DNA of 64,000 nt from positions 1,736,001 through 1,800,000 of the forward strand of contig NZ_MWFK01000001.1 of the NCBI RefSeq assembly GCF_002078175.1. Reading direction: 5' to 3'. The notes beneath the pieces are model-generated. The model saw only the letters and a list, made by a program, of their open reading frames with translations. It ran no database searches and had not been told where the DNA came from. A program made the translations under genes and the position numbers. This DNA is from Streptomyces sp. M41(2017) (lineage in GTDB: Bacteria > Actinomycetota > Actinomycetes > Streptomycetales > Streptomycetaceae). Positions 1 to 64,000 of this stretch are shown piece by piece. Numbering within the stretch: the first letter of the stretch is position 1; each line of letters starts with the position of its first letter.

Positions 1-1243
1 GTGCGTTGTCGAGCAGGACGAGCACCCGCCGCCGGGCGAGGAGGCTGCGGTACAACGCCGCCTGGGCGTCGAGGCCTGCGGGGATCCGCATCGGGGGGAC
101 ACCGAGCGCGTCGAGGAACGTACGGATGGCCTCCTCCGGCGTCACGACGACACCGGTCGGGTCGAAGCCGCGCAGATTGACGTAGAGCTGCCCGTCGGAG
201 AAACGGTCGGCGATCTCGTGGGCCCAGTGCACGGCGAGGGTCGTCTTGCCGATGCCGGCCATGCCGCCGATCGCGCTGATGACCACCGAGGCCGGGGTGC
301 TGCCGCCCTCGGGCAACAGGGCGCGGGCGCGCTCCAGTTCGGCGGAGCGTCCGGCGAACGTCGGCAGGTCGGCGGGGAGTTGTGCCGGTCGCGCCGGGTG
401 CGCGACGACCGTCGGCACCGGTTCGGCCGGCACCTCGGGCGGCTCCGCCTCCCCGGTCTGCTCGGGCGTCGCGGGCGGCCCGGCGCCGAGGGACACGTCG
501 GCGGCGAGGATGCGGTCGTGCAGGTCCTGCAGTGCGGCGCCGGGTTCGATACCCAGCTCGGCCACCAGTGTGGCCCGCGTCCTGCGATAGGCGGCGAGTG
601 CCTCGGCCTGCCGGCCGGACCGGTACAGCGCCAGCATGAGCAGCCGGCACAGCTGCTCGCGCAGCGGGAACCTGCCGGTCAGCGCGAGGAGTTCGGCGAT
701 CACCTCGCCGTCCCGCCCCAGCTCGACGTCCACGTCGAGCCGGGTCTCCAGAGCGGCGAGCCGCTCTTCGTTCAGCCGGGACGCCTCGGACTCGGCGAGC
801 GGGCCGGGGACTCCGGCCAGCGCCGCGCCCTGCCAGCCCGCGAGGGCCGCGCGCAGCAGATCGGCCGCGGCGGCCGGTTCGCCGGCGGCGCGGAGCCGAC
901 GGGCCTCGACGGTCCGTCGCTCGAACACGTCGAGGTCCAGGGCGCCTTCGGGGAACCGGAGAAGGTAGCCGTCGCCGACCGACACGACCACCCGGGGTGC
1001 GTCGGCACTGTCCCGTTCCGGTTCCAGCGCCTTGCGCAGCCGGGACACATAGGTCCGCAGGACGGACACGGCAGCCGCCGGCGGCTGTTCGCCCCAGACC
1101 GCGTCGAGGAGTTCACCGAGCATGACGGGGCGTCCACGGCGCAGCAGGAGGGCCGCCAGCACCGCCCGCTGCTGCGGGGAACCGACGTCCACCTCCTGTT
1201 CGCCGTGCCATGCCCGGACCGGCCCCAGCACGGCGAAACGCAC
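1..1243 (-). CDS. SARP-family transcriptional activator with NB-ARC ATPase domain (partial)
   Basis: The gene runs off the left edge, so only about 414 N-terminal residues are visible. The order is a winged-helix DNA-binding domain (about residues 1-95, starting MRFAVLGPVRAW), a bacterial transcriptional activator (BTAD) domain (about 100-245), a Pro/Glu-rich linker, then an NB-ARC domain with P-loop GMAGIGKT near residues 327-334. This is the AfsR/DnrI/RedD architecture. Such proteins usually activate secondary-metabolite or developmental genes, and the ATPase part gates DNA binding. I chose the GTG at 1243 because GAGGA lies just upstream; an in-frame GTG at 1264 would add seven residues. 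The target is unknown, and no biosynthetic genes are visible nearby. The class assignment is firm. Confidence 0.9.
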   Translation of the reverse strand, partial: MRFAVLGPVRAWHGEQEVDVGSPQQRAVLAALLLRRGRPVMLGELLDAVWGEQPPAAAVSVLRTYVSRLRKALEPERDSADAPRVVVSVGDGYLLRFPEGALDLDVFERRTVEARRLRAAGEPAAAADLLRAALAGWQGAALAGVPGPLAESEASRLNEERLAALETRLDVDVELGRDGEVIAELLALTGRFPLREQLCRLLMLALYRSGRQAEALAAYRRTRATLVAELGIEPGAALQDLHDRILAADVSLGAGPPATPEQTGEAEPPEVPAEPVPTVVAHPARPAQLPADLPTFAGRSAELERARALLPEGGSTPASVVISAIGGMAGIGKTTLAVHWAHEIADRFSDGQLYVNLRGFDPTGVVVTPEEAIRTFLDALGVPPMRIPAGLDAQAALYRSLLARRRVLVLLDNA

Positions 1244-1533
1244 GGATTCCTCGTAGGCCTTCACTCTTCGGACTGTACTGAACACCTGTTTCACACAAGG
1301 GGCCTTGACGGTTCCGGACCGCTGCCGGCGCCGGGGCGCGCTGCCCTCGCGGTCCGCCCGCCCCCGCCCTCGGGGGCAGCGGGCGGCGGACGGGAACGCA
1401 CGGACGCACAGGGTCCGTTCCGTACCCCCGTGGGATTGAACCGTTTCCGGCCGGCACCCGTTGCGCTACGCGGGGACCGACGCGACGGACCCTGCCGGAG
1501 CCGTGCGGCGGGGAACGTCAGGAAGGAAACGCG
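1244..1533. other. Divergent intergenic region
   Basis: This 290-bp stretch separates the divergent SARP gene and the Asp/Tyr-repeat gene and should hold both promoters. I see no convincing -35/-10 pair, no RNA gene and no strong hairpin. A T-loop-like string near 1436 has no pairing stem. Confidence 0.4.
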
Positions 1534-3366
1534 ATGAGCCGGGGCGAAGAGACCGACGAGCCGAACACGGGAGGCGACCCTGCCGTGCCCGGGAAGCCGA
1601 TGGATCTCGGCATGCCGGGCACGGCGGGCGAGGCGTCCGAGCCGGCACCCCGCTTCGCGGTGGTCATCTCGGGCGACGGCTCGGCCGCCATCGACGGCGA
1701 GTCCGTGCCCGCGGCGGCGGGAACGACGGTCGACGCCGCGATCCTCGACGTCCTGCACGGGTACGCCCGCGACCTGAACACGACCGTGACCGCCACCATC
1801 TCCGACCCGTCGGCGGGGTACGTGGCGTTCGTCGAGGTGGCGCCCGACGGTTCGAGCAGCCTGCTGGACCAGCAGGAGCAGCAGGAACCGCAGCAGGAAC
1901 CGACCCCGCCGCCGGCTCTCGTACCGCTGCCGGTACCGGCAGCCGAGCACACGGGGCCGCCGCCGGCCGAGGCCGAACCCGCCGACGGGACCGAGGACTT
2001 CGCCGGGGAGCGGGCGGCCGGAGGGGACGACCGCGACGCCCACACCGAGGGCGCCGACGACGACTACGACTACGACTACGACTACGACTACGACTACGAC
2101 TACGACTACGACGAGCCGTACGACGGTGACGCCGCGGTTTACGAGGACGACGACGAAGAAGATCACGACCCCGAAGTCGCCGTAGTGGCCGAGGCCGACG
2201 ATGCCGACGATGCCGATGATGCCGATGACGATGACGACGGTTACGACGTCGAGGCGTACGCGCTGGAGCAGCAGGGGCTGCGGGAGGCGGCCCCGCTGCC
2301 TCCCCCGCCACCGGCCCCCAACGCGCCGTCGTCCGCGTACGCGTCGTCCTCCTCGTACGCGGACGACGATGACGACGACGAAGACGACGAGGTCGCGGAC
2401 TTCGGGGCCGACTCGGGCCGGGAGGAGGGGTTCCCGGTCGCCGGGGCCGCCGCCGCACGACCCGCGCCGCAGCTCGTCCGCAGGCCGGGGTCGCGCCAGT
2501 CGGACGACGAGTACCGGGGTCCGGGCCTGCTGCACCGGCCGATGGTTGTCGGGCCGGTGGGCCTCGTCGTGGCCGCCCTCGTGATCGTTCCGCTGGTGAT
2601 CCTGGGCAGCGGTGGCTCGGACGACGGCGGGCACCGCAAGGAGGCCGCCCGGTCGAGCGAGGAGACGAGCAAGAGCCCGCAGGCCGGGAGGCCGGGGCCG
2701 ATATCGACCTCGTCGCCGAGCCTCCCGCCGCCGCCCAGCGTCTCGGCGTCCCCGTCTCCGAAGCCGAAGAAGTCGAAGGACGCGAAGAAGGAGACGAAGA
2801 AGCCGGGAGGCGGCGGAGGGGTCGTCGTCACCATCACGGCGAGGCCGCCGCAGGCCACGGTGACGGCGAAGCCCGCGCAGGACACGGCGGCGAGCGCGGT
2901 GAAGCGCCTCGCCAGGAACGACCCGTCGGGTCGGCACATCTGCTACCGCGCCTACGTCTCCGGACAGGGCTGGCAGAAGCCGGTGTGCGACGGGACGATG
3001 GCCGGCACGACGAACCAGAACCGCCCGATCAAGGCCCTCAACATCGCGGTGTCGGGCAGCGGGGGATCCTCCGCCAACGCCTTCGTCCACAACTCCGCCT
3101 CCAAGGACGGGCGGGGCAAGTGGATGCCGCAGTGGACGCCGGTCAGGGCGGACGGCGCGAACAACTACATCGGCAGCACGAAGAAGGGCGCGCCGAACAT
3201 GTCCGGTTTCGCCATCAATGTCGGCACCGGACGCGTCTGCCAGCTGGCCAAGGTCCACTCGTTCGACTGGGGCGGCCAGGGCTGCGCGGACGCCCGGCCC
3301 GGCTACATCTTCGGCGGCGCCCTGGAGAACGACCGCTACCTCGAAGCGGTCAAGTTCACGGTCTGA
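1534..3366 (+). CDS. Membrane-anchored acidic Asp/Tyr-repeat protein with C-terminal ChW-like domain
   Basis: This 610-residue protein starts at an ATG with a good ribosome site (AGGAAGGAAA). The N-terminal half is low-complexity and acidic: a run of about nine Asp-Tyr pairs (around residues 175-192) and later Ala-Asp-Asp and poly-Asp tracts. One transmembrane helix lies near residues 336-357. A Ser/Pro/Lys linker follows, then a C-terminal globular part (about 465-610) with Trp/Gly spacing and phrases such as GWQKPVCDG and AGTTNQNRPIKAL, resembling the ChW repeats of secreted proteins. The topology suggests a cytoplasmic acidic tail and an extracytoplasmic C-terminal domain. Function is unknown. 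The hexamer-repeat DNA makes the Asp-Tyr run prone to length change. Confidence 0.75.
   Translation: MSRGEETDEPNTGGDPAVPGKPMDLGMPGTAGEASEPAPRFAVVISGDGSAAIDGESVPAAAGTTVDAAILDVLHGYARDLNTTVTATISDPSAGYVAFVEVAPDGSSSLLDQQEQQEPQQEPTPPPALVPLPVPAAEHTGPPPAEAEPADGTEDFAGERAAGGDDRDAHTEGADDDYDYDYDYDYDYDYDYDEPYDGDAAVYEDDDEEDHDPEVAVVAEADDADDADDADDDDDGYDVEAYALEQQGLREAAPLPPPPPAPNAPSSAYASSSSYADDDDDDEDDEVADFGADSGREEGFPVAGAAAARPAPQLVRRPGSRQSDDEYRGPGLLHRPMVVGPVGLVVAALVIVPLVILGSGGSDDGGHRKEAARSSEETSKSPQAGRPGPISTSSPSLPPPPSVSASPSPKPKKSKDAKKETKKPGGGGGVVVTITARPPQATVTAKPAQDTAASAVKRLARNDPSGRHICYRAYVSGQGWQKPVCDGTMAGTTNQNRPIKALNIAVSGSGGSSANAFVHNSASKDGRGKWMPQWTPVRADGANNYIGSTKKGAPNMSGFAINVGTGRVCQLAKVHSFDWGGQGCADARPGYIFGGALENDRYLEAVKFTV
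2056..2112 (+). repeat. GACTAC hexanucleotide tract encoding (Asp-Tyr)n
   Basis: About nine tandem GACTAC units lie inside the Asp/Tyr-repeat gene, with no synonymous interruptions. The unbroken nucleotide repeat suggests recent slippage expansion and in-frame length variation between strains. Confidence 0.85.
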
Positions 3367-3606
3367 CGGTCCCGCGGCGGCGAACGTCACGGAGCCGAGG
3401 GTTGTGGGGCCGAGGGGCGAAACACTGTGCCCCGACGGCCCCCTCCGGCTGCCCTGCCGACTGCCCCTTCGGACACCAGAAGCGTCCCGAGAACGCGGGG
3501 TACCGCCGTGCCGACCGGCTCCAGGGGACACGGCCGTCCGCCCCGAGGGAATCACCACCTCGCGCGAGCCCCGGCCCTCTGGCCGCCCCATCTACCCACC
3601 CCACGC

Positions 3607-3640
3607 AAAAGCCCAGCTCGGACACCATCCGAGCTGGGCT
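3607..3640 (-). terminator. Terminator for tRNA-Thr
   Basis: There is a 13-bp perfect inverted repeat: AGCCCAGCTCGGA at 3610-3622 pairs with 3628-3640. On the minus strand it is followed by TTTT. It lies just downstream of the minus-strand tRNA gene. Confidence 0.85.
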
Positions 3641-3653
3641 TGACCTCACAAAG

Positions 3654-3727
3654 AGCCCCCTGTCGGATTCGAACCGACGACCTACGCATTACAAGTGCGT
3701 TGCTCTGGCCATCTGAGCTAAGGAGGC
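3654..3727 (-). tRNA. tRNA-Thr, anticodon TGT
   Basis: Read on the minus strand, the acceptor arm GCCTCCT pairs with AGGGGGC (one G-T pair). The D-arm, a seven-base anticodon loop CTTGTAA with anticodon TGT, and a T-arm with GGTTCGAATCC are all present. CCA is not encoded. The gene is single, with its own terminator on the left. Confidence 0.95.
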
Positions 3728-3875
3728 CTGCACGCGCGCGTGCGCTGTGTACGTGCCCGTGCAGTGTACCCACGTCACCAGGGGCCCCTGTCGAAAATTT
3801 CCGCGAACTTCACCGGTCCCGGAGTACTGACAGAACACGTGAACGGCAGGTAGCGTCCTGAACCAGTTCACCCAT

Positions 3876-3917
3876 GTGGACTACACCACTACGGACCCGT
3901 TCGTAGTGGATCACCAC
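3876..3917. promoter_or_regulatory. Two GTGG/CCAC dyads upstream of msiK (possible DasR-type site)
   Basis: GTGG-6nt-CCAC lies at 3876-3889 and GTGG-4nt-CCAC at 3906-3917, 53-94 bp before the msiK start. The first contains TGGACTACACCA, which matches 10 of 12 positions of the DasR operator core TGGTCTAGACCA. DasR (GntR family) controls chitin/GlcNAc uptake genes, and MsiK powers those transporters. The match is by eye only. Confidence 0.4.
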
Positions 3918-3969
3918 CTTTACAACGGATCGTCCGGCACGTTCCTGCCGGTGAAGGGGGCCCCTCACC

Positions 3970-5106
<1,137 letters not shown>

Positions 5107-5163
5107 CGTCCGCGTCGTCCGGGCCGAACGCACACCCCGTAGAGGGTGAATTCACCCAAGTTG

Positions 5164-5203
5164 ACGAAGAAGGCCCCGCAGCCTGCTGCGGGGCCTTCTT
5201 CGT
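5164..5203 (+). terminator. Terminator of msiK
   Basis: A perfect 18-bp stem (5164-5181 with 5186-5203) has loop CCTG and a T-rich 3' arm. It lies 57 bp after the msiK stop. Confidence 0.9.
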
Positions 5204-5339
5204 TGTCGACAAATACCCCGGCAGACCGGGCATTTCGATAACTGTGCGTCAACCCACTACCTCGAAAACGTCGATTGCCCATCCCCCGAACCGGTGACTA
5301 AATGTCGCCAAATCATCACCCCGCGCTACCCTCACTCGC

Positions 5340-5789
5340 GTGAAGCACTCCACCTCTAACCAATCGACCCGGCGTGGCCGTGGCCCCGCCCGCCGGATCG
5401 GCCGCACCCTCGCCCTCGTTCTGCCTGTCGTCCTGGTGCTCTCCGGGACTCTCGCGGTCACCCGAGTCAACTGGTCGGGGAATCCCTCGAACTCGGTGCT
5501 CACCGCGTCCTCCGAAGACGTCTCCTCGCGAGCCGTCTCCCGCGCCCCGCAGGACGTCCTGCGCGACAAACTTCTCCTGGAGCTCCAGGAGAAGAACCCG
5601 GGCGTCGCCCTCACCCACCTCCAGCAGGCGGTGAACGGGCGTCCGTCGCTCGCGAAGCACTGCGTGTCCATCGCCCGCGCCCTGGGCCGCGCCGCGGTCC
5701 GTGCCTACGGACCCACGCGCGCCCAGTCGTTCGCGCGGCCCGTCTGCGACACGGCGTTCGCCTCGGGGGTGGCGAACACCCATTTCTGA
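5340..5789 (+). CDS. Small membrane-anchored or secreted hypothetical protein
   Basis: This 149-residue protein starts at GTG. A basic N-terminus (RRGRGPARRIGR) precedes one hydrophobic segment at about residues 21-42, probably an uncleaved anchor or signal peptide. The remaining 105 residues contain two Cys (in KHCVSI and PVCDTAF) that could form a disulfide. No ribosome site is visible; a TACCCT hexamer ends about eight bases before the GTG, so the message may be leaderless. I do not recognise the family. Codon use is typical of the host. Confidence 0.65.
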   Translation: MKHSTSNQSTRRGRGPARRIGRTLALVLPVVLVLSGTLAVTRVNWSGNPSNSVLTASSEDVSSRAVSRAPQDVLRDKLLLELQEKNPGVALTHLQQAVNGRPSLAKHCVSIARALGRAAVRAYGPTRAQSFARPVCDTAFASGVANTHF

Positions 5790-5966
5790 GGTCCCCCGTC
5801 CCCGCTCCGGGGACGGCATCGCCCCTCGGAGGCCACCGAGCGCTCTCCGAGGGGCACAGCACCGCCGGTCTCCCCCTTTCCCGTCGTCCCCAGCGGGCCG
5901 CGGCCCCCGCGCCCCCTGCGACCGGGCTCCCGAAAGCCCTCGGACACCGCCACGTACAGTTCGGTC

Positions 5967-6698
5967 ATGACCGATCCGAACGCCGAGGCGCGCCCCGTTC
6001 AAGCCGTCGTCCTGGCCGGCGGCCAGGGCTCCCGGCTGCGGCCCTACACCGACGACCGGCCGAAGCCCATGGTCGAGATCCCCGGCACCGGGACACCGAT
6101 CATCGGGCACCAGCTGACCTGGCTCGCCGAGGAGGGCGTCACCGACGTCGTCATCTCCTGCGGCCACCTCGCCGGGGTCCTGCAGACGTGGCTGGACTCG
6201 GCCGATCTCCCGGTCACGGTGACGACGGTCGTCGAGCCGGAACCCCTCGGCCGCGGCGGCGGCCTCCGGTACGCGGCGGCCAGCCTCCCGCACCCGGACC
6301 GCCCCTGGTACGCGACGAACGGTGACATCTGGACCCGTTTCTCGCTGCGCGACATGGCCGACTTCCACGCGGAGCGCGACGCGGTCGCCACCCTCGCGCT
6401 GGCCCGCCCCCGTATCCCCTGGGGCGCCGTGCAGACGGACGGCTTCGGACACGTCACGGACTTCATCGAGGCGCCGCCCTCCACGTTCGAGATCAACGCG
6501 GGCGTGTACGTCTTCTCCCCCGAGTTCACCGGACTGCTCCCCGAGCGCGGCGACCACGAGCGGACCACCTTCCCGCGGCTGGCCCGCGAGAACCGGCTGG
6601 CGGGCTTCCCGATCCCGCAGGGGGCCTACTGGCGGGCCATCGACACCGCCAAGGACCTCACCGAGGCGGCGAAGGAGCTTGCGGCCCTGGGCCGTTGA
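5967..6698 (+). CDS. NDP-sugar pyrophosphorylase family nucleotidyltransferase
   Basis: This 243-residue protein begins, after a short lead, with VVLAGGQGSRLRPYT followed by PKPM. That is the nucleotide-binding signature of the mannose-1-phosphate guanylyltransferase/glucose-1-phosphate thymidylyltransferase superfamily. NGDIW near residue 120 supplies the metal-binding Asp. It lacks the C-terminal left-handed beta-helix of the long enzymes, so it is a compact single-domain type. It should transfer an NMP group to a sugar-1-phosphate; the sugar and nucleotide cannot be read from sequence. No ribosome site is seen. TACAGT (5954-5959) sits seven bases before the ATG, which suggests leaderless transcription. 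Confidence 0.85.
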   Translation: MTDPNAEARPVQAVVLAGGQGSRLRPYTDDRPKPMVEIPGTGTPIIGHQLTWLAEEGVTDVVISCGHLAGVLQTWLDSADLPVTVTTVVEPEPLGRGGGLRYAAASLPHPDRPWYATNGDIWTRFSLRDMADFHAERDAVATLALARPRIPWGAVQTDGFGHVTDFIEAPPSTFEINAGVYVFSPEFTGLLPERGDHERTTFPRLARENRLAGFPIPQGAYWRAIDTAKDLTEAAKELAALGR

Positions 6699-6930
6699 GA
6701 TACGGGGGCCCGAGCCGTCGGGATACGGGGCCCGAGCCGTCGAGCCGGACGGGCACAACCGCAGAACCGCAGGACCGCCCGAGGCCGCCCGGCCCCGCCG
6801 CCGAGGACCCGTCGGGGGCCCTCGGGAACCGCCGCGGCCGCGGAGAGCCCCCGGGAAGCGCACCGTGCCACCCGGGAAGCGGCCCAGGAAGCCGCTCGGC
6901 GCCCCGTAGCCGGTCCGACACGGTCCGTAC
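6699..6930. other. Intergenic region with short direct repeat
   Basis: The 302-bp gap to the DoxX-like gene starts with two near-copies of GATACGGGGCCCGAGCCGTC (about 6700-6742), then GC-rich DNA without a plausible gene. The strong terminator at 6931-6970 occupies its end. Confidence 0.5.
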
Positions 6931-6970
6931 GCGTCAGGGCCCCGCACGATCCCGTGCGGGGCCCTGACGC
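6931..6970. terminator. Bidirectional terminator
   Basis: A perfect 18-bp stem (6931-6948 with 6953-6970) and 4-nt loop lie between two convergent genes, so it can stop transcription from both sides. Confidence 0.9.
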
Positions 6971-7000
6971 CGTTCTCCGCGATCCGCGCGGTCGGGTGGG

Positions 7001-8647
7001 TCAGCCCAGCAGGCCTCCGACCAGACCCGGCTGCCCCGTGGACGAGTTGCCGCCACCGCCGGGAGCGGTGCCGCCGCCCGTGGAGCCCGTACCGCCGGTC
7101 GACGTGCCGCCGCTGCTGGTCGGGCCCGCGGTGGTGCTCGGGGCCTGGTCGGCGGGCGAGGACTGCTGCGGCGGCGCCTGGCCGCTGCTGCCCTGCGTCT
7201 GGCTCGGCTGCTGCCCGCCGGCGGCGGAACCGGTGTCCCGGGTCGCGCCGGGCGTCGTGGCCGCCTGCGAGGGCGTCGACGAACTGCGCTGCGTGGGCGC
7301 CTCGGAGGCCGAAGGCGTGGCCTTCTGGTGCCGCTTGCCGGGCGTCTCCGGGAGCGGGGAGCCGGGCAGTTCGTTCCGCGGGGCCTCACCGGGACCGGGG
7401 ACGACGACGCGGTCGGAGTCGCGGACGGCGCCACCGAGCAGCGATCCCACGAGCAGGGTGAGACCGATGACGATGGCGGTGGCGAGCGCGCCGCGGCGCA
7501 GCACGCGCCCGCGCAGGTCCCAGATGTCGGCGCGTGGTCCGAGCGTGCGCCACGCCTCGCCGGCGAGCCGGCCGTCGACGGAGTAGACCGGGGCGCCCGC
7601 GATGATCAGCGGGGACCAGGCGGCGAGGTAGATGATGTCGGGCGCGTCGTACGCGGGAACCGTCTTCCAGCTGACCGTGACGATGAGCGCGGCCGACAGC
7701 ATCGCGCCGACCACGGCGGCCACCCGCTGCCACAGTCCGAGGACCGTGAGCACGCCGACGATGACCTGGAAGAAGGCGATGACGAGGCCGGAGCCGACGG
7801 GGTGCTGGAGGGCGAACTGCCGCAGCGGCTCGGCGACTTCCCACGGGTGCAGCGTGTTCAGCCACTTCATCATGGAGCCGCGCTTGCCGCCGTCGAAGTA
7901 AACGGGGTCGCAGAGCTTGCCCATGCCGGCGTAGATGGAGATGAAGCCGAGGAAGACGCGCAGCGGGAGCAGCACGACGCCGAGGTTCATCCGGCGGCCG
8001 GGGTGGTAGGCGTGTCGGGCCGGGTCGGACTCGCCGCGTTTGACGGGAGGGGCGGTGCCCGGGCCGTCGAGGTCGTCGTCCTCGAAGTCGGTGTCCGTGA
8101 AGGCCGGTTCGTCGTAGGCGCTGCCGACGGTGCGCATCTGCGGAAGCAGCCGCTGCTCGTCGCCGACGGGGCTGCGCTGGCTGCCGACGAGGGGCGTCTC
8201 GACGGTGTCGACGGTCAGATCGCCCGCGTAGCCGGGCTGTTCGCCGATGCGCGGGATGACCTGCGTCGCACCGGCGTCGGCGGTCGGCACGCTGCCGCCG
8301 CCGTGACCGACGCCCGCGCTCCGGACCGCCTGGAGCAGCCGGTGGGCGCCGGTGTCGTCGGGCGCGGACTTCCCGCTCCAGACGACGGGGGCGCGGCGGC
8401 GGCCACCGCCGGCCGGGCCGGCCCCGCCCGCTCTGCCCGGCGTACCGACGTCGGGGCTCAAGTGCCGCGCGACGCGCGCGGATTGCCCCCGCGACGCAGC
8501 TCCTAGCTGGACGCGGAAGCTCGCATGATTGACGATGACCTGCGCCGGATCGCTCGGCACCTTCACCATGCTCAGCGCGGGAACGTCGTCGAATCCAGAC
8601 GAGCGGTCCCCCGTGGGTGTGCGGGGTGTTCTGGTGTCCACACTCAT
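7001..8647 (-). CDS. DoxX-family membrane protein with long disordered termini
   Basis: This 548-residue protein has a soluble N-terminal region of about 218 residues (acidic, disordered). A DoxX-like membrane domain of about 150 residues follows, starting near LGVVLLPLRVFLGFISIYAG with KLCDPVYFDGG after the first helix. Next come an extra helix (LATAIVIGLTLLVGSLLGG) and a Ser/Thr/Gly/Pro tail of about 150 residues. DoxX proteins are four-helix membrane proteins linked to quinone/thiol redox chemistry, but this one's role is unknown. The long tail is probably extracytoplasmic. The ATG at 8647 is supported by start and frame only; no strong ribosome site is visible. Confidence 0.8.
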   Translation of the reverse strand: MSVDTRTPRTPTGDRSSGFDDVPALSMVKVPSDPAQVIVNHASFRVQLGAASRGQSARVARHLSPDVGTPGRAGGAGPAGGGRRRAPVVWSGKSAPDDTGAHRLLQAVRSAGVGHGGGSVPTADAGATQVIPRIGEQPGYAGDLTVDTVETPLVGSQRSPVGDEQRLLPQMRTVGSAYDEPAFTDTDFEDDDLDGPGTAPPVKRGESDPARHAYHPGRRMNLGVVLLPLRVFLGFISIYAGMGKLCDPVYFDGGKRGSMMKWLNTLHPWEVAEPLRQFALQHPVGSGLVIAFFQVIVGVLTVLGLWQRVAAVVGAMLSAALIVTVSWKTVPAYDAPDIIYLAAWSPLIIAGAPVYSVDGRLAGEAWRTLGPRADIWDLRGRVLRRGALATAIVIGLTLLVGSLLGGAVRDSDRVVVPGPGEAPRNELPGSPLPETPGKRHQKATPSASEAPTQRSSSTPSQAATTPGATRDTGSAAGGQQPSQTQGSSGQAPPQQSSPADQAPSTTAGPTSSGGTSTGGTGSTGGGTAPGGGGNSSTGQPGLVGGLLG

Positions 8648-8764
8648 CTAACCGAGTGACGTGTGTTTAGGACACTGCTTTGACCGCGTCGATCTGTCCG
8701 GACCGCGTCAAGGTCGTCCCGAACATCCCGATTACCCCACGGGGGTGACCACTGGGACGTTTGT

Positions 8765-9709
8765 TCAGGCGCGTCGTCGGGAGGCCTCGTAGAGCACAAC
8801 TCCCGCCGCGACACCCGCGTTCAGCGACTCGCCGCCACCGGGCATCGGGATCCGCACGCGGAAGTCGCAGGTCTCGCCCACCAGTCGGGACAGTCCCTTG
8901 CCCTCGCTGCCGACGACGATGACGACGGGGCCGCCGAGGGCCTCCAGGTCACCGACCTCGACCTCGCCGTCCGCGGCGAGACCGACGACCACGAGCCCGG
9001 CCTTCTTGTACGACTCCAGGGCACGCGTCAGGTTGGCGGCGCGGGCGACGGGCGTACGGGCGGCGGCACCGGCCGACGTCTTCCAGGCACCGGCGGTCAT
9101 GCCGGCCGCGCGCCGCTCGGGCACGACGACGCCGTGGCCGCCGAAGGCGGAGGCCGAGCGGACGACGGCGCCCAGGTTGCGCGGGTCGGTCACTCCGTCG
9201 AGGGCGACGATCAGCGGGTCCTGGCCCTGGTCGTACGCGGCGGCGGCGAGGTCCTCGGGGTGCGCGTACTCGTACGGCGGGACCTGGAGGACGAGACCCT
9301 GGTGGTTGAGTCCGTTGGTCATGCGGTCCAGCTCGGGACGCGGGGCCTCCATCAGGTGGATGCCGCCGCGCTCGGCGACGAGCTGGAGCGCCTCACGGAC
9401 GCGCTCGTCGTTGTCGATGAACTGCTGCACGTACAGCGTCATCGCGGGGACGCCCTCGCGCAGCGCCTCGACGACGGAGTTGCGCCCGACGACCATCTCG
9501 GACGTGCCCTTGCCGCCACGGCCCTTGGGGTGGGCGGGGCGGCGGACGATCTGCTTCGCCTTGGCGTTGGCGACGCGGTTCTTCTTGTGTCCCTTGCGCG
9601 CTTCGGCGGGCGGGGTCGGACCCTTGCCTTCGAGGCCCCGGCGTCGCTGGCCGCCACTGCCGACCTGCGCGCCCTTCTTGCCGGACATGCGGCGGTTGTT
9701 AGCGGCCAT
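8765..9709 (-). CDS. rlmB: 23S rRNA (guanosine-2'-O)-methyltransferase RlmB
   Basis: This 314-residue SpoU/TrmH-family enzyme has a basic N-terminal extension (about 70 residues). A substrate-binding domain starts at [14 protein letters not shown]. The SPOUT catalytic domain carries NLGAVVRSA (motif 1), GSEGKGL (motif 2) and [10 protein letters not shown] (motif 3, knot). It should methylate the 2'-O of a conserved G in the 23S rRNA peptidyl-transferase region. It is last in the carD-ispD-ispF-cysS-rlmB set, 118 bp after cysS. Confidence 0.92.
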
Positions 9710-9827
9710 GACCTACCTGTCTGTGTGAGGCGTGCGTACGTACGTATATGAAGTGTGCCGCCCGGAGGCCCGGGCGGCACAATCGATCAAGGTCGAGGGT
9801 GATCGGCGGGGCCGGCGGAGCGGGTGC

Positions 9828-11228
9828 TCAGCGCGGTCCGAGCGTCCACCGGGGCCCCTGCGGGCTGTCCTCGATGACCAGGCCGGACTGGTTCAGCTGG
9901 TCGCGGATGGCGTCCGCGGTGGCCCAGTCCTTGCGGGTGCGGGCGGCCTCGCGCTGGTCGAGGACCATCCGGACGAGGGTGTCGACGGCGCCGTGCAGGT
10001 CGTCGCCGCGGTCGCCCTCGCCGGCCCAGTGCGGGTCGAGCGGGTCGAGGCCGAGGACGCCGAGCATGGCGCGCACCTCGGCGAGGCGGGCGACGGCGGC
10101 CTCCTTGTCGTCGGCGGCCAGCGCGGAGTTCCCCTGGCGGACCGTCGTGTGCACGACGGCGAGCGCCTGCGGGACGCCGAGGTCGTCGTCCATGGCCTCG
10201 GCGAAGGCCGGCGGCACCTCGGCGGACGGCTCGACGACGCCCCCCGCCTTCTCGACGACCCGCTGCACGAAGCCCTCGATGCGCGCGAACGCCGACTCGG
10301 CCTCGCGCAGGGCCTCTTCGCTGTACTCGATCATCGAGCGGTAGTGCGGGGTGCCGAGGTAGTAGCGCAGCACGATGGGGCGCCACGCCTTGACCATCTC
10401 GGAGACGAGGACCGAGTTCCCGAGGGACTTCGACATCTTCTCGCCGCTCATGGTGACCCAGGCGTTGTGCACCCAGTACTTCGCGAACTCGTCGCCGAAG
10501 CCCTTGGCCTGCGCGATCTCGTTCTCGTGGTGGGGGAAGATCAGGTCGATCCCGCCGCCGTGGATGTCGAAGGCGCTGCCGAGGTACTTGTGGGCCATGG
10601 CCGAGCACTCCAGGTGCCAGCCCGGACGGCCCCGTCCCCAGGGCGTCTCCCAGCTCGGCTCGCCCGGCTTGACGGCCTTCCACATGGCGAAGTCACGCGG
10701 GTCGCGCTTGCCGGTCTCGCCCTCGCCCGACGGCTGGAGCAGGTTGTCGAGCTCCTGGTTGGAGAGCTGGAGGTAGCCCGGGAACGACCGGACGTCGAAG
10801 TAGACGTTCCCGTCGGAGGCGTACGCGTGACCGCGCTCGATGAGTCCGCGCATCATCTCGATCATCTCGGGGATGTGCCCGGTCGCCCGCGGTTCGTAGG
10901 TGGGCGGCAGGCAGCCGAGCGCGGCGTAGCCGTCGTTGAACGCGCGCTCGTTCTCGTAGCCGATGGACCACCAGGGGCGGCCCTGGTCCGCCGACTTGGT
11001 GATGATCTTGTCGTCGATGTCCGTGACGTTCCGGATGAACGTGACGTCGTAGCCGCGGTACTCGAACCAGCGGCGCATGATGTCGAAGTTCAGGCCGGAG
11101 CGGATGTGCCCGATGTGCGGTGCGGCCTGCACGGTGGCACCGCAGAGGTAGATCGAGACGCAACCCGGCACGAGCGGGGTGAAGTCACGGATCTGCCGGG
11201 CGCTGGTGTCGTACAGGCGAATGGTCAC
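9828..11228 (-). CDS. cysS: Cysteinyl-tRNA synthetase
   Basis: This 466-residue class I synthetase charges tRNA-Cys. The visible signatures are [17 protein letters not shown] (a zinc-ligand Cys then the HIGH motif), WHLECSAMA with [15 protein letters not shown] (zinc/Cys-binding region), and [10 protein letters not shown] (KMSKS loop). The start at GTG 11228 gives [16 protein letters not shown], the usual actinobacterial N-terminus; an adjacent GTG at 11231 is possible. It follows ispF in the same direction, separated by a 321-bp gap holding a tandem repeat. Confidence 0.94.
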
Positions 11229-11488
11229 CACTCCAGGGTAGTGGGCCCCGGGTAGTGCCCCGCGACCCTTCCCCCGCAAGGGCAACGGATTCGTCACATA
11301 CGGCGGGCCGCCCGTCCCGTCGGGCTCCGGAGAGGGTGCCTTCGGGGCGGGCGGGGACGGATCGCGGCCCGTCAGGACGGGGAGAGGGGCGGACGGATCG
11401 TACCGAAAGGGCAGGAAGCCACCGGAAAGGGTGAACAGTCCCTTCTCGGGGAGGCTGATCGGTTCTGGGCGTCCGGACGGTTCGGTCC
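11229..11488. other. Gap between cysS and ispF
   Basis: This GC-rich stretch has no gene, RNA or strong terminator that I can see. The 17-bp repeat array follows immediately (11489-11556). Confidence 0.4.
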
Positions 11489-11556
11489 GCCCGGACGTTC
11501 AGTGCGTCCGGACGTTCAGTGCGTCCGGACGTTCAGTGCGCCGGGACGTTCAGTGC
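11489..11556. repeat. Four tandem 17-bp repeats at the 3' end of ispF
   Basis: Units lie at 11489, 11506, 11523 and 11540, with consensus GTCCGGACGTTCAGTGC. The two middle copies are identical and the outer ones differ at one or two bases. The last unit covers the ispF stop codon (11550-11552). Each unit contains the palindrome GTCCGGAC. Confidence 0.9.
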
Positions 11557-12074
11557 GCCCGGACGACCAGAGCGGTGGCGACCGCCATCAGTCCCTCGTC
11601 CCGGCCGGGGAAGCCGAGCCCGTCCGTCGTGGCGCCGGACACCGACACCGGGGCGCCCACCGCGTCCGAGAGGATCTTCTGCGCCTCGTCCCGGCGCTTG
11701 CCGATCTTCGGGCGGGGTCCGACGACCTGGACCGCGACGTTGCCGACGGTGAAGCCGGCCTCGCGGACGATCCGGGCCGCCTCCGTCAGCAGGACGACGC
11801 CCGACGCCCCCGACCACTCGGGCCGCCCGGTGCCGAAGTGGGCACCGAGGTCACCGAGGCCCGCGGCGGAGAACAGGGCGTTGCAGGCGGCGTGCGCCAC
11901 GACGTCCGCGTCCGAGTGCCCGGCGAGCCCCGGCCCCTCGCCCTCCCACTTCAGACCGGCGCACCACAGTTCCCGGCCCTCCTCGAAGGCGTGGATGTCG
12001 GTACCGATCCCGACGAGCGGGAGCACGGGTGCCGGAGCCTGCGGTGCGGCCCGGCCGGTCGTCTCAGAACCCAT
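11550..12074 (-). CDS. ispF: 2-C-methyl-D-erythritol 2,4-cyclodiphosphate synthase
   Basis: This 174-residue enzyme performs the fifth step of the MEP isoprenoid pathway, cyclising CDP-methylerythritol 2-phosphate. GIGTDIHAF supplies the metal-binding D-x-H pair and [12 protein letters not shown] the third ligand. The C-terminal half has the usual [10 protein letters not shown] segment. An N-terminal extension of about 18 residues is present. Its start lies inside ispD (11-bp overlap) behind GGAGG, indicating translational coupling. The 17-bp tandem repeat begins at its stop codon. Confidence 0.93.
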
Positions 12075-12816
12075 CGTTCAGCCTCCGTCGCGCCAGGACC
12101 GCCTCCGCGAGGACCAGGTCCAGCGGGCGGGTCACCTTGAACGCCTCCTCGTGGCCGGGCACGACCACGACCTGCAGGCCCAGCCGCTCGACCATGCTCG
12201 CGTCGTCCGTCACGTCGTCGCCGACGGTCTCGTGGGCGCGTACGAGCGTGGCGCGGTCGAAGCCCTGGGGCGTCTGGACGGCCCGCAGCCGCGCCCGGAC
12301 GGGTGTGGCCACGACCGGCTCGGGCTCCCCGGCGACGGCGGCCGGCTCGACCTCCTTGACGGTGTCGGCGAGCGGCAGCGCCGGCACGACGGCGGGGGCG
12401 CCGTCCCGTACGGCCTCGATGACGGCGTCCACGGTGTCGACGGGCACGAGCGGACGGGCCGCGTCGTGCACGAGGACGATGTCGATGCCGGGCGGCAGCG
12501 CGTCGAGCCCGTACTTCACGGACTCCTGGCGGCTCTCACCGCCGGGGACGACGAGGAAGTCGGTGCGGTCCGGCAGCGCGTGCACGTCCAGCAGCGACTT
12601 CACCTCGGCCGCACCGTCCGGCGGGGCCACGACGACGACCAGGGAGACCGCGCGGGACGCGGCCATCGCGCGGGCCGCGTGGATGAGCATGGGCGTTCCG
12701 TTGAGCGCGCGCAGTGCCTTCGGGGCGCCCGGACCGAGGCGTACGCCTCGTCCGGCGGCCGGAATCACGGCTGCGGTACGGGACCCCGACGGCGCGGGAA
12801 GCGAAACGTCAGACAT
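12064..12816 (-). CDS. ispD: 2-C-methyl-D-erythritol 4-phosphate cytidylyltransferase
   Basis: This 250-residue enzyme transfers CMP from CTP to MEP, the third step of the MEP pathway. It shows the nucleotide-binding motif [10 protein letters not shown] with PKAL downstream, and VHDAARPLV in mid-protein. It overlaps ispF by 11 bp. The start ATG is preceded by AGGAA. The 376-bp gap to carD suggests that it may have its own promoter as well as read-through. Confidence 0.93.
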
Positions 12817-13192
12817 CGGTTCCTGTCAGGTTTGTGTGCTCGACCGGTATGGGTATGGCCTGGTGAGTACCCCCTGCTCGGTGAGCGGGGGGAGTGCCGG
12901 GCGTGACGCCCTGACCGGGGACCCTTCCGTGACATCCGGTCGAGTCGGCCGCCGGGCACATCGAGTATCGGACATGCCGGTACGGCGGGGGACAGTCGTT
13001 GCCGGGTGAACATCCGGTGGATCCGGGTGAACCGCGTCAAGCGCGCACGTCGAGCGGGGTGCGTACGGGTACGAACATGCCGCAGCGCCCGGCGACAGCA
13101 TGTGCGTCATCGGGCACCGCGGCATTCATTGCGCAGCTGCGCGGGCTGTTACGTACGTCAGGACGGCCTATGTCCTGGCGACTGAGCCGGCG
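12817..13192. other. carD-ispD intergenic region
   Basis: This 376-bp non-coding region holds two GGTGAAC heptamers at 13005 and 13026 (GTTCACC on the minus strand, 21 bp apart). Read toward ispD they resemble an imperfect PhoP box. I see no terminator with a T-tract and no RNA gene. Confidence 0.4.
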
Positions 13193-13675
13193 TCAGGACG
13201 CGAGGACCTCGTCCAGCAGGGCCTCGGCCTTGTCCTCGTTGGTGTTCTCCGCGAGGGCCAGCTCGCTCACCAGAATCTGGCGCGCCTTGGCGAGCATGCG
13301 CTTCTCACCGGCGGAGAGTCCGCGCTCGCGCTCACGACGCCACAGGTCACGCACGACTTCCGCGACCTTGATGACATCGCCGGAGGCGAGCTTCTCCAGA
13401 TTTGCCTTGTAACGACGGGACCAGTTCGTGGGCTCCTCGGCGTACGGCGCGCGCAGCACCTCGAAGACCCGGTCCAGCCCGTCCTGACCGACCACATCAC
13501 GCACGCCGACGAACTCCGCATTGTCCGCTGGCACACGTACCGTCAGATCGCCCTGGGCGACCTTCAGCACCAAGTAGGTCTTGTCCACGCCTTTGATCTG
13601 GCGAGTTTCGATAGCCTCGATCAGCGCGGCCCCGTGATGGGGATAGACCACGGTGTCGCCAACCTTGAACGTCAT
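13193..13675 (-). CDS. carD: CarD/CdnL-family RNA polymerase-binding regulator
   Basis: This 160-residue protein starts [15 protein letters not shown], the N-terminal RNA-polymerase-interaction (Tudor-like) domain shared with TRCF. A helical DNA-binding domain follows (about 65-160) with the Trp-containing segment [15 protein letters not shown]. CarD stabilises open complexes at rRNA and other promoters and is usually essential in actinobacteria. The ribosome site GGAAGGGG precedes the ATG. A TATCCT -10-like hexamer lies at 13704-13709 on the minus strand. Confidence 0.93.
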
Positions 13676-14399
13676 GTGACAGGTACCCCTTCCGTGGCTA
13701 TCCAGGATAACACGGAAACGGCGTCTTCTGAATGGCGTTTTCGCAGGTCAGGGCACATCTCGGGGCTTGACAACCGCAACAGGAACGTGCTGCGGGAGGC
13801 GAGCGGAAGAGGGTATTCGCAGGTGGGAGCGGCTGTCCACGCGGGGTGAAACGCGTACGTTACACACGCCCGGAAGCCCTGACCAGGGTCCGAACATCCC
13901 GATTTGTCCGCCGCCAGGAGCGCGACTTCCGCTACTCCGTTCGATGAGCGCGGCAGGGCGCGGAACGATTCCGGAATTGATCAAGACCATCGGTGATCAC
14001 GTGCGTGATGACGCGATGATCGACTCGCGATGACCTGGTGTTCCGGCACCGTGATCGATTTTCCGGGCGGCCGGGCATTCATTCCCCGAAATGCGCAAGG
14101 CCGGCCTCGCGGAACTTATGTGAATGGCGGACGAGGGCGCGATCAAAGTAGCCGACGACCCGCCCGGGCGGGTCGGGAAGAACGGGGCGCACACACGGCG
14201 CACCGGAGCCCCGCGGGCGCGTGTCGGGCGCGGCGGCCGGGCCCCGGCACCCTTCCGTCGAGCAAAGTCCGGCTCTTGGGGAGGGTCGGGTGCGGTCGCG
14301 TGGGAACGGATCGGTAACCTAAGGCCGCTGACAGACCCTTAGGGCGGCTTTGCACAGGAGTCGCCCTGCTTCGCCCACGTTCAAGGAGTTGCCGCCGCC
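13676..14399. other. 724-bp divergent intergenic region (carD / lipoprotein)
   Basis: No credible gene is present; the small reading frames here have poor codon use. It contains the carD promoter region, an isolated TTGACA at 13767-13772, a palindrome ATCACGTGCGTGAT at 13996-14009, and an interrupted palindrome CCTAAGG/CCTTAGG (14318-14324 with 14337-14343) overlapping a possible -10 TAACCT just upstream of the lipoprotein gene. The local sequence is less GC-rich than the flanking genes. Confidence 0.45.
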
Positions 14400-15071
14400 G
14401 TGAGCAGCAGCCTTCGACGCGGCGCCTCCGCCGCCGCCGTCATCGCGTTCTCGATCGCCTCGCTCGCCGCGTGCGGTGCGGGCAGCGATGCCCAGACGTT
14501 GGAGGTCAAGCCGGACAACGCGGCCACCTCCGTGGGCAACATCAAGATCCAGAACGCGCTCGTCATCACCCAGCCCGACGTCAAGGCAACCGGGCCGGCG
14601 GTGATCTCCGCGACGCTGTTCAACAGTGGCACCACCGCGCAGACGCTGGACTCGATCGCCGTCGACGGCGGGGGCAGCGCGCAGATCACGCCCGCCACCG
14701 GCAAGGGCAAGCTGACCGTCCCGGCCGGCGGCTCCGTCGTCCTCGGCGGCAAGGGCAACGCCTCCGCGGCGCTGTCCAACCCGGGCCAGGCCGTCCTGAA
14801 CGGCAGCGCCCAGAAGGTCACGTTCGGCTTCAGCGAGACCGGTGACGTGAGCCTGCGCGCCTTCGTCGTCCCGGCCGAGAGCTACTTCACCAAGTGGGGT
14901 CCGAGCGACATGCCGTCCGCGCCCGGCGCGTCGGCGGGCACCTCCGTCTCGCCGTCCGGTTCGGCCACGGGCTCCCCGTCCGCGTCCACGTCGGGCAAGC
15001 CGTCGGGCGGCGCGTCGTCGTCCGCCACGGGTACGGCCACGGCCACCTCCTCGGCGTCCGCGGGACAGTGA
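14400..15071 (+). CDS. Secreted lipoprotein, DUF461-like
   Basis: This 223-residue protein has a lipoprotein signal (hydrophobic stretch then SLAAC; the Cys at about residue 22 would be lipidated). A beta-rich domain of about 130 residues (about 30-165) follows. The tail is Ser/Thr/Gly/Pro-rich (about 175-223), likely a flexible wall-spanning segment. The start is GTG with AAGGAG 11 nt upstream. It converges on phoP across a shared terminator. The domain resembles DUF461 lipoproteins, some relatives of which bind copper, but no His/Met cluster is visible, so I assign no ligand. Confidence 0.75.
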   Translation: MSSSLRRGASAAAVIAFSIASLAACGAGSDAQTLEVKPDNAATSVGNIKIQNALVITQPDVKATGPAVISATLFNSGTTAQTLDSIAVDGGGSAQITPATGKGKLTVPAGGSVVLGGKGNASAALSNPGQAVLNGSAQKVTFGFSETGDVSLRAFVVPAESYFTKWGPSDMPSAPGASAGTSVSPSGSATGSPSASTSGKPSGGASSSATGTATATSSASAGQ

Positions 15072-15129
15072 CCCGGCACCGGGCGTCCGCAAGCGCTCCG
15101 GGCGGCCCGCGGGCACGCGGCTGACACGC

Positions 15130-15167
15130 ACGAAGGGCGGGACCCTCCCGGGGGTCCCGCCCTTCGT
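15130..15167. terminator. Bidirectional terminator
   Basis: A 16-bp perfect stem (15130-15145 with 15152-15167) lies between the convergent lipoprotein gene and phoP. Confidence 0.88.
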
Positions 15168-15193
15168 CGTGCTCAGGGGAGCGTGGGGCCGGT

Positions 15194-15874
15194 CTACGGC
15201 TCGAACTTGTAGCCGAGACCGCGCACCGTCACCAGGTACCGGGGCGCGCCCGGGTCCGGCTCGATCTTCGCGCGCAGGCGCTTGACGTGGACGTCGAGGG
15301 TCTTGGTGTCACCGACGTAGTCGGCGCCCCAGACCCGGTCGATGAGCTGCATACGGGTCAGCACCCGGCCCGCGTTGCGCAGCAGCATCTCCAGGAGGTC
15401 GAACTCCTTCAGCGGCAGGTCGACCTTGGAGCCGGAGACGGTGACCACGTGACGGTCGACGTCCATGCGGACGGGGCCGGCCTCCAGGGCGGCCGGGGTG
15501 ACCTCCTCGGGCTCCCCGCGGCGGCGCAGGACGGCCCGGATACGGGCGACCAGCTCCCGGGAGGAGAAGGGCTTGGTGACGTAGTCGTCGGCTCCTATTT
15601 CGAGGCCCACGACCTTGTCGATCTCGCTGTCCTTGGCGGTCACCATGATCACCGGGACGTTGGAGCGGCCGCGCAGCTGGCGGCACACCTCGGTACCGGG
15701 CAGCCCCGGCAGCATCAGGTCGAGGAGGACGAGGTCGGCGCCGTTGCGCTCGAACTCGTCGAGTCCGTCGGGCCCGGTGGTCGCGATGGCGACCTCGAAG
15801 CCCTCCTTGCGGAGCATGTACGACAGGGCGTCGGAGAAGGACTCCTCGTCCTCGACGACGAGCACACGGGTCAC
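15194..15874 (-). CDS. phoP: Phosphate-starvation response regulator PhoP
   Basis: This 226-residue OmpR-family regulator has a receiver domain (VLVVEDEESF acidic pocket, phospho-acceptor D52 in LVLLDLMLPG, conserved Lys in YVTKPF) and a C-terminal winged helix ending VTVRGLGYKFEP. PhoP binds GTTCACC direct repeats and controls phosphate scavenging and antibiotic regulators. The start is GTG 15874, behind GGAGG, and overlaps the phoR stop by 3 bp; a longer upstream reading frame is only an extension. Co-transcribed with phoR. Confidence 0.95.
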   Translation of the reverse strand: MTRVLVVEDEESFSDALSYMLRKEGFEVAIATTGPDGLDEFERNGADLVLLDLMLPGLPGTEVCRQLRGRSNVPVIMVTAKDSEIDKVVGLEIGADDYVTKPFSSRELVARIRAVLRRRGEPEEVTPAALEAGPVRMDVDRHVVTVSGSKVDLPLKEFDLLEMLLRNAGRVLTRMQLIDRVWGADYVGDTKTLDVHVKRLRAKIEPDPGAPRYLVTVRGLGYKFEP

Positions 15875-17148
15875 GGAAGGACCTCCGGGGCAGGAAGCGG
15901 TTCGTACGGGGATGTGACGGTGGTCGTCCCGTCGGGCTGCTCGGTCTCGTCCTCTTCGTCGAGGCCGGGCATGTGGTGATCGGTCACGCGGTCGCGGGCC
16001 GCACCCGCCTCCGGCAGCCGCAGGGTGAACGTGGAGCCCTGACCCTCGGAGCTCCACACCGTGACCTCCCCGCCGTGCGAGGCGGCCACGTGCTTGACGA
16101 TGGCCAGCCCGAGCCCCGTACCACCGGTGGCACGGGAGCGGGCCGGGTCGACTCGGTAGAAGCGCTCGAAGACGCGCTCCTTGTCCTTCTCCGAGATGCC
16201 GATGCCCTGGTCGGTCACGGCGATCTCGATGTGTTCCCCGCCGGGCGCCGTCACCCGGCGGACGGCTATGCCGACGCGGGTGCGGGCGGGCGAGTAGTTG
16301 ACGGCGTTCTCGACGAGGTTGCCGAGGGCGGCGGCCAGCTGGCCCCGGTTCCCCCACAGACTGAGGTCGGCGGTCCCGCCGGCCGCCATGGTGATCTGCT
16401 TGGTGCCCGCCTGGTGACGGCAGCGGTCGATCGCCTCGGCGACGAGTTCGTCGACCCGGACCGGTTCGGCGTCCTCCAGGGGATCGTCGTTCTGCACCCG
16501 CGACAGGTCGATGAGCTCCTGGACGAGGTTGGTGAGGCGCGTGGCCTCTATCTGCATGCGTCCGGCGAAGCGCTCCACGGCCTCCGGGTCGTCCGAGGCG
16601 TCCATGACGGCCTCGGAGAGCAGGGAGAGGGCGCCGACCGGGGTCTTCAGCTCGTGGCTGACGTTCGCGACGAAGTCACGCCGTACCGCTTCGATGCGGC
16701 GGGCCTCCGTCAGGTCCTCCACGAGGAGGAGCACCAGGCGTGACCCGAGAGGGGCCACACGCGCGGAGACGGCGAGGGCCTCTCCCCTCCCCGTCCCCCT
16801 TCGGGGCAGGTCCAGCTCCACCTGGCGTATCTCCCCGTCACGCCGGGTGTCACGCGCCATCTGGAGCATCGGTTCGACGGCGAGTTTGCCGCCCCGCACC
16901 AGTCCGAGGGCGTACGCCGCCGAGCTGGCCTTGACCACGGCGTCCGCTTCGTCGAGGACCACTGCCGATGACCTGAGCACGGAGAGCACGGTGTCGACAC
17001 CCGGCGGAAGCACCGGGTCCGTGTGCAGAGAAGTGCGGGTCGGGCGTTTCTGGTCGCGCTCGCTCCAGCGGAACGCCAGCATGGCGATGACACCGGTCAG
17101 TACTCCGGCGATCGCTGCCGCTGCGGCGACCGCCGCGTTCACGTCCAT
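15871..17148 (-). CDS. phoR: Phosphate sensor histidine kinase PhoR
   Basis: This 425-residue kinase has one N-terminal transmembrane helix (about residues 8-27). A PAS-like linker follows, then the H-box NVSHELKTP with phospho-acceptor H165, the N-box NLVENAVNYSP, DQGIGI, and the G-box GGTGLGLAIVKH. It autophosphorylates and passes phosphate to PhoP, and PhoU from the divergent gene probably modulates it. Its 3' end overlaps phoP. The ATG at 17148 has only a weak ribosome site. The PHO box lies 74 bp upstream, so the operon is likely autoregulated. Confidence 0.95.
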   Translation of the reverse strand: MDVNAAVAAAAAIAGVLTGVIAMLAFRWSERDQKRPTRTSLHTDPVLPPGVDTVLSVLRSSAVVLDEADAVVKASSAAYALGLVRGGKLAVEPMLQMARDTRRDGEIRQVELDLPRRGTGRGEALAVSARVAPLGSRLVLLLVEDLTEARRIEAVRRDFVANVSHELKTPVGALSLLSEAVMDASDDPEAVERFAGRMQIEATRLTNLVQELIDLSRVQNDDPLEDAEPVRVDELVAEAIDRCRHQAGTKQITMAAGGTADLSLWGNRGQLAAALGNLVENAVNYSPARTRVGIAVRRVTAPGGEHIEIAVTDQGIGISEKDKERVFERFYRVDPARSRATGGTGLGLAIVKHVAASHGGEVTVWSSEGQGSTFTLRLPEAGAARDRVTDHHMPGLDEEDETEQPDGTTTVTSPYEPLPAPEVLP

Positions 17149-17221
17149 GCACCCAGGTTAGGCATGCCGTCGCTCCTGGCCACAGCCATCCGAGTGCGAC
17201 CTCGAACACTCGTCGCCCAGA

Positions 17222-17254
17222 GTTCACCCAGGAGCCAGTGTTGGTTCATTTGGG
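17222..17254. promoter_or_regulatory. PHO box between phoR and phoU
   Basis: GTTCACC at 17222-17228 and GTTCATT at 17244-17250 are exactly 22 bp apart, that is two 11-nt direct-repeat units, with a degenerate unit (AGCCAGT) between. This matches the known PhoP operator layout in streptomycetes. It can serve both divergent promoters: 74 bp from phoR and 141 bp from phoU. Confidence 0.85.
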
Positions 17255-17394
17255 GTGCCGGAAACGGACGCGTACGAGCCGGATCGTGGGAGCGTGGGGT
17301 TCACGGGTCCCGTCCGCCGTCCTCCAGGTGGCCGGAACAGGCCGGTCCCGGACCCCGGACCCCCCGGAAGCTGACGTAAGAGAGGGACAACCAC

Positions 17395-18096
17395 ATGCGT
17401 GACGCGTATCACGAGGAACTTGACTCGATCGGCGACGGCCTGGTCGAGATGGCCCGGCTCGTCGGGTCGGCGATCGGGCGCGCCACGACTGCCATCCTCG
17501 ACTCCGACCTGAAGCTGGCCGAGACCGTCATCGCGGCCGACCAGAAGGTCGACGATCTCCAGCACGAGCTGGAGGCCCGCGCGATAGCCCTGCTGGCCCG
17601 CCAGCAGCCGGTCGCCACCGACCTGCGCATCGTCGTCACCTCGCTGCGGATGTCGGCCGACCTGGAGCGTTCCGGTGACCTGGCCCAGCACGTGGCCAAG
17701 CTGGCGCGACTGCGGTTCCCGGACAAGGCGATCCCGCACGACCTGCACGCCACGATCCTGGAGATGGGCCAGCTCGCCCAGCGCCTGATGGCGAAGGCCG
17801 CCGAGGTCATCATCACCAAGGACGTCGACCTGGCCATGCAGCTGGAGCAGGACGACGACGAGATGGACCTCCTGCACCGCACGCTGTTCCAGCACCTGCT
17901 GGACGACAAGTGGAAGCACGGCATCGAGACGGCTGTCGACGTCACGCTGCTCGGCCGCTACTACGAGCGCTTCGCCGACCACGCGGTCTCCGTCGCCAAG
18001 CGGGTCGTCTACCTGGTCACCGGCGAGCACGCGGACGAGCTGCAGCCGGACATCCAGCCCGACATCCAGCCGGCCGCGGGGGTGGAGGGGGTCTGA
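17395..18096 (+). CDS. phoU: Phosphate signalling protein PhoU
   Basis: This 233-residue all-helical protein has the duplicated PhoU domain. Each half carries a metal-binding motif region (first around LVEMARLVG...DLKLAETVIAADQKVD, second around AKAAEVIITKDVDLAMQLEQDDDEMD), and YYERFADHAVSVAKRV lies near the end. PhoU couples phosphate-transport state to the PhoR kinase, usually as a negative regulator. The start ATG follows AGAGAGGGA. It diverges from phoR over a PHO box. The C-terminal tail carries a short duplication of DIQP. Confidence 0.94.
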   Translation: MRDAYHEELDSIGDGLVEMARLVGSAIGRATTAILDSDLKLAETVIAADQKVDDLQHELEARAIALLARQQPVATDLRIVVTSLRMSADLERSGDLAQHVAKLARLRFPDKAIPHDLHATILEMGQLAQRLMAKAAEVIITKDVDLAMQLEQDDDEMDLLHRTLFQHLLDDKWKHGIETAVDVTLLGRYYERFADHAVSVAKRVVYLVTGEHADELQPDIQPDIQPAAGVEGV

Positions 18097-18247
18097 GCCC
18101 CCGGGCGGGGCGTGGCATTCGCGCCCGGGGCGCGCGAGAAGCCCCAGTGCGCTGTTGATGCGCCGGGCCGAGTGGGCATGAGATGGGCGAACAGGAGCTG
18201 TGCGGAGCGGTCCGCCTCGCACGCCTCCGTGCCTGAAGGAGGGTCCC

Positions 18248-18400
18248 ATGGCCGAATCCCCCAGCACGCCCGATCCCACGCAGGACCGCGACACCCGGCA
18301 GCCCGCAGAGGTCAGGAGTCTTCCGCTGGTCGGCGCCTGCGGCTGCGGTTCCGGCTGCGGCTGCGGCTGCCAGTCGGGCAATCCGTGCCAGTGCGGCTGA
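18248..18400 (+). CDS. mtpA: Metallothionein-like Cys-rich small protein
   Basis: This 50-residue protein's C-terminal half is Gly/Cys-rich: GACGCGSGCGCGCQSGNPC plus CG, seven Cys in about 20 residues, ideal for binding soft metals. The N-terminal half is acidic and uncharacterised. A very strong ribosome site GAAGGAGG precedes the ATG. It follows phoU on the same strand (151-bp gap), the position of the gene called mtpA downstream of phoU in S. coelicolor (from memory). PhoP control through the upstream PHO box is likely. The metal is unknown. Confidence 0.75.
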   Translation: MAESPSTPDPTQDRDTRQPAEVRSLPLVGACGCGSGCGCGCQSGNPCQCG

Positions 18401-18415
18401 TCGTGTCCGTACGAA

Positions 18416-18450
18416 GCGAAGGGCCCCGTCGTCGTGACGGGGCCCTTCGC
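18416..18450. terminator. Terminator after the phoU-mtpA unit
   Basis: A perfect 15-bp stem (18416-18430 with 18436-18450) lies 16 bp past the mtpA stop. Confidence 0.88.
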
Positions 18451-18515
18451 GTTCGTACCGGCGGGCGCGGCCGAGGACGCGTCGGCTCCCTGGCGCGTCG
18501 GCTCCCTGCTGGAGC

Positions 18516-18551
18516 GGCGACTCCCTACTTCAGGGCGACTCCCTACTTGAG
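18516..18551. repeat. 18-bp tandem duplication spanning a stop codon
   Basis: Units at 18516-18533 and 18534-18551 match at 17 of 18 bases. The second covers the last codons and the TAG stop of the minus-strand secreted-protein gene, so a second Val-Ala-Leu-Lys-stop follows the real end. Confidence 0.85.
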
Positions 18552-19310
18552 GGCGACGCCGTCCCCGTAGGCGGTCGCCCCGCTCGTGGTGCCGGTGCCG
18601 GCGAAGCTCCAGCGCCAGGTGCCGGCGGACTGCGCGGTGACCGTGGCCTTCAGCTTCCCGCTGCTGTCGCTCTTGACGGTCTTGACCGTGCTGTAGGAGG
18701 ACGACCCGGACTTCTTGAACTGGAGCGCCACGGACTGGCCGGTGTATCCGGCGTACACGTTGGTGTCCCAGTTGGCCCGGGTCAGCTTCCCGGTGACGGT
18801 GAGGGTGTGCCCCTTGGCGACGGGCTCGGGCGAGGCCTGGGTGTTCGCCAGCTCGGCGAACCGCTTGACCTTCACCGGCGCGCTGGTCTCCAGGTCGTAG
18901 AAGTCTCCGTCCTTGGCCGCGGCCTCCGCGGTGAAGTGCCAGGTCCCCGCCGAACCGTTCTTGAGGTCGTAGTAGTCGGTGCGGTTCGCGTCGAGGGCGT
19001 ACTTGTAGCTGCACTTCAGGCTCGTCGACGCGGGCCGGGTGCAGGAGACGGAGTCGGGGTGGACGATCCGGCTGTCGGGACTGACCAGCTTCGCGCCGTA
19101 GATGTCCTTGATCCCGGACCCGTCCCTGGCGGTGGCCGTGACGGTCACCGCCTGGGCCTTGCTCACGCCCACGTTGACGGTCGTCCTGCTGAAGGACAGG
19201 GAGCTGAACACGGTGTCGCCCTTCTTGGTGTCCGCGTGCGCCATGGGCGCCACGAACGACAGCAGGGCGAGGGTGCCGGCGGTGGCGGCCGCGGCGGTAC
19301 GTATACGCAT
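18543..19310 (-). CDS. Secreted protein with Ig-like beta domains
   Basis: This 255-residue protein begins MRIRTAAAATAGTLALLSF with a Sec signal peptide ending near AHA (about residue 26). The mature part is Ser/Thr-rich beta sequence in two segments (about 30-140 and 145-255), ending with TWRWSFAGTGTTSGATAYGD, typical of extracellular Ig-like folds in actinomycetes. Two Cys (in VSCTRP and LKCSY) may pair. The ribosome site GGAG precedes the ATG; the longer upstream reading frame is not used. No catalytic motif is visible and function is unknown. Confidence 0.78.
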   Translation of the reverse strand: MRIRTAAAATAGTLALLSFVAPMAHADTKKGDTVFSSLSFSRTTVNVGVSKAQAVTVTATARDGSGIKDIYGAKLVSPDSRIVHPDSVSCTRPASTSLKCSYKYALDANRTDYYDLKNGSAGTWHFTAEAAAKDGDFYDLETSAPVKVKRFAELANTQASPEPVAKGHTLTVTGKLTRANWDTNVYAGYTGQSVALQFKKSGSSSYSTVKTVKSDSSGKLKATVTAQSAGTWRWSFAGTGTTSGATAYGDGVALK

Positions 19311-19479
19311 GGTTCTCCAGGAACTCGGCCGGATCGTGGTCCGGGTAGGGGAGAGACACCTGGGGAGCCCGGTTGGTTGTACGGGAGAGGGTGGCGACCT
19401 GCGCGTACGCCGGTACGGCGGCTCCTGAGGGCGCTCGACCGAGGACGCTCGGCGGAGCGCTCGGCGGAGGGCCCTCGGC

Positions 19480-19947
19480 TCAGACGACGGGCTCCCCGAC
19501 GCCGATGAGGTTGCCCTCGCTGTCGCGGAACCAGGCTCCGCGTTCGCCCCGGGCCCCCTTGCTCGGGTAGTTCCCCTCGACCTCGGCGATCCCGCCCCGC
19601 GTCCGCAACGCCGGCAGGTCGACCTCCTCGAACACCACCCCGCGCCGCCGCAGCTCCGCGACGACCGCCTCGATGTCGTCGACGCCCAACGCCATCTGCG
19701 TGAAGGTCCCCGGCGAGGAGCCGGTCGACGCGAACAACACGAACTCGCCGTCCCCGCAGCGGTACAGCAGCCCGCCGGGCCGCTCGTCCACGGGGTCGAG
19801 CCCGAGCACCTCGGAGTAGAAGCGCCGGGCCCGCTCCAGATCCTGAGCGGGCAACCGCGTCGCCACGCCCCGCGCACGGGCCCCCAGATCGTCCCCGCCG
19901 CCGGTCCCGCTCCTGTCGTCCCCGCTGTGCGCGCTGTCTGCGTCCAT
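19480..19947 (-). CDS. VOC (glyoxalase/dioxygenase-fold) protein
   Basis: This 155-residue protein carries a vicinal-oxygen-chelate domain from about residue 28: ATRLPAQDLERARRFYSEVLGL at the start, a central FTQMALGVDDIEA strand, and the closing WFRDSEGNLIGVGEP typical of the family. The N-terminal 25 residues are disordered. The position of the usual first metal His is not clearly conserved, so it may bind a small molecule or antibiotic rather than act as an enzyme. The start ATG at 19947 follows GGAG. Confidence 0.85.
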   Translation of the reverse strand: MDADSAHSGDDRSGTGGGDDLGARARGVATRLPAQDLERARRFYSEVLGLDPVDERPGGLLYRCGDGEFVLFASTGSSPGTFTQMALGVDDIEAVVAELRRRGVVFEEVDLPALRTRGGIAEVEGNYPSKGARGERGAWFRDSEGNLIGVGEPVV

Positions 19948-20058
19948 GGCTCCACTGTGCCGCGCACCGCGCCGGCTCGCGCGGAGGCGGTACGGGTACG
20001 GCGAAGGCGGTACGGGCACGTACGGGGGCAGGGGTACGGGCGGAAGTACTGATCCCGG

Positions 20059-20553
20059 TCAGGACGCCGGCCCCGTCGGCACCTCGGCCCAGACGGTCTT
20101 GCCCACGGGCTGTCGAGGAGCCCAGCCCCAGCGCACGGCCAGGACGTCCACCAGGAGCAGACCCCGCCCGGACTCCCCGTCGGGACAGGTCGGGGGCAGG
20201 GTGGCCGGCGGCCGTTTCGCGGCGGCCGCGTCGCAGACCTCGATCCGGACGAGTCCGGCCCCTTCGTCGAGGCCGAGCCGGATGCGGCAGCCGTGCCCCG
20301 GGACATGGCCGTGCCGCACGGCGTTCGCGGTGAGTTCCCCGACGACGAGGGCGACGGCGCCGGAGGCGTCCGACTCCGGCGGATACCCCCCGTCCTCCAT
20401 CCACCGCACGGCGAGACGCCGGGCGAACCGGGCGCCTCGCGGTGAGGAGGCGAACGGCGCGGTCAGTACGGTCGGTGCGGTCGGTGCCCCGGTATCCGCC
20501 GTGTCCGCTGCCGTCGGAGGTTCGTCGTCCGAGGTGGTCGTTCCTGTCAGCAC
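20059..20553 (-). CDS. RsbW-like histidine-kinase-fold ATP-binding protein
   Basis: This 164-residue protein has an HATPase_c_2 domain: the N-box VVGELTANAVRHG, the G1-type segment IEVCDA, and GRGLLLVDVLA. Such proteins act as anti-sigma factors or partners of whiJ-type regulators. A disordered N-terminal ~30 residues (Thr/Ala/Asp) precede it. It diverges from the XRE gene at 20679, which is followed by a DUF397 gene, the standard whiJ/abaA-like trio of streptomycetes. The start is GTG 20553. Confidence 0.87.
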   Translation of the reverse strand: MLTGTTTSDDEPPTAADTADTGAPTAPTVLTAPFASSPRGARFARRLAVRWMEDGGYPPESDASGAVALVVGELTANAVRHGHVPGHGCRIRLGLDEGAGLVRIEVCDAAAAKRPPATLPPTCPDGESGRGLLLVDVLAVRWGWAPRQPVGKTVWAEVPTGPAS

Positions 20554-20641
20554 GGTGTGTCCGTCCTTGCCGTCGTCACCGAGTCGTCACGTTCCGTACT
20601 CAAGAATCGGCGGGCACCCCTACGCTCGGTAGGTGACGGAG

Positions 20642-20663
20642 CCTTACCTTTCGGTTCGTAAGG
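20642..20663. promoter_or_regulatory. Inverted repeat upstream of the XRE gene
   Basis: CCTTAC (20642-20647) and GTAAGG (20658-20663) form a dyad ending 15 bp before the TTG start. It is a candidate operator for the XRE protein, by position only. Confidence 0.4.
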
Positions 20664-20678
20664 AACGGAAGTGACGCC

Positions 20679-21623
20679 TTGGCCAACGGAATCGACCCCA
20701 GTACGTCGATGGCGGCGCTCTTCGGCTCGCGGGTGCGCCGCCTGCGTACGGAAGCGGGGCTGACCCAGGCGGAACTGGGTCGCAGGACCCATGTGGTGAG
20801 CACCCGGATCACCCAGATCGAGCGGGCCTCCGGCGCGAAGCCCACGCTGGAGCTGGCGCGGGCCCTCGACGAGGCGCTCGACGCGGACCAGTTACTCGTC
20901 GAGTTGTGGCCGTACGTGTATCGGGAGGCGTTTCCGGACTGGTCCAGGAAGTTCATCGAACTGTCCGGGCGAGCGGTCTCCATCAGCCAGTACGCGGCCC
21001 ACGTGGTCCCGGGCCTCTTGCAGACCGAGGCATACGCACGGGCGGTCCTGAGCCTCGACGTACTCCTCAGCGGTGAGGCGCAGTTGGAGGAGCGCGTGGC
21101 CGCCCGGCTGGGCAGACAGGAACGTCTCCGATCGCCGGACCGGCCCAGCCTGTGGATCGTCCTGGACGAGGCCGTGCTCCGCCGCCCGATCGGCGGACCG
21201 CAGGTGATGCGTGAACAGCTGGCCCAACTGCTCGAAATCGCCGGCACATCCCACTTCGGTTTGCAGGTCCTGCCGTTCGACCAGGGCGGGCACGAGGCGA
21301 TGGGCGGATCGCTCACCATCCTGACGCTTCCCGACGGGACATCGGCGGCCTACACGGAGGGAGCGGACTACGGCCAACTCACCGAGGAAAGGGCCCACGT
21401 CAGCCGCTACACGGTGATTTACGATCGGCTGCGGGCGGCGGCTCTGCCTCCGCTCATGTCGCTCGACATGATCCGGTCCGCGATGGAGGGCACCTACCGT
21501 GGCGCGAATATCCCGTCCCGAACGGAACGACGCAGGGTGGCGCAGGAGCAGCTACAGCAATCAGGCGGGCGGCGACTGCGTGGAGGTGCAGGACGGAGTC
21601 CCCGGCATCGTCCCCGTGCGTGA
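20679..21623 (+). CDS. XRE-family regulator with DUF5753 domain (whiJ-like)
   Basis: This 314-residue protein has an N-terminal Cro/C1 helix-turn-helix (about 15-70: LTQAELGRRTHVVSTRITQIE). A DUF5753 domain follows (about 95-275: PGLLQTEAYARAV, VLDEAVLRR, LQVLPFDQGGHEAMGGS). The TTG start is supported by GGAACGGAAG; an in-frame ATG at 20709 is the alternative. Members of this family pair with small DUF397 proteins and affect sporulation or antibiotic production. Its 3' end overlaps the DUF397 gene by 125 bp in another frame, and the last ~30 residues (Arg/Gly-rich) look like a tail translated through that overlap. Confidence 0.88.
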   Translation: MANGIDPSTSMAALFGSRVRRLRTEAGLTQAELGRRTHVVSTRITQIERASGAKPTLELARALDEALDADQLLVELWPYVYREAFPDWSRKFIELSGRAVSISQYAAHVVPGLLQTEAYARAVLSLDVLLSGEAQLEERVAARLGRQERLRSPDRPSLWIVLDEAVLRRPIGGPQVMREQLAQLLEIAGTSHFGLQVLPFDQGGHEAMGGSLTILTLPDGTSAAYTEGADYGQLTEERAHVSRYTVIYDRLRAAALPPLMSLDMIRSAMEGTYRGANIPSRTERRRVAQEQLQQSGGRRLRGGAGRSPRHRPRA

Positions 21624-21717
21624 CAGCAAGGCGCCACACGGACCCACGCTCGCCTTCGACACCGGCGTATGGGCGCTGTTCATAGGCGAGTTGAAGGCCG
21701 GTGACCACCACCTCTGA
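21499..21717 (+). CDS. DUF397 small regulator-partner protein
   Basis: This 72-residue protein has the DUF397 signature WRRSSYSNQAGGDCVEV, VRDSKAP and the final Trp/Phe strand WALFIGELKAG. These proteins partner DUF5753-type XRE regulators. The GTG start lies inside the XRE gene behind GGAGGG (9-nt spacing), so translation is probably coupled. The overlap of 125 bp is unusually long for this pair. Confidence 0.88.
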   Translation: MARISRPERNDAGWRRSSYSNQAGGDCVEVQDGVPGIVPVRDSKAPHGPTLAFDTGVWALFIGELKAGDHHL

Positions 21718-21987
21718 GCGAACCGGGCCCCGGTCGCCCTCCGCCTTTCGGCTCCGCCGGATCCTTGTCCGCGAGGGACCGGCGGCCCGCTGACCTCCCC
21801 AAGAACCGGGAGAAAGAACTACCCGCCCCCCACCCTCCCGCGCATGTCACCCGTCCGAGTGACGCGCTTGCGACGGAGGGATACGGACCGTTACGTTCGC
21901 CGCGACAACCGCAAACGCATACGGCCCCCGGCCGGGACGGCAATCCCGAACGAGGGCCTGACCAATCAGGAAGAGCAGAACTTCCCG

Positions 21988-22908
21988 ATGGCTGAATCCC
22001 AGTCTAACGCGCGCCTGCGCGCCGACGCCGGAGCTCCGACCTCCGGCGTGATCCACGTACGCACCCGCCTCACCGCCGACTTCACCGTGATCGCGAACGC
22101 CCTCGCACAGCGGCGCGGCAGCGCGGTCACGATCGGTGTCGCGGTCTACATCCTCTCCCTGCCGGACGGCTCCCCCGTGAGCATCGCCGCACTGTGCGAG
22201 CACTTCACGGAGGGCGAGATCCTGATCTCACGGGCCCTCAGGGAGCTGGAGAACGCCGGGTACTTGGAGCGTCGCCGTGAGCGGATCTCCACCGGGCAGA
22301 TCCGCACCCGGACGTACTTCTACACGGTCCCCGGCGGCGAACCGGAACCGGACGACACGCCCCAACCACCGCGCCCGCGGCGTCCCTTGAAGGAGCGGAC
22401 GCCGTCGATAGGGGTGGCGCGAGCGACCGTACGGACGACGGCGAAGCCTCAGCCCGGGCGGCCGGACGGCACAGCGGACCCTGACGGGGCCGGTGAGCCG
22501 GTACAGCGGGACCGGGCCTCTCTCGCCGATGCCGACCCCGGGGCCGTCGCCGTGCTCGCCGCCCTTCGCGGGGCCGACCCGCGCCTGATCCTCTCGGAGT
22601 CCGAGGCATGCCGCCTGGCTCCGGCGGTGACGGAGTGGCTAGCGGCGGGCGTGGAGCCGTACAGGATCACGGAGTTGCTGACCACGGGGCTCCCGGACCA
22701 CTTCCTGGGCCGCCCGTCGGGACTCCTGGCGTTCCGCCTGCGCGAGACACCCTTGCCGGTTCCTCGCGGGGCACCGGAACGCCCGTCGGAGAGCTGGTCG
22801 GTTCACCCCTTCCAGACCTGCGACGGCTGCGAACGCGCCTTCCGTGCACCGACAGCGGGCCACTGCCGGGACTGCCGGGCGACAGGCCGTCTGAGCGCGG
22901 CGAGTTGA
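21988..22908 (+). CDS. Winged-helix domain protein with Cys-rich C-terminus
   Basis: This 306-residue protein has an N-terminal MarR/RepA-like winged helix (about 20-115: HVRTRLTADFTVIANALAQ, SIAALCEHF, ISRALRELENAGYLERRR) followed by a charged, Pro-rich linker. A helical middle (about 180-260) and a C-terminal CxxC...CxxC pair (QTCDGCERAF, GHCRDCRA) suggest a small zinc ribbon. Many Streptomyces genomes carry such proteins without an assigned function. The ATG at 21988 is chosen as the family-like start MAESQSN; AGGAAG lies a little far upstream. A longer frame opens at 21844. Confidence 0.75.
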   Translation: MAESQSNARLRADAGAPTSGVIHVRTRLTADFTVIANALAQRRGSAVTIGVAVYILSLPDGSPVSIAALCEHFTEGEILISRALRELENAGYLERRRERISTGQIRTRTYFYTVPGGEPEPDDTPQPPRPRRPLKERTPSIGVARATVRTTAKPQPGRPDGTADPDGAGEPVQRDRASLADADPGAVAVLAALRGADPRLILSESEACRLAPAVTEWLAAGVEPYRITELLTTGLPDHFLGRPSGLLAFRLRETPLPVPRGAPERPSESWSVHPFQTCDGCERAFRAPTAGHCRDCRATGRLSAAS

Positions 22909-23318
22909 GTCGCACGGGCCGACGGTCCCGGTCCGACGTCAGTCCTCGGAGACGGAGCAGTCCTTGACGGCGACGCCGACGAAATCACAGGTAGCCGCCC
23001 CCCTTTCGTCCTCGGCGGGGTGCTGCCGCAGGAAGGAGGCGGTGGCACGCGTCCCGGCGTCGAAGCAGGCGGGGTTCCGCGGGGATGCTGTCCGCCCAGG
23101 TGAGACGGCTGAACACCGCTCGGGCCGGACTGTCGACGGCCCGTGGACCGGGTGGGTTCACACGTTCTCTACCCGTACATGGGCAACCGTTCATGTGCCC
23201 CGAGGGTCTGGAGTGGTGACGCCCGTACGGCGTACAGCGCACGGACCGTACACGGACCGGCGGGCTCGTAGGCAGACGGCACAGGACGAAGCGGGACGAC
23301 ACGGGAGTGGTGAACGGC
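22909..23318. other. Intergenic region with a decayed minus-strand gene end
   Basis: No intact gene lies in this 410-bp gap. A minus-strand frame ending at a TGA (22939-22941) reads ATCDFVGVAVKDCSVSED at its end with strong host codon bias, and is listed separately. Confidence 0.4.
22939..23103 (-). pseudogene. Fragment: 3' end of an unidentified gene
   Basis: On the minus strand about 55 codons run to a TGA at 22939, with C/G in most third positions. They include NPACFDAGTRATASFLRQHP and a Cys-containing end, DCSVSED. No start codon or ribosome site introduces the segment, and upstream DNA loses coding character. It is read as a 5'-truncated gene remnant of unknown family. Confidence 0.35.
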
Positions 23319-24737
23319 ATGGGACGGCGACGGATCCTCGCGGCGTGTGCGACGGCGCTGGCGGTGACGGGCGGGGCCTTGAGCATGGTGCCCGCGCACG
23401 CGGCACCCAGCAGCGGATCGGCCGCCGCCCGCGCCGGTGACCTCGACGGCGACGGTTTCGGCGACCTCGCCGTCGGCTCGCCCAGCGGCACGATCGCGGG
23501 CCACGCGAAGGCCGGCTACGTCTCGGTGATGTACGGCACCGCGCAGGGCGTACGCACCACGCGGAAGAAGGGCATAACCCAGCAGACGGCGGGCATCCCC
23601 GGCACACCCGAGGCGAGCGACCGGTTCGGCTCCGCGGTGGCCGTCGGCGACGTGGACGGCGACGGGTACGCGGACCTGGTCATCGGCGCGGGCGGCGAGG
23701 CGATCGGCACGGTGAAGGGCGCCGGTTCGGTCACCGTCGTCTTCGGCGCCAAGGGCGGGCTGGGCAACAAGGCCATCGCCTTCAACGCACCGACCCCGAC
23801 GGCCCGTCAGGGCTTCGGCGACAGGATCACGGTCGGCGACTTCGACCACGACGGCCGGGACGACATCGCGGTCGTGGCGGGAACGAAGGTGCAGGTCGTG
23901 AAGGGCGCGGCCAAGCTGCGCGACACGGCGAAGCCCGCCATGAAGGCGTACACCCCGCCGGGCGGCGGCGTCGCGACCGGGCAGATCGCGGCGGCGGACG
24001 TGAACGGCGACGGGTACACCGACCTCGCCACCGTCGCCTCCTTCGACGACCCGGCGGACGAGGGCACGCTCGGCGTCCTCGCCGGATCGGCGACGGGGCT
24101 CACCACGAAGACGCTGGGCAGGACGGGGCTGCCCTTCGAGGGGTACAGCATCGTCGCGGGCGACGTCACCGGCGACGGCAAGGACGACATCGTCATCGAC
24201 ACCAGCTTCGAGGACGGCCCGGACGACTACCTGCTCCGGCTGTACCCGGGCACCACGGCGGGCCTCGGCGCGGGCGTGGCCTACGGAGGGACGGCGCGGC
24301 CCGGCAGCGTGACCGGCCTCGCGGACTTCGACGGCGACGGCCACGCCGACCTGGTCACCTCGGACACCGGCGCGCCCGACCCGGACGGCTTCAACAACGC
24401 GGGCGCGGTGACGGTCGTGAAGGGCACCGGCTCGGGCCTGGACGCGGCGCACCAGCAGACGATCACCCTGGACACACCGGGTGTCGCGGGCGCGAGCGAG
24501 GGCAACGACCTGTTCGGCCGGGCGGTGGCGGCGGGCGACTACGACGCGGACGGCAAGGCCGACCTGACGGTGGGCGTCCCGGGCAAGTACCTGGGCACCG
24601 GCGCGGTCAGCGTCCTCCCGGGCTCCCCCACGGGCCCGACCGGCACGAACTCCATCCTGGTCAACCCGGAGTACCTGGACCACCCGACGCTCAAGGCGGG
24701 CTTCGGCTCGGCCCTGGGCGCGGCTACCCGTCCCTGA
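23319..24737 (+). CDS. Secreted FG-GAP (integrin-like beta-propeller) protein
   Basis: This 472-residue protein has a signal peptide (MGRRRILAACATALAVTGG ... AHA, about 29 residues) followed by seven FG-GAP/VCBS-type blades. Each blade centres on a calcium-binding loop such as DLDGDGFGDLAVG, DVDGDGYADLVIG, DFDHDGRDDIAV or DYDADGKADLTVG. This predicts a Ca2+-stabilised seven-bladed extracellular propeller; binding partners are unknown. ATG 23319 is chosen because GGGAG lies 11 nt upstream; GTGs at 23307 and 23310 overlap that site. Confidence 0.88.
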   Translation: MGRRRILAACATALAVTGGALSMVPAHAAPSSGSAAARAGDLDGDGFGDLAVGSPSGTIAGHAKAGYVSVMYGTAQGVRTTRKKGITQQTAGIPGTPEASDRFGSAVAVGDVDGDGYADLVIGAGGEAIGTVKGAGSVTVVFGAKGGLGNKAIAFNAPTPTARQGFGDRITVGDFDHDGRDDIAVVAGTKVQVVKGAAKLRDTAKPAMKAYTPPGGGVATGQIAAADVNGDGYTDLATVASFDDPADEGTLGVLAGSATGLTTKTLGRTGLPFEGYSIVAGDVTGDGKDDIVIDTSFEDGPDDYLLRLYPGTTAGLGAGVAYGGTARPGSVTGLADFDGDGHADLVTSDTGAPDPDGFNNAGAVTVVKGTGSGLDAAHQQTITLDTPGVAGASEGNDLFGRAVAAGDYDADGKADLTVGVPGKYLGTGAVSVLPGSPTGPTGTNSILVNPEYLDHPTLKAGFGSALGAATRP

Positions 24738-24850
24738 CCCGAGGCCACACTCAGACCCCGGCGGGTCAGGCATCCGCCGGGGTCGGTCACGCACTCACAG
24801 CGTCGAGACTGCGATCGCCGGCCAGGCGATCCATCACGAGGGGATCGACC

Positions 24851-25381
24851 ATGGGCACCGGCTGTACGCCGAACTGCCGTCGTGCTCAGCGCAGTTCGCG
24901 TCCTCCCGTGAAGGGCGGGACCCGCCGGTCTCTCTGCCGCGCGCTGCTGACGGTCCTCTGCCTGACAGGCTGCACATCCCACGGTTCCGTACCCGCCGGC
25001 CACCCCTCAGCCTCCGCCCCTCGGCGGAACGTCGACCCACACTCCGAGAAGCAGCTGACCGCGCAGGCCCAAGCGGCTCTCGACGGCGTCACGAAGGCGG
25101 ACGGATCGATGGTCGAGTCAGGCGCCGAGCGGGTGTCCGACGGCGTGCACACTCAGCCCGACCTGGTGAATGGCACCCCGTACAGACTGACTGTGGTGTG
25201 CGCCGGCCACGGTGCCGCCGAGATCGCGTTCACTCCGCATGACGCAGGCTCCACCAAGTCGGTCCCCTGCGACGGCTCGGTGGTCTTCGAGCGGCTCACG
25301 GGCAAGGGTTCAGTGCGCCTGGACGTTCAGGGGAAGCCGAGCGCGACCGGCATGATCGTCTGGCGCATCAACAGGGTCTGA
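24851..25381 (+). CDS. Lipoprotein, hypothetical
   Basis: This 176-residue protein has a long basic n-region, then the hydrophobic stretch ALLTVLCLTGC. That is a lipobox, with C41 the likely lipidated residue. The mature domain of about 130 residues has a Cys pair (VVCAGHG, VPCDGS) and ends in beta strands (GMIVWRINRV), resembling small secreted Ig-like proteins. The start ATG has GAGGGG eight bases upstream; a GTG at 24908 without a ribosome site would give a shorter signal peptide. Function unknown. Confidence 0.72.
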   Translation: MGTGCTPNCRRAQRSSRPPVKGGTRRSLCRALLTVLCLTGCTSHGSVPAGHPSASAPRRNVDPHSEKQLTAQAQAALDGVTKADGSMVESGAERVSDGVHTQPDLVNGTPYRLTVVCAGHGAAEIAFTPHDAGSTKSVPCDGSVVFERLTGKGSVRLDVQGKPSATGMIVWRINRV

Positions 25382-25605
25382 CCGCAGGTCGACTTCGGCT
25401 CCGCTCCGGACAGGGAAAGCAAGCGTATACACGCGATCTCCCCACTTCCCGAAAACCCCCTCCTCAACTGTCACAGACATGCCATACGCTGCTCCCAGCA
25501 GCCGCGCCCCGCACATCACCGCAGTTCCGTGGTCATGTCCGGGTGCTGCGCGGCGCACTCGTCTCCCCGGTCTCGTACCGGGTTCCACGTGGGGGTAACA
25601 GCACT

Positions 25606-27567
25606 GTGCGTACGCGCAGCATCTCGATCGCGACGGCTGTCGCGGTCCTCTTCGGTTCGGCCGCTCTGAGTCTCGGTACCGCGGCCACCGCCTCGGCCGC
25701 TCCGGCCGCCCGGGTCACCACGCCCGGCGGCCTGGCCGTGGACGGCGTCGTGAAGCGGGTGTTCGTCGGCGACAGCGCCAACGGCACCGTCGTGGCCGCC
25801 GACTACTCCGGTGCGGTCCTCGGCTCGATCAAGGGCGTCACGGGCGTCAGCGACCTCGCGGTCTCGGACGACGGGGCGACCGTCTACGCGGCCGCGCCCG
25901 AGATCCACGAGATCTGGGCCATCGACGCGAGCACGCTCGGCGTCAAGGCCCGCTACACCGTTCCCACCACCACCGGCCCCCGCCATGTCGCGTTCAGCGG
26001 CGGGAAGGTCTGGTTCTCCTACGGCGACCAGTGGGACGGCAACATCGGCTCCGTCGACCCGACGGTCGACCCCGCGAGCGGCACCGACCCGGTGACCATG
26101 GAGCAGATACCGACCGAGGGCACCTCCGTCGGCATCTGGGGCCAGGCCCTGCTGGACACCGACCCGACCCAGCCGGGCATCCTCGCCGTCGGCGAGACCG
26201 GACTGTCCACGGCCTCGATGGCCGTGCTCGACGTCTCCAGCGGCAAGCCCGCCCTGGTCGCCTGGCACAACGGCGACTACTCGCTGAACAACGGCATCGG
26301 CGACATCGACCTGGTACCCGGCGGCAAGCAGGTGCTGGTCAACGGCAAGGACCGCGACGCCTACGCGGACGGCGCGTTCAAGGCCGCCGGCTCCTACCCC
26401 AACGGCCAGTTCGCGGACGTCGCCTCCAACGGCTTCCTCGCCCAGGTCAACGGCTCCAAGATCCTCACGTACCAGCCCAACGCGACCCTGCCGCTGCACA
26501 CCTACGACCAGGGCACGGCCCAGACCGCCGACCTCGCCTGGGCGCCGGACGACTCCCGGGTCTTCGCGCTCGTCAGCGCGGACGGCGGCTACGGCCTCAA
26601 GGTGCTCACCGGCCCGGCGCTGAACAGCCCGACCCTGACGGTCAACGCCCCGTCGAGTGCGACCCGCGCCAAGAAACTCACGGTCACCGGCAAGCTCACG
26701 GCGACGGTCCCGCTGCCGTCCGGCGCGAAGCTCCAGGTCACCCGGACCGACCTGGACTCCCCGAGCGGCAAGGCGCTGCCCACCGTCACCGTGAAGTCGG
26801 ACGGCACGTACTCCTTCTCCGACACCCCGCCCGCCGGCGGCACGGTCACCTACAAGGTGGCGTACGCGGGCGACGCCGGGCACTCCGCCGTCAGCGCGAG
26901 CGACAAGGTCGACGTCTCCCGCGCCTCGGCCTCGCTGAGCCTGAACAACAACGGCAAGGTGTACTCGTACGGCACCGACGTGACGTTCACGGCGCACCTC
27001 GGTACGACGTACAAGAACCGCACGGTCGAGATCTGGGCCAACCCCTACGGCGGCGACAAGCCCAACAAGCTGGTCAGGACCGGGACGGTCAGCTCCGGTG
27101 GCAACATCTCCGCGAAGATCGACATGACCCGCGACACCGAGGTCACCGCGATCTTCAAGGGCGACGCCCGCTACAAGTCGAAGACCGTCAAGGTCACGGG
27201 CTACGCCAAGGTGAAGAACTCCACCGCGGTGACGAAGCAGTACAAGACGGCCAAGATCGGCTCGCACTCGTACTACTGGTTCCACAAGAACACCGACCCG
27301 GTGCTCACCACGACGATGACGTACTACCCGGGCCGCAAGCAGCGCATGGACATGCAGGTCTACTACGCCGGTTCGTGGTACACCACCGACGGCAGCCCGC
27401 AGTACTTCAAGCTCGGCTCGAACGGCAAGTCCGGCGTGCGCCTGGAGGCCCCCGGCACCTCCGGCATCAAGGTGCGCATGCGCTCCTCGTACATCAACAA
27501 CTCCTCGGGCGACAACGTCAACTCGACGACGTACGGCTCGTGGAAGTACCTGTACTTCTCCAACTAG
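25606..27567 (+). CDS. Secreted beta-propeller plus Ig-like repeat protein
   Basis: This 653-residue protein has a signal peptide MRTRSISIATAVAVLFGS ending near ASA. An N-terminal YVTN/NHL-like propeller (about 30-350) has blades such as DLAVSDDGATVYAAAPE and DLAWAPDDSRVFALVS. One or two bacterial Ig-like domains follow (about 350-540: LTVNAPSSATRAKKLTVTG, TYKVAYAGDAGHSAV), then a Tyr-rich C-terminal domain (about 550-653). Typical of streptomycete extracellular proteins of unknown role. GTG 25606 is used because GGGGG lies 11 nt upstream. Confidence 0.82.
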   Translation: MRTRSISIATAVAVLFGSAALSLGTAATASAAPAARVTTPGGLAVDGVVKRVFVGDSANGTVVAADYSGAVLGSIKGVTGVSDLAVSDDGATVYAAAPEIHEIWAIDASTLGVKARYTVPTTTGPRHVAFSGGKVWFSYGDQWDGNIGSVDPTVDPASGTDPVTMEQIPTEGTSVGIWGQALLDTDPTQPGILAVGETGLSTASMAVLDVSSGKPALVAWHNGDYSLNNGIGDIDLVPGGKQVLVNGKDRDAYADGAFKAAGSYPNGQFADVASNGFLAQVNGSKILTYQPNATLPLHTYDQGTAQTADLAWAPDDSRVFALVSADGGYGLKVLTGPALNSPTLTVNAPSSATRAKKLTVTGKLTATVPLPSGAKLQVTRTDLDSPSGKALPTVTVKSDGTYSFSDTPPAGGTVTYKVAYAGDAGHSAVSASDKVDVSRASASLSLNNNGKVYSYGTDVTFTAHLGTTYKNRTVEIWANPYGGDKPNKLVRTGTVSSGGNISAKIDMTRDTEVTAIFKGDARYKSKTVKVTGYAKVKNSTAVTKQYKTAKIGSHSYYWFHKNTDPVLTTTMTYYPGRKQRMDMQVYYAGSWYTTDGSPQYFKLGSNGKSGVRLEAPGTSGIKVRMRSSYINNSSGDNVNSTTYGSWKYLYFSN

Positions 27568-27620
27568 CCCCGCCGAAGGCGTCGGAGAACGACGCCCGAC
27601 CCTGAGCACCCCCTGAGCAC

Positions 27621-27661
27621 CGGCCCCTCTCTCCCGGAAAACCCCGTGGAGAGAGGGGCCG
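27621..27661 (+). terminator. Terminator after the propeller gene
   Basis: A 14-bp perfect stem (27621-27634 with 27648-27661) lies 54 bp beyond the stop. Confidence 0.85.
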
Positions 27662-27682
27662 TTCGGTGTCTACGGTGACGGG

Positions 27683-28219
27683 GTGACGACTGCGGTGATC
27701 GTTCTCAACGGTGGTTCCAGCTCGGGCAAGTCCGGGATCGCCCGGTGTCTGCAGGCGGTCCTGCCGGATCCGTGGCTGGCGCTCGGGACCGACACCCTCG
27801 TCGACGCGATGCCGGCGGCCATGCGGGCCTCGGACACGGGGATCGAGTTCGCCCCGGACGGCGAGGTGACCGTCGGGCCGGAGTTCCGGACGCTGGAAGC
27901 CGCGTGGATCGAGGGGATCGCCGGGATGGCCCGCGCGGGGGCCAGGATCATCGTCGACGAGGTCTTCCTCGGCGGCCCGGCCTCACAACAGCGATGGCGC
28001 GACGCCCTGCACGACCTGCCGGTGCTCTGGGTCGGCGTCCACTGCGACGCCACAATCGCCGCAGGCCGCGAACTCGCCCGAGGCGACCGACCCCCCGGCA
28101 TGGCCGCATCCCAGGCGAACACGGTCCACCGGGGCGTGACCTACGACCTGGAGATCGACACCTCACACACCGAGTCGATCGAGTGCGCACGGATGATCGC
28201 GGCATGCGTGGTCGGGTGA
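27683..28219 (+). CDS. cpt: Chloramphenicol 3-O-phosphotransferase-like protein
   Basis: This 178-residue P-loop kinase matches, as I remember it, the S. venezuelae CPT along its whole length. Walker A is GGSSSGKS (residues 10-17), catalytic Asp D37 lies in LGTDTL, and [20 protein letters not shown] and [10 protein letters not shown] follow. CPT inactivates chloramphenicol by phosphorylating its primary hydroxyl. The host may be chloramphenicol-tolerant, or the enzyme may have another substrate. The GTG start sits about 22 bp after a terminator. The last gene before the putative element; codon use is host-like. Confidence 0.85.
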
Positions 28220-28297
28220 CCGACTCCGCCCGAACGGCGTCGAGCGAGACGAAGACCAGGACACTCGACCGACAGCAACACCACCCAGCCACGACAA

Positions 28298-28335
28298 AAG
28301 CCCCCCACCCGCGGAGAACCGCGGGCAGGGGGCTT
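28298..28335. terminator. Strong hairpin left of the element boundary
   Basis: A 17-base arm (28298-28314) pairs with 28319-28335 with one mismatch and loop AGAA. It lies just left of the 25-nt repeat. If the element entered the 3' end of gpmA, this could be the original gpmA terminator. Confidence 0.75.
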
Positions 28336-28347
28336 CTTCAGTTCTGC

Positions 28348-28372
28348 TTACTTCTTCTTGCCCTGGGTCTTG
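28348..28372. repeat. Candidate attachment site, left copy
   Basis: This 25-nt sequence starts TTACTTCTTCTTGCCCTGG and matches 32024-32048 at 24 of 25 bases. The right copy is the 3' end of gpmA (minus strand). It is a candidate left att site of the decayed element. Confidence 0.5.
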
Positions 28373-28401
28373 CCGGAGATCTTGGCGACCTGCTGCTTCC
28401 C
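28348..28401 (-). pseudogene. Fragment of a coding 3' end (…GKTQGKKK)
   Basis: A minus-strand frame of about 17 codons (QQVAKISGKTQGKKK, TAA) has every codon ending in G or C, but an upstream in-frame TGA and no start. It resembles the gpmA C-terminus (VKNQGKKK) over the last seven codons. It is either a relic of another gene or part of the element's attachment region. Confidence 0.4.
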
Positions 28402-28557
28402 AGCTCAGGGACGGTGGGCTCGTGCGCCCGGTTGTCGTCGTTGGTCATCATTGGCCACTGTCGAGCAACCTCGGACGGCCCAGCGACGGCCCAGCCCCGG
28501 CCTGCTCGACCGACACCGGGATCGGCGAGGAGCATGCCGATCTCTACGATGCAGGCC

Positions 28558-29196
28558 ATGGGGACTACCGACTCAGCACCACTCATACGCGCCTGTTGGC
28601 TCTCATGGCTCGCCGTTGAGTCGGCCGATCAGGCGGAAGTGGTCAAGGCTCTCGGCTTGGCGGACATACGGGAGACCACCTGGACCGACGGCGTGGAACT
28701 CGTCGACGAGGTGGCGCACGACGAGAAGGAACCGTTCTCCACCGTCATCGTCACGCCACCCATCCAGGGGTGGATTCTGGCCATCGGACCGTACTTCGGG
28801 CTGCCTTACTCACAACAAACTGCTCATGTCACCGACCTGTGCCGGCACTTGAGCACCCACTTCGGCAAAGCCCAACTCTTCTTCCACAGTGAGCAGAACG
28901 ACGGGGAAGCATGGCTGATCGCCGAAGGTGGACGGATCCTCCGGCGTTGGATTAGTGAGCAGCCTGAGCTCGCCCTGGGCGAACCGTTCGGTGTCGAGCG
29001 GCGGCTCCTCGACGCCTACGGCATCAAGGGCAAGCCCGAGGATCTTGACCTCAGCAGTGACCTGGCCGGCGACTGGGCAGCGACCTGGGGGGATTGCTGG
29101 GCCACGACAGTTGCAGAGGAGTGCAGCATCAACCCCACCACAACCACTGCGGTTACGGGCAGTCTGCTGGTCGCAGCCGCTCCGTCCTTCGAGTAG
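28558..29196 (+). CDS. Hypothetical protein
   Basis: This 212-residue soluble protein starts, as chosen, MGTTDSAPLIRACWLSW. It contains an alternating hydrophobic core (VIVTPPIQGWILAIGPYFGL), then FFHSEQNDGEAWLIAEGGRILRRWISEQPELALGEPFG, a pattern of a compact alpha/beta protein. There is no signal peptide or helix and no catalytic motif that I recognise. An in-frame ATG at 28534 directly follows GAGGAG but with spacing too short. It has more A/T at third positions than core genes. It lies in the putative element. Confidence 0.65.
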   Translation: MGTTDSAPLIRACWLSWLAVESADQAEVVKALGLADIRETTWTDGVELVDEVAHDEKEPFSTVIVTPPIQGWILAIGPYFGLPYSQQTAHVTDLCRHLSTHFGKAQLFFHSEQNDGEAWLIAEGGRILRRWISEQPELALGEPFGVERRLLDAYGIKGKPEDLDLSSDLAGDWAATWGDCWATTVAEECSINPTTTTAVTGSLLVAAAPSFE

Positions 29197-29429
29197 CCAC
29201 ACCGTATGCCTCGAAGAGGATGCCGCTGAGCACCGCTTTAGGAGCGAGGTGGGGTGATTGCTGGGGTGAGCTGCGGAGACGTGCACTGGGGTAAGTGCGC
29301 GCTCGTGCACCGTTGTTGTCGCCGAGTCCCCGTGAGTCCCCGCCCGTTCTGGCACGAGACTGGCACGGACGGGCATGCGATCCCCGGGCCGGGAGCTGAT
29401 CGAGCCTCAGCAGAACTCTCCGCCCACTC

Positions 29430-29732
29430 CTAGCTTTCGTCGGGCTCGCGTGCCCAGGCATAGGGCATTCGGTCAGTTTTATCTGTTACCCACGGATCGG
29501 GGTACCTGGCGTGACACACGGTGCATCGCGCGACGAACGTTCCGATGTCGGGGTTTGTCATGATGCTGTAGTGCGACGATGGAACCGCACGGATCACATA
29601 GCCATTGGCTGTGGTCTCCAGGGCTGGCCAGAGGGGTGAGCACTGGCAGGGCACGTTCTTCGCGAACGTCTCGTCACCGACTACGTGGTGGGTGCTCTTG
29701 AGTGTTTCGAAGAGGCGTCTTAGTCCATTCAC
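29430..29732 (-). CDS. Small Cys-containing hypothetical protein
   Basis: This 100-residue protein starts at GTG with GAGGG five bases upstream. CxC (NVPCQCSP) and CxxC (ARCTVCHA) motifs could bind one zinc ion. GC content is clearly lower than that of the flanking core genes, consistent with recent acquisition. No family recognised. It lies inside the putative element. Confidence 0.5.
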   Translation of the reverse strand: MNGLRRLFETLKSTHHVVGDETFAKNVPCQCSPLWPALETTANGYVIRAVPSSHYSIMTNPDIGTFVARCTVCHARYPDPWVTDKTDRMPYAWAREPDES

Positions 29733-30059
29733 GGCGCCCTCACATCCTGTGATTGATTGACACGCCGATCACGCATCTTGCCTTGGAGCGGACACCCTAT
29801 AGCGCGGTCGACGGAGCCTTAATGGCCGAGTCAAGGCGTCGACCGACCGGTGTGCCCCTCGATGCGAACTACAGGCAGGGCGGTCACCGAGGTCTGCGCG
29901 GCTAGTCACCGGTGTGGGCACGGTCACTGACGACCGGCTGCGGTCGCGGCGGTTGCTGTACTTCGCTGCTGTATGACGCGGATGCGACGGGGATCACCAC
30001 GGACGCCGACTCTCCTCTACTACCCCCCATAGCCGCTGACGGAGCTATAGGGTCGCCGA
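29733..30059. other. Gene-free stretch in the element
   Basis: This 327-bp stretch between divergent small genes is lower in GC than the host average. It must hold the promoters of both neighbours. I see no RNA gene or repeat. Confidence 0.4.
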
Positions 30060-30530
30060 GTGGACTGGCTTGCCCCCGTGAGTGCGGTGATCGGCGGAGG
30101 GATCGCCGTTGCTTCTGGCTGGACCGTGGAACGAAGCCGCTGGAAGCGCGAAGATGCACGGCAGGAGAGAGACCGACGGACGGCGCTCTACGCCGACTAC
30201 CTCGCCGCCGTTCTCTCGGCTCGCGAGCAGATATGGCATGCGAGCCGATGGCGCGAGCTACCGAGGGCAGAACGCATCGCGCTGGCGCGGAACTCTCTCC
30301 GGGACTCCCAGGTCTACCCCATGCGGGATCGAATCCTATTGGTGGGTTCCCCACGGTTAGGCGAGCTGTCCTACGAGATCGTAAGGCGCTTGACCGCGTA
30401 TAGAGACGCCGTGATCGAGGAATTGGATGACAGCAACGCGGAGTTGCACGCTGCTTGGGACTCCATCAACGAGGCACGAGACGCACTCACCGTCGCTATG
30501 AGAACCGATCTGGATTCTTTGCGGATCTGA
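30060..30530 (+). CDS. Small membrane-anchored hypothetical protein
   Basis: This 156-residue protein has an N-terminal hydrophobic segment (about 4-22: LAPVSAVIGGGIAVASGWT) followed by a highly charged helical region (VERSRWKREDARQERDRRTALYADY). The rest is helical (about 50-156), like the tail-anchored coiled proteins common on actinomycete integrative elements. The GTG start has only a weak AGGG upstream. Function unknown. Codon bias is weaker than in core genes. Confidence 0.6.
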   Translation: MDWLAPVSAVIGGGIAVASGWTVERSRWKREDARQERDRRTALYADYLAAVLSAREQIWHASRWRELPRAERIALARNSLRDSQVYPMRDRILLVGSPRLGELSYEIVRRLTAYRDAVIEELDDSNAELHAAWDSINEARDALTVAMRTDLDSLRI

Positions 30531-31034
30531 TGTTCCTCGCCGCACGGATCTGAGCTCTCCGTACCCACCACTCAACCCCCCTGTGCCGCGTCTGCTCGGC
30601 TCTGCCTGGGTCAACGGTGGACGGGATGGGAGCTCCCCAACGCAACCACCGACGTGCCCGCGGCCGGGAGCGGCGCCCCCTCCCCCGGTGCCGGCCGATC
30701 CCCCGCCGGAGGCATCGTCTGTGGCCATGGGCCGCGTCGTCGGGTGATCGACTCATGGCCTCCGGGCCTATCCACAGTGGGCGGGCGTCGGCGAGAGCGG
30801 GGCGGAGCGGGCCGAAGGCAGGAGCGGCAGCCCCAGCGGGAGCCGGGTGCTTGAACCAGTAGAGAAAGTTGTAACTCAGTAGGTCTGCTGGGGCTTGAAG
30901 TCGTATGCGCAGGCTGGGAGTTCGATGCGCTGTCGGTGAGCGAGCGGGACGAAGGAGAATGGGCGGATCGTCCAGGTGATGCGGGTGCCAGAGTGGGTCA
31001 CTGAGACTGTGCACGGCTGCATGCGCGAGAGGGC
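30531..31034. other. Mostly non-coding, decayed DNA
   Basis: About 500 bp with no intact long gene. A possible 48-codon minus-strand frame (30876-31022) overlaps it and is listed separately. A D-arm-like string near 30873 and a T-loop-like string near 30921 do not fold into a tRNA. Confidence 0.4.
30876..31022 (-). CDS. Possible small protein or gene remnant
   Basis: A minus-strand frame of 48 codons (MQPCTVSVTHSGTRITW ... YDFKPQQTY) ends at TGA and is strongly biased to C/G third positions. There is no ribosome site before the ATG, so it may be the end of a decayed gene. The opposite strand also reads like integrase sequence here (VPEWVTETVHGCMRE), so the assignment is uncertain. Confidence 0.3.
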   Translation of the reverse strand: MQPCTVSVTHSGTRITWTIRPFSFVPLAHRQRIELPACAYDFKPQQTY

Positions 31035-31372
31035 TTGGCGGGTCTGGCCGCGCGGGGGTCATGTCTGGCGTACCTCGCTCTCAATGAGGAGGCGTGGAAG
31101 CGGGCGCTGGCCAACGCAGGGGTGATCCCGCCCCCGAGCGTGGACAGCCGCACGCCGAGTCCCGCGAGAACGGCATGCACGCGCTCCGGCACTTCTACGC
31201 GTCGGTGCTCCTGGCCGCAGGGGAGAACATCAAGGCGCTGGCCGAGTACCTGGGCCACTCAGATCCAGACTTGACCCTGCGCGTCTACGCGCACCTGATG
31301 CCGTTCAGCCGGGAGCGGACCAGCAGAGCCGTGTCAGACGTCTGCTCGAAGCGTCTCCACCCCGAACCGTGA
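31035..31372 (+). pseudogene. Tyrosine integrase C-terminus, frameshifted and truncated
   Basis: The 3' part reads NGMHALRHFYASVLLAAG, then YLGHSDPDLTLRVYAHL. This provides the catalytic H-x-x-R, the second His and the nucleophile Tyr of phage-type integrases. The preceding conserved segment NEEAWKRALANAGVIPPP is in a different frame. The switch falls in the C-run at 31131-31135, so a single-base indel broke the gene. The N-terminal arm-binding domain and first catalytic Arg are missing. It presumably once mobilised the surrounding element. Confidence 0.8.
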
Positions 31373-31428
31373 GATCCGCGGACGGTCCGGCAGGATGCTC
31401 CGACCTGGTCACTTCGGGGAGGAAATCC

Positions 31429-31923
31429 ATGGACTCGACGGATGCCGTCATCAATCTGATCCACCTGGCCGACATGCCTGGCACCAGCGGGCACAGTGTC
31501 TCTGTGCGCGTCCTGGGTCGTTTTCAGCCCGGGATTCTGACCGGACACGACTTTCTCGAGTGCGAGATCGTCATCGAGGCGGAACCCGTCAACGGTAACT
31601 TCTCGGTGACCCTTCTCCCCGAGGACCTGGAGGACTGGGAGGACGTCTTGACGACCCTGGAGTCCGGCCGGTTCGCCATGTGGCTCACGTCCGGGCGGAC
31701 ACCTTCCGTGAAGTTCAAGCCTGACGAGAGCGGCGGGCTCTGGGTGTCGGTGCACGACGGACCGTCGTCGGCAGTAACTGTCACCGTCCCGTTGTTCGCA
31801 CCACCACCAAAGTGGGTCACCGAGCAGCGCGATCTGCTCGCCCAGGCTCGCGAGGTCTACCCCCGCGAGGTCGTCGAGACATCACCCGGCGCCTACGAGT
31901 GGCGGCGTGCACGCAACGCCTGA
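31429..31923 (+). CDS. DUF5959-like hypothetical protein
   Basis: This 164-residue protein is all-beta in appearance: INLIHLADMPGTSGHSVSVRVLGRF, GILTGHDFLECEIVIE, LPEDLEDWEDVL. Its pattern I associate with the DUF5959 family of streptomycetes, whose function is unknown. The start ATG at 31429 sits behind GGGGAGGAAA, a strong ribosome site; upstream in-frame codons are not needed. It follows the integrase remnant directly and is the last gene before the right repeat. Confidence 0.65.
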   Translation: MDSTDAVINLIHLADMPGTSGHSVSVRVLGRFQPGILTGHDFLECEIVIEAEPVNGNFSVTLLPEDLEDWEDVLTTLESGRFAMWLTSGRTPSVKFKPDESGGLWVSVHDGPSSAVTVTVPLFAPPPKWVTEQRDLLAQAREVYPREVVETSPGAYEWRRARNA

Positions 31924-31973
31924 GGGTCCGACCAAGCACCTGAGGGCCCACGGACGGCCCAGCCCCACCAAGA

Positions 31974-32010
31974 AGCCCCCGCCCTGCCAAGAAAGAGCAG
32001 GTCGGGGGCT
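31974..32010. terminator. Terminator downstream of gpmA
   Basis: AGCCCCCG-type arms (about 31975-31987 with 31997-32010) form an imperfect 13-bp stem 14 bp past the gpmA stop. It probably serves both gpmA and the convergent DUF5959-like gene. Confidence 0.75.
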
Positions 32011-32023
32011 CGCTGGTGTCGCG

Positions 32024-32048
32024 TTACTTCTTCTTGCCCTGGTTCTTG
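32024..32048. repeat. Candidate attachment site, right copy (gpmA 3' end)
   Basis: This matches the left copy at 28348-28372 (24 of 25 bases) and covers the last eight codons of gpmA including the TAA. The overlap with a gene's 3' end, which keeps the gene intact after insertion, is typical of integrase target sites. Confidence 0.5.
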
Positions 32049-32785
32049 ACCGCCTCGATCGCTGCCGCTGCCGCGTCCGGGTCGAGGTAGGTGCCGCCCG
32101 GCTTGAGGGGCTTGAAGTCCGCGTCCAGCTCGTAGGAGAGCGGGATGCCCGTCGGGATGTTCAGGCCCGCGATGTCGGCGTCGGAGATGCCGTCGAGGTG
32201 CTTGACCAGGGCGCGGAGGCTGTTGCCGTGGGCCGCGACCAGGACCGTGCGGCCGGTCAGCAGGTCGGGGACGATGCCGTCGAACCAGTACGGCAGCATG
32301 CGGACGACGACGTCCTTCAGGCACTCCGTCTGCGGGCGCAGCTCGGGCGGGAGCGTCGCGTAGCGCGGGTCGTCGAACTGCGAGTACTCGGCGTCGCGGT
32401 CGAGCGGCGGCGGCGGGGTGTCGTACGAGCGGCGCCAGAGCATGAACTGCTCCTCGCCGAACTCGGCGAGCGTCTGCGCCTTGTCCTTGCCCTGGAGGGC
32501 GCCGTAGTGACGCTCGTTCAGGCGCCAGCTGCGGTGGACCGGGATCCAGAGGCGGTCCGCGGACTCCAGCGCGAGCTGCGCGGTGCGGATCGCGCGCTTC
32601 TGGAGCGAGGTGTGGACCACGTCGGGCAGCAGGCCGGCGTCCTTGAGCAGCTCACCGCCGCGTACTGCCTCCTTCTCGCCCTTCTCGTTGAGGTTGACGT
32701 CCACCCAACCGGTGAACAGGTTCTTCGCGTTCCATTCGCTCTCGCCGTGGCGGAGGAGGATCAGCTTGTACGGTGCGTCGGCCAT
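32024..32785 (-). CDS. gpmA: 2,3-bisphosphoglycerate-dependent phosphoglycerate mutase
   Basis: This 253-residue glycolytic enzyme interconverts 3- and 2-phosphoglycerate. The signature [12 protein letters not shown] carries the phospho-His (about residue 13). [21 protein letters not shown] and [14 protein letters not shown] (second catalytic His) follow. The ATG at 32785 gives the usual actinobacterial start [14 protein letters not shown]. The C-terminus VKNQGKKK overlaps the proposed attachment site but is intact and family-like. Confidence 0.95.
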
Positions 32786-32983
32786 GCCTCCGAGCGTAAT
32801 CGAACCCCCCGACCGCTCGCGCGCTCGGTCGCCAGTCGGACACCCGCGCCCCCGCTTCGCCGTGCCGAGCCCTCCCCGCCGCCCGTCAGTTGACGGCATC
32901 TGTTAATCGAGTGGCTCTCCGGGGCCGGGCCCTCGTAAGTTGTGCTCACCGCCAGAGCCGCTTACGTCCGTGGGGGATTTTCC

Positions 32984-34417
32984 ATGCCTGTCGCCGTCGT
33001 CAGACGTGCCGTCCGGGAGACCGTGTCCGGGCTCCCCCGCGAGTTCTGGTGGCTGTGGACCAGCACGCTCATCAACCGGCTCGGCGCCTTCGTCGCCACG
33101 TTCATGGCCCTGTACCTGACCCTCGACCGGGGCTACTCCGCCTCGTACGCCGGTCTCGTCGCGTCGCTGCACGGCCTCGGCGGGGTCGTCTCCTCGCTCG
33201 TCGCCGGTGTCATGACCGACCGGTTCGGGCGTCGCCCCACGCTGCTCGTCGCCCAGGTGTCGACGGCCGGCTCGGTCGCGCTGCTCGGCTTCATGCAGGA
33301 CCCGGTGGCCATCGCCGGTGTCGCCTTCCTGGTGGGCATGGCCAGCAACGCCTCCCGGCCCGCCGTGCAGGCGATGATGGCCGACATCGTCCGGCCCGAG
33401 GACCGCGTCCGCGCCTTCTCCCTGAACTACTGGGCCATCAACCTCGGCTTCGCCGTCTCCTCGATCGGCGCCGGCTTCATCGCCGAGTTCAGCTACCTCG
33501 CGGGCTTCCTCATCGAGGCCGGCATGACCCTGGTCTGCGCGTTCGTCGTCTTCGCGAAGCTCCCCGAGTCGAAGCCGGTGCAGGTCGCCAAGGAGACGGC
33601 GCCCGCCGTCGGGCTCGGGACGGTGCTGCGCGACGGACGGTTCATGAGCGTCGTCGGCCTGTCGTTCCTCGTCGCGCTCGTGTTCCAGCAGGGCTCGGTC
33701 GGGCTGCCGGTCGCGATGGGCGAGGCCGGTTTCACCCCGGCGGACTACGGCACGGCGATGGCGGTCAACGGCGTGATGATCGTCGTGCTCCAGATCCCGG
33801 TGACCCGTTTTATCGAGCACCGGGACCCCCGGCGGCTGCTCGTCGTCTCCTCGATCCTCGCCGGGTACGGGTTCGGGCTGACCGCCTTCGCCGGGTCGGT
33901 GGGCGTCTTCACCCTGACCGTCTGCGTGTGGACCCTCGCCGAGATCGTCAACGCCCCGACGCAGACCGGGCTCGTCGTCCGCCTCTCCCCCGTCCACGGC
34001 CGCGGCCGCTACCAGGGCATGTACACCCTGTCCTGGGCGCTCGCCTCGCTCGTCGCCCCGGTGATGTCCGGCCTCGTCATCGACCGTTTCGGCGCCGCCT
34101 ACCTCTGGGGCCTGTGCGCGGTGGTCGGCACGGTGGCCGGCCTCGGCTACGCGCTGCTCATGCGCCGGCTCCCCACGGAGGAATCGGTGCGGGAGTCCGT
34201 GCGCGAGCCCGTACGGGAGCCGGTGCGCGCATCGGTGGCGTCTCCCGTGGGGGAACCGGCGCGCGCGTCCCGTACGCCCTCCCTCGTGGACGAGACGGTC
34301 GTCGAGGTCACTCCCGCCACCGTGGGCGTCGGCTCCGCGATGGAGGCCGCCCCGGCGCCACTGCCGGGCGGCCCGGTACCGCTACCGGCGACCCGGGCAG
34401 GGGACGCCTCGGCCTGA
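32984..34417 (+). CDS. MFS transporter
   Basis: This 477-residue protein has about 12 transmembrane helices. Motif A is GVMTDRFGRRPTL between helices 2 and 3, and a related second-half segment is SGLVIDRFGAAY. It probably exports a small molecule or drug by proton antiport (DHA1-like), substrate unknown. The C-terminal ~75 residues are a soluble, repeat-like Arg/Glu/Pro/Val tail (REPVREPVRASVASP) not part of the transport fold. The ATG at 32984 follows GGGGGA. Confidence 0.87.
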   Translation: MPVAVVRRAVRETVSGLPREFWWLWTSTLINRLGAFVATFMALYLTLDRGYSASYAGLVASLHGLGGVVSSLVAGVMTDRFGRRPTLLVAQVSTAGSVALLGFMQDPVAIAGVAFLVGMASNASRPAVQAMMADIVRPEDRVRAFSLNYWAINLGFAVSSIGAGFIAEFSYLAGFLIEAGMTLVCAFVVFAKLPESKPVQVAKETAPAVGLGTVLRDGRFMSVVGLSFLVALVFQQGSVGLPVAMGEAGFTPADYGTAMAVNGVMIVVLQIPVTRFIEHRDPRRLLVVSSILAGYGFGLTAFAGSVGVFTLTVCVWTLAEIVNAPTQTGLVVRLSPVHGRGRYQGMYTLSWALASLVAPVMSGLVIDRFGAAYLWGLCAVVGTVAGLGYALLMRRLPTEESVRESVREPVREPVRASVASPVGEPARASRTPSLVDETVVEVTPATVGVGSAMEAAPAPLPGGPVPLPATRAGDASA

Positions 34418-34478
34418 GTCCGCCTCGGCCCGAGCACCGGACCCCGGCCGCACGCGGAGACTCCCGGCGCGGGGCGCC

Positions 34479-35030
34479 TCACGGATGCATCCGCGCCCCC
34501 TTCACCACCTTGTCCACCGCGTTCCGCGGCCCGTGCACCGCGAGGCCCACCAGGTCCAGGTCGCCGGTCGGCACGGCCCGGACAGCCCCGCGGTTGTCCC
34601 GGTCGTTGCCCGTGGCGAACAGGTCGGACGTGAAGATCGCCCTGGGCAGGGCCCGGGAGAGCGCGCGGCCGTGGGCGGCGGTCAGCGTCTCCTTGGACGC
34701 CTCGAAGACCATGACGGGCTGGCGGAACATCGGCAGGTAGGCGACCGCGTCGGCGTCCTCGTAGGGCTCGCCGACCACCTCGGGGACGGCCGTACCCAGG
34801 CCGCTGACGAGGAAGGCGGTCACGTTGAGCCGCTGCCAGGGCTCCAGGTCGTCGCGCAGGACGACGACGATCTTGGTGTCGAAACGGACGGGCGCGTCGC
34901 CGGAGACGCTCGCGGTGTCCACGGTGCCGCTGTTCTCCGTGTTCGCCGTGTTCTCAGTGTTCGCGGTGTCGGTGATCCCGGTGTCGCCGTTCGCGGTGTT
35001 CGCGGTGTTCGTGCTGCTCAGGCTGCTCAT
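34479..35030 (-). CDS. DUF2000 family protein
   Basis: This 183-residue protein has a low-complexity Asn/Thr-rich N-terminus (about 45 residues built from 9-bp DNA repeats). A DUF2000 domain follows (about 48-183: FDTKIVVVLRDDLEPWQRLNV, GEPYEDADAVAYLPMFRQPV). This domain has a peptidyl-tRNA-hydrolase-2-like fold and no known function. It diverges from an AraC-type regulator whose cupin domain senses a ligand, so the two may form a regulator-target pair. The ATG at 35030 is without a clear ribosome site. Confidence 0.82.
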   Translation of the reverse strand: MSSLSSTNTANTANGDTGITDTANTENTANTENSGTVDTASVSGDAPVRFDTKIVVVLRDDLEPWQRLNVTAFLVSGLGTAVPEVVGEPYEDADAVAYLPMFRQPVMVFEASKETLTAAHGRALSRALPRAIFTSDLFATGNDRDNRGAVRAVPTGDLDLVGLAVHGPRNAVDKVVKGARMHP

Positions 35031-35079
35031 GCACTGAGACTGCCGACCGGGGTCCGCCGCGGTCTTGTACGTTCTTTGC

Positions 35080-35871
35080 ATGGCCCCGCAACGGGAGATC
35101 TCCGCGTGGCGCCCGGGTGTCCCGGGTGTCGTCGAGGTCTTCCACGCCCACTACACCGAGTACGCGTACCCGATGCACGTGCACGAGGCCTGGACCCTGC
35201 TGATCGTCGACGACGGCGCCGTCCGGTACGACCTGGACCGGCACGAGCACGGCACCCCGCACGACACGGTCTCGCTGCTCCCCCCGCACATCCCGCACAA
35301 CGGCGCGCCGGCCACCGCGGACGGTTTCCGCAAGCGGGTCCTCTACCTCGACAGCTCACGCCTGGGCGACGACCTCATCGGACCCGCCGTGGACGGACCC
35401 GACCTGGTGGACCCGGTGCTGCGGCGCCGCGTCGGTCAGCTGCACACCGCGCTCGCGCATCCCGGGGACGAGCTGGAGGCCGACAGCAGGCTGACGCTGA
35501 TCGCGGAGCGGCTGCACGGCCGGCTGCGTCCGGCGGCGGCGGTCGGCCTCGCGCGCCCCGACCGGCCGCTCGCGTACCGGCTGCGCGAACTCCTCGACGC
35601 GCGCCTCGTCGAGGGGGTCGCCCTGGACGAGGCGGCGCGGCTCGTGCACGCCCATCCCGCCCATCTCGTACGGGCGTTCAGCGGCGCGTTCGGCATCGCC
35701 CCGCACCAGTACCTGATGTCCCGCCGGGTGGACCGCGCCCGTCGGCTGCTGCTCGACGGGCGCCCGCCGGGCGAGGTGGCCGCGGCGACCGGTTTCTACG
35801 ACCAGTCCCATCTCACCCGTCATTTCCGGCGGTTGGTGGGGGTGACGCCGGGGCGGTACGCGCGGTCGTGA
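35080..35871 (+). CDS. AraC-family transcriptional regulator
   Basis: This 263-residue protein has an N-terminal cupin-like ligand domain (about 20-110: HAHYTEYAYPMHVHEAW, HIPHNG) and a C-terminal double helix-turn-helix (about 165-263: LDEAARLVHAHPAHLVRAF, VAAATGFYDQSHLTRHFRRLVGVTPGRY). It diverges from the DUF2000 gene with only 49 bp between the starts, so both promoters overlap. TACGTT ends seven bases before the ATG and no ribosome site is present, suggesting leaderless translation. Confidence 0.9.
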   Translation: MAPQREISAWRPGVPGVVEVFHAHYTEYAYPMHVHEAWTLLIVDDGAVRYDLDRHEHGTPHDTVSLLPPHIPHNGAPATADGFRKRVLYLDSSRLGDDLIGPAVDGPDLVDPVLRRRVGQLHTALAHPGDELEADSRLTLIAERLHGRLRPAAAVGLARPDRPLAYRLRELLDARLVEGVALDEAARLVHAHPAHLVRAFSGAFGIAPHQYLMSRRVDRARRLLLDGRPPGEVAAATGFYDQSHLTRHFRRLVGVTPGRYARS

Positions 35872-35908
35872 ACCCGCCGCGGACCGCCCGAGGCGCCGGA
35901 CTCCCTCT

Positions 35909-37642
35909 CTAGAGGCCGCGTTGGGCCTCGTACAGGTTGCCCGGGCGCACGGCGTCGGTCGTTCCGTACAGCTCCAGGCGGGCGTGCAGGTCGCCGGTGA
36001 AGTCGGGGACGTCGATCTGGTCGAACTCGGTGACCTCGTTGACGCCGACGGTGGCGCTGTAGGGGGCGAGCCCGTCGATCCTCATCAGGCCGGCGCGGCC
36101 GTTGGTGACCCGGATGTTCCAGTGGGTGAAGCGGGCGCCGAAGAGCGGTCCTGCGGAGGCGTCGCCACCGTGCCGGCCGTCGTTGTCCACGGTGATGTCG
36201 GTGCGGACGTTGGCGAACGGCAGTCCGCGGTGCGAGTCGAAGGTGCCCATCCGCATGTCACCGCGCGACCAGACGTTGTAGGACGACAGGCCCTCGACGT
36301 TGATGCCGTGCAGTTGGGTCCCGGCGGGCGCCGGGACGGTGCGCTCCTCGATGGTGAAGTCCTCGATCAGGTTGTCGTGCGAGCCCTCGCGGCAGAAGTA
36401 CGGGTGGTGGGAGCCGCGGCCCGCGACCCGGGTGCGGCGCAGGGTGCAGGCGGAGGCGGCGACGAGGCCGAAGCCGTTGTCGACGTGGCGCACGGTGACG
36501 TCGTCGACCCAGCAGTCGTAGGCGCACTGGAGGACGACGCCGTTGTACCCCTTGTCGAGGAGGTGCGGGGACTGCGGTGTCTCGACGGCCTCCAGGGTCA
36601 GGCCCTCCACGCCGGAGCCGGTCAGTTCCTCGACGTGGGTGGTCAGCCGGGGGTCCCACTCGGGGCGGACGTCGAGCGGCAGGGGCCGTTCGAGCGTCAC
36701 CCTGCGGCCCCTGACGCGGGCCACGCGGACGGGCCACTCGTAGGGGACGTACGACGTCAGTTTCGTCTTGTCGTCCCAGGAGTACGCCTCCGGGCCGGGG
36801 CCGCCGCCGGACATGTGCTCCAGGAGGGTGTGGTCCGCGTCGTCGGCGAGGCGGAGCAGGACGAGGGCGCCGGGACGCAGCCCGGAGGCGTCCGCGACGG
36901 TCACCGTCCAGGAGCCCTGGCGTGCGGGCTCGACGGTGGTGAGGGTCTGCCAGGCGTCGCGCGTGTTGCCGGTCCATCCCTCGAAGGGCCACGCCTTCGC
37001 CCTGATGGCGTCGACGAGGGAGTCCAGGCGGGCGGTGGGGGCCAGCCAGATGAGGCCACCGGCCCAGGACCAGGAGGACTTGTCGCCTCCGTAGCGGGAT
37101 CCGTAGGCGCCGATCAGCTCGGTGAGGTTCTTGGTCGCGTAGAGCGTGGTCCGGCCGCTGCCGGCGCCCCGGAGGACCACGTTCGAGTGACCGATGCGGA
37201 TCAGGTCGTCGATGCGGTAGGTCCCGGGCGGGATGGTGACCGTGCCACCGCCGGCCCTTCCGGCGGCGGCGATGGCACGGTTGATCGCGGGGGCGCAGTC
37301 GGTCGTCCCGTCGGCGGCGAAGGCCCCGTGGTGGCGGACGTCGGTCACGGCACGGTGCCGGGGCAGGCGTGCCGCCCCGCCGCCGAGGCCGGCCCTGCCG
37401 ACGTAGGGGATCTGCGGGTGGGTGAACGGGGAGCGGGTGAACTCGCGCCAGATCGCCGGTACTTCGCCGTGCCGCGCCGGGCTGCTCGGCGGGCTCCCGG
37501 CCGTCGCCGCCACCTGCCCGGCCGCTGCCGCCGGGCCCGCCGCCACGCCGGTCACGGCGACGGCCGCCACGGCCGTGGCGCTGCCGAGCAGGGTCCGTCT
37601 GGTCATCCCCGCGCGCCCGCTGTTCCGGTGCCTGTCGCTCAT
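35909..37642 (-). CDS. Tat-secreted right-handed beta-helix protein (pectate-lyase-3-like)
   Basis: This 577-residue protein has a twin-arginine signal (MTRRTLLGSATAVAAVAV) ending near GPAAAA. The segment HHGAFAADGTTDCAPAINRAI ... GGGTVTIPPGTYRIDDLI marks the pectate-lyase-3/GH28-type parallel beta-helix, with long Asn/Asp-rich turns to the end. It probably acts on an extracellular polysaccharide, but catalytic residues are not identifiable by eye. ATG 37642 is chosen; starts at 37660 and 37690 are in frame. Confidence 0.82.
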   Translation of the reverse strand: MSDRHRNSGRAGMTRRTLLGSATAVAAVAVTGVAAGPAAAAGQVAATAGSPPSSPARHGEVPAIWREFTRSPFTHPQIPYVGRAGLGGGAARLPRHRAVTDVRHHGAFAADGTTDCAPAINRAIAAAGRAGGGTVTIPPGTYRIDDLIRIGHSNVVLRGAGSGRTTLYATKNLTELIGAYGSRYGGDKSSWSWAGGLIWLAPTARLDSLVDAIRAKAWPFEGWTGNTRDAWQTLTTVEPARQGSWTVTVADASGLRPGALVLLRLADDADHTLLEHMSGGGPGPEAYSWDDKTKLTSYVPYEWPVRVARVRGRRVTLERPLPLDVRPEWDPRLTTHVEELTGSGVEGLTLEAVETPQSPHLLDKGYNGVVLQCAYDCWVDDVTVRHVDNGFGLVAASACTLRRTRVAGRGSHHPYFCREGSHDNLIEDFTIEERTVPAPAGTQLHGINVEGLSSYNVWSRGDMRMGTFDSHRGLPFANVRTDITVDNDGRHGGDASAGPLFGARFTHWNIRVTNGRAGLMRIDGLAPYSATVGVNEVTEFDQIDVPDFTGDLHARLELYGTTDAVRPGNLYEAQRGL

Positions 37643-37805
37643 GCCCGTCCGCCCTTCCATGGTGCTCGTCCGACCCGACATGATTTTCATGGATGTGAAC
37701 GACGTTCAGATCTGCGTCGGCGGCGAGCATGCCACGAGGACCCCGCGCACCGGAAGAGGTCGCGCATGGGTCAGAGGGATGGGTCCAATGGAGAGGCGGG
37801 GAGCG

Positions 37806-38297
37806 TCAGTTGGCGGGACGCTCGGTCAGGTGGGTGAACGCGTCCAGGTTGCGGGTCGACTCGCCGCGGGACACCCGCCAGTCGTACTCCTTGCGGATCG
37901 CGGAGGCGAAACCGAGCTCCAGGAGGGTGTTGAAGGAGCCGTCGGCCGCTTCGAGGACCGAGCCCAGCAGCCGGTCCACCTCTTCGGGGGTGACGGCGGC
38001 CAGCGGCAGCTTGCCGACCAGATAGACGTCCCCGAGGGGGTCGACCGCGTAGGAGACGCCGTAGAGCTTGAGGTTGCGCTCCAGGAGCCAGCGGTGGACC
38101 GCCGCGTGGTTCTCGTCGGGGTGGCGGACCACGAAGGCGTTCAGCGACAGCGAGTGCTTGCCGACGATCAGTGAGACCGTCGTGGACAGCTTGCGGGTAC
38201 CGGGCAGTTTCACCACGTACGAGCCCGCCGCCGGACTCTCCCACTCCAGCTCGGCCTCGGTGAGGACCTGCTCGATGATCGACGCTGCGTCAGCCAT
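37806..38297 (-). CDS. YbjN-domain protein
   Basis: This 163-residue protein has the type-III-chaperone-like alpha/beta YbjN fold: LSTTVSLIVGKHSLSLNAFVVR, HRWLLERNLKLYGVSYAVDPLGDVYLVGKLPL, SFNTLLELGFASAIRKEY. Its role is not established; it is commonly the gene beside mshA in streptomycetes. It lies 113 bp upstream of nothing else on its strand, and mshA ends about 110 bp to its right. Confidence 0.87.
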   Translation of the reverse strand: MADAASIIEQVLTEAELEWESPAAGSYVVKLPGTRKLSTTVSLIVGKHSLSLNAFVVRHPDENHAAVHRWLLERNLKLYGVSYAVDPLGDVYLVGKLPLAAVTPEEVDRLLGSVLEAADGSFNTLLELGFASAIRKEYDWRVSRGESTRNLDAFTHLTERPAN

Positions 38298-38410
38298 GCA
38301 GCGAGCGTACGTGACCGCTCCGGACGAGGCTCACCCCCTCCGGGCGCGGGACCCACCGCCTCCGGGCGCGCGACCGCACCCGCTCACCGGCAGGCCGTGC
38401 GCGGACCGCC

Positions 38411-39748
38411 TCAGGCGTGGTGCGCCCGCACCCGGCGCCGGTGTTCCTGGGTCGCCGCCGCGTAGACGTCCGCCGTCGCGGCGGCCGCGGTGTCCCAGCC
38501 GAAGCGCTCCGCGTGCCGGGCCGCCGCGGCGCCCATCCGGTCCGGGAGGGTCGCGTCGTCCGCGAAGTCGCCCAGCACGCGCGCGTAGTCGGCGGGATGG
38601 TGGCCGGGGACCAGGAAGCCCGTCTCCTCGTGGCGGACGGCCACCGGCAGACCGCCGACCTCGGCGGCGAGCACCGGCGTGCCGGCCGCCTGCGCCTCGA
38701 TGGCGACAAGCCCGAAGGACTCGCTGTAGGAGGGCATCACCAGGACGGAAGCGGCCCGGAACCAGTCGGCGAGCTGGTCCTGGTCGACGGGCGGCCGGAA
38801 CCGCACGACGTCGGCGATGCCCAGCCGCGCGGCGAGCTTCTGGAGCCCCTCCGGCTTGGCGAGCCCGCTGCCGCTCGGTCCGCCGACCACCGGGACGACG
38901 ATCCTGCGCCGCAGCTCGGGCCGCTCGTCGAGCAGTACGGCGACCGCGCGCAGCAGCACGTCGGGGGCCTTCAAGGGCTGTATGCGGCCCGCGAACAGGG
39001 GGATCAGGGCGTCCTGCGGCAGGCCGAGGCGGGCCCGGGCGGCGGCCCGGCCGTCGGCGGGCCGGAAGCGGTCGAGGTTGACGCCGGGGTGCACGACGGC
39101 GACGTTGCCGGCCGCGGCCTCGTAGTGGCGCACGAGTTCGTCGGCCTCCTCCGCGGTGTTCGCGATGAGGCGGTCGGCGGCGCGCACGATCTGGGTCTCG
39201 CCGATGACGCGAGCGGCGGGCTCGGGGGTGTCGCCCTCGGCGAGCGAGGCGTTCTTGACCTTGGCCATGGTGTGCATGGCGTGGACGAGGGGGGCGCCCC
39301 AGCGTTCTGCGGCCAGCCAGCCGACGTGGCCGGAGAGCCAGTAGTGGGAGTGCACGAGGTCGTAGTAACCGGGCCGGTGACCGGCCCACGCCTGCATGAC
39401 GCCGTGCGTGAAGGCACACAGCTGGGCGGGGAGATCTTCCTTGGCGAGGCCTTCGTAGGGGCCCGCGTCGACGTGCCGGACGAGGACGCCGGGGGCCAGC
39501 TCGACGCAGGGCGGGAGCGCGGCCGTGGTGGCGCGCGTGAAGATCTCGACCTCGATGTTGATCGCGGCCAGCCGCTGGGCCAGCTCCACGATGTAGACGT
39601 TCATGCCGCCCGCGTCGCCCGTGCCGGGCTGGTGCAGCGGCGAGGTGTGCACGGAGAGCATCGCTACGCGTCGGGGCCTGCGGTGCAGCCTGAGCCGCGA
39701 GGGCGCCGCCGCCGAGCGACGCCCGAGCCTGCTGACGTACTGGCTCAC
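38411..39748 (-). CDS. mshA: D-inositol-3-phosphate glycosyltransferase MshA
   Basis: This 445-residue GT4 enzyme performs the first committed step of mycothiol synthesis, joining UDP-GlcNAc to 1-L-inositol-1-phosphate. Visible landmarks are [20 protein letters not shown] (N-terminal loop), [24 protein letters not shown] (Arg/Lys nucleotide contacts) and the EX7E region [17 protein letters not shown] 39748 follows AGGAGG. Mycothiol is the main thiol of actinomycetes, consistent with host identity. Confidence 0.94.
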
Positions 39749-40030
39749 GTGGCGTTTCCTCCTCGCTGCGGGCATGCCGGTCGGAGGACACAGGGCGCCC
39801 TCCAGGAGGGGGAACGCCGGAGGCCTCCGCTCCATTTCCGCTTTGCCGAATCATTACCGCTGATCGCTCAACCGTTCGATCCGAGAGTGCGTCTGCCCCG
39901 CTGCCCGCGCGGTACTCCGCACGGCGCGAGCCCGCGGGCCCGTCATGGTTGTCCACAGGGCTGTGGGGGGCCGCCGGAGGTTGTCCACAGGCCGGAACGG
40001 CCCTCGTCGGAGCCGCCTACTCTCGTACGC

Positions 40031-40879
40031 ATGGCAACCCGCGCAACGCCCCATCACCTCGCTCGGCTTCGTTCGAGCGCGGCGACCCCTGTCGTGGGCA
40101 CGGTGACGCGCGGGACGACGAACCCCAACCGACTGCGGCGCATGGACCGCTGGATCGCCGCGACGCACGGCGCCGAGCTCCGCAGGTCCCCGGACCCCGT
40201 CGCGGTCGACCTGGGCTACGGGGCGGCTCCGTGGACCGCGGTCGAGCTGCTGACCCGGCTGCGCACCGCCGCCCCCCGCACCCGGGTGTTCGGCGTGGAG
40301 ATCGAGCCGGCCCGCGTCGCCGCCGCCCTGCCGTACGAGCGCGAGGGCCTCACCTTCCGGCACGGCGGCTTCGAGGTCCCGGTGCCGGGCCGTCCGTTGC
40401 TGATCCGCGCGGCGAACGTGCTCCGCCAGTACGACGAGGAGCAGGTCGCCGAGGTCTGGCGGCGGCTGTGCGGGCGGCTCGCACCGGCCGGACAGGGTTC
40501 GCGGGGCGGACTGCTCGTCGAGGGCACCTGTGACGAGATCGGCCGCCGGCACGTCTGGGTCGCCCTCGGCCCGGAGGGCCCGCGCACGGTCACGTTCGCC
40601 ACCCGGCTCGGCTCCCTCGACCGTCCGTCCGACCTGGCCGAGCGGCTGCCCAAGGCCCTCATCCACCGCAATGTCCCGGGCGAGCCCGTGCACGCCTTCC
40701 TGCGCGACTTCGACCACGCCTGGGCGGCCGCCGCACCGTACGCGTCGTACGGCGCCCGGCAGCGCTGGATACGCGCGGTCCGCGACCTGTCGGCCGACTG
40801 GCCGCTCGCGGACGGGATCGCGCGCCGGCGCCAGGGCGAAGTGACGGTCCGCTGGGAGGCGTTGGCGCCGCGGTTCTGA
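40031..40879 (+). CDS. Class I SAM-dependent methyltransferase-like protein
   Basis: This 282-residue protein has the SAM-binding Rossmann segment VDLGYGAAPWTAVELL and acidic loop FGVEIEPARVAAA, followed by LIRAANVLRQYDEEQVAEVW. The glycine loop (GYGAAP) is a slight variant. The substrate is unknown. The gene diverges from mshA. TACTCT lies seven bases before the ATG and no ribosome site is visible, so it may be leaderless. Confidence 0.85.
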   Translation: MATRATPHHLARLRSSAATPVVGTVTRGTTNPNRLRRMDRWIAATHGAELRRSPDPVAVDLGYGAAPWTAVELLTRLRTAAPRTRVFGVEIEPARVAAALPYEREGLTFRHGGFEVPVPGRPLLIRAANVLRQYDEEQVAEVWRRLCGRLAPAGQGSRGGLLVEGTCDEIGRRHVWVALGPEGPRTVTFATRLGSLDRPSDLAERLPKALIHRNVPGEPVHAFLRDFDHAWAAAAPYASYGARQRWIRAVRDLSADWPLADGIARRRQGEVTVRWEALAPRF

Positions 40880-41086
40880 CGCACGGCGGAACCACTCCGT
40901 CCGCGAACGGGCGGGAACGATCTCGATGAGTCGCACGTCACACAGGCCGGGGGACGAGATCGTCATGCCGGGCGGGGCTGGTGGGAAGGGAGTTCTTGCC
41001 CGGCTCTGTCGCATTGCGCGCCGCCATGGCACGATCCCCGAGGCGTCCGGAAGTTACTGACGGTAAATCAGGTAGGGGGCGGAGCA

Positions 41087-42196
41087 ATGGGATCCGGCAA
41101 GCGGAGCCTGACCACGGCGACACTGTTCCTGGCCTGCGCGTGTGCCTGCGCGGTCCTGGCGGCACCAGGAGTGGCGTACGCGAGCCCGGCACCGAAACCG
41201 ACGACCACCGGCACCCCGACCGCCCCACCGGCTCCGACGGCGACACCGAAGCCGGTGAGCACCAAGGAACTCGAGGCGGTCCGCCTCAAGCTCGACAAGC
41301 TCTACCACGACGCCGCCGTCGCCACCGACGCGTACAACGCGGCGGAGGAGAAGACCGAGAAGCAGTCGGCCGAGATCGTCGACCTGGCCCGGGAGATCGT
41401 CAAGGGCCAGGCGAAGCTGGACGAGTTGAAGGACCGCGCGGGCGCCGCGGCCCGCGCGCAGTACCGCGGCGGCAGCCTGCCCCCCGAGGCCCGGCTGTGG
41501 CTGAGCGACAACCCGCAAGGCTTCCTCGACGGCGCGGGCCGCGTGCGGGCGGGCGAGCACGCGACCAAGGGCCTGCTGGACGAGATGGCGCGCACCCAGC
41601 AGGACCTGAAGCAGTACGAGAAGGACGCCTCGGCGCAGTGGAAGAAGCTGGAGGCCAACCGCGAGGCCAGGGCCGAAGCCAAGAAGAAGATCACCAAGCG
41701 GATCGCCGCCGCCGAGCAGTTGGAGTCCCAGCTGGAGAAGAAGGAGAAGGAGCGGCTGGCGAAGCTGGAGGAACAGGCCGCGTACCAGGCGCAGTCGGTC
41801 TGGCTCGGCTCCGGCGTCCTCGCGGAGATCAAGAGCAAGGCGTCCGCGGAGGGCAGGAAGGCCGTGAAGTACGCGACGGACCAGATCGGCAAGCCGTACG
41901 TGTGGGGCGCCGAGGGGCCGGGCTCGTTCGACTGCTCGGGCCTCACCTCGCAGGCCTGGGCCAGCGCAGGCCACCCCATCCCCCGCACCTCGCAGGAGCA
42001 GTGGAAGCAGCTCAAGCACGTCGCGGTCCAGGACATGCGCCCCGGCGACCTCGTCATCTACTTCGACGACGCCAGCCACGTCGGGATGTACATAGGCGAC
42101 GGCGCCATCGTGCACGCCCCCCGGCCCGGCCGGAACGTGACGATCACCGGGGCCGGTTCGATGCAGATCCTGGGCGTCGTACGACCGGACGCGTAG
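41087..42196 (+). CDS. NlpC/P60 peptidoglycan endopeptidase
   Basis: This 369-residue protein has a signal peptide (about 1-32), a Pro/Thr linker, and a long coiled coil (about 60-250: EEKTEKQSAEIVDLAREI, KKITKRIAAAEQLESQLEKKEKE). The C-terminal NlpC/P60 domain (about 262-369) carries catalytic C283 (FDCSGL), H331 (SHVGMY) and H343 (VHAP). It should cleave wall peptides, as RipA/SwlA-type enzymes do in growth and spore release. The ribosome site GGGGGCGGAG is strong. No c-di-AMP riboswitch was recognisable upstream. Confidence 0.92.
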   Translation: MGSGKRSLTTATLFLACACACAVLAAPGVAYASPAPKPTTTGTPTAPPAPTATPKPVSTKELEAVRLKLDKLYHDAAVATDAYNAAEEKTEKQSAEIVDLAREIVKGQAKLDELKDRAGAAARAQYRGGSLPPEARLWLSDNPQGFLDGAGRVRAGEHATKGLLDEMARTQQDLKQYEKDASAQWKKLEANREARAEAKKKITKRIAAAEQLESQLEKKEKERLAKLEEQAAYQAQSVWLGSGVLAEIKSKASAEGRKAVKYATDQIGKPYVWGAEGPGSFDCSGLTSQAWASAGHPIPRTSQEQWKQLKHVAVQDMRPGDLVIYFDDASHVGMYIGDGAIVHAPRPGRNVTITGAGSMQILGVVRPDA

Positions 42197-42759
42197 GGCG
42201 GCACCGCGGCCTCGGGTGCCCGGCGGGGCGGTCCTCGCGTGACGCCGCGCGAAACGGCGCGTGCGACACGGCTGGACACGCCTCGCACGACGCGGCCTCG
42301 GGGCTTCGGCGGCTGGGCGGCTGGGCGGCTGGGCGGCTGGGCGGCTGGGCGGCTGGGCGGCTGGGCGCAGTGTGCGTGACGCAGGGCACGTGAGCTGCCG
42401 CACCCGAGGTCCGTGCGCGAGGTCCGTGCGCGATGCGCGCACCCGGTGCCGACGCGGGACCTCTGCACACGGTCCGTCACGCGCGCCCGTCGGCGCGCCC
42501 GTCGCCAGTGACCCACCGCACGTGACCCACCGCACCGTTGCGCCCGCCCCCTGTCCCCGAGGACGTGACCTTCGTCATCCCTGGCGGGAGCGCGTCCTGT
42601 CCAAATGCGGTACGGGATGCGGCATATGACGCTGGCCCTTTGCCCCGCGCCGTGCCGTGCGCCATTCCGTTGCGGCACCGACGGGCGCTATGGTCCCCGT
42701 CGGTGGGTCGAGGTCCTTCGCCCCACCACGCCCTCGGGGGGAGGGAAGGAACCCAGACG
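42197..42759. other. 563-bp gap rich in short tandem repeats
   Basis: No gene recognised. It contains the octamer array at 42311-42366, a doubled GGTCCGTGCGCGA near 42417-42445, and a doubled GTGACCCACCGCAC near 42508-42540. The end provides the promoter of the receiver-PP2C gene. Confidence 0.5.
42311..42366. repeat. Seven tandem copies of the octamer GGCTGGGC
   Basis: Seven perfect 8-bp copies occupy 42311-42366. Length is not a multiple of three and no gene covers it. It is a likely variable-number locus. Confidence 0.9.
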
Positions 42760-44091
42760 ATGCCCGTACCCGTACCGCGGCAGAGAGCGATCCCGGCCGT
42801 GGAAAGTGGTCAGGCTCAAGCCGTGTTCTCACCCGGCGGCCCATCCGGAGACACAACCGGCGGCCTCGCCGGGACAGCACCGGCGCCCCGTGCCGCCACG
42901 ACCCCGGTCGACAGCACCACCAATCTCACCCTCCTGGTCATCGAGGACGACCCGGCGGGTGCCCTCGGCGTACCCGAAATGCTCGACGCGGCCGGCAGGC
43001 CGATCCGGATCCGCACCGCCCGCAACCTCACCGAGGCCGAGCGGCTGCTCACCCATGACGTCCACTGCATCCTGCTCGACCTGGCGCTGCCCGCCCCGGG
43101 ACGCACGACGGACGTCGCGGACGAGCTGGCGACCCTCAAGCACGTCCTGGAGCTCGCGCCCCGGCACGCCGTCCTCGCGCTCACCGCGTCCGGCGACACC
43201 GAGACCGGCGCGGAGGCCGTCCGGGTCGGCGCGCAGGACTACCTCTTCCGTGACGAGCTGGACAGCCGACTGCTGAGCCGCGCGATCCGGTACGCGGTGG
43301 AGCGGAAACGTTCCGACAAGGCGGAGCGACGACTCACCGAGTCACGGCTGCGCGCCCAGGAGAACGCCCGGCTGGAGCGCGGCCTGCTGCCGACTCCGCT
43401 GCTGGAGGGCTCCTCGCTGCGGTTCGCCGCCCGCTACCGCCCGGGCCGTTCCCGCGCCCTGCTCGGCGGCGACTTCTACGACACGGTGCGCACGGCCGAC
43501 GGCACGGTGCACGCCATGATCGGCGACGTCTGCGGGCACGGGCCCGACGAGGCGGCGCTCGGCGTGGAACTGCGCATCGCCTGGCGCGCGCTGACCTTCG
43601 CGGGGCTGTGCGGTGACGAACTGCTCTCGACGCTCCAGCAGGTCCTGGAGCACGAGCGGGAGAGCGACGAGATCTTCGCGACGCTGTGCACGGTGGACAT
43701 CGCGCCGGACGGCCGCCGTGCCGGGCTCTGCCTGGCCGGTCACCCGTCGCCGCTGATCGCCCGCCCGGGCCGCCCCGCGGAGCTGCTGCCGTACGAGAAC
43801 AACGGCCCCGCCCTCGGCCTGCTGCCCAACGCCCGCTGGCCGCGCATGCAGGTGGAACTGGGTGCCGCGTGGAGCCTGATGCTCTACACCGACGGTCTGA
43901 TCGAGGGCCACACCGGCGTCGGCAACGAACGCCTGGGCCAGGACGGCATGGTGGACATGGTCCGCCGCCAGCTCGCCCAGGGCCTGGAGGGCGAGGAGCT
44001 GCTGCGCGCCGCGGTGAGCGAGGTTCGCGAGCTCAACGGCGGGGAGCTGGCGGACGACGTGGCCGTCCTGCTGCTCGACCGGAAGCCGTAG
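42760..44091 (+). CDS. Receiver-domain PP2C (SpoIIE/RsbU-type) phosphatase
   Basis: This 443-residue protein has a disordered ~45 residues, then a response-regulator receiver (LTLLVIEDDPAGALG, ILLDLALPAPG with the predicted phospho-Asp). A short coiled linker follows, then a PP2C-type phosphatase (LLGGDFYDTV, MIGDVCGHGPDEAALG, YTDGLIEG, DDVAVLLL), whose metal-binding Asp residues are present. It probably dephosphorylates an anti-anti-sigma factor under two-component control. The ATG at 42760 sits behind GGAAGGAA; an upstream extension is not needed. Confidence 0.9.
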   Translation: MPVPVPRQRAIPAVESGQAQAVFSPGGPSGDTTGGLAGTAPAPRAATTPVDSTTNLTLLVIEDDPAGALGVPEMLDAAGRPIRIRTARNLTEAERLLTHDVHCILLDLALPAPGRTTDVADELATLKHVLELAPRHAVLALTASGDTETGAEAVRVGAQDYLFRDELDSRLLSRAIRYAVERKRSDKAERRLTESRLRAQENARLERGLLPTPLLEGSSLRFAARYRPGRSRALLGGDFYDTVRTADGTVHAMIGDVCGHGPDEAALGVELRIAWRALTFAGLCGDELLSTLQQVLEHERESDEIFATLCTVDIAPDGRRAGLCLAGHPSPLIARPGRPAELLPYENNGPALGLLPNARWPRMQVELGAAWSLMLYTDGLIEGHTGVGNERLGQDGMVDMVRRQLAQGLEGEELLRAAVSEVRELNGGELADDVAVLLLDRKP

Positions 44092-44157
44092 CCCGAGCAG
44101 TAGCCGTAGCCCCAGTCGTAGCCGGGACGCGTCGCGCGGCGGCACGGGGAATGCAGC

Positions 44158-44212
44158 CACATGGCCCACTGCCCTGCCGCCGGTGTCCGGCGGCAGGGCA
44201 GTGGGCCATGTG
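44158..44212. terminator. Bidirectional terminator, 26-bp perfect stem
   Basis: 44158-44183 pairs perfectly with 44187-44212 (loop TGT) between convergent genes. It is exceptionally long for a simple terminator. Confidence 0.88.
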
Positions 44213-44240
44213 CAGTGGCAGTGAGCAGTGAGCAGTGCCT

Positions 44241-44588
44241 CTAGCGTCCGCCGTTGTAGGGGCCGTACGGGCCGTCGCTGCTGCTTCCGCCGCGGCGGCC
44301 GCGGCCTCCTCCGGAGACCTGGCGCAGCGCGGGACGGACGTCGACGAAGAAGACGATCGTGGCGATCAGGCCCGCGATCTGCAGGAACAGCATGGGAACC
44401 AGCAGGTTCACGGCGACCGTGACGCCGAGGATGATCAGCCAGAACATCTTGTTCTGCTTCTCCGCGGCGCGGTAGGCGTCGTCGCGGGCGACCGCGGCCA
44501 TCACCAGCGCCACCACAGCGAGCACCAGCATGGCCGTGAAGATCAGCCACATGAGGCCGCCGAATGCCGTCATCAGCACAATGCCCAC
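44241..44588 (-). CDS. DUF2516 family membrane protein
   Basis: This 115-residue protein has three hydrophobic segments (about 5-30, 47-67, 68-85; the last two nearly continuous) and a Gly/Arg/Ser-rich cytoplasmic tail. The pattern AAEKQNKMFWLIILG between helices is typical of DUF2516, a small actinobacterial family of unknown function. The start is uncertain: GTG 44588, GTG 44579 or ATG 44573. It lies downstream of the HbhA-like gene on the same strand. Confidence 0.8.
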   Translation of the reverse strand: MGIVLMTAFGGLMWLIFTAMLVLAVVALVMAAVARDDAYRAAEKQNKMFWLIILGVTVAVNLLVPMLFLQIAGLIATIVFFVDVRPALRQVSGGGRGRRGGSSSDGPYGPYNGGR

Positions 44589-44694
44589 CGCCCGGGTCTA
44601 GTCGTCGTGTGGCAAACCGTACCCGGAGAACGGGTCGGTGAGTCCGAGAGTGCCCGGCCCGTCCGAGGACGTGCCGGGCACGGACACCACTCGC

Positions 44695-45285
44695 CTACTT
44701 GGCGGGCGGGGTGGTCTTCTTGGCGGCCGGCTTGCGGGCCGCGGGGGCCTTCTTCGCCGGAGCCTTCTTGGCGGGCGTGGCGTCGGCCACGACCACCGGC
44801 TTGGGCTGGGTCTTGATCTCGCCCGGCTCGGCGTTCGGCTCCACCGCGATCGCGAAGTCCTCGATCTCCTCGGCGGCCTCACCGCGCCAGGTGCGCACGG
44901 TCAGCTCGCCGTGCTCGGCGACCTTCTCGTACGTCTCCCGGGCCTTGACGGCGTACTCGGCGGCGACGCCGACTCCGCGCAGGGCGAAGTCCTGGGCGGA
45001 CTCACCGAGCTTCTTCAGGTCGGTGTCGAGGGAGTTGATGAACTCCGTCACCTTCGTCTGCAGGTTCTCCTGCGCCTCCTTGGCGCGGGCGGAGGCCTTC
45101 TCCTGCACGGTGTTCGGGTCGATGCTCTTCACCGTGTCGATGCGCGCCGGCGCCTCGGTGCGGATCTGCTCCACCAGGCCGGGGACCTTCTTCGCCTGCT
45201 GCACGGCGAGGTCGGCGGTGCCGGCCAGGAAGTAGAGCGGGGTGGGGTCGGTGGCGGCCTTGCGGATGTCGTCGGTGATGGCCAT
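44695..45285 (-). CDS. Heparin-binding-hemagglutinin-like protein
   Basis: This 196-residue protein has a helical, coiled N-terminal 150 residues (MAITDDIRKAATDPTPLYFLAGTADLAVQQAKKVPG) and a Lys/Ala/Pro-rich C-terminal tail (TPAKKAPAKKAPAARKPAAK) as in mycobacterial HbhA. HbhA binds sulfated sugars and associates with lipid bodies; the role in a streptomycete is unknown. The ribosome site GGGAGGA precedes the ATG. It is downstream of an XRE gene (61-bp gap), probably one operon with DUF2516. Confidence 0.85.
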   Translation of the reverse strand: MAITDDIRKAATDPTPLYFLAGTADLAVQQAKKVPGLVEQIRTEAPARIDTVKSIDPNTVQEKASARAKEAQENLQTKVTEFINSLDTDLKKLGESAQDFALRGVGVAAEYAVKARETYEKVAEHGELTVRTWRGEAAEEIEDFAIAVEPNAEPGEIKTQPKPVVVADATPAKKAPAKKAPAARKPAAKKTTPPAK

Positions 45286-45346
45286 GACGGTGGTCCTCCC
45301 GTGAATCGCTGTCAGCTGAGGGTTTTCGTGGTCCGCACGCAGGTGG

Positions 45347-45877
45347 TCAACTGGCGTTCTGCTGCGGACCGGCATCGTTGCCGTCGGCCGTGCGGGGGCC
45401 GCGGACGGCGGTGTCCGGTGCAGGCTGGGCGCCCGGTATGTCCTGAGCCGCGGGCACGCCGGTGCCGGGGTCCTCGTCGGTCCCGGGCACCTCGGTGTCG
45501 TGAGCGGTCTCGTCCGCCGTCGTGATCTCGAATCCGTTCTCCTTGCGGAAGGACTCGTAGATCTGGAGCAGCACCTGCTTCTGCCGCTCGTTCAGCGTGG
45601 GATCGGCGAGGATGACGGCACGCGTCTCCACCTCGTCCCGGTCCCGTTCGGCGTCGAGGATCCCGGCCCGCACGTACAGCGTCTCGGCGGAGATCCGCAG
45701 GGCTTTCGCGACCTGCTGGAGCACCTCCGCGCTCGGCTTGCGCAGCCCGCGCTCGATCTGGCTCAGATACGGATTGGACACCCCGGCGGCGTCGGCGAGC
45801 TGCCGCAGGGACAACTGCGCGGTGCGCCGCTGTTCCCGCAGATACTCACCAAGATTGCCGACGTTGAGCGATGCCAT
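45347..45877 (-). CDS. XRE-family transcriptional regulator
   Basis: This 176-residue protein has an N-terminal helix-turn-helix (about 8-65: LGEYLREQRRTAQLSLRQLADAAGVSNPYLSQIERG). A helical segment (about 75-120: LNERQKQVLLQIYESFRKENG) and a disordered acidic tail follow. The ATG has GGAG upstream. The perfect palindrome at 45905-45932 lies in its promoter, so autoregulation is likely. It leads the HbhA-like/DUF2516 group. Confidence 0.88.
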   Translation of the reverse strand: MASLNVGNLGEYLREQRRTAQLSLRQLADAAGVSNPYLSQIERGLRKPSAEVLQQVAKALRISAETLYVRAGILDAERDRDEVETRAVILADPTLNERQKQVLLQIYESFRKENGFEITTADETAHDTEVPGTDEDPGTGVPAAQDIPGAQPAPDTAVRGPRTADGNDAGPQQNAS

Positions 45878-45904
45878 GGCTCCACCATGCCGCATCTCCG
45901 CTAA

Positions 45905-45932
45905 CTTTTGCAAGCAGCCGCTTGCAAAAGTG
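45905..45932. promoter_or_regulatory. 12-bp perfect palindrome upstream of the XRE gene
   Basis: ACTTTTGCAAGC (45905-45916) and its complement (45921-45932) are separated by AGCC, 28-55 bp before the XRE start. AT-rich arms in a GC-rich genome suggest an operator; it could instead terminate the HxlR gene to its right. Confidence 0.5.
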
Positions 45933-45992
45933 TGTCTCGGTGCGAGGAGCCGACGGGTCCGGCGGGTGCCCCGCGGGTCGTCGTCGAAACAC

Positions 45993-46271
45993 TCAGCCGT
46001 CGAAGCCTCGGCGGGCCGTCCCGATGTCGGCTATGTAGCGGTGGGTCCAGTCGCACATCGCGTCGACCGTCGCCCGGAGCGCGCGGCCCGATTCCGTGAG
46101 GGTGTATTCGACCCGGGGCGGCACGGCAGGGTGCACGCGACGCTCGACCAGGCCGTTGCGCTCCAGCAGGCGCAGGTTCTGGGTGAGCATCTTGTGGCTG
46201 ACGCCCGCCACCTCGTCGCGGAGAACGGTGAACCGGAGCGTCCGCTCGCCCAGGGCCTCGATGATCAGCAA
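45993..46271 (-). CDS. HxlR-family regulator, N-terminally short
   Basis: The 92 residues from a TTG codon cover the winged helix (LIIEALGERTLRFTVLRDEV, KMLTQNLRLLERNGLVERRVHP, VEYTLTESGRALRATVDAM). Full-length members begin about 15-20 residues earlier with Cys-Pro and KW. Here KWALLII is in frame upstream but no ATG or GTG introduces it, and a TGA lies at 46332-46334. The sensing Cys is absent. It may start at TTG or be a 5'-damaged gene. Confidence 0.6.
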   Translation of the reverse strand: MLIIEALGERTLRFTVLRDEVAGVSHKMLTQNLRLLERNGLVERRVHPAVPPRVEYTLTESGRALRATVDAMCDWTHRYIADIGTARRGFDG

Positions 46272-46348
46272 CGCCCACTTGGGGCCTGCGGCGGACGAGA
46301 TGCCTGAGGGGACTGAGCGGCCACCGGGCGGTCACGGCGCCGACCCGC

Positions 46349-47296
46349 TCACCCCCGCGGTTCCCGCGGTGGCCACTCCCCCGCCTCCCCCGCCTCCGCG
46401 GCGAGGGCCCAGGCGTCCGCGACCGGGCCCATGTGGGTGAGCTTGTCGGGGTTCATGACCGAGCGGATCGTCACGATGCGTCCGTCGAGGGTCTCTAGCG
46501 ACCAGATGCCGACGACCCTGCCGTCCCGGTCGCGCAGGACCGCGCCCGGCAGGCCGTTCACCTCGTGCTGCCGCAGCGTGACCCCGACCCGGTCGAACCC
46601 CGGGGCGAACGCGGCGAGCAGCCGGGCCACGTTGTCGGCGCCACTGACGCCGCCCACCAGTTGTGGCGCCTTGCCGCCTCCGTCGCCGACCAACCGCGCG
46701 TCGCCGGCGAGCAGTTCCCGCAGCCCGTCGACGTCGCCCTCCCGGAACGCGTCGAAGAAGCGCCCGGCGAGTTCCTCACGTGCTCTGCGGTCGACCTCGA
46801 AGCGGGGCCGGCCCGCGTCCATGTGGTGACGCGCCCGTACCGCGAGCTGACGGCAGGCCGCGTCCGAGCGCCCCACGGCGGTGGCGATGTCCCCGAAACC
46901 GAACCCGAACACCTCGCGCAGCACGAACACGGCGCGCTCCAGGGGGCTCAGCCGCTCCAGCAGGAGCAGCGCCGCCATCGACAGCGAGTCGGCGAGTTCC
47001 GCCGACCGCTCCGGATCCTCGTACGGGTCGTCCAGGAGCGGTTCCGGGAACCAGGGGCCGACGTACTCCTCACGCTTGACCCGGGCCGAGCGCAGGACGT
47101 CGATCGAGATCCGGGTGACCACGGCGGCGAGGTAGGCCCGGGCCGACCGGGGCCGGGTCGTGGAGGCCGCCCAGCGCAGCCAGGTCTCCTGGACCGCGTC
47201 CTCCGCCTCGGTCACGCTGCCGAGGATCCGGTAGGCGATCGCGAAGAGCAGCGGCCGCAGTTCCTCGAACTCCTCGGTCCGCGTCACCCGCGTCAC
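46349..47296 (-). CDS. ECF41-type RNA polymerase sigma factor with SnoaL-like C-terminal domain
   Basis: This 315-residue protein has sigma region 2 (RPLLFAIAYRILGSVTEAEDAVQETWLRW), region 4 (LSPLERAVFVLREVFGFGFGDIATAVGRSDAACRQLA) and a C-terminal NTF2/SnoaL-like domain (about 180-300). The ECF41 hallmarks are present: a WLPEP-like motif (PWFPEPLL) in the linker and NPDKL near the end. The C-terminal domain regulates activity in place of a separate anti-sigma factor. GTG 47296 overlaps the stop of the epimerase gene, so they are translated together; ECF41 factors usually control the neighbouring oxidoreductase. Confidence 0.93.
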   Translation of the reverse strand: MTRVTRTEEFEELRPLLFAIAYRILGSVTEAEDAVQETWLRWAASTTRPRSARAYLAAVVTRISIDVLRSARVKREEYVGPWFPEPLLDDPYEDPERSAELADSLSMAALLLLERLSPLERAVFVLREVFGFGFGDIATAVGRSDAACRQLAVRARHHMDAGRPRFEVDRRAREELAGRFFDAFREGDVDGLRELLAGDARLVGDGGGKAPQLVGGVSGADNVARLLAAFAPGFDRVGVTLRQHEVNGLPGAVLRDRDGRVVGIWSLETLDGRIVTIRSVMNPDKLTHMGPVADAWALAAEAGEAGEWPPREPRG

Positions 47297-48225
47297 GTCA
47301 GCGCTTCCTCGAACCCGGTCCGCCACGAGGGATGGCCGGGCTGCCAGCCGAGCTCGCGTCTGGCCTTGGCGTTGGAGAAGCCGCGGCCCTCGGTCATCAT
47401 CACCACGGCCTGGTCCCCCGCGAGCACGCGCGCCAGCCACACGGGGATCCGCATCGGCCGTTTCGCCCCGGCGCACGCGGCCAGGTGCGGCAACCACGCG
47501 GAGGCCGGGGCCGGTTCGTCGTCGACGACGTTGAACACACCCGTCACCCGCTGCTCCACGGCGAGGACGGTGGCGCTCGCCGCGTCGTCGAGGTGTACCC
47601 ATGAACTGTGTCCGGTCCCCCGTCCGACCAGGGGGAACTGCCGCCTGCGCACCAGCTCGACCTGGTCGTCGGTGGCGCCGGGACCGTAGAACGCGCCGTA
47701 GCGCAGGACCGCGCCGCCTGCCTTGAGGACGACGTCCTCGACGTGCCGCATCGCGAGCATGCCGCCGTGGGCCGCCGTCCCCTCCATGAGGTCCAGCGGA
47801 TCGTCCTCCGTCTTCACCCAGCCGCCCTCGCGGATGCCGTTCCAGCTCGCGTAGCCCTGGGCGACGACATGGGAGACACCGGCCGCCTCGGCCGCGGCCA
47901 GCAGATGGTCCGTCCCCTCGGTGCGCAGTCGGTTGGTGGTGGCGAACCACCGGTCCGGATGCTTGATGTCGGGCTTGCCCGCGTGGGCCAGGGAGATCGC
48001 GGTCATCTGGTGGACGATCGTGTCGGGCCGGGCGCCCGCCACCGCCTCCCCCACGGACACCGCGTCCAGCCCGTCCATCACGACGCCGTCCGCACCGAGC
48101 CGCTGCAGCAGACCCAGTTTGGCTGCGCTCGTCGTCGTAGCCGTCACCCGGTGGCCGCGCGCCACGAGCTGCGGCACCAGCCGCTGCCCCAGCACCCCGG
48201 TCCCGCCCGCCACGAACACCCGCAT
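47293..48225 (-). CDS. NAD-dependent epimerase/dehydratase family protein
   Basis: This 310-residue extended SDR has the N-terminal Gly motif VFVAGGTGVLGQRLV. A central GYASWNG segment sits where the YxxxK Tyr normally lies (no clean YxxxK), and the NAD-fold C-terminus includes GVFNVVDDEP. It probably acts on a nucleotide-linked or hydrophobic substrate. ATG 48225 is best placed behind AGGAAGG. Four-base overlap with the ECF41 sigma gene marks one operon and a likely sigma target. Confidence 0.85.
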   Translation of the reverse strand: MRVFVAGGTGVLGQRLVPQLVARGHRVTATTTSAAKLGLLQRLGADGVVMDGLDAVSVGEAVAGARPDTIVHQMTAISLAHAGKPDIKHPDRWFATTNRLRTEGTDHLLAAAEAAGVSHVVAQGYASWNGIREGGWVKTEDDPLDLMEGTAAHGGMLAMRHVEDVVLKAGGAVLRYGAFYGPGATDDQVELVRRRQFPLVGRGTGHSSWVHLDDAASATVLAVEQRVTGVFNVVDDEPAPASAWLPHLAACAGAKRPMRIPVWLARVLAGDQAVVMMTEGRGFSNAKARRELGWQPGHPSWRTGFEEALT

Positions 48226-48277
48226 GACCATCACCTTCCTGATTTCCACGACCGGCTCTCGTCAGTGGGACGAAACA

Positions 48278-48306
48278 GCCCCCGGCATCTGTGACATGCC
48301 GGGGGC
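48278..48306 (-). terminator. Hairpin upstream of the epimerase gene
   Basis: An 11-bp stem GCCCCCGGCAT/ATGCCGGGGGC (48278-48288 with 48296-48306) probably terminates the minus-strand acetyltransferase gene that ends at 48500. A short repeat zone (copies of GCACCGTGCAAT near 48380-48405) lies beside it. Confidence 0.6.
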
Positions 48307-48499
48307 GGAGCCGGGGCGGGGCGGCGCGGGGCGGCGCGTGGATACCCGTGGGAAGCCGTGCAATGTGCAGCGCGCAACGCGCACCGTGCAATACGCACCG
48401 TGCAATGTGCGGCGCTCCGCACACCGGTACCGCGGTCGGCGCGAGGCCACCGACGGTGGGCGCGGGGTGTGGCCGTACGGGCTCGGCCGTACGGGTTCG

Positions 48500-49048
48500 T
48501 CAGCGGCCGGCGGCCCACTCCTCGCGCAGGAGGCCGAACTCGACGCTGTCGTACCAGGCGTCCCCCACCCGGACGCTCGACCGGCGGCGCCCCTCCTCGA
48601 CGAAGCCGACCCGGCGGAAGGCGCGCATGGCGCGTTCGTTGCCGCTCCAGGTGTCCAGCTCGACGCGGTGCAGGCGGCAGGCCCCGAAGAGGTGGCCGAC
48701 CAGAAGGCTCAGCGCCTCGGTGCCGTAGCCGCCGCCCCAGCGGTCGCGTTCCCCGATCGTGATGCCCACCGTCGCCCGCCCGGCGAACGGGTCCAGGTCG
48801 CGGTAGTCCGCCATGCCGATCGCCCGGCCGTCCGCCAGGTCCTCCACGGTGAACGTCAGCTCGCTGCTCGGGTTGTCGCGCAGCCGCGCCTCGTGGAAGG
48901 CGGCCATGGCCTCCCTGCTGACGGGTCCGAAGTAGGGGTTGTCGCCGGTGGCCCAGTGCACGACCTCCGGGTCGTTGCGCCACCGGAAGTGAGCGTCGAG
49001 GTCCTCGGCGCTCAGCGCCCGCAGTCGTACCAGTCTGCCTTCGATCAT
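48500..49048 (-). CDS. GNAT acetyltransferase, RimJ/RimL type
   Basis: This 182-residue GNAT protein reads VRLRALSAEDLDAHFRWRNDP at the start, then IGERDRWGGGYGTEALSLLVGHLF (acetyl-CoA loop) and NERAMRAFRRVGFVEEGRRRSSV, the usual RimJ/RimL order. It acetylates an amine of a protein N-terminus or small molecule, substrate unknown. Single gene; no clear ribosome site. Confidence 0.88.
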   Translation of the reverse strand: MIEGRLVRLRALSAEDLDAHFRWRNDPEVVHWATGDNPYFGPVSREAMAAFHEARLRDNPSSELTFTVEDLADGRAIGMADYRDLDPFAGRATVGITIGERDRWGGGYGTEALSLLVGHLFGACRLHRVELDTWSGNERAMRAFRRVGFVEEGRRRSSVRVGDAWYDSVEFGLLREEWAAGR

Positions 49049-49155
49049 GCGGCGATCCTAAGGAGCTGTGCGGCACTGTCCAGCGGGTTTCCCGGCCCGG
49101 GCGGCGGTCCCCGGCCGACGCCGGGCGCCCGGGGCGCCCCCGCAGGCCCGCACCG

Positions 49156-50001
49156 TCAGCCCACCTGCTCGGCCAGGAAGTCCTCCCAGGTCCGCCTCCC
49201 GGTGTCGGCGCCGGTGAGCGAGAGGTTGTCGCCCGCGCGGTAGGCGCGTCCCGCGCTGCCCGGGATACGGACCGGCAGCAGCGGGCGGCGGCGCCTGCCA
49301 CGGGCCAGGGCGTAGCCGTCGGCGAGTTCGGCGAGCGCGTAGACCTTCGGTCCCGCTAGGTCGGCGACCAGACCGGACGGGCTGCCGAGGGTGAGCTCCG
49401 TGATGCGGGCCGCCACGTCGCGGGCGTCCACCGGCTGGAGCCGCAGCCCGCCCGGCGCCGGGAACACCGGCAGTCGGGCCATCCCGGCGACCATCTTCAG
49501 GGTCAGTTCGTTGAACTGGGCAGCGCGCAGCGTCGTCCACGGCAGCCCCGACCCGGCGACCGCGCGCTCGGCCTCCCGCTTGGTCCGTAGCCAGGCGAGC
49601 GGGACACGGTCGGCGCCGATGACGGAGATGTAGACGAAGTGCCGTACGTCCGCGGCCTGCGCGGCGCGCAGCAGATTGCGGGTCGCGAGGTCGTCGCCCT
49701 TGGGGCCGCCCGCGAGGTGCAGGACGGTGCCGGCACCGTCCACCGCGGCCTCGATCTCCTCGTCCCCCGCCTTGAGGAGGTCGACGGCCACCCGCGCGAC
49801 GCCGTCGTCGGTGTCGCGGGCGTGCCGGCTCAGCACGCGCACCGGGTGCCCGGCCTCGCGCAGCAGGGGGACGACCAGGCTCCCGAGGGTGCCGGTGCCG
49901 CCGGTGACGAGGATCGTCGACGGGATGGTGGGGGGCTTGTCGGAGTCGAGGGCGGCGGCGGGGGTGGGCAGATCGGTCGGGTTCGCCGGGTCGGTCGTCA
50001 T
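49156..50001 (-). CDS. NAD(P)-binding atypical SDR (NmrA-like) oxidoreductase
   Basis: This 281-residue protein shows the Gly-rich motif ILVTGGTGTLGSLVVPLL, the hydrophobic VLHLAGGPKGDD and FVYISVIGADRV of atypical NmrA/TMR-like SDRs. The catalytic Tyr-Lys pair is not evident. It diverges from an ECF sigma gene over 104 bp, a pair layout typical of ECF sigma factors that regulate the adjacent oxidoreductase. Confidence 0.87.
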   Translation of the reverse strand: MTTDPANPTDLPTPAAALDSDKPPTIPSTILVTGGTGTLGSLVVPLLREAGHPVRVLSRHARDTDDGVARVAVDLLKAGDEEIEAAVDGAGTVLHLAGGPKGDDLATRNLLRAAQAADVRHFVYISVIGADRVPLAWLRTKREAERAVAGSGLPWTTLRAAQFNELTLKMVAGMARLPVFPAPGGLRLQPVDARDVAARITELTLGSPSGLVADLAGPKVYALAELADGYALARGRRRRPLLPVRIPGSAGRAYRAGDNLSLTGADTGRRTWEDFLAEQVG

Positions 50002-50105
50002 GGCTGCTCCCAGGGTGTGGGGGCCGGGGTCCGAAAACCCGGGCCCCGTCGGCGGGTTCCGGTGTTCTACTGCCCTGACACCCGGGACGAAGGGAATGTG
50101 ACACG

Positions 50106-50993
50106 GTGAGCGAGATCGCGTGGTCGGCCGAGCTTTTCGAGGAACAGCGGCCGCGTCTGCGGGCCGTCGCCCATCGGATGCTGGGCTCTCTGAGCGAGGC
50201 GGACGACGCCGTCCAGGAAGCCTGGCTGCGGGCCTCCCGCGCCGACACCGACGCCGTCGACAACCTCGCCGGCTGGCTGACGACGATCGTGGCGCGGGTG
50301 TGTCTCAACATGCTGCGCGCGCGGGAGCGGCGCCACGAGGAGCCCTTCGACGTACGGGTCGCGGACCGGCCCGTCACCCCCGGGAGCGGTGCCGACCCCG
50401 AGGAGGAGGCGGTGCTGGCCGACTCGGTCGGCGTGGCGCTGCTGGTCGTCCTCGACACCCTCACCCCGCCGGAACGGCTCGCGTTCGTGCTGCACGACCT
50501 GTTCTCCGTGCCGTTCGACGGGATCGCCCCGCTGCTCGACCGTTCCCCGGCCGCCGTACGCCAGCTCGCGAGCCGGGCACGCCGCCGGGTGAAGGGCGCC
50601 TCACCGCTGCCGGAGGCCGAACTGGCCCGGCGGCGCCGTGTCGTCGAGGCGTTCCTGGCCGCCACGCGCGGCGGAGACTTCGAGGCGCTGGTCGCCCTGC
50701 TGCATCCCGATGTCGTCCTGCACGCCGACCGCTGCGTCGTCCCGACGCCCGAACCGGTCCTCGTCAGCGGGGCGGCCACGGTCGCGAAGGGCGCGATGGC
50801 CGCCACCGGCCGGGCCCGCTTCACCGGCCCTGCCCTCCTCGACGGCACGGTCGGACTCGTCATGGCCCCCTTCGGCCGGCTCGGTCTGGTCCTCGGCTTC
50901 GGCTTCGCGCAGGACGGGCTCATCGCCGAGATCAGGGTGGTCGCCGAACCGGACGACCTGCGCCGCATCGAGATCGCCGCCCTCGACACCTGA
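50106..50993 (+). CDS. ECF sigma factor with C-terminal NTF2-like domain (SigJ-like)
   Basis: This 295-residue protein has sigma region 2 (RPRLRAVAHRMLGSLSEADDAVQEAWLRA), region 4 (LTPPERLAFVLHDLFSVPFDGIAPLLDRSPAAVRQLASRARRRV) and a SnoaL/NTF2-like domain (about 185-295). Unlike the sigma factor at 46349 it lacks clear WLPEP and NPDKL motifs, so it belongs to a related group. GTG start 50106. Divergent from an NmrA-like oxidoreductase that it probably controls. Confidence 0.9.
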   Translation: MSEIAWSAELFEEQRPRLRAVAHRMLGSLSEADDAVQEAWLRASRADTDAVDNLAGWLTTIVARVCLNMLRARERRHEEPFDVRVADRPVTPGSGADPEEEAVLADSVGVALLVVLDTLTPPERLAFVLHDLFSVPFDGIAPLLDRSPAAVRQLASRARRRVKGASPLPEAELARRRRVVEAFLAATRGGDFEALVALLHPDVVLHADRCVVPTPEPVLVSGAATVAKGAMAATGRARFTGPALLDGTVGLVMAPFGRLGLVLGFGFAQDGLIAEIRVVAEPDDLRRIEIAALDT

Positions 50994-51478
50994 ATTCCCC
51001 GTACGTACACCGCGTCACCACTCTCCCCTTTTCCGGCGGATCGAACACCATCGCCGGAAAAGGGGACCGGAAACGGGTATTGCCTTTCCGCGTGCGGAGG
51101 CAATACGGTTGCGTCCATGACTGCCGGGTCGGCCTTGCGCCGTAAGCGAGTTGGGTGCCCGGCCTCCGAGTGAGGCCGGCGCGGGCCAGAGGCCCGCCTC
51201 CCGCATGTCCCCTTTCCCCAGTGGCTTCCGCCGCGCCCCCGCGTGAGACACGCGCCGCGCCGAGCCGCTGATCTCGTACGACGCCGTGCCCCGCAGGGCT
51301 GCCCGCCTCCATAGGCGGTGCCGCACCTGTGCGGAAGCGTGTACGTGCGCCCCCCTGGGCCCCTCGCGCGAAGGCGCGGTCCCGCAGGCGGGCTCTTCTC
51401 ACCGTCATCACCGCGGACGGCCGGAAAACATTCCGTGCGCGGTAATCCACCCTGCCCGAAAACAAAAGAAAGCCGAGA
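50994..51478. other. 485-bp hairpin-rich non-coding region
   Basis: No convincing protein gene in either strand. Successive inverted repeats occur at 51025-51065, 51077-51106, 51159-51179, 51181-51197 and others up to about 51400. The first is a probable terminator of the sigma gene. Could host a structured RNA; I cannot assign a known class. Confidence 0.5.
51025..51065. terminator. Terminator of the sigma factor gene
   Basis: A 14-bp perfect stem (51025-51038 with 51052-51065) with 13-nt loop lies 31 bp after the stop at 50993. Confidence 0.75.
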
Positions 51479-52332
51479 ATGCCCAACCCATTCAACCAAC
51501 AGGTCATCGATGAATTCCGGGCCCGGGACGGACACGTCGGCGGTCCTTTCGAGGGGGCGCGGCTGATTCTGCTGACGACCCTCGGGGCACGGACCGGTAC
51601 CCCGCACACGACCCCCCTCGGCTACTACCCCGACGGCGGCGAGCGGCTGCTCGTCATCGGGTCGGCCGGGGCGCGCCGCGCGACCCGGACTGGTTCCGCA
51701 ACCTCCTCGCGAACCCGCGGGTGACCGTCGAGGACGGGGTCTTCACCTACGAGGCCGAGGCCACCGTGCTCGGACGCGACGAGCGGGACCGGGTCTTCGC
51801 CCGTGCTGTCCAGGCCGATCCGGGATGGGCGGACTACCAGGCGAAGACGGACCGGGTCATCCCCGTCGTCGCCCTGCGCGCGCTCCCCAAGGACGGGCCG
51901 CCCGACCTCGGCGGCCGCTCCCTGGGCTCGTACCTGAAGGCCGTCCACGACGCCTTCCGGCGTGAACTCGCCCTGATCCGGCGGGAGGTGGCGGAGCAGG
52001 GCACGGCGACCCTGGGCGCCCAGCTCCGCGTCAACTGCCTGACCCTCTGCCAGGGCCTGCACAACCACCACACCGGGGAGGATCTCGGCGTCTTCCCCCT
52101 CCTCGAAAGCCGCGAACCGGGGACCGCGCCCCTCCTGGAGCGGCTGCGCCGTGAGCACGCGCGGATCGCCGAGCTGCTGGAGGAGCTGCGCGGCGCCGTC
52201 GCTCCCGGGGAGACGGACCCGGCACGCGTACGCTCCGAGGTGGACCGCCTCACCGGCGAACTCGAAGCCCATCTGACCTATGAGGAAGAGCAGTTGATCC
52301 CACTCCTGGACGGCGCCGGAGCGCCCTCGTGA
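51479..52332 (+). pseudogene. F420H2-dependent nitroreductase plus hemerythrin fusion, frameshifted
   Basis: The N-terminal frame reads MPNPFNQQVIDEFRARDGHVGG, then LLTTLGARTGTPHTTPLGYY, the deazaflavin-dependent nitroreductase/quinone reductase (DDN) fold. At 51670-51682 (GC alternation) the frame is lost. The continuation DPDWFRNLLANPRVTVEDG is in another frame and leads into a hemerythrin HHE domain (YLKAVHDAFRREL, LHNHHTGEDLGVFPLL, HARIAELLEELR, HLTYEEEQLIPLL) with iron-ligand His and Glu. Two extra bases explain the break. It may be a real mutation, programmed, or a sequencing error. The second half overlaps the next gene by 4 bp. Confidence 0.82.
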
Positions 52333-53000
52333 TCGCGCTCGTCACCGGGGCGAACCGCGGAATCGGCCGCGAGGTCGCCCGCCGGCTGGCCGCCGAGGGA
52401 CACACCGTGTACCTGACGGCCCGGTCCGCCAAGGGCGCCGCCGAGGCGGCCGCGGCCATCGGCGGGCGGGACGTCCGGCCGCTCCGCCTCGACGTCACCT
52501 CCGACGACGACGTCACGGCGGCGGCCCGGGACATCGGCGCCCTCGACGTGCTGATCAACAACGCGGCGATCACGTACGACACCTGGCAGCGTGCGGTGAG
52601 CGCCGACCTGGATGTCGTGCGCGAGGCGGCGGAGACCAATCTGTACGGGCCCTGGCGGCTGACCCGGGCGCTGCTCCCGCAGCTGCGCGCGAGCGCCCAT
52701 CCGCGCGTGGTGAACGTCTCCAGCGAGGCGGCGTCCCTCACCAGCATGGGCGGCGGGACCCCCGCCTACTCGGCGTCGAAGGTGGCGCTGAACGCCCTGA
52801 CGAGGATGTTCGCGGCCGAACTGCGTTCCGACGGGATCCTGGTGAACGCGGTCTGCCCGGGCTGGGTCGCCACCGACATGGGTGGTGCGGGCGGCCGTCC
52901 TGTCGCGGAGGGCGCGGCGAGCGTCCTCTGGGCGGCCACCCTCCCCGACGACGGCCCCACCGGCGGTTTCTTCCGCGACGGACGGCCGCTGCCCTGGTGA
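52329..53000 (+). CDS. SDR-family oxidoreductase
   Basis: This 223-residue classical SDR has TGANRGIGREVA (cofactor), NNAAIT, a catalytic Ser in NVSSEAAS, YSASK and PGWVATDM. It reduces a carbonyl or oxidises an alcohol with NAD(P)H, substrate unknown. The GTG start overlaps the stop of the nitroreductase/hemerythrin gene (GTGA), marking a coupled operon of redox enzymes. Confidence 0.9.
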   Translation: MIALVTGANRGIGREVARRLAAEGHTVYLTARSAKGAAEAAAAIGGRDVRPLRLDVTSDDDVTAAARDIGALDVLINNAAITYDTWQRAVSADLDVVREAAETNLYGPWRLTRALLPQLRASAHPRVVNVSSEAASLTSMGGGTPAYSASKVALNALTRMFAAELRSDGILVNAVCPGWVATDMGGAGGRPVAEGAASVLWAATLPDDGPTGGFFRDGRPLPW

Positions 53001-53041
53001 GACGACCGGGGGACACCGGCGGACACCACCGGGACGGGCCT

Positions 53042-53126
53042 CATCACCGTCATCAGCGTCATCGGTGCCTTCAGTGCTTTCGGCGTCTTCGGCGTCTTCG
53101 GCGTCTTCGGTGCCTGCGGCGCCTGC
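53042..53126. repeat. Imperfect 9-bp tandem array (GGCGTCTTC type)
   Basis: Three perfect GGCGTCTTC units (53082-53108) sit inside a longer degenerate series with 9-bp periodicity, between the SDR gene and the end of the helicase gene. Non-coding in both directions. Confidence 0.75.
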
Positions 53127-53130
53127 GGTG

Positions 53131-55227
53131 TCACCAGGGCAGCGGGCGGGCGTGCACCACGTCGAGCCGCGAGACCGCCCGGGTCAGCACGACGTAGAGC
53201 CGGTGCAGTCCGCGTTCCTCCGCCTCGGCGATCGCGGCCGGTTCCACGGCCACGACGTGGTCGTACTCCAGTCCCTTGGTGAGACTCGCGGGCACCACCG
53301 CGATCCGGGCGCCGGGTTCGTCGGGACCGGCCGCATCGATCCCCGCCGCCCCGAGCGCCACGCGGACACCCTCGATGTCCGGATCGGCGGCGATCACGCC
53401 GATGGAGCCCTCGTGTGCGAGCGCGCCGCGTACCGCCTCGACGGCACCGGCCAGCGGGTCGCCGACCGGCAGGATCCTCAACTCCCCGTCCCGGCGCAGG
53501 GATCGGGCGGGCGGCACGCCCACACCGAGTTGTTCCAGCACCTGGTTGGCGAGCCGGACGACGGCCTCGGGGACCCGGAAGCCGACCGTCAGCGGCACGA
53601 CGACGGCGTCCGGTTTACCGAGGTGGCCGAGGAGTTCGCCCCACTCGCGCGCCGCCCAGGGAGTCGTGCCCTGCGCGAGGTCGCCGAGCACGGTCAGCGA
53701 TCCGAAGGAGGCCCGCCGGGCGATCGCCCGGCACTCCATCGGTGACAGGTCCTGCGCCTCGTCGACGACCAAGTGGCCGTACCCCTCGGGGTGTTCGACG
53801 AGCCCGGCGATCTCGTCGAGGAGGACCAGATCGGCGGCGGACCAGCGCGCGGACTTCCACGAGCGCGGCGGCTTCGCCCACAGCAGCGCCTTGCGCTCCT
53901 CGGCGTCGAGCACTCCGTCGGCGGCCCGCTCCAGCGCGTCCGCGTCGGTGAGCAGCCGGGCGAGGAGTTCCTCGGGGCGCACCCGGGGCCACACCGTGTC
54001 GACGTACGCGCTGACGGGCCGGGCGCGCGAGATCCGCTGCGCCCAGGCGCTCGACTGCGGACCGGCGCGCAGTTCGGCCTGGGCCCGCACATGGTGCACG
54101 ACCCGGGTGCGCACCCGCTCCCGCCCGACGGCGTACGGCGGCTCCTCCGCACGGACGCCGTCCACGATGCGCCGCAGCACCCCGACCGGGACCCGCCAGC
54201 GGTACGTGCCGTCCGGGACGGCGAGGGAGTCGGCCGGTACGCCGACGTGGCCGTACAGCGCGCGGCGCAGCACCTCGGCCATCCGGGCGTCGTGCTTGAC
54301 GACCGCGGTGCGCGGCGCGTCCTCGCCGGTGACGGGGCGGTCCGCGATCTCCTCCCCGATCGTCGACTGCCGCACACCGGTCTCACCGAGGGCGGGCAGC
54401 ACCTCCGCGATGTACGACAGGAACGTCCGGTTCGGGCCGAGGATCAGCAGTCCGCCGCGCCGGATGCGCTGGGGGTGCGTGTAGAGGAGGTACGCGGCCC
54501 GGTGCAGGCCGACGGCCGTCTTGCCGGTGCCCGGGGCGCCCTGCACGCAGACCGAGGACGCGAGATCACCCCGGACCAGCTCGTCCTGTTCGGGTTGGAT
54601 GGTGGCGGCGATGTCCCGCATGGGGCCGACGCGGGGCCGCTCGATCTCCCCGGCGAGGATGCGGCTGACGCCGGGCCCGCCCGCGTCGGCGCCGTCCCCT
54701 CGGTCACCCGGCCGGCCCGCGCCGATCGGCTCGTCCTCCAGGCCGGTGAGGTCGGCGGAGTCGCCGCGGCTGCCCGGGGCCCAGCCGAAGCGGCGCCGGA
54801 CGGCCACGCCCTGCGGGTCGCGGGTGCCCGCCTGGTAGAAGGCCCGCGAGACGGGGGCGCGCCAGTCGACGACGAGGGGCGGGGTGGCGGGTCGTTCACT
54901 GATCCGCAGCCGCCCGATGTGGTAGCTCTGCCCGGCGTGGTCGCCGGCCGCGCCGGGCGCGTCCTCGAAGTCCAGCCGGCCGAAGAACAGCGGGCCCTGG
55001 GGCAGTTCCCGCAACGCCTTCGCCTGGCTGCGCAGTACGTACCCGAGCACCTCGGCGTCGGCGCCCGAGGCGGAGACGTCCTCACCGGTGACGACCTGTT
55101 CCTCGGCGCCGTCGATCATCGCGGCGAGGGCGGCGCGGCAGGTCTCGTGGAAGGCGCGCTCACGGTCGAGGGAGCGGGCGAGCGGAGCGTCGGGGGCTTG
55201 CCCGGGGACGGAGTCGGGTGGCGTCAT
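53131..55227 (-). CDS. HelD/HelR-like RNA polymerase-associated ATPase (UvrD-like helicase fold)
   Basis: This 698-residue superfamily-1 protein has a coiled N-terminal region. Walker A is GAPGTGKTAVGLHRAAYLLY (about residue 235), followed by ILGPNRTFLSYIAEVLP, Walker B LVVDEAQDLSPME (about 495), GDLAQGTTPWA, and a C-terminal TKGLEYDHVVAVEP and YVVLTRAVSRLDVVH. This matches HelD-type factors that pull RNA polymerase off DNA; in streptomycetes a member (HelR) gives rifamycin tolerance. No rifamycin-associated element was recognisable upstream. Start GTG/ATG at 55227. Confidence 0.88.
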   Translation of the reverse strand: MTPPDSVPGQAPDAPLARSLDRERAFHETCRAALAAMIDGAEEQVVTGEDVSASGADAEVLGYVLRSQAKALRELPQGPLFFGRLDFEDAPGAAGDHAGQSYHIGRLRISERPATPPLVVDWRAPVSRAFYQAGTRDPQGVAVRRRFGWAPGSRGDSADLTGLEDEPIGAGRPGDRGDGADAGGPGVSRILAGEIERPRVGPMRDIAATIQPEQDELVRGDLASSVCVQGAPGTGKTAVGLHRAAYLLYTHPQRIRRGGLLILGPNRTFLSYIAEVLPALGETGVRQSTIGEEIADRPVTGEDAPRTAVVKHDARMAEVLRRALYGHVGVPADSLAVPDGTYRWRVPVGVLRRIVDGVRAEEPPYAVGRERVRTRVVHHVRAQAELRAGPQSSAWAQRISRARPVSAYVDTVWPRVRPEELLARLLTDADALERAADGVLDAEERKALLWAKPPRSWKSARWSAADLVLLDEIAGLVEHPEGYGHLVVDEAQDLSPMECRAIARRASFGSLTVLGDLAQGTTPWAAREWGELLGHLGKPDAVVVPLTVGFRVPEAVVRLANQVLEQLGVGVPPARSLRRDGELRILPVGDPLAGAVEAVRGALAHEGSIGVIAADPDIEGVRVALGAAGIDAAGPDEPGARIAVVPASLTKGLEYDHVVAVEPAAIAEAEERGLHRLYVVLTRAVSRLDVVHARPLPW

Positions 55228-55304
55228 TCCATCCAGCGTAGCCGAATAACGTGACTCAGTAACATTTTTTACCGAGGCAGGCCCGATGGGGTGGGCCGCT
55301 CCCG

Positions 55305-55934
55305 TCAGGCGAGTTCCGGAAGGGCCGCCGCCAGCCGTCCGAAACTCCGCTCGGCGGCGGTCACGGCATCCGGGCGGACCGCGTCCACCGGCTCACCGTC
55401 GGCGATCCGCCGCCAGTTCTCCAGGGCGAGGATCCGGCGTACGGCGCTGATCTGCCCGGCGGCGAGCCGCGCTTCGAGCCCGTCGCCCAGGGGCTCGGCG
55501 AGCACCGCGGCGAGCGAGGCCTCGGACCGCTCCAGGTATCCGCCGAGACGGGCCACCAGTGCGGGTGTCCCGTAGAGCAGCCGGTGGAACGCGAGGACGG
55601 CGGGGTGCGCGCTGAGTCCGGTGACGGGGTCCTCGCGCCGCAGTCCGTCCAGGAAGTGCGCGCGCAGGGCGTCGATCGCGGAGCGCCCGTCCGCGCGGCC
55701 CTCCTCGACCACGCGCGCCGCCTCCGTCTCGTGGTCGGCGAAGCGGTGCAGGACGAGGTCCTCCTTGGTGGGGAAGTACCGGAACAGCGTCGGCTTGGAG
55801 ATCTCGGCGGCTGCCGCGACCTCGGCGACGGACACGGCGTCGAACCCCTTCTCCAGGAAGAGGCCGATCGCGGTCTCGGAGACCTCCTGGTACATGCGCT
55901 GCTTCTTGCGTTCACGCAGTCCGGTGTCGCTCAT
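55305..55934 (-). CDS. TetR-family transcriptional regulator
   Basis: This 209-residue protein has an N-terminal TetR helix-turn-helix (about 10-55: MYQEVSETAIGLFLEKGFDAVSVAEVAAAAEISKPTLFRYFPTKEDL). A helical ligand-binding domain completes it. The ATG at 55934 is chosen, giving MSDTGLRERKKQ. It diverges from a quinone-oxidoreductase-like gene, its probable target. Confidence 0.9.
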   Translation of the reverse strand: MSDTGLRERKKQRMYQEVSETAIGLFLEKGFDAVSVAEVAAAAEISKPTLFRYFPTKEDLVLHRFADHETEAARVVEEGRADGRSAIDALRAHFLDGLRREDPVTGLSAHPAVLAFHRLLYGTPALVARLGGYLERSEASLAAVLAEPLGDGLEARLAAGQISAVRRILALENWRRIADGEPVDAVRPDAVTAAERSFGRLAAALPELA

Positions 55935-55988
55935 GGCCCCGAGCGTACGCATCGCCGGAGGCCCGCACGCACCCCGCGATCCGGGCGC

Positions 55989-56019
55989 TTGACCTCAACC
56001 GGGCTTGAGGTCGAACACT
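55989..56019 (+). promoter_or_regulatory. SoxR-box-like promoter upstream of the oxidoreductase
   Basis: A -35 TTGACC (55989-55994) and -10-like AACACT (56014-56019) are separated by 19 bp. Between them, GACCTCAA-6nt-TTGAGGTC (55991-56012) forms a perfect dyad with the CCTCAA/TTGAGG core spacing of SoxR operators. The overlong spacer is typical of MerR-family activated promoters. Confidence 0.6.
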
Positions 56020-56077
56020 GATCGCGAGGGGCCACCCCCTCGCCGACGTCCGCGATCACGCCGAGGAGCGACGACTG

Positions 56078-57061
56078 ATGCGAGCTGTACAGGTGAAGGA
56101 GTTCGGCGGTCCCGAGGTGCTCGTCACGGTGGAGGCCGCCGATCCGGTGCCGGGGACCGGTGAGGTCCTGATCGAGGTGGCGTACTCCGACACGATCTTC
56201 GTGGAGACCCAGATCCGGGCCGGCTGGGGCGGCGAGTTCTTCGACGTGACGCCTCCGTACATCCCGGGCGGCGGGGTCTCGGGGGTGGTCGGCGCCCTCG
56301 GGCCCGAGGTCCCCGAGGAGTGGCTCGGCCGCCGGGTGACGGCACTCGTGGAGGGGAGCTACGCCGAACGGGCGGTCGCGCCGGTCACCGCCCTGACCCT
56401 CGTGCCGGACGCGCTGGATCTTCCGTCCGCCGCCGCCCTCGTCCACGACGGCGTCACCGCGGCCGGCCTGATCGAACTGACCGGCCTCGGTGCCACGGAC
56501 CGTGTCCTGATCCTCGGCGCCTCCGGAGGCATGGGCACCCTGCTCGTCCAACTGGCGCACGCCCGCGGGGCACGGGTGGTCGGGGCGGCCCGGGGAGCCG
56601 AGAAGCTTTCCCTGGTACGGGAGTTGGGCGCGGACGCGGTCGTCGACGTGACGCTCCCGGGCTGGACGGACACCGCGCGCGCCGCTCTCGGCGGAGGCGC
56701 TGGGGGCCGGCCTGAGGCAGCCGACCTGATCCTCGACGGGGTGGGCGGTGAACTCGGCCTGGCCGCCTTCGCGTTGACGGCGGACGGTGGCCGCTTCTCC
56801 GCGCACGGGGCACCGACCGGCGGCTTCTCCCCCATCGACCCGGCCGAGGCCCGCCGCCGCGCCGTCACCCTCTTCGGCATCACCGACGTCCAGTTCACCC
56901 CCGCCGACCTGCACCGCCACACCACGACGGCGCTGACGGAAGCAGCGGCGGGCCGCCTGCGCCCGGTGATCGGCGAGGTGTTCCCCCTGGACCGAGCAGC
57001 CGAGGCCCACGCGGCGGTGGAGGGGCGGGCGGTGCTGGGGAAGGTGGTGCTGAGGGTGTGA
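56078..57061 (+). CDS. Zinc-type alcohol dehydrogenase / quinone oxidoreductase (MDR)
   Basis: This 327-residue medium-chain reductase begins MRAVQVKEFGGPEVL. It has a GroES-like domain (about 1-120), the cofactor motif ILGASGGMGTLLVQLAHARGA and a C-terminal HAAVEGRAVLGKVVLRV. It lacks the Cys/His zinc ligands, so it is a quinone-oxidoreductase-like NADPH enzyme. It lies behind a SoxR-like box. From memory, S. coelicolor SoxR controls a quinone reductase of this class, which supports the reading. Confidence 0.88.
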   Translation: MRAVQVKEFGGPEVLVTVEAADPVPGTGEVLIEVAYSDTIFVETQIRAGWGGEFFDVTPPYIPGGGVSGVVGALGPEVPEEWLGRRVTALVEGSYAERAVAPVTALTLVPDALDLPSAAALVHDGVTAAGLIELTGLGATDRVLILGASGGMGTLLVQLAHARGARVVGAARGAEKLSLVRELGADAVVDVTLPGWTDTARAALGGGAGGRPEAADLILDGVGGELGLAAFALTADGGRFSAHGAPTGGFSPIDPAEARRRAVTLFGITDVQFTPADLHRHTTTALTEAAAGRLRPVIGEVFPLDRAAEAHAAVEGRAVLGKVVLRV

Positions 57062-57104
57062 GCCCGACCGGGCGTCGGACCCGTCGGCGCCGACCGACGA
57101 AGGC

Positions 57105-59336
57105 TCACGTCCCAGGCTTGGGTCCGGCCCGTCGCGCGCCGCCGCGGTCGCCGTGCGGCAGCGCGCGGGCGAGATAGGGGTTCGCGGTCGAGCGGACCGG
57201 AAGTCCGAGCGAGGCGGTGGCCGCCTCCAGGGTCATCGCGTACGAGTCGACCGCCCTGAGCACGTTCGGGGCGTCGAGACCGGCCCCCGTGACCAGGCGG
57301 TCCAGGTCGACGTACGCCGAACGGACGATTTCGATCCACCGGTAGACCAGCCAGTCCTGCGCCCAGTCCTTGGTGTGCGTCCCGGGCAGCGCGCGCTCCC
57401 AGCGGCGGAACATGCGGGCGCGGATCTCGGGACGGGTCGGCGTGAGGTGAAGGTGCCTGACCAGGTCGTACAGCGGATCGCCCACCATCGCCATCTCCCA
57501 GTCGATGATGGTCAGCGCGAGGGAGTCGTCCCGGCGGACGAGGTTCCACGGGTTCAGGTCGCCGTGCAGCAGACTCGGTTCACGCGAGGTCACCCCGTGG
57601 CGGGAGAGGATCTCGCGCAGCCGTCGCGGGCCGGGCAGTCCGAGCACCCGGGCCAGTTGCTGGGACTCCTTGGGCAGCGCCTCGACGAGCAGCACGAGCT
57701 GGTTGCTCAGCCACTCGTAGAAACCGCCGTCGCCCGACCAGTCCGGGGCGGTCGGGTCCAGGGCGCCGTAGGCGACCCGGGTCAGCGCACAGAGCTGATC
57801 GACGAGACCGTCCGCCTCGTGGGGCAGCAGGCCGTTCACCGGGTGGTCGGGGGGACTGACACCGTCTTTCGGGCCTTCGTAGGTGTGGATGGCGAAGGCG
57901 TCCTTGGTGTGGCTCTCGCCCAGGACGAGCACCCTCGGCGCCGTCACGGCGGCACCCGACTCCTCGATGCCCCTGAGGACCGCGTGCTCGCTCAGATAGC
58001 CGCGTTCCCGGCGAGAGACCGATTCCGCCTTGCGTCGCACGACGACCGGAAATCCGACTCCCGGTACCCGCACGACCGTGTTGAGGTGGGCGGTTCCCTT
58101 GAACACGAGGTTGGCGGGAGCCGCGCCCTCGGCGATCAGGGCCTGCCGCACGGCCGAGCGGGGAAAGTCCGGCGGCGCGGTGAGCCGGTCGTCCGCCTTC
58201 CAGGAAAGGGCGGTGACCACGCGCCGGTCGCGCCGGGCGGCCTGCCAGCGGACGAGGACCCGCTCGATCTCGGCCTCGTCCGGGACGTGGCGCAGCCTGA
58301 GCGGTTCGGCCGCCGCCGTGAGGGCGGCGCTCACGGACGCCGTCGCCTCGTCCAGGCTCTTCTGGTCGTTCGCGTTCTCCAGGGACTTGGCGGCCCGCAT
58401 CACATCGGGGTAGACCGACTGGGCCCGCTCGAACGACACGTAGTGGCCCAGATCGCGGGCGAGGCCGCTCGCCGCCGCGGGCCGGGTGTCCTGGATGGAC
58501 CGTGCCCACGCGTCGATCACCTCTGTCCACTGGAACTCCGGATACCGCATCCGGACCAGGTGCGTGGCCAGATCGTGCAGCGGGTCGCCGTACGTCGCCA
58601 GCTCCCAGTCCACGCAGATCAGGGGCGGTTCCCCGCCGAAGGTGACGATCACGTTGTCGCGGTGCAGATCCGCGTGGAGGAGGCTGTACGGGCGGCGCGC
58701 CATCGTCGGGACCCGCTCGGACAGGCGGATCAGGGCGTCCTCGGGAATCCCCAGGGCGGCGAACAGCCCGCCGAAGTCCGCCCAATTGGGCTGACGAATT
58801 TGACGGTCGGCGCATCGGGCAAGCGTCTGCAGGAAGGCCTGACTGTCCTTGTCGTTGGACGGCCAGTCGCCGGGAAGGGGCGGCAGCGCCTCCCTGCGGA
58901 CCAGGGACATCTGCGCGAGCAACTCGGTCAGTGCCCTGACCAGGAGGCCGTCGACCGGCTTGCCGTTGGGACAGACGGTGGAGAGGGGAACGCCTTCCAC
59001 ATAGCTGTGCACGGCCGAGCCGCGACGACGGGCGAGGCACTCCGGTACGTGCCGCAGGACACCCCGGACGGAGGCGAGGATCTCCGACTCGTGCCGCCAT
59101 GTCCTGATGACCACCGGCAGTGCCTCGGGCCTGCGGATCCGCACCGTGGCCCGCGTACCCGGCTCCCGTTCCACGCGACGTGCCATCGCCTCCGTCAGGG
59201 GCAGCACGTAGTTGCGGTTGTGATGACCACCGCTCATCACTCCGAAGCGTCTCGCCTGTTCCACGAACTCGTCGTAGGCGTCATCGGCGGCACATCGTTC
59301 CCAGAAGGCGCGCCTGGGAACGGGAGATGCTCCCAC
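57105..59336 (-). CDS. Tandem-APH-domain phosphotransferase-like protein
   Basis: This 743-residue protein has two aminoglycoside-phosphotransferase-like domains in one chain. The first (about 50-330) carries LLHADLHRDNVIV and ICVDWELATYGDPLHDLA. The second (about 420-700) carries LLHGDLNPWNLVR and TIIDWEMAMVGDPLYDLVRHL. Both keep the catalytic Asp and metal-binding Asp motifs, so both could be active kinases. The substrate is unknown; APH-fold proteins phosphorylate antibiotics, choline or sugars. GTG 59336 is chosen because AGGAG lies six bases upstream; a TTG at 59366 is in frame. Confidence 0.82.
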   Translation of the reverse strand: MGASPVPRRAFWERCAADDAYDEFVEQARRFGVMSGGHHNRNYVLPLTEAMARRVEREPGTRATVRIRRPEALPVVIRTWRHESEILASVRGVLRHVPECLARRRGSAVHSYVEGVPLSTVCPNGKPVDGLLVRALTELLAQMSLVRREALPPLPGDWPSNDKDSQAFLQTLARCADRQIRQPNWADFGGLFAALGIPEDALIRLSERVPTMARRPYSLLHADLHRDNVIVTFGGEPPLICVDWELATYGDPLHDLATHLVRMRYPEFQWTEVIDAWARSIQDTRPAAASGLARDLGHYVSFERAQSVYPDVMRAAKSLENANDQKSLDEATASVSAALTAAAEPLRLRHVPDEAEIERVLVRWQAARRDRRVVTALSWKADDRLTAPPDFPRSAVRQALIAEGAAPANLVFKGTAHLNTVVRVPGVGFPVVVRRKAESVSRRERGYLSEHAVLRGIEESGAAVTAPRVLVLGESHTKDAFAIHTYEGPKDGVSPPDHPVNGLLPHEADGLVDQLCALTRVAYGALDPTAPDWSGDGGFYEWLSNQLVLLVEALPKESQQLARVLGLPGPRRLREILSRHGVTSREPSLLHGDLNPWNLVRRDDSLALTIIDWEMAMVGDPLYDLVRHLHLTPTRPEIRARMFRRWERALPGTHTKDWAQDWLVYRWIEIVRSAYVDLDRLVTGAGLDAPNVLRAVDSYAMTLEAATASLGLPVRSTANPYLARALPHGDRGGARRAGPKPGT

Positions 59337-59471
59337 GAGCCACTCCTGTTGATGAGGTTGCGGCAAACCCTAGCGTCACCGATGGCCTCTGGCGTGCTGG
59401 GACGGTCTCATTGGTGTAAACGCCTGCCGCGGCGGCAGGATGCGGACGGTATCGCCGCCACCGGAACTCCG

Positions 59472-60353
59472 TCAGACCGCGAGCAGGTTCCACACGGATT
59501 CGAACCATGCCTGGCTGTTGGTGACGAAAGCCGATCCGGTGGAGCCCGCTTCCTCGTCCTTCACGTAGTGCATGAGGCTGGCGCCGAGGCCCAGCACATC
59601 GACGGCGAGGGTCTCGCTGCCGTCGTCCAGCTCGATGAGGCGTTCGACCGGCGTATAGAGGGCCTGCAGCGCGTCGGTCCCGTTCAGCAGATACAGCTTG
59701 AACGTCGGGGTCAGCTCCACGTGGCGGATCTCCAGCTCGACGCTGGGCACCAGCTCCTCGACTTCGAGAGCCCTCAGCACGCGTCGAACAGATGCCGAGT
59801 GCCGACGTGTCAGACCGTGCAGACGGTCCCTCAGCCTGGGGTCGGCCGGATCGCCCTTGGTGCGCGGGTAAGGAACAGCCAGTTCCTCGGACGGGAGGAG
59901 CATACGTACGGTGATGCGCTGCGGGGCGATGTCCCCCGCGCGGATGCGTTCCTCCTGGACCCGGATATGGGTGTCGAGGGACTCGGACGTCAGCGTGTAG
60001 ACGTCGAGGGTGACCTCCGGCTGCTCGAAGGCCTGACCGATGATCGGCCCCAGAGTCGCCGCCCAGCCCGGCTTCGCGCCGCCGGGAACGCGGGAGGGAG
60101 CGCGCCGTGGTTCCACCACCCGGGAGACCCGGGACCCGCTGCCCTGGCGCGACATGATCCATCCGTCGTTCGCCAGCTCGCGCAACGCCCTTTGCACCGT
60201 GTCGCGGGAGACCTGGAACTCGCTCGCCAGCTCACGCTGCGTCGGCAGACCGGATCCCAGCGGATAGGTTCCGTCACCGATCCTTTCGAGCAGCACGCCG
60301 GCGACCCGCATGAACTCCGTGCCGCCGCCGTCGCCGATCCGCTGTCCGCTCAC
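59472..60353 (-). CDS. Winged-helix (GntR-like) regulator, cassette A
   Basis: This 293-residue protein has a GntR-type helix-turn-helix (about 12-75: LLERIGDGTYPLGSGLPTQRELASEFQVSRDTVQRALRELANDGWI). The C-terminal domain is unlike UTRA or FCD: PSEELAVPYPRTKGDP, FKLYLLNGTDALQALY, and an end AFVTNSQAWFESVWNLL shared with regulators B and C. The lead sequence is GTG at 60353; ATG 60311 is another candidate. It diverges from the 62-residue gene A. Confidence 0.82.
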   Translation of the reverse strand: MSGQRIGDGGGTEFMRVAGVLLERIGDGTYPLGSGLPTQRELASEFQVSRDTVQRALRELANDGWIMSRQGSGSRVSRVVEPRRAPSRVPGGAKPGWAATLGPIIGQAFEQPEVTLDVYTLTSESLDTHIRVQEERIRAGDIAPQRITVRMLLPSEELAVPYPRTKGDPADPRLRDRLHGLTRRHSASVRRVLRALEVEELVPSVELEIRHVELTPTFKLYLLNGTDALQALYTPVERLIELDDGSETLAVDVLGLGASLMHYVKDEEAGSTGSAFVTNSQAWFESVWNLLAV

Positions 60354-60470
60354 TCCCCGACCGTACCTCCACCACCCGACAAGCAAACCGATTCCAGTCA
60401 AGTCACCGGTCCAACCAGCCTTTCGGTTAAGGGATCAGGCAGGCAGGGCAGACAACCCATGAGTCAACCA

Positions 60471-60482
60471 GTCCAATTGGAC
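60471..60482. promoter_or_regulatory. Palindrome GTCCAATTGGAC in cassette A
   Basis: A perfect 12-bp palindrome lies 42 bp before the small gene A start, among further CAACC/GTTGA motifs. It is a candidate operator for regulator A. Confidence 0.45.
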
Positions 60483-60523
60483 GGATAGTTGAACACTTCG
60501 GCGGAGTGGACGGGGTGGGGGAC

Positions 60524-60712
60524 ATGGTCGTTTTCCAACTGATGGGCGCTGCGGTCGAATTCGGGACGGGATACCTGGTGCAGACGCGGCTCGGGGTGGT
60601 CGGGCTGGTTCTGCTCACCTTGGCCCTGGTGGGAGTCCGGGCCCGCGAGCCGCGGCTGGCGGGCTGGGCGGCGCTGTTGTTCCTGCTGCTCTGCCTGCAG
60701 GTTCAGAGCTGA
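60524..60712 (+). CDS. Small two-helix membrane protein A
   Basis: This 62-residue protein has two hydrophobic segments (about 6-20 weakly and 28-41, then 48-60) and the sequence LVQTRLGVVGLVLL, which aligns with the B and C homologues. It shares less with B and C than they share with each other. The ATG at 60524 follows GGGGTGGGGG. It overlaps the HAD gene 3' end by 10 bp in convergent orientation. Function unknown. Confidence 0.65.
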   Translation: MVVFQLMGAAVEFGTGYLVQTRLGVVGLVLLTLALVGVRAREPRLAGWAALLFLLLCLQVQS

Positions 60713-61440
60713 CCACGCAGAATCCGCAGTACGGTCTCCAGCGAGGACACCACGTCCTCGGCTCCCGCGTCACGCAGCTCCTTCTCCTTGCGTTCGTTGC
60801 GCGCGTAGCCGAGGAAGGGGACTCCGGCGCGCTGTGCCGCCTGAAGGTCGGAGGGGGCGTCGCCGATCATGAGCGCCGCGGAGGGTGCGGCGCCCAGGGC
60901 GCTCAGGGCCCGGTTGAGGCAGTGCGGGTCCGGCTTGAGGTGGTGCAGGTCCTGGGTGCGGCCGTAGATGTTGGGGGTGAAGCACTCGGTCAGGCCGCGG
61001 TCCGCCAGGTAGTGCGAGGCGGTCTGCGGGGAGTTGTTCGTGGTGATCGCGAGGCGCGCGCCCACCGCGCTCCAGGTGCGGATCACCGGGTCGGCGTAGG
61101 CGGTCGGCCAGGCGGACACCACCGCCTTCAGCTCCTGCTGGGTGAACCGCGCCTCCAGCTCGGCCACCAGATCGCTGTGCGGACGCCGCCGGTTGACCGC
61201 GTGCAGGACCACCATCGGATCGGGGTGCACCCGCTCCTCCGCGGTCAGCAGCCCGCGCATGCCCTGCCGTTCGAGCCACTCGACCAGATCCTGGGCCACC
61301 CGCTCCGCCGAATGGCCCGCGAACAGCCGGCAGACGGGCCCGTCGAAGTCGAAGAGCACGAAGCGGGCGCGGGTGATCGCGTCCCTGAGTTTCGCCGTCC
61401 GTGTCGCCGTCGCTTCGGCCTGCGCCGTTTCAGAAGTCAC
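60703..61440 (-). CDS. HAD-family hydrolase
   Basis: This 245-residue phosphatase has motif I FVLFDFDGPVC (nucleophile Asp), motif II ITTNNSPQT, a Lys in HHLKPDPHC, and motif IV MIGDAPSDLQAA. A cap domain follows motif I, so it is a phosphoglycolate-phosphatase-like class I HAD. The substrate is unknown. GTG start 61440 shares one base with the stop of regulator B (TAGTG), so it is translated with it; the two form an operon. Confidence 0.88.
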   Translation of the reverse strand: MTSETAQAEATATRTAKLRDAITRARFVLFDFDGPVCRLFAGHSAERVAQDLVEWLERQGMRGLLTAEERVHPDPMVVLHAVNRRRPHSDLVAELEARFTQQELKAVVSAWPTAYADPVIRTWSAVGARLAITTNNSPQTASHYLADRGLTECFTPNIYGRTQDLHHLKPDPHCLNRALSALGAAPSAALMIGDAPSDLQAAQRAGVPFLGYARNERKEKELRDAGAEDVVSSLETVLRILRGQL

Positions 61441-62294
61441 TAGGAGAGTTTCAGGTCCGTGGTGATGGTTTCCCAGAGGGCGTCGAACCACTTCTGCGAT
61501 TCCTCCACGAACGCCGCGTCCCGCCGGCCGGCCTGCTTCTCGAACGAGAAGAGGAGGGACCTGGCGCCGATGGTGTCGTACATCTCCAGGATCTCGCTCT
61601 CCACGGTCTCCTCACGCCGGGCGATCATGTAGTACGCGATCAGCGCCTCGGACTCGTTGAGCAGGTACAGCTTCACCGGCGGGGTGAACGGCAGCGCGCG
61701 GAAGGTCACGCGGACGTCGATGCCGTGGGAGGAGCGCAGGGACTGGAGGTTGTGCCGCAGCACCTGCCCCTGGGCGTTGCGCTGGCCCAGCCACCGCTTG
61801 TGGACGGCGTCGTCGTCCTCGCCCTGTCCGGGGACGGGTACCGGGAACGCCAGCGTGATGTCCCGGGAGGGCAGCAGGATGCGGACGTCGATGGACTGGG
61901 GGTGGAGCCTTCCGTCGTGGATCTGCCGGACGGGCTCACTGAGCGCCATCATCAGGGTCTCGGCGGTGAGGCAGGCCACGTCGACGCGTACGTGGGGCAC
62001 CGAGAACGCCTCGATGAGCCGGGGGGCGAGCCCTACCATCGTCGGCTGCGGCCCGTCCCGGGTGGGAGCGACGTCGGCGATCCGCGGGGGGCTGCCCTTG
62101 CTGACGTTGCTGAGGAGGCCGTCCGTCTGGAGCAGGCCGAGGGCCTGGCGGACGGTGCCGCGTTCCACACCGAACTCGTCGGCCAGCTCGGCCTGGGTGG
62201 GCAGGCGGTCACCCGCCTTGAGCTCACCGGTCCGTATGCGCTCCCGGAGGGTGTCGGCGATCTGCTGCGGCGAGAGCCTTCTGCTGTCGTTCAC
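61440..62294 (-). CDS. Winged-helix (GntR-like) regulator, cassette B
   Basis: This 284-residue protein has a GntR helix-turn-helix (about 8-70: TGELKAGDRLPTQAELADEFGVERGTVRQALGLLQTDGLL). The C-terminal domain includes NLQSLRSSHGIDVRVTF, ALPFTPPVKLYLLNESEALIAYY, and AFVEESQKWFDALWETI. It closely resembles regulator C (shared HNL-xx-LRSSHG and ALPFTPPVKLYLLN). GTG 62294 has AGGAG nine bases upstream. It diverges from small gene B and leads into the HAD gene. Confidence 0.83.
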   Translation of the reverse strand: MNDSRRLSPQQIADTLRERIRTGELKAGDRLPTQAELADEFGVERGTVRQALGLLQTDGLLSNVSKGSPPRIADVAPTRDGPQPTMVGLAPRLIEAFSVPHVRVDVACLTAETLMMALSEPVRQIHDGRLHPQSIDVRILLPSRDITLAFPVPVPGQGEDDDAVHKRWLGQRNAQGQVLRHNLQSLRSSHGIDVRVTFRALPFTPPVKLYLLNESEALIAYYMIARREETVESEILEMYDTIGARSLLFSFEKQAGRRDAAFVEESQKWFDALWETITTDLKLS

Positions 62295-62327
62295 GGCCAC
62301 GTTCTCCTGAGTCACGACCAGACGCTT

Positions 62328-62354
62328 CAACTGCCCTCCATCTACGGGCAGTTG
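62328..62354. promoter_or_regulatory. 9-9-9 dyad in cassette B
   Basis: CAACTGCCC, a 9-nt spacer, then GGGCAGTTG. A homologous element (23 of 27 bases) lies at 63629-63655 in cassette C. It is a candidate operator or promoter control site. Confidence 0.6.
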
Positions 62355-62403
62355 TTGGAAAGTTGTTTATGACTAGTAGCCAAGTGGGGACAACTTAACC
62401 ATA

Positions 62404-62416
62404 GTTGGCAACCAAC
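62404..62416. promoter_or_regulatory. GTTGG-N3-CCAAC in cassette B
   Basis: GTTGG (62404-62408), CAA, CCAAC (62412-62416). The same GTTGG-N3-CCAAC pattern is at 63705-63717 in cassette C, both between the regulator and the small gene. Confidence 0.55.
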
Positions 62417-62497
62417 CTGGCCAAGTTGGCGGAAGTTTTGCCTCCCCATCGTGGCCGGTCCCCCTGCCGGCCCTCCTTCCACCGCAGGAGGAACCAC

Positions 62498-62686
62498 ATG
62501 CCCGTCATCGCCCTCCTCTCCGCCGTCTTCGTCGTCGGCTTCGAGCAGCTGGTCCAGTGGCAGTACGGTCCGTCCGGCATCGTCGGACTGCTGCTGCTCG
62601 CCATCGGGATCAAGGCCAAGAGCCCCACGTGCAGCTCCATCGGGGCGGTCGTGCTCGCCCTGATGGTCTCGGGCCCGGCTCTGTGA
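62498..62686 (+). CDS. Small two-helix membrane protein B
   Basis: This 62-residue protein reads MPVIALLSAVFVVGFEQLVQWQYG, a loop, then GIVGLLLLAIGIKAKSP with a third hydrophobic patch. The FEQL-V/I-QW-x-YG motif is shared with C. It probably has two membrane helices with a short cytoplasmic turn. The ribosome site AGGAGG lies seven bases before the ATG. Function unknown. Confidence 0.75.
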   Translation: MPVIALLSAVFVVGFEQLVQWQYGPSGIVGLLLLAIGIKAKSPTCSSIGAVVLALMVSGPAL

Positions 62687-62713
62687 GCTGCGCGGTACCG
62701 CATCCGGGAGGCC

Positions 62714-63616
62714 TCAGCCCGAGAGCACCAGCTCGGAACTGATGGTCTCCCACAGCGCGTTGAACCACAGGTGGGACTGCTCCACGAACGTCGTGTCCCG
62801 CAGCCCCGCGCCCTGGGCGAAGGGGAAGAGCGTGGAGCGGGTGCCCTGGACGTCGTACAGCTGCAACTGCTCATGGTCGATCTCCTCCTCCCGCCGGGCG
62901 AGCGTGTAGTACGCGAAGAGCGCCTCGACGCCGTTGAGCAGGTACAGCTTCACCGGCGGGGTGAACGGCAGCGCCCGGAAGGTGACGCGGACATCGACGC
63001 CGTGCGAGGAACGCAGGGCCAACAGGTTGTGCCGCAGCACCTGCCCCTGCGCGTTGCGGTTGGCGAGCCAGTTGCGCTGGAGCCGGCTGTCGGTGCGGGC
63101 GTCGACGGGCGCCGGGAAGGCCAGGTCGATGTCACTGCTCGGAAGCAGCACCCGGACGTCCACCCTGGCCGGTTTCATGCGTCCGGCGTGAATCTGACGC
63201 AGCGGCTCCCCCATCGCCAGGGTCAGCGAGATCGACGTGAGACACAGCGCGTCGATCTCCACGTGCGGGGCGCGGAACGCGGCCGTCACCCGTGCGCCGA
63301 GTGCCACCGTGGTCGGCTGCGGCACGGCTTCCGGGCCGGTCAGAACCCTCTCGGGAGGCTCCGCGACGGTCGCCGGGCTCCCCTTGGACACGTCGACGAG
63401 CAGGTGCTCCGACTGGAGGATGCGCAGCGCCTGGCGCACCGCGCCGCGCTCGACCCCGAACTCGTCGGCCAGCCTGGCCTGGGTGGGCATGCGCTCGCCG
63501 GCCCGCAGCTGACCGGACCTGATCCGGCTGCGCAGCTCGTCGGCCACCTCGCGGTGTGACCTGGGTGGCCGTGGTGACCTCTTCCGCCCGTTGACGGCGG
63601 CATGTTCCGGCTCCAC
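62714..63616 (-). CDS. Winged-helix (GntR-like) regulator, cassette C
   Basis: This 300-residue regulator has a helix-turn-helix (about 25-85: SGQLRAGERMPTQARLADEFGVERGAVRQALRIL) and the shared C-terminal domain: NLLALRSSHGVDVRVTF, ALPFTPPVKLYLLNGVEALFAYY, TFVEQSHLWFNALWETI. It is a paralogue of regulator B. GTG 63616 is preceded by a TAGTGT -10-like hexamer (63623-63628) with no ribosome site, consistent with leaderless translation; a TTG at 63622 is the alternative. It ends 27 bp from small gene B. Confidence 0.82.
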   Translation of the reverse strand: MEPEHAAVNGRKRSPRPPRSHREVADELRSRIRSGQLRAGERMPTQARLADEFGVERGAVRQALRILQSEHLLVDVSKGSPATVAEPPERVLTGPEAVPQPTTVALGARVTAAFRAPHVEIDALCLTSISLTLAMGEPLRQIHAGRMKPARVDVRVLLPSSDIDLAFPAPVDARTDSRLQRNWLANRNAQGQVLRHNLLALRSSHGVDVRVTFRALPFTPPVKLYLLNGVEALFAYYTLARREEEIDHEQLQLYDVQGTRSTLFPFAQGAGLRDTTFVEQSHLWFNALWETISSELVLSG

Positions 63617-63628
63617 GACCAAACACTA

Positions 63629-63655
63629 CAACTTCCCGCCATCTTTGGGCAGTTG
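63629..63655. promoter_or_regulatory. 9-9-9 dyad in cassette C
   Basis: CAACTTCCC, 9 nt, GGGCAGTTG. It matches 23 of 27 bases of 62328-62354; the arms keep eight of nine pairings. Similarity continues to its right, including TTATGA. Confidence 0.6.
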
Positions 63656-63703
63656 CCGGATAGGTGGTTATGAGTCGTCCCAACATGGAGATAACTAGGA
63701 GTG

Positions 63704-63718
63704 AGTTGGTCGCCAACT
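63704..63718. promoter_or_regulatory. AGTTGG-N3-CCAACT dyad in cassette C
   Basis: AGTTGG (63704-63709), TCG, CCAACT (63713-63718) form a perfect dyad. It matches the GTTGG-N3-CCAAC core in cassette B (62404-62416). Confidence 0.6.
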
Positions 63719-63835
63719 TGCACAACATGGTCAAGCTTCCAGGGGGTTGGCCGCCTGAGCATCGCCTGCGGATCGGGTGACGGGGCGGACGGTCCTCAAC
63801 GGGGTTCGCCTCCCCGTCCCGAAGGAGGGACCGTC

Positions 63836-64000
63836 ATGCCGCTCATCGCCCTCGCCGTCGCCGCCCTCGCCATCGGATTCGAGCAGCTCATCCAGTGGAA
63901 ATACGGGCCGATGGGCATCATCGCGTTCGTCGCACTGTCCGTCGGCCTCAAGGCCAAGAACACCATGATCAGCGGCATCGGGGCGGTGATCCTCGTGATG
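63836..64000 (+). CDS. Small two-helix membrane protein C (partial)
   Basis: The 55 visible residues (MPLIALAVAALAIGFEQLIQWKYG, GIIAFVALSVGLKAKN) match small protein B closely, including the FEQLIQW-x-YG motif and KAK after the second segment. The gene runs off the right edge. The ribosome site AAGGAGG lies seven bases before the ATG. It is the divergent partner of regulator C. Confidence 0.75.
   Translation, partial: MPLIALAVAALAIGFEQLIQWKYGPMGIIAFVALSVGLKAKNTMISGIGAVILVM

Follow-up and report, generated by a model that had tools for sequence, protein, structure and literature searches.

Three putative DevA-type regulator modules with divergent small genes and a predicted phospholipase-D-fold effector domain in a Streptomyces genome

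The closest described system is the dev locus of Streptomyces coelicolor (devA/devB/devC/devE; SCO4190, SCO4188), reported by Clark & Hoskisson in 2011 (PMC3187754). According to that account, devA is co-transcribed with devB, which encodes a putative phosphatase/hydrolase, devC encodes a divergent small hypothetical protein of ~50 aa, and devE is an adjacent devA paralogue whose 303-aa product is 57.6% identical to DevA. Both regulators are required for normal sporulation, and the devA and devE mutants are viable, with distinct sporulation phenotypes; devA is negatively autoregulated and devB is controlled by DevA. The same paper describes a devC-like gene beside devE as retained in S. sviceus and S. 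coelicolor alone, and reports two S. sviceus regulators, DevF and DevG (SSEG00372, SSEG00373), which are 31% and 33% identical to DevA and related to singletons of other genera. It presents the understanding of the DevA and DevE regulons and ligands as being at an early stage, and the place of DevB in the hierarchy as open.

We analysed a 64,000-nucleotide stretch of Streptomyces sp. M41(2017), hereafter the window, in which three minus-strand regulators each lie divergent to a plus-strand small ORF, as the initial annotation had read from the ORF coordinates; the third of these cassettes (A, B and C) crosses the window edge, as had also been noted (Table 1). An HAD hydrolase gene, absent from that annotation, sits between cassettes A and B, directly behind regulator B, and its likely start is a GTG at 61440-61438, giving a one-base overlap with the stop codon of regulator B. 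The devA layout, with an HAD gene overlapping the regulator stop codon and a divergent small gene, is found in cassette B only. By gene order and identity, regulators B and C, the HAD gene and small protein B appear to match devA, devE, devB and devC, in the same arrangement as published for S. coelicolor, with 60% identity between B and C and a 302-aa regulator C. The dev locus being in print (PMC3187754), we rejected the idea of a new system, and the earlier statement that no system of this form was described does not hold; to a large extent the regulators match a family that was already known and whose partner is established, an outcome that had been named in advance as speaking against that statement. 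The locus differs from the published S. coelicolor one in that a third cassette, which includes an APH-type kinase, lies behind devB. In addition, devE here has its own devC-like gene, as do 68 of the 122 testable DevE-class regulators, compared with the two species given in PMC3187754.

Table 1. Features of the three-cassette region, in window numbering
Feature	Coordinates	Strand	Basis
Two-lobed APH-type small-molecule kinase, downstream of regulator A	57105..59366	-	PF01636 E 7.3e-43, 2 stretches
Regulator A, GntR HTH + DevA-type C-terminal domain (DevF/DevG-like class)	59472..60401	-	Pfam GntR E 2e-18; A clade
Predicted operator A, perfect palindrome GTCCAATTGGAC	60471..60482	.	Conserved core CCAATTGG
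Small hydrophobic protein A, 62 aa, devC-like	60524..60712	+	ORF and alignment to other small proteins
HAD hydrolase, devB position	60703..61491	-	PF00702 E 2.1e-17; HAD motifs present
Regulator B, DevA orthologue by gene order	61440..62330	-	GntR E 2e-18; HAD directly downstream
Predicted DevA operator GTTGGCAACCAAC	62404..62416	.	GTTGGN3CCAAC conserved in B-class regions
Small protein B, putative DevC, 62 aa	62498..62686	+	ORF; divergent to regulator B
Regulator C, putative DevE orthologue, 302 aa	62714..63622	-	GntR E 9.8e-16; C-class clade
Predicted DevE operator GTTGGTCGCCAAC	63705..63717	.	Conserved in C-class regions
Small protein C, devC-like beside devE, 61 aa	63836..64000, continues to 64022	+	ORF

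We consider it fairly probable that these are three paralogous dev modules, in each of which the regulator represses itself and its neighbours until a ligand, probably bearing phosphate, binds to a predicted catalytically dead phospholipase-D (PLD)-fold domain. The dev locus itself was already known; relative to its published description, the pairing with the small gene, the PLD-fold prediction, the conserved palindromes and the enzyme neighbours are new here. A defence element was rejected, with no PADLOC match at E <= 0.01 for small proteins B and C, HAD and APH, the sole match being a weak one between the HTH of regulator B and mad1 (E 0.0041); a phage element was likewise rejected, with no PHROGs match for the small proteins and five matches of regulator B, in its HTH region.

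All three regulators carry a Pfam GntR domain (PF00392) above the cut-off. They are most likely the known DevA and DevE plus one cousin, the DevA/DevE orthology resting on gene order and on the identities published in PMC3187754. The two regulator alignments used 72 of 90 selected regulators (manual removal took out 16 besides two that were clearly short) and 71 of 88 rows. In the regulator tree, from which three partial domain matches from other families were left out, the A-class regulators form one clade (42 rows, support 100/99) and seven C-class rows a single clade (97/85). Regulator A, 33% identical to C, resembles DevF and DevG as an extra, distant DevA-like copy, a likeness drawn from the published identities. 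Unlike DevF and DevG, which PMC3187754 relates to singletons of other genera, the A class here joins the DevA/DevE clade (99/97), apart from the other-family rows, with the root drawn at the midpoint. The C-terminal domain is common to A, B and C, its DevA-type label coming from gene order and PMC3187754. The initial annotation had called this domain shared and unusual; the sharing is borne out and no Pfam model covers the domain in the 74 members scanned, but by that label it would be the already published effector domain of the DevA subfamily (PMC3187754).

The pairing of regulator and small gene recurs across genomes. In 150 genomes of the genus, 117 of 125 small-protein matches are paired with such a regulator, which is the count that had been proposed as a check, and in other genera of the family 18/18 are paired among the matches listed. 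The genome counts include related species, which are not independent witnesses, and the class- and family-wide searches gave at least 44/394, at least 23/394 and at least 109/297, with 7, 16 and 21 candidates scored per genome. With six unique regulators having <1400 nt upstream set aside, a divergent small match accompanies 116 of 118 testable B-class (DevA) regulators; no such match is seen for 54 of the 122 testable C-class (DevE) regulators and 17 of the 42 A-class ones, and four clear small-protein matches have no regulator within 1 kb. Thus, of the proposal that the cassettes are one functional unit, the conserved repeat is upheld and an obligatory association is not. The near-constant pairing indicates that the small protein, which is named but not studied in the published account (PMC3187754), is a partner probably duplicated together with the regulator.

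The intergenic region between each regulator and its small gene contains a conserved palindrome, of one kind for devA and devE and of another for A, and both kinds are rare elsewhere in the genome; the cassette A palindrome GTCCAATTGGAC is single-copy in 9.0 Mb. Its core CCAATTGG is present in every region that has a small gene (A-class 25/25, A-distant 11/11) and in 7/17 and 5/7, respectively, of the regions without one. For the B class, GTTGGN3CCAAC occurs in 97 of 115 regions; 4 of the 18 regions lacking this 3-base-spacer form carry one with a 2-base spacer, and the 3-base-spacer form is also missing in 8/8 B-distant regions without a small gene. The C-class palindrome is found in 68/68 regions with the small gene and in 53/53 examined without it, so that the palindrome can stand without the small gene, and the latter may be a passenger beside it. 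From this conservation we infer that the palindrome is an operator, and its position between the two genes makes it plausible that the regulator controls, and would repress, the small gene through it. In an alternative that we regard as unlikely, the small proteins would be bystanders, with the palindrome serving autorepression of the regulator only and the small gene having kept its place through duplication. The DevE-class regions just described would suit this, as would the 15/15 regulator-HAD loci outside the family at which the small protein was not detected (two of them with <1 kb upstream; at most 16 candidates scored per genome) and the seemingly modest selection on the small genes. 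Retention beside nearly all testable DevA-class regulators, with the protein sequence conserved, and a pairing that extends to other genera argue against it.

Small proteins B and C are 48% identical and A is 26-29% identical to them, with 11 invariant columns common to the three, in agreement with the alignment first proposed; the profile match of small protein A (E 2.6e-29) follows by construction, as the profile contains it. They belong to a protein family also found in other genomes, which makes the small ORFs more than chance, and gave nothing above cut-off in Pfam, NCBIfam or PHROGs (A, B and C in the last). The description as two-helix membrane proteins is only partly sustained: they are hydrophobic and likely membrane-bound, and their hydropathy profile shows three hydrophobic segments instead of a clear pair of helices. 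Second codon positions vary least in all three classes, and synonymous and non-synonymous single-base differences are similar in number, so purifying selection looks modest. Their size (~61 aa), hydrophobicity, mean net charge of about +2 and position divergent to a repressor-type gene could also fit a toxin-antitoxin-like pair, in which a membrane-active peptide is checked by a transcriptional repressor. We judge this very unlikely, because the small gene is lost where the regulator remains, four small genes have no regulator next to them, PADLOC (B, C) and PHROGs (A, B, C) gave no match, and devA and devE mutants live, with developmental phenotypes, as reported in PMC3187754.

The AF2 model of regulator B has a pLDDT of 90.8 as a whole and 96.0 for the C-terminal domain alone, and the latter is confidently predicted to be one PLD-fold module. 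VIA-align of the whole model gave mostly HTH rows, hence the use of the domain-alone model, for which all 50 rows listed are PLD- or TrmB-type as we classified them; when the profile of the full regulator was searched against PDB sequences, the matches fell on the HTH portion. The Foldseek E-values are modest (best 4.0e-05), with unrelated folds appearing only further down the list, at E values of about 0.05 and above. Among listings and abstract openings of the open-licence literature, we recognised no publication that assigns a PLD fold to DevA. At the aligned strand the catalytic His of the PLD motif is present in 0/88 rows, the Lys is invariant (88/88) and the Asp position is mostly Asn (74/88); HxKxxxxD was not found at this conserved strand, the five motif matches in the set falling elsewhere in the sequence. 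PLD catalysis is therefore not expected, which sets the domain apart from the single-module PLD nucleases Nuc, NucT and Zucchini. The fold by itself does not prove phosphate binding.

The dev regulators also differ from the TrmB-type archaeal regulators (2f5t, 3qph; TrmBL2 5box) in having an HTH of the GntR family. TrmB membership was rejected: for the TrmB HTH model PF01978 regulator A scores 25.0 against a cut-off of 25.6, with B and C not listed, the effector model PF11495 is absent from matches up to E 0.1, and TrmB models match the C-terminal domain in 0/74 members. The part of TrmB aligned to the dev domain (residues 112-243) ends before G320 and E326, given as sugar contacts in a review, and the comparison with TrmB therefore points to no particular ligand. 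It is possible, though quite improbable in our view, that the regulators sense a neutral sugar as TrmB does, with the phosphatase and kinase neighbours unrelated to the ligand; besides the short alignment, the invariance of Arg58 and Lys128 of the domain (88/88 rows) and the tight enzyme linkage weigh against this. Of 84 B-class regulators, 82 are followed by an HAD homologue, and of the 49 A/A-distant regulators for which at least 2500 nt of downstream sequence is available, 43 are followed by an APH homologue. The kinase of the window keeps HxDxxxxN in both lobes; neither enzyme follows the DevE-class regulators (0/103). DevA-type regulators thus adjoin a phosphatase-like gene and A-type regulators a kinase-like gene. 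The rule is not strict, since APH homologues also follow 4/84 B-class and 3/13 B-distant regulators, and HAD 1/18 A-distant ones.

The invariant Arg and Lys within a PLD fold, together with the phosphatase-like neighbour of DevA and the kinase-like neighbour of A, point to a ligand that would carry phosphate, as in the repressor reading that we favour. During one stage of aerial growth its level would change, the dimeric regulator would come off the palindrome, and the small protein, for DevA also the phosphatase DevB, would be produced; DevB would then lower the ligand, closing the loop. The small protein would act in the membrane on the same signal as the regulator, and copies B, C and A would be parallel loops for different times or different ligands. 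More tentatively, in a reading that we consider unlikely, the modules may represent a separate class of one-component switch, in which a GntR HTH fused to a disarmed PLD module senses a lipid head group or a phosphorylated metabolite whose level is set by DevB or the A-cassette kinase, while a DevC-type peptide relays from, or acts on, the membrane in aerial growth and septation, again in three parallel loops. The predicted fold, the candidate operator and the phosphatase- or kinase-like neighbour make the questions of the DevA/DevE regulons and ligands directly testable.

The predicted regulon is small, consisting of the dev module itself. The palindrome core common to DevA and DevE fits poorly with devA not being a target of DevE, as inferred in PMC3187754. 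The spacers differ, being mostly TTG for DevA versus TCG or TCA for DevE. Near GTTGGCAACCAAC, further AGTTG/CAACT half-sites are located at 62350, 62361, 62391, 62403 and 62424.

The genes of the region (see the table) repeat an arrangement already in print. In the excerpts of the S. coelicolor study considered here, the devA, devB, devC and devE locus consists of a regulator, a HAD gene behind it, a divergent small gene and a paralogous regulator (PMC3187754), which is also the order found around cassettes B and C. From this matching arrangement and the published identities, regulator B is most likely DevA, regulator C DevE and the HAD hydrolase DevB, while regulator A resembles DevF/DevG, the extra copies reported from S. 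sviceus. The conserved regulator/small-protein unit noted in the initial annotation is real, but it was not recognized there as the dev locus, and the system as such is already known. The same excerpts report negative autoregulation of devA and devB by DevA and sporulation defects that differ between devA and devE mutants, and characterize devC no further than as a small hypothetical protein, divergent and about 50 residues long (PMC3187754). New from the present analysis are the fold prediction, the palindromes, the pattern of adjoining enzymes and the partnership with the small protein seen across the family.

Features of the dev-type region and of related loci (window numbering unless a locus is named; L009 is the window's own locus, running past the window end)
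Feature	Coordinates	Strand
Dev-type region, genes in the order below	57105-64022	
Two-lobed APH-type kinase	57105-59366	-
Regulator A		-
Small protein A		+
HAD hydrolase (GTG start, most likely)	61440-61438	-
Regulator B		-
Small protein B		+
Regulator C		-
Small protein C		+
GC-rich stretch behind small gene C	L009:6058-6090	
GC-rich repeat units	L009:7560-7870	
Very divergent regulator, locus L120	L120:11349-11975	
Very divergent regulator, locus L126	L126:11393-12040	
Very divergent regulator, locus L134	L134:11052-11711	

The most likely start of the HAD gene overlaps the stop codon of regulator B by 1 base, matching the expectation for a coupled operon, and the kinase has intact HxDxxxxN motifs in both lobes. 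The genome holding the window has 9.0 Mb; among the loci kept, the relatives named for its locus are all Streptomyces (80/80). Beyond the dev-type region lie ordinary-looking chromosomal genes, for example acetyltransferase-like and asparaginase-like ORFs (named by eye); the gap between these two is occupied, beyond the window end, by three near-identical GC-rich repeat units with GGGCTTGTCGCG...CCCCGCGCCCCTGA.

Of 150 genus genomes searched, the small protein is matched in 86 (E ≤ 0.01) and the C-terminal domain in 102 (E ≤ 1e-4). A divergent regulator domain lies at 384-874 nt from 117 of the 125 small-protein matches; with a limit of 1300 nt, and among the regulator rows first listed, at least 109/125 were paired. 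The eight unpaired matches are three weak ones (E above 0.001), one in genome G092 with a partial domain match 1.16 kb away, and four orphans, clear matches with no regulator within 1 kb (G085, G123:C44, G021 and G002). A regulator domain lies at 1.4-1.6 kb in G021 and G002, and a search of the G085 genome for a DevA-type domain found none. In other genera of the family, the regulator domain occurs in 22/22 genomes having the small protein and, among the matches listed (17 genomes), 18/18 small proteins have a paired regulator, with a distance of 453-638 nt for 17 of them and 126 nt for the other. The wider counts are lower bounds, since only some of the first-look candidates were scored: the small protein is found in at least 109 of 297 genomes and at least 4/17 genera of the family, and in at least 23 of 394 genomes and at least 1/137 genera of the class, where the C-terminal domain reaches at least 44 genomes and at least 9/137 genera.

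From 179 loci we gathered 322 distinct regulator domains, 227 with a divergent small protein, 89 without (at least 1400 nt upstream) and 6 too near an end. With classes assigned by best match to the window's own copies, the small gene stands beside 116/118 testable regulators of the B class, 68/122 of C, 25/42 of A, 11/19 A-distant, 6/13 B-distant and 1/2 C-distant, fractions that hold for this sample, as the loci were chosen by similarity to these genes. The statement in the published excerpts that a devC-like gene next to devE is kept in only two species (PMC3187754) is too narrow in view of the C-class fraction, and loss of this gene is nonetheless common. In the 53 C-class regions without it, the palindrome is followed by a conserved stretch that is GC-rich and resembles an inverted repeat; small gene C has a similar one behind it, as if the intervening gene had been deleted elsewhere.

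Between regulator and small gene, GTTGGN3CCAAC occurs in 97/115 B-class and 121/121 C-class regions (68 with the small gene, 53 without), and in 5/6 B-distant regions with the small gene and 0/8 without. CCAATTGG occurs in 25/25 A-class and 11/11 A-distant regions where the small gene is present, and in 7/17 and 5/7, respectively, where it is absent. These counts are not independent, the species being related; Markov-shuffled regions (40 rounds) gave at most one palindrome in each class tested. B regions contain a mean of 6.1 AGTTG/CAACT half-sites each, vs 0.5 in shuffled ones. The window's genome has GTTGGN3CCAAC at four places, two in this locus and the others within reading frames that were labelled by eye as a purL-like gene and a large ORF; it has the backward-read control at three places and GTCCAATTGGAC once, at this locus. 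In their HTH helices B and C are almost the same and A is different, which fits a palindrome common to B and C and a separate one for A. We infer that the palindromes are operators, with which the negative autoregulation reported for devA agrees (PMC3187754, excerpts). The core common to the DevA and DevE sites sits uneasily with the lack of cross-regulation inferred in the same text; the spacers of the two differ, being mostly TTG vs TCG/TCA.

The mechanism we favour is local autorepression. The regulator would sit on the palindrome and silence its own gene, the downstream enzyme gene where present, and the divergent small gene, whose product is predicted from hydropathy to be located in the membrane; a ligand in the predicted PLD-fold domain would lift repression. 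That this ligand may bear phosphate is suggested by three hints, each weak alone: the PLD fold commonly binds phosphate groups, an Arg and a Lys of the C-terminal domain are invariant, and a phosphatase-like or kinase-like enzyme gene adjoins the regulator.

Outside the family, a HAD homologue lies behind the regulator at 15/15 loci and the small protein was not detected at any of these (two with under 1 kb upstream), so that the regulator-HAD pair appears to be the ancestral state; the small gene probably joined it in the family's ancestor, and duplication probably involved whole regulator-small units. An APH homologue follows the regulator in 43/49 testable cases of the A line, and neither HAD nor APH follows DevE (0/103); the exceptions to the enzyme pattern are APH behind 4/84 B and 3/13 B-distant regulators and HAD behind 1/18 A-distant. 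In a tree built from 88 domain rows of Streptomyces and other families, with a midpoint-drawn root and two genes from other families each present twice, the A class (42 rows, 100/99) and the DevA/DevE rows (25 rows, 99/91) each form one clade, and a supported branch (99/97) has both on the same side. The C rows make up a clade of their own (97/85), and the DevA rows may form a second one. The 16 rows of other families cluster with two from Streptomyces (loci L097 and L099) at weak support (89/46), and three very divergent Streptomyces rows are set apart (100/99). The very divergent regulators in the table, located farther along the same locus, share 18-20% identity with DevA along their full length and have an inner branch of 1.42.
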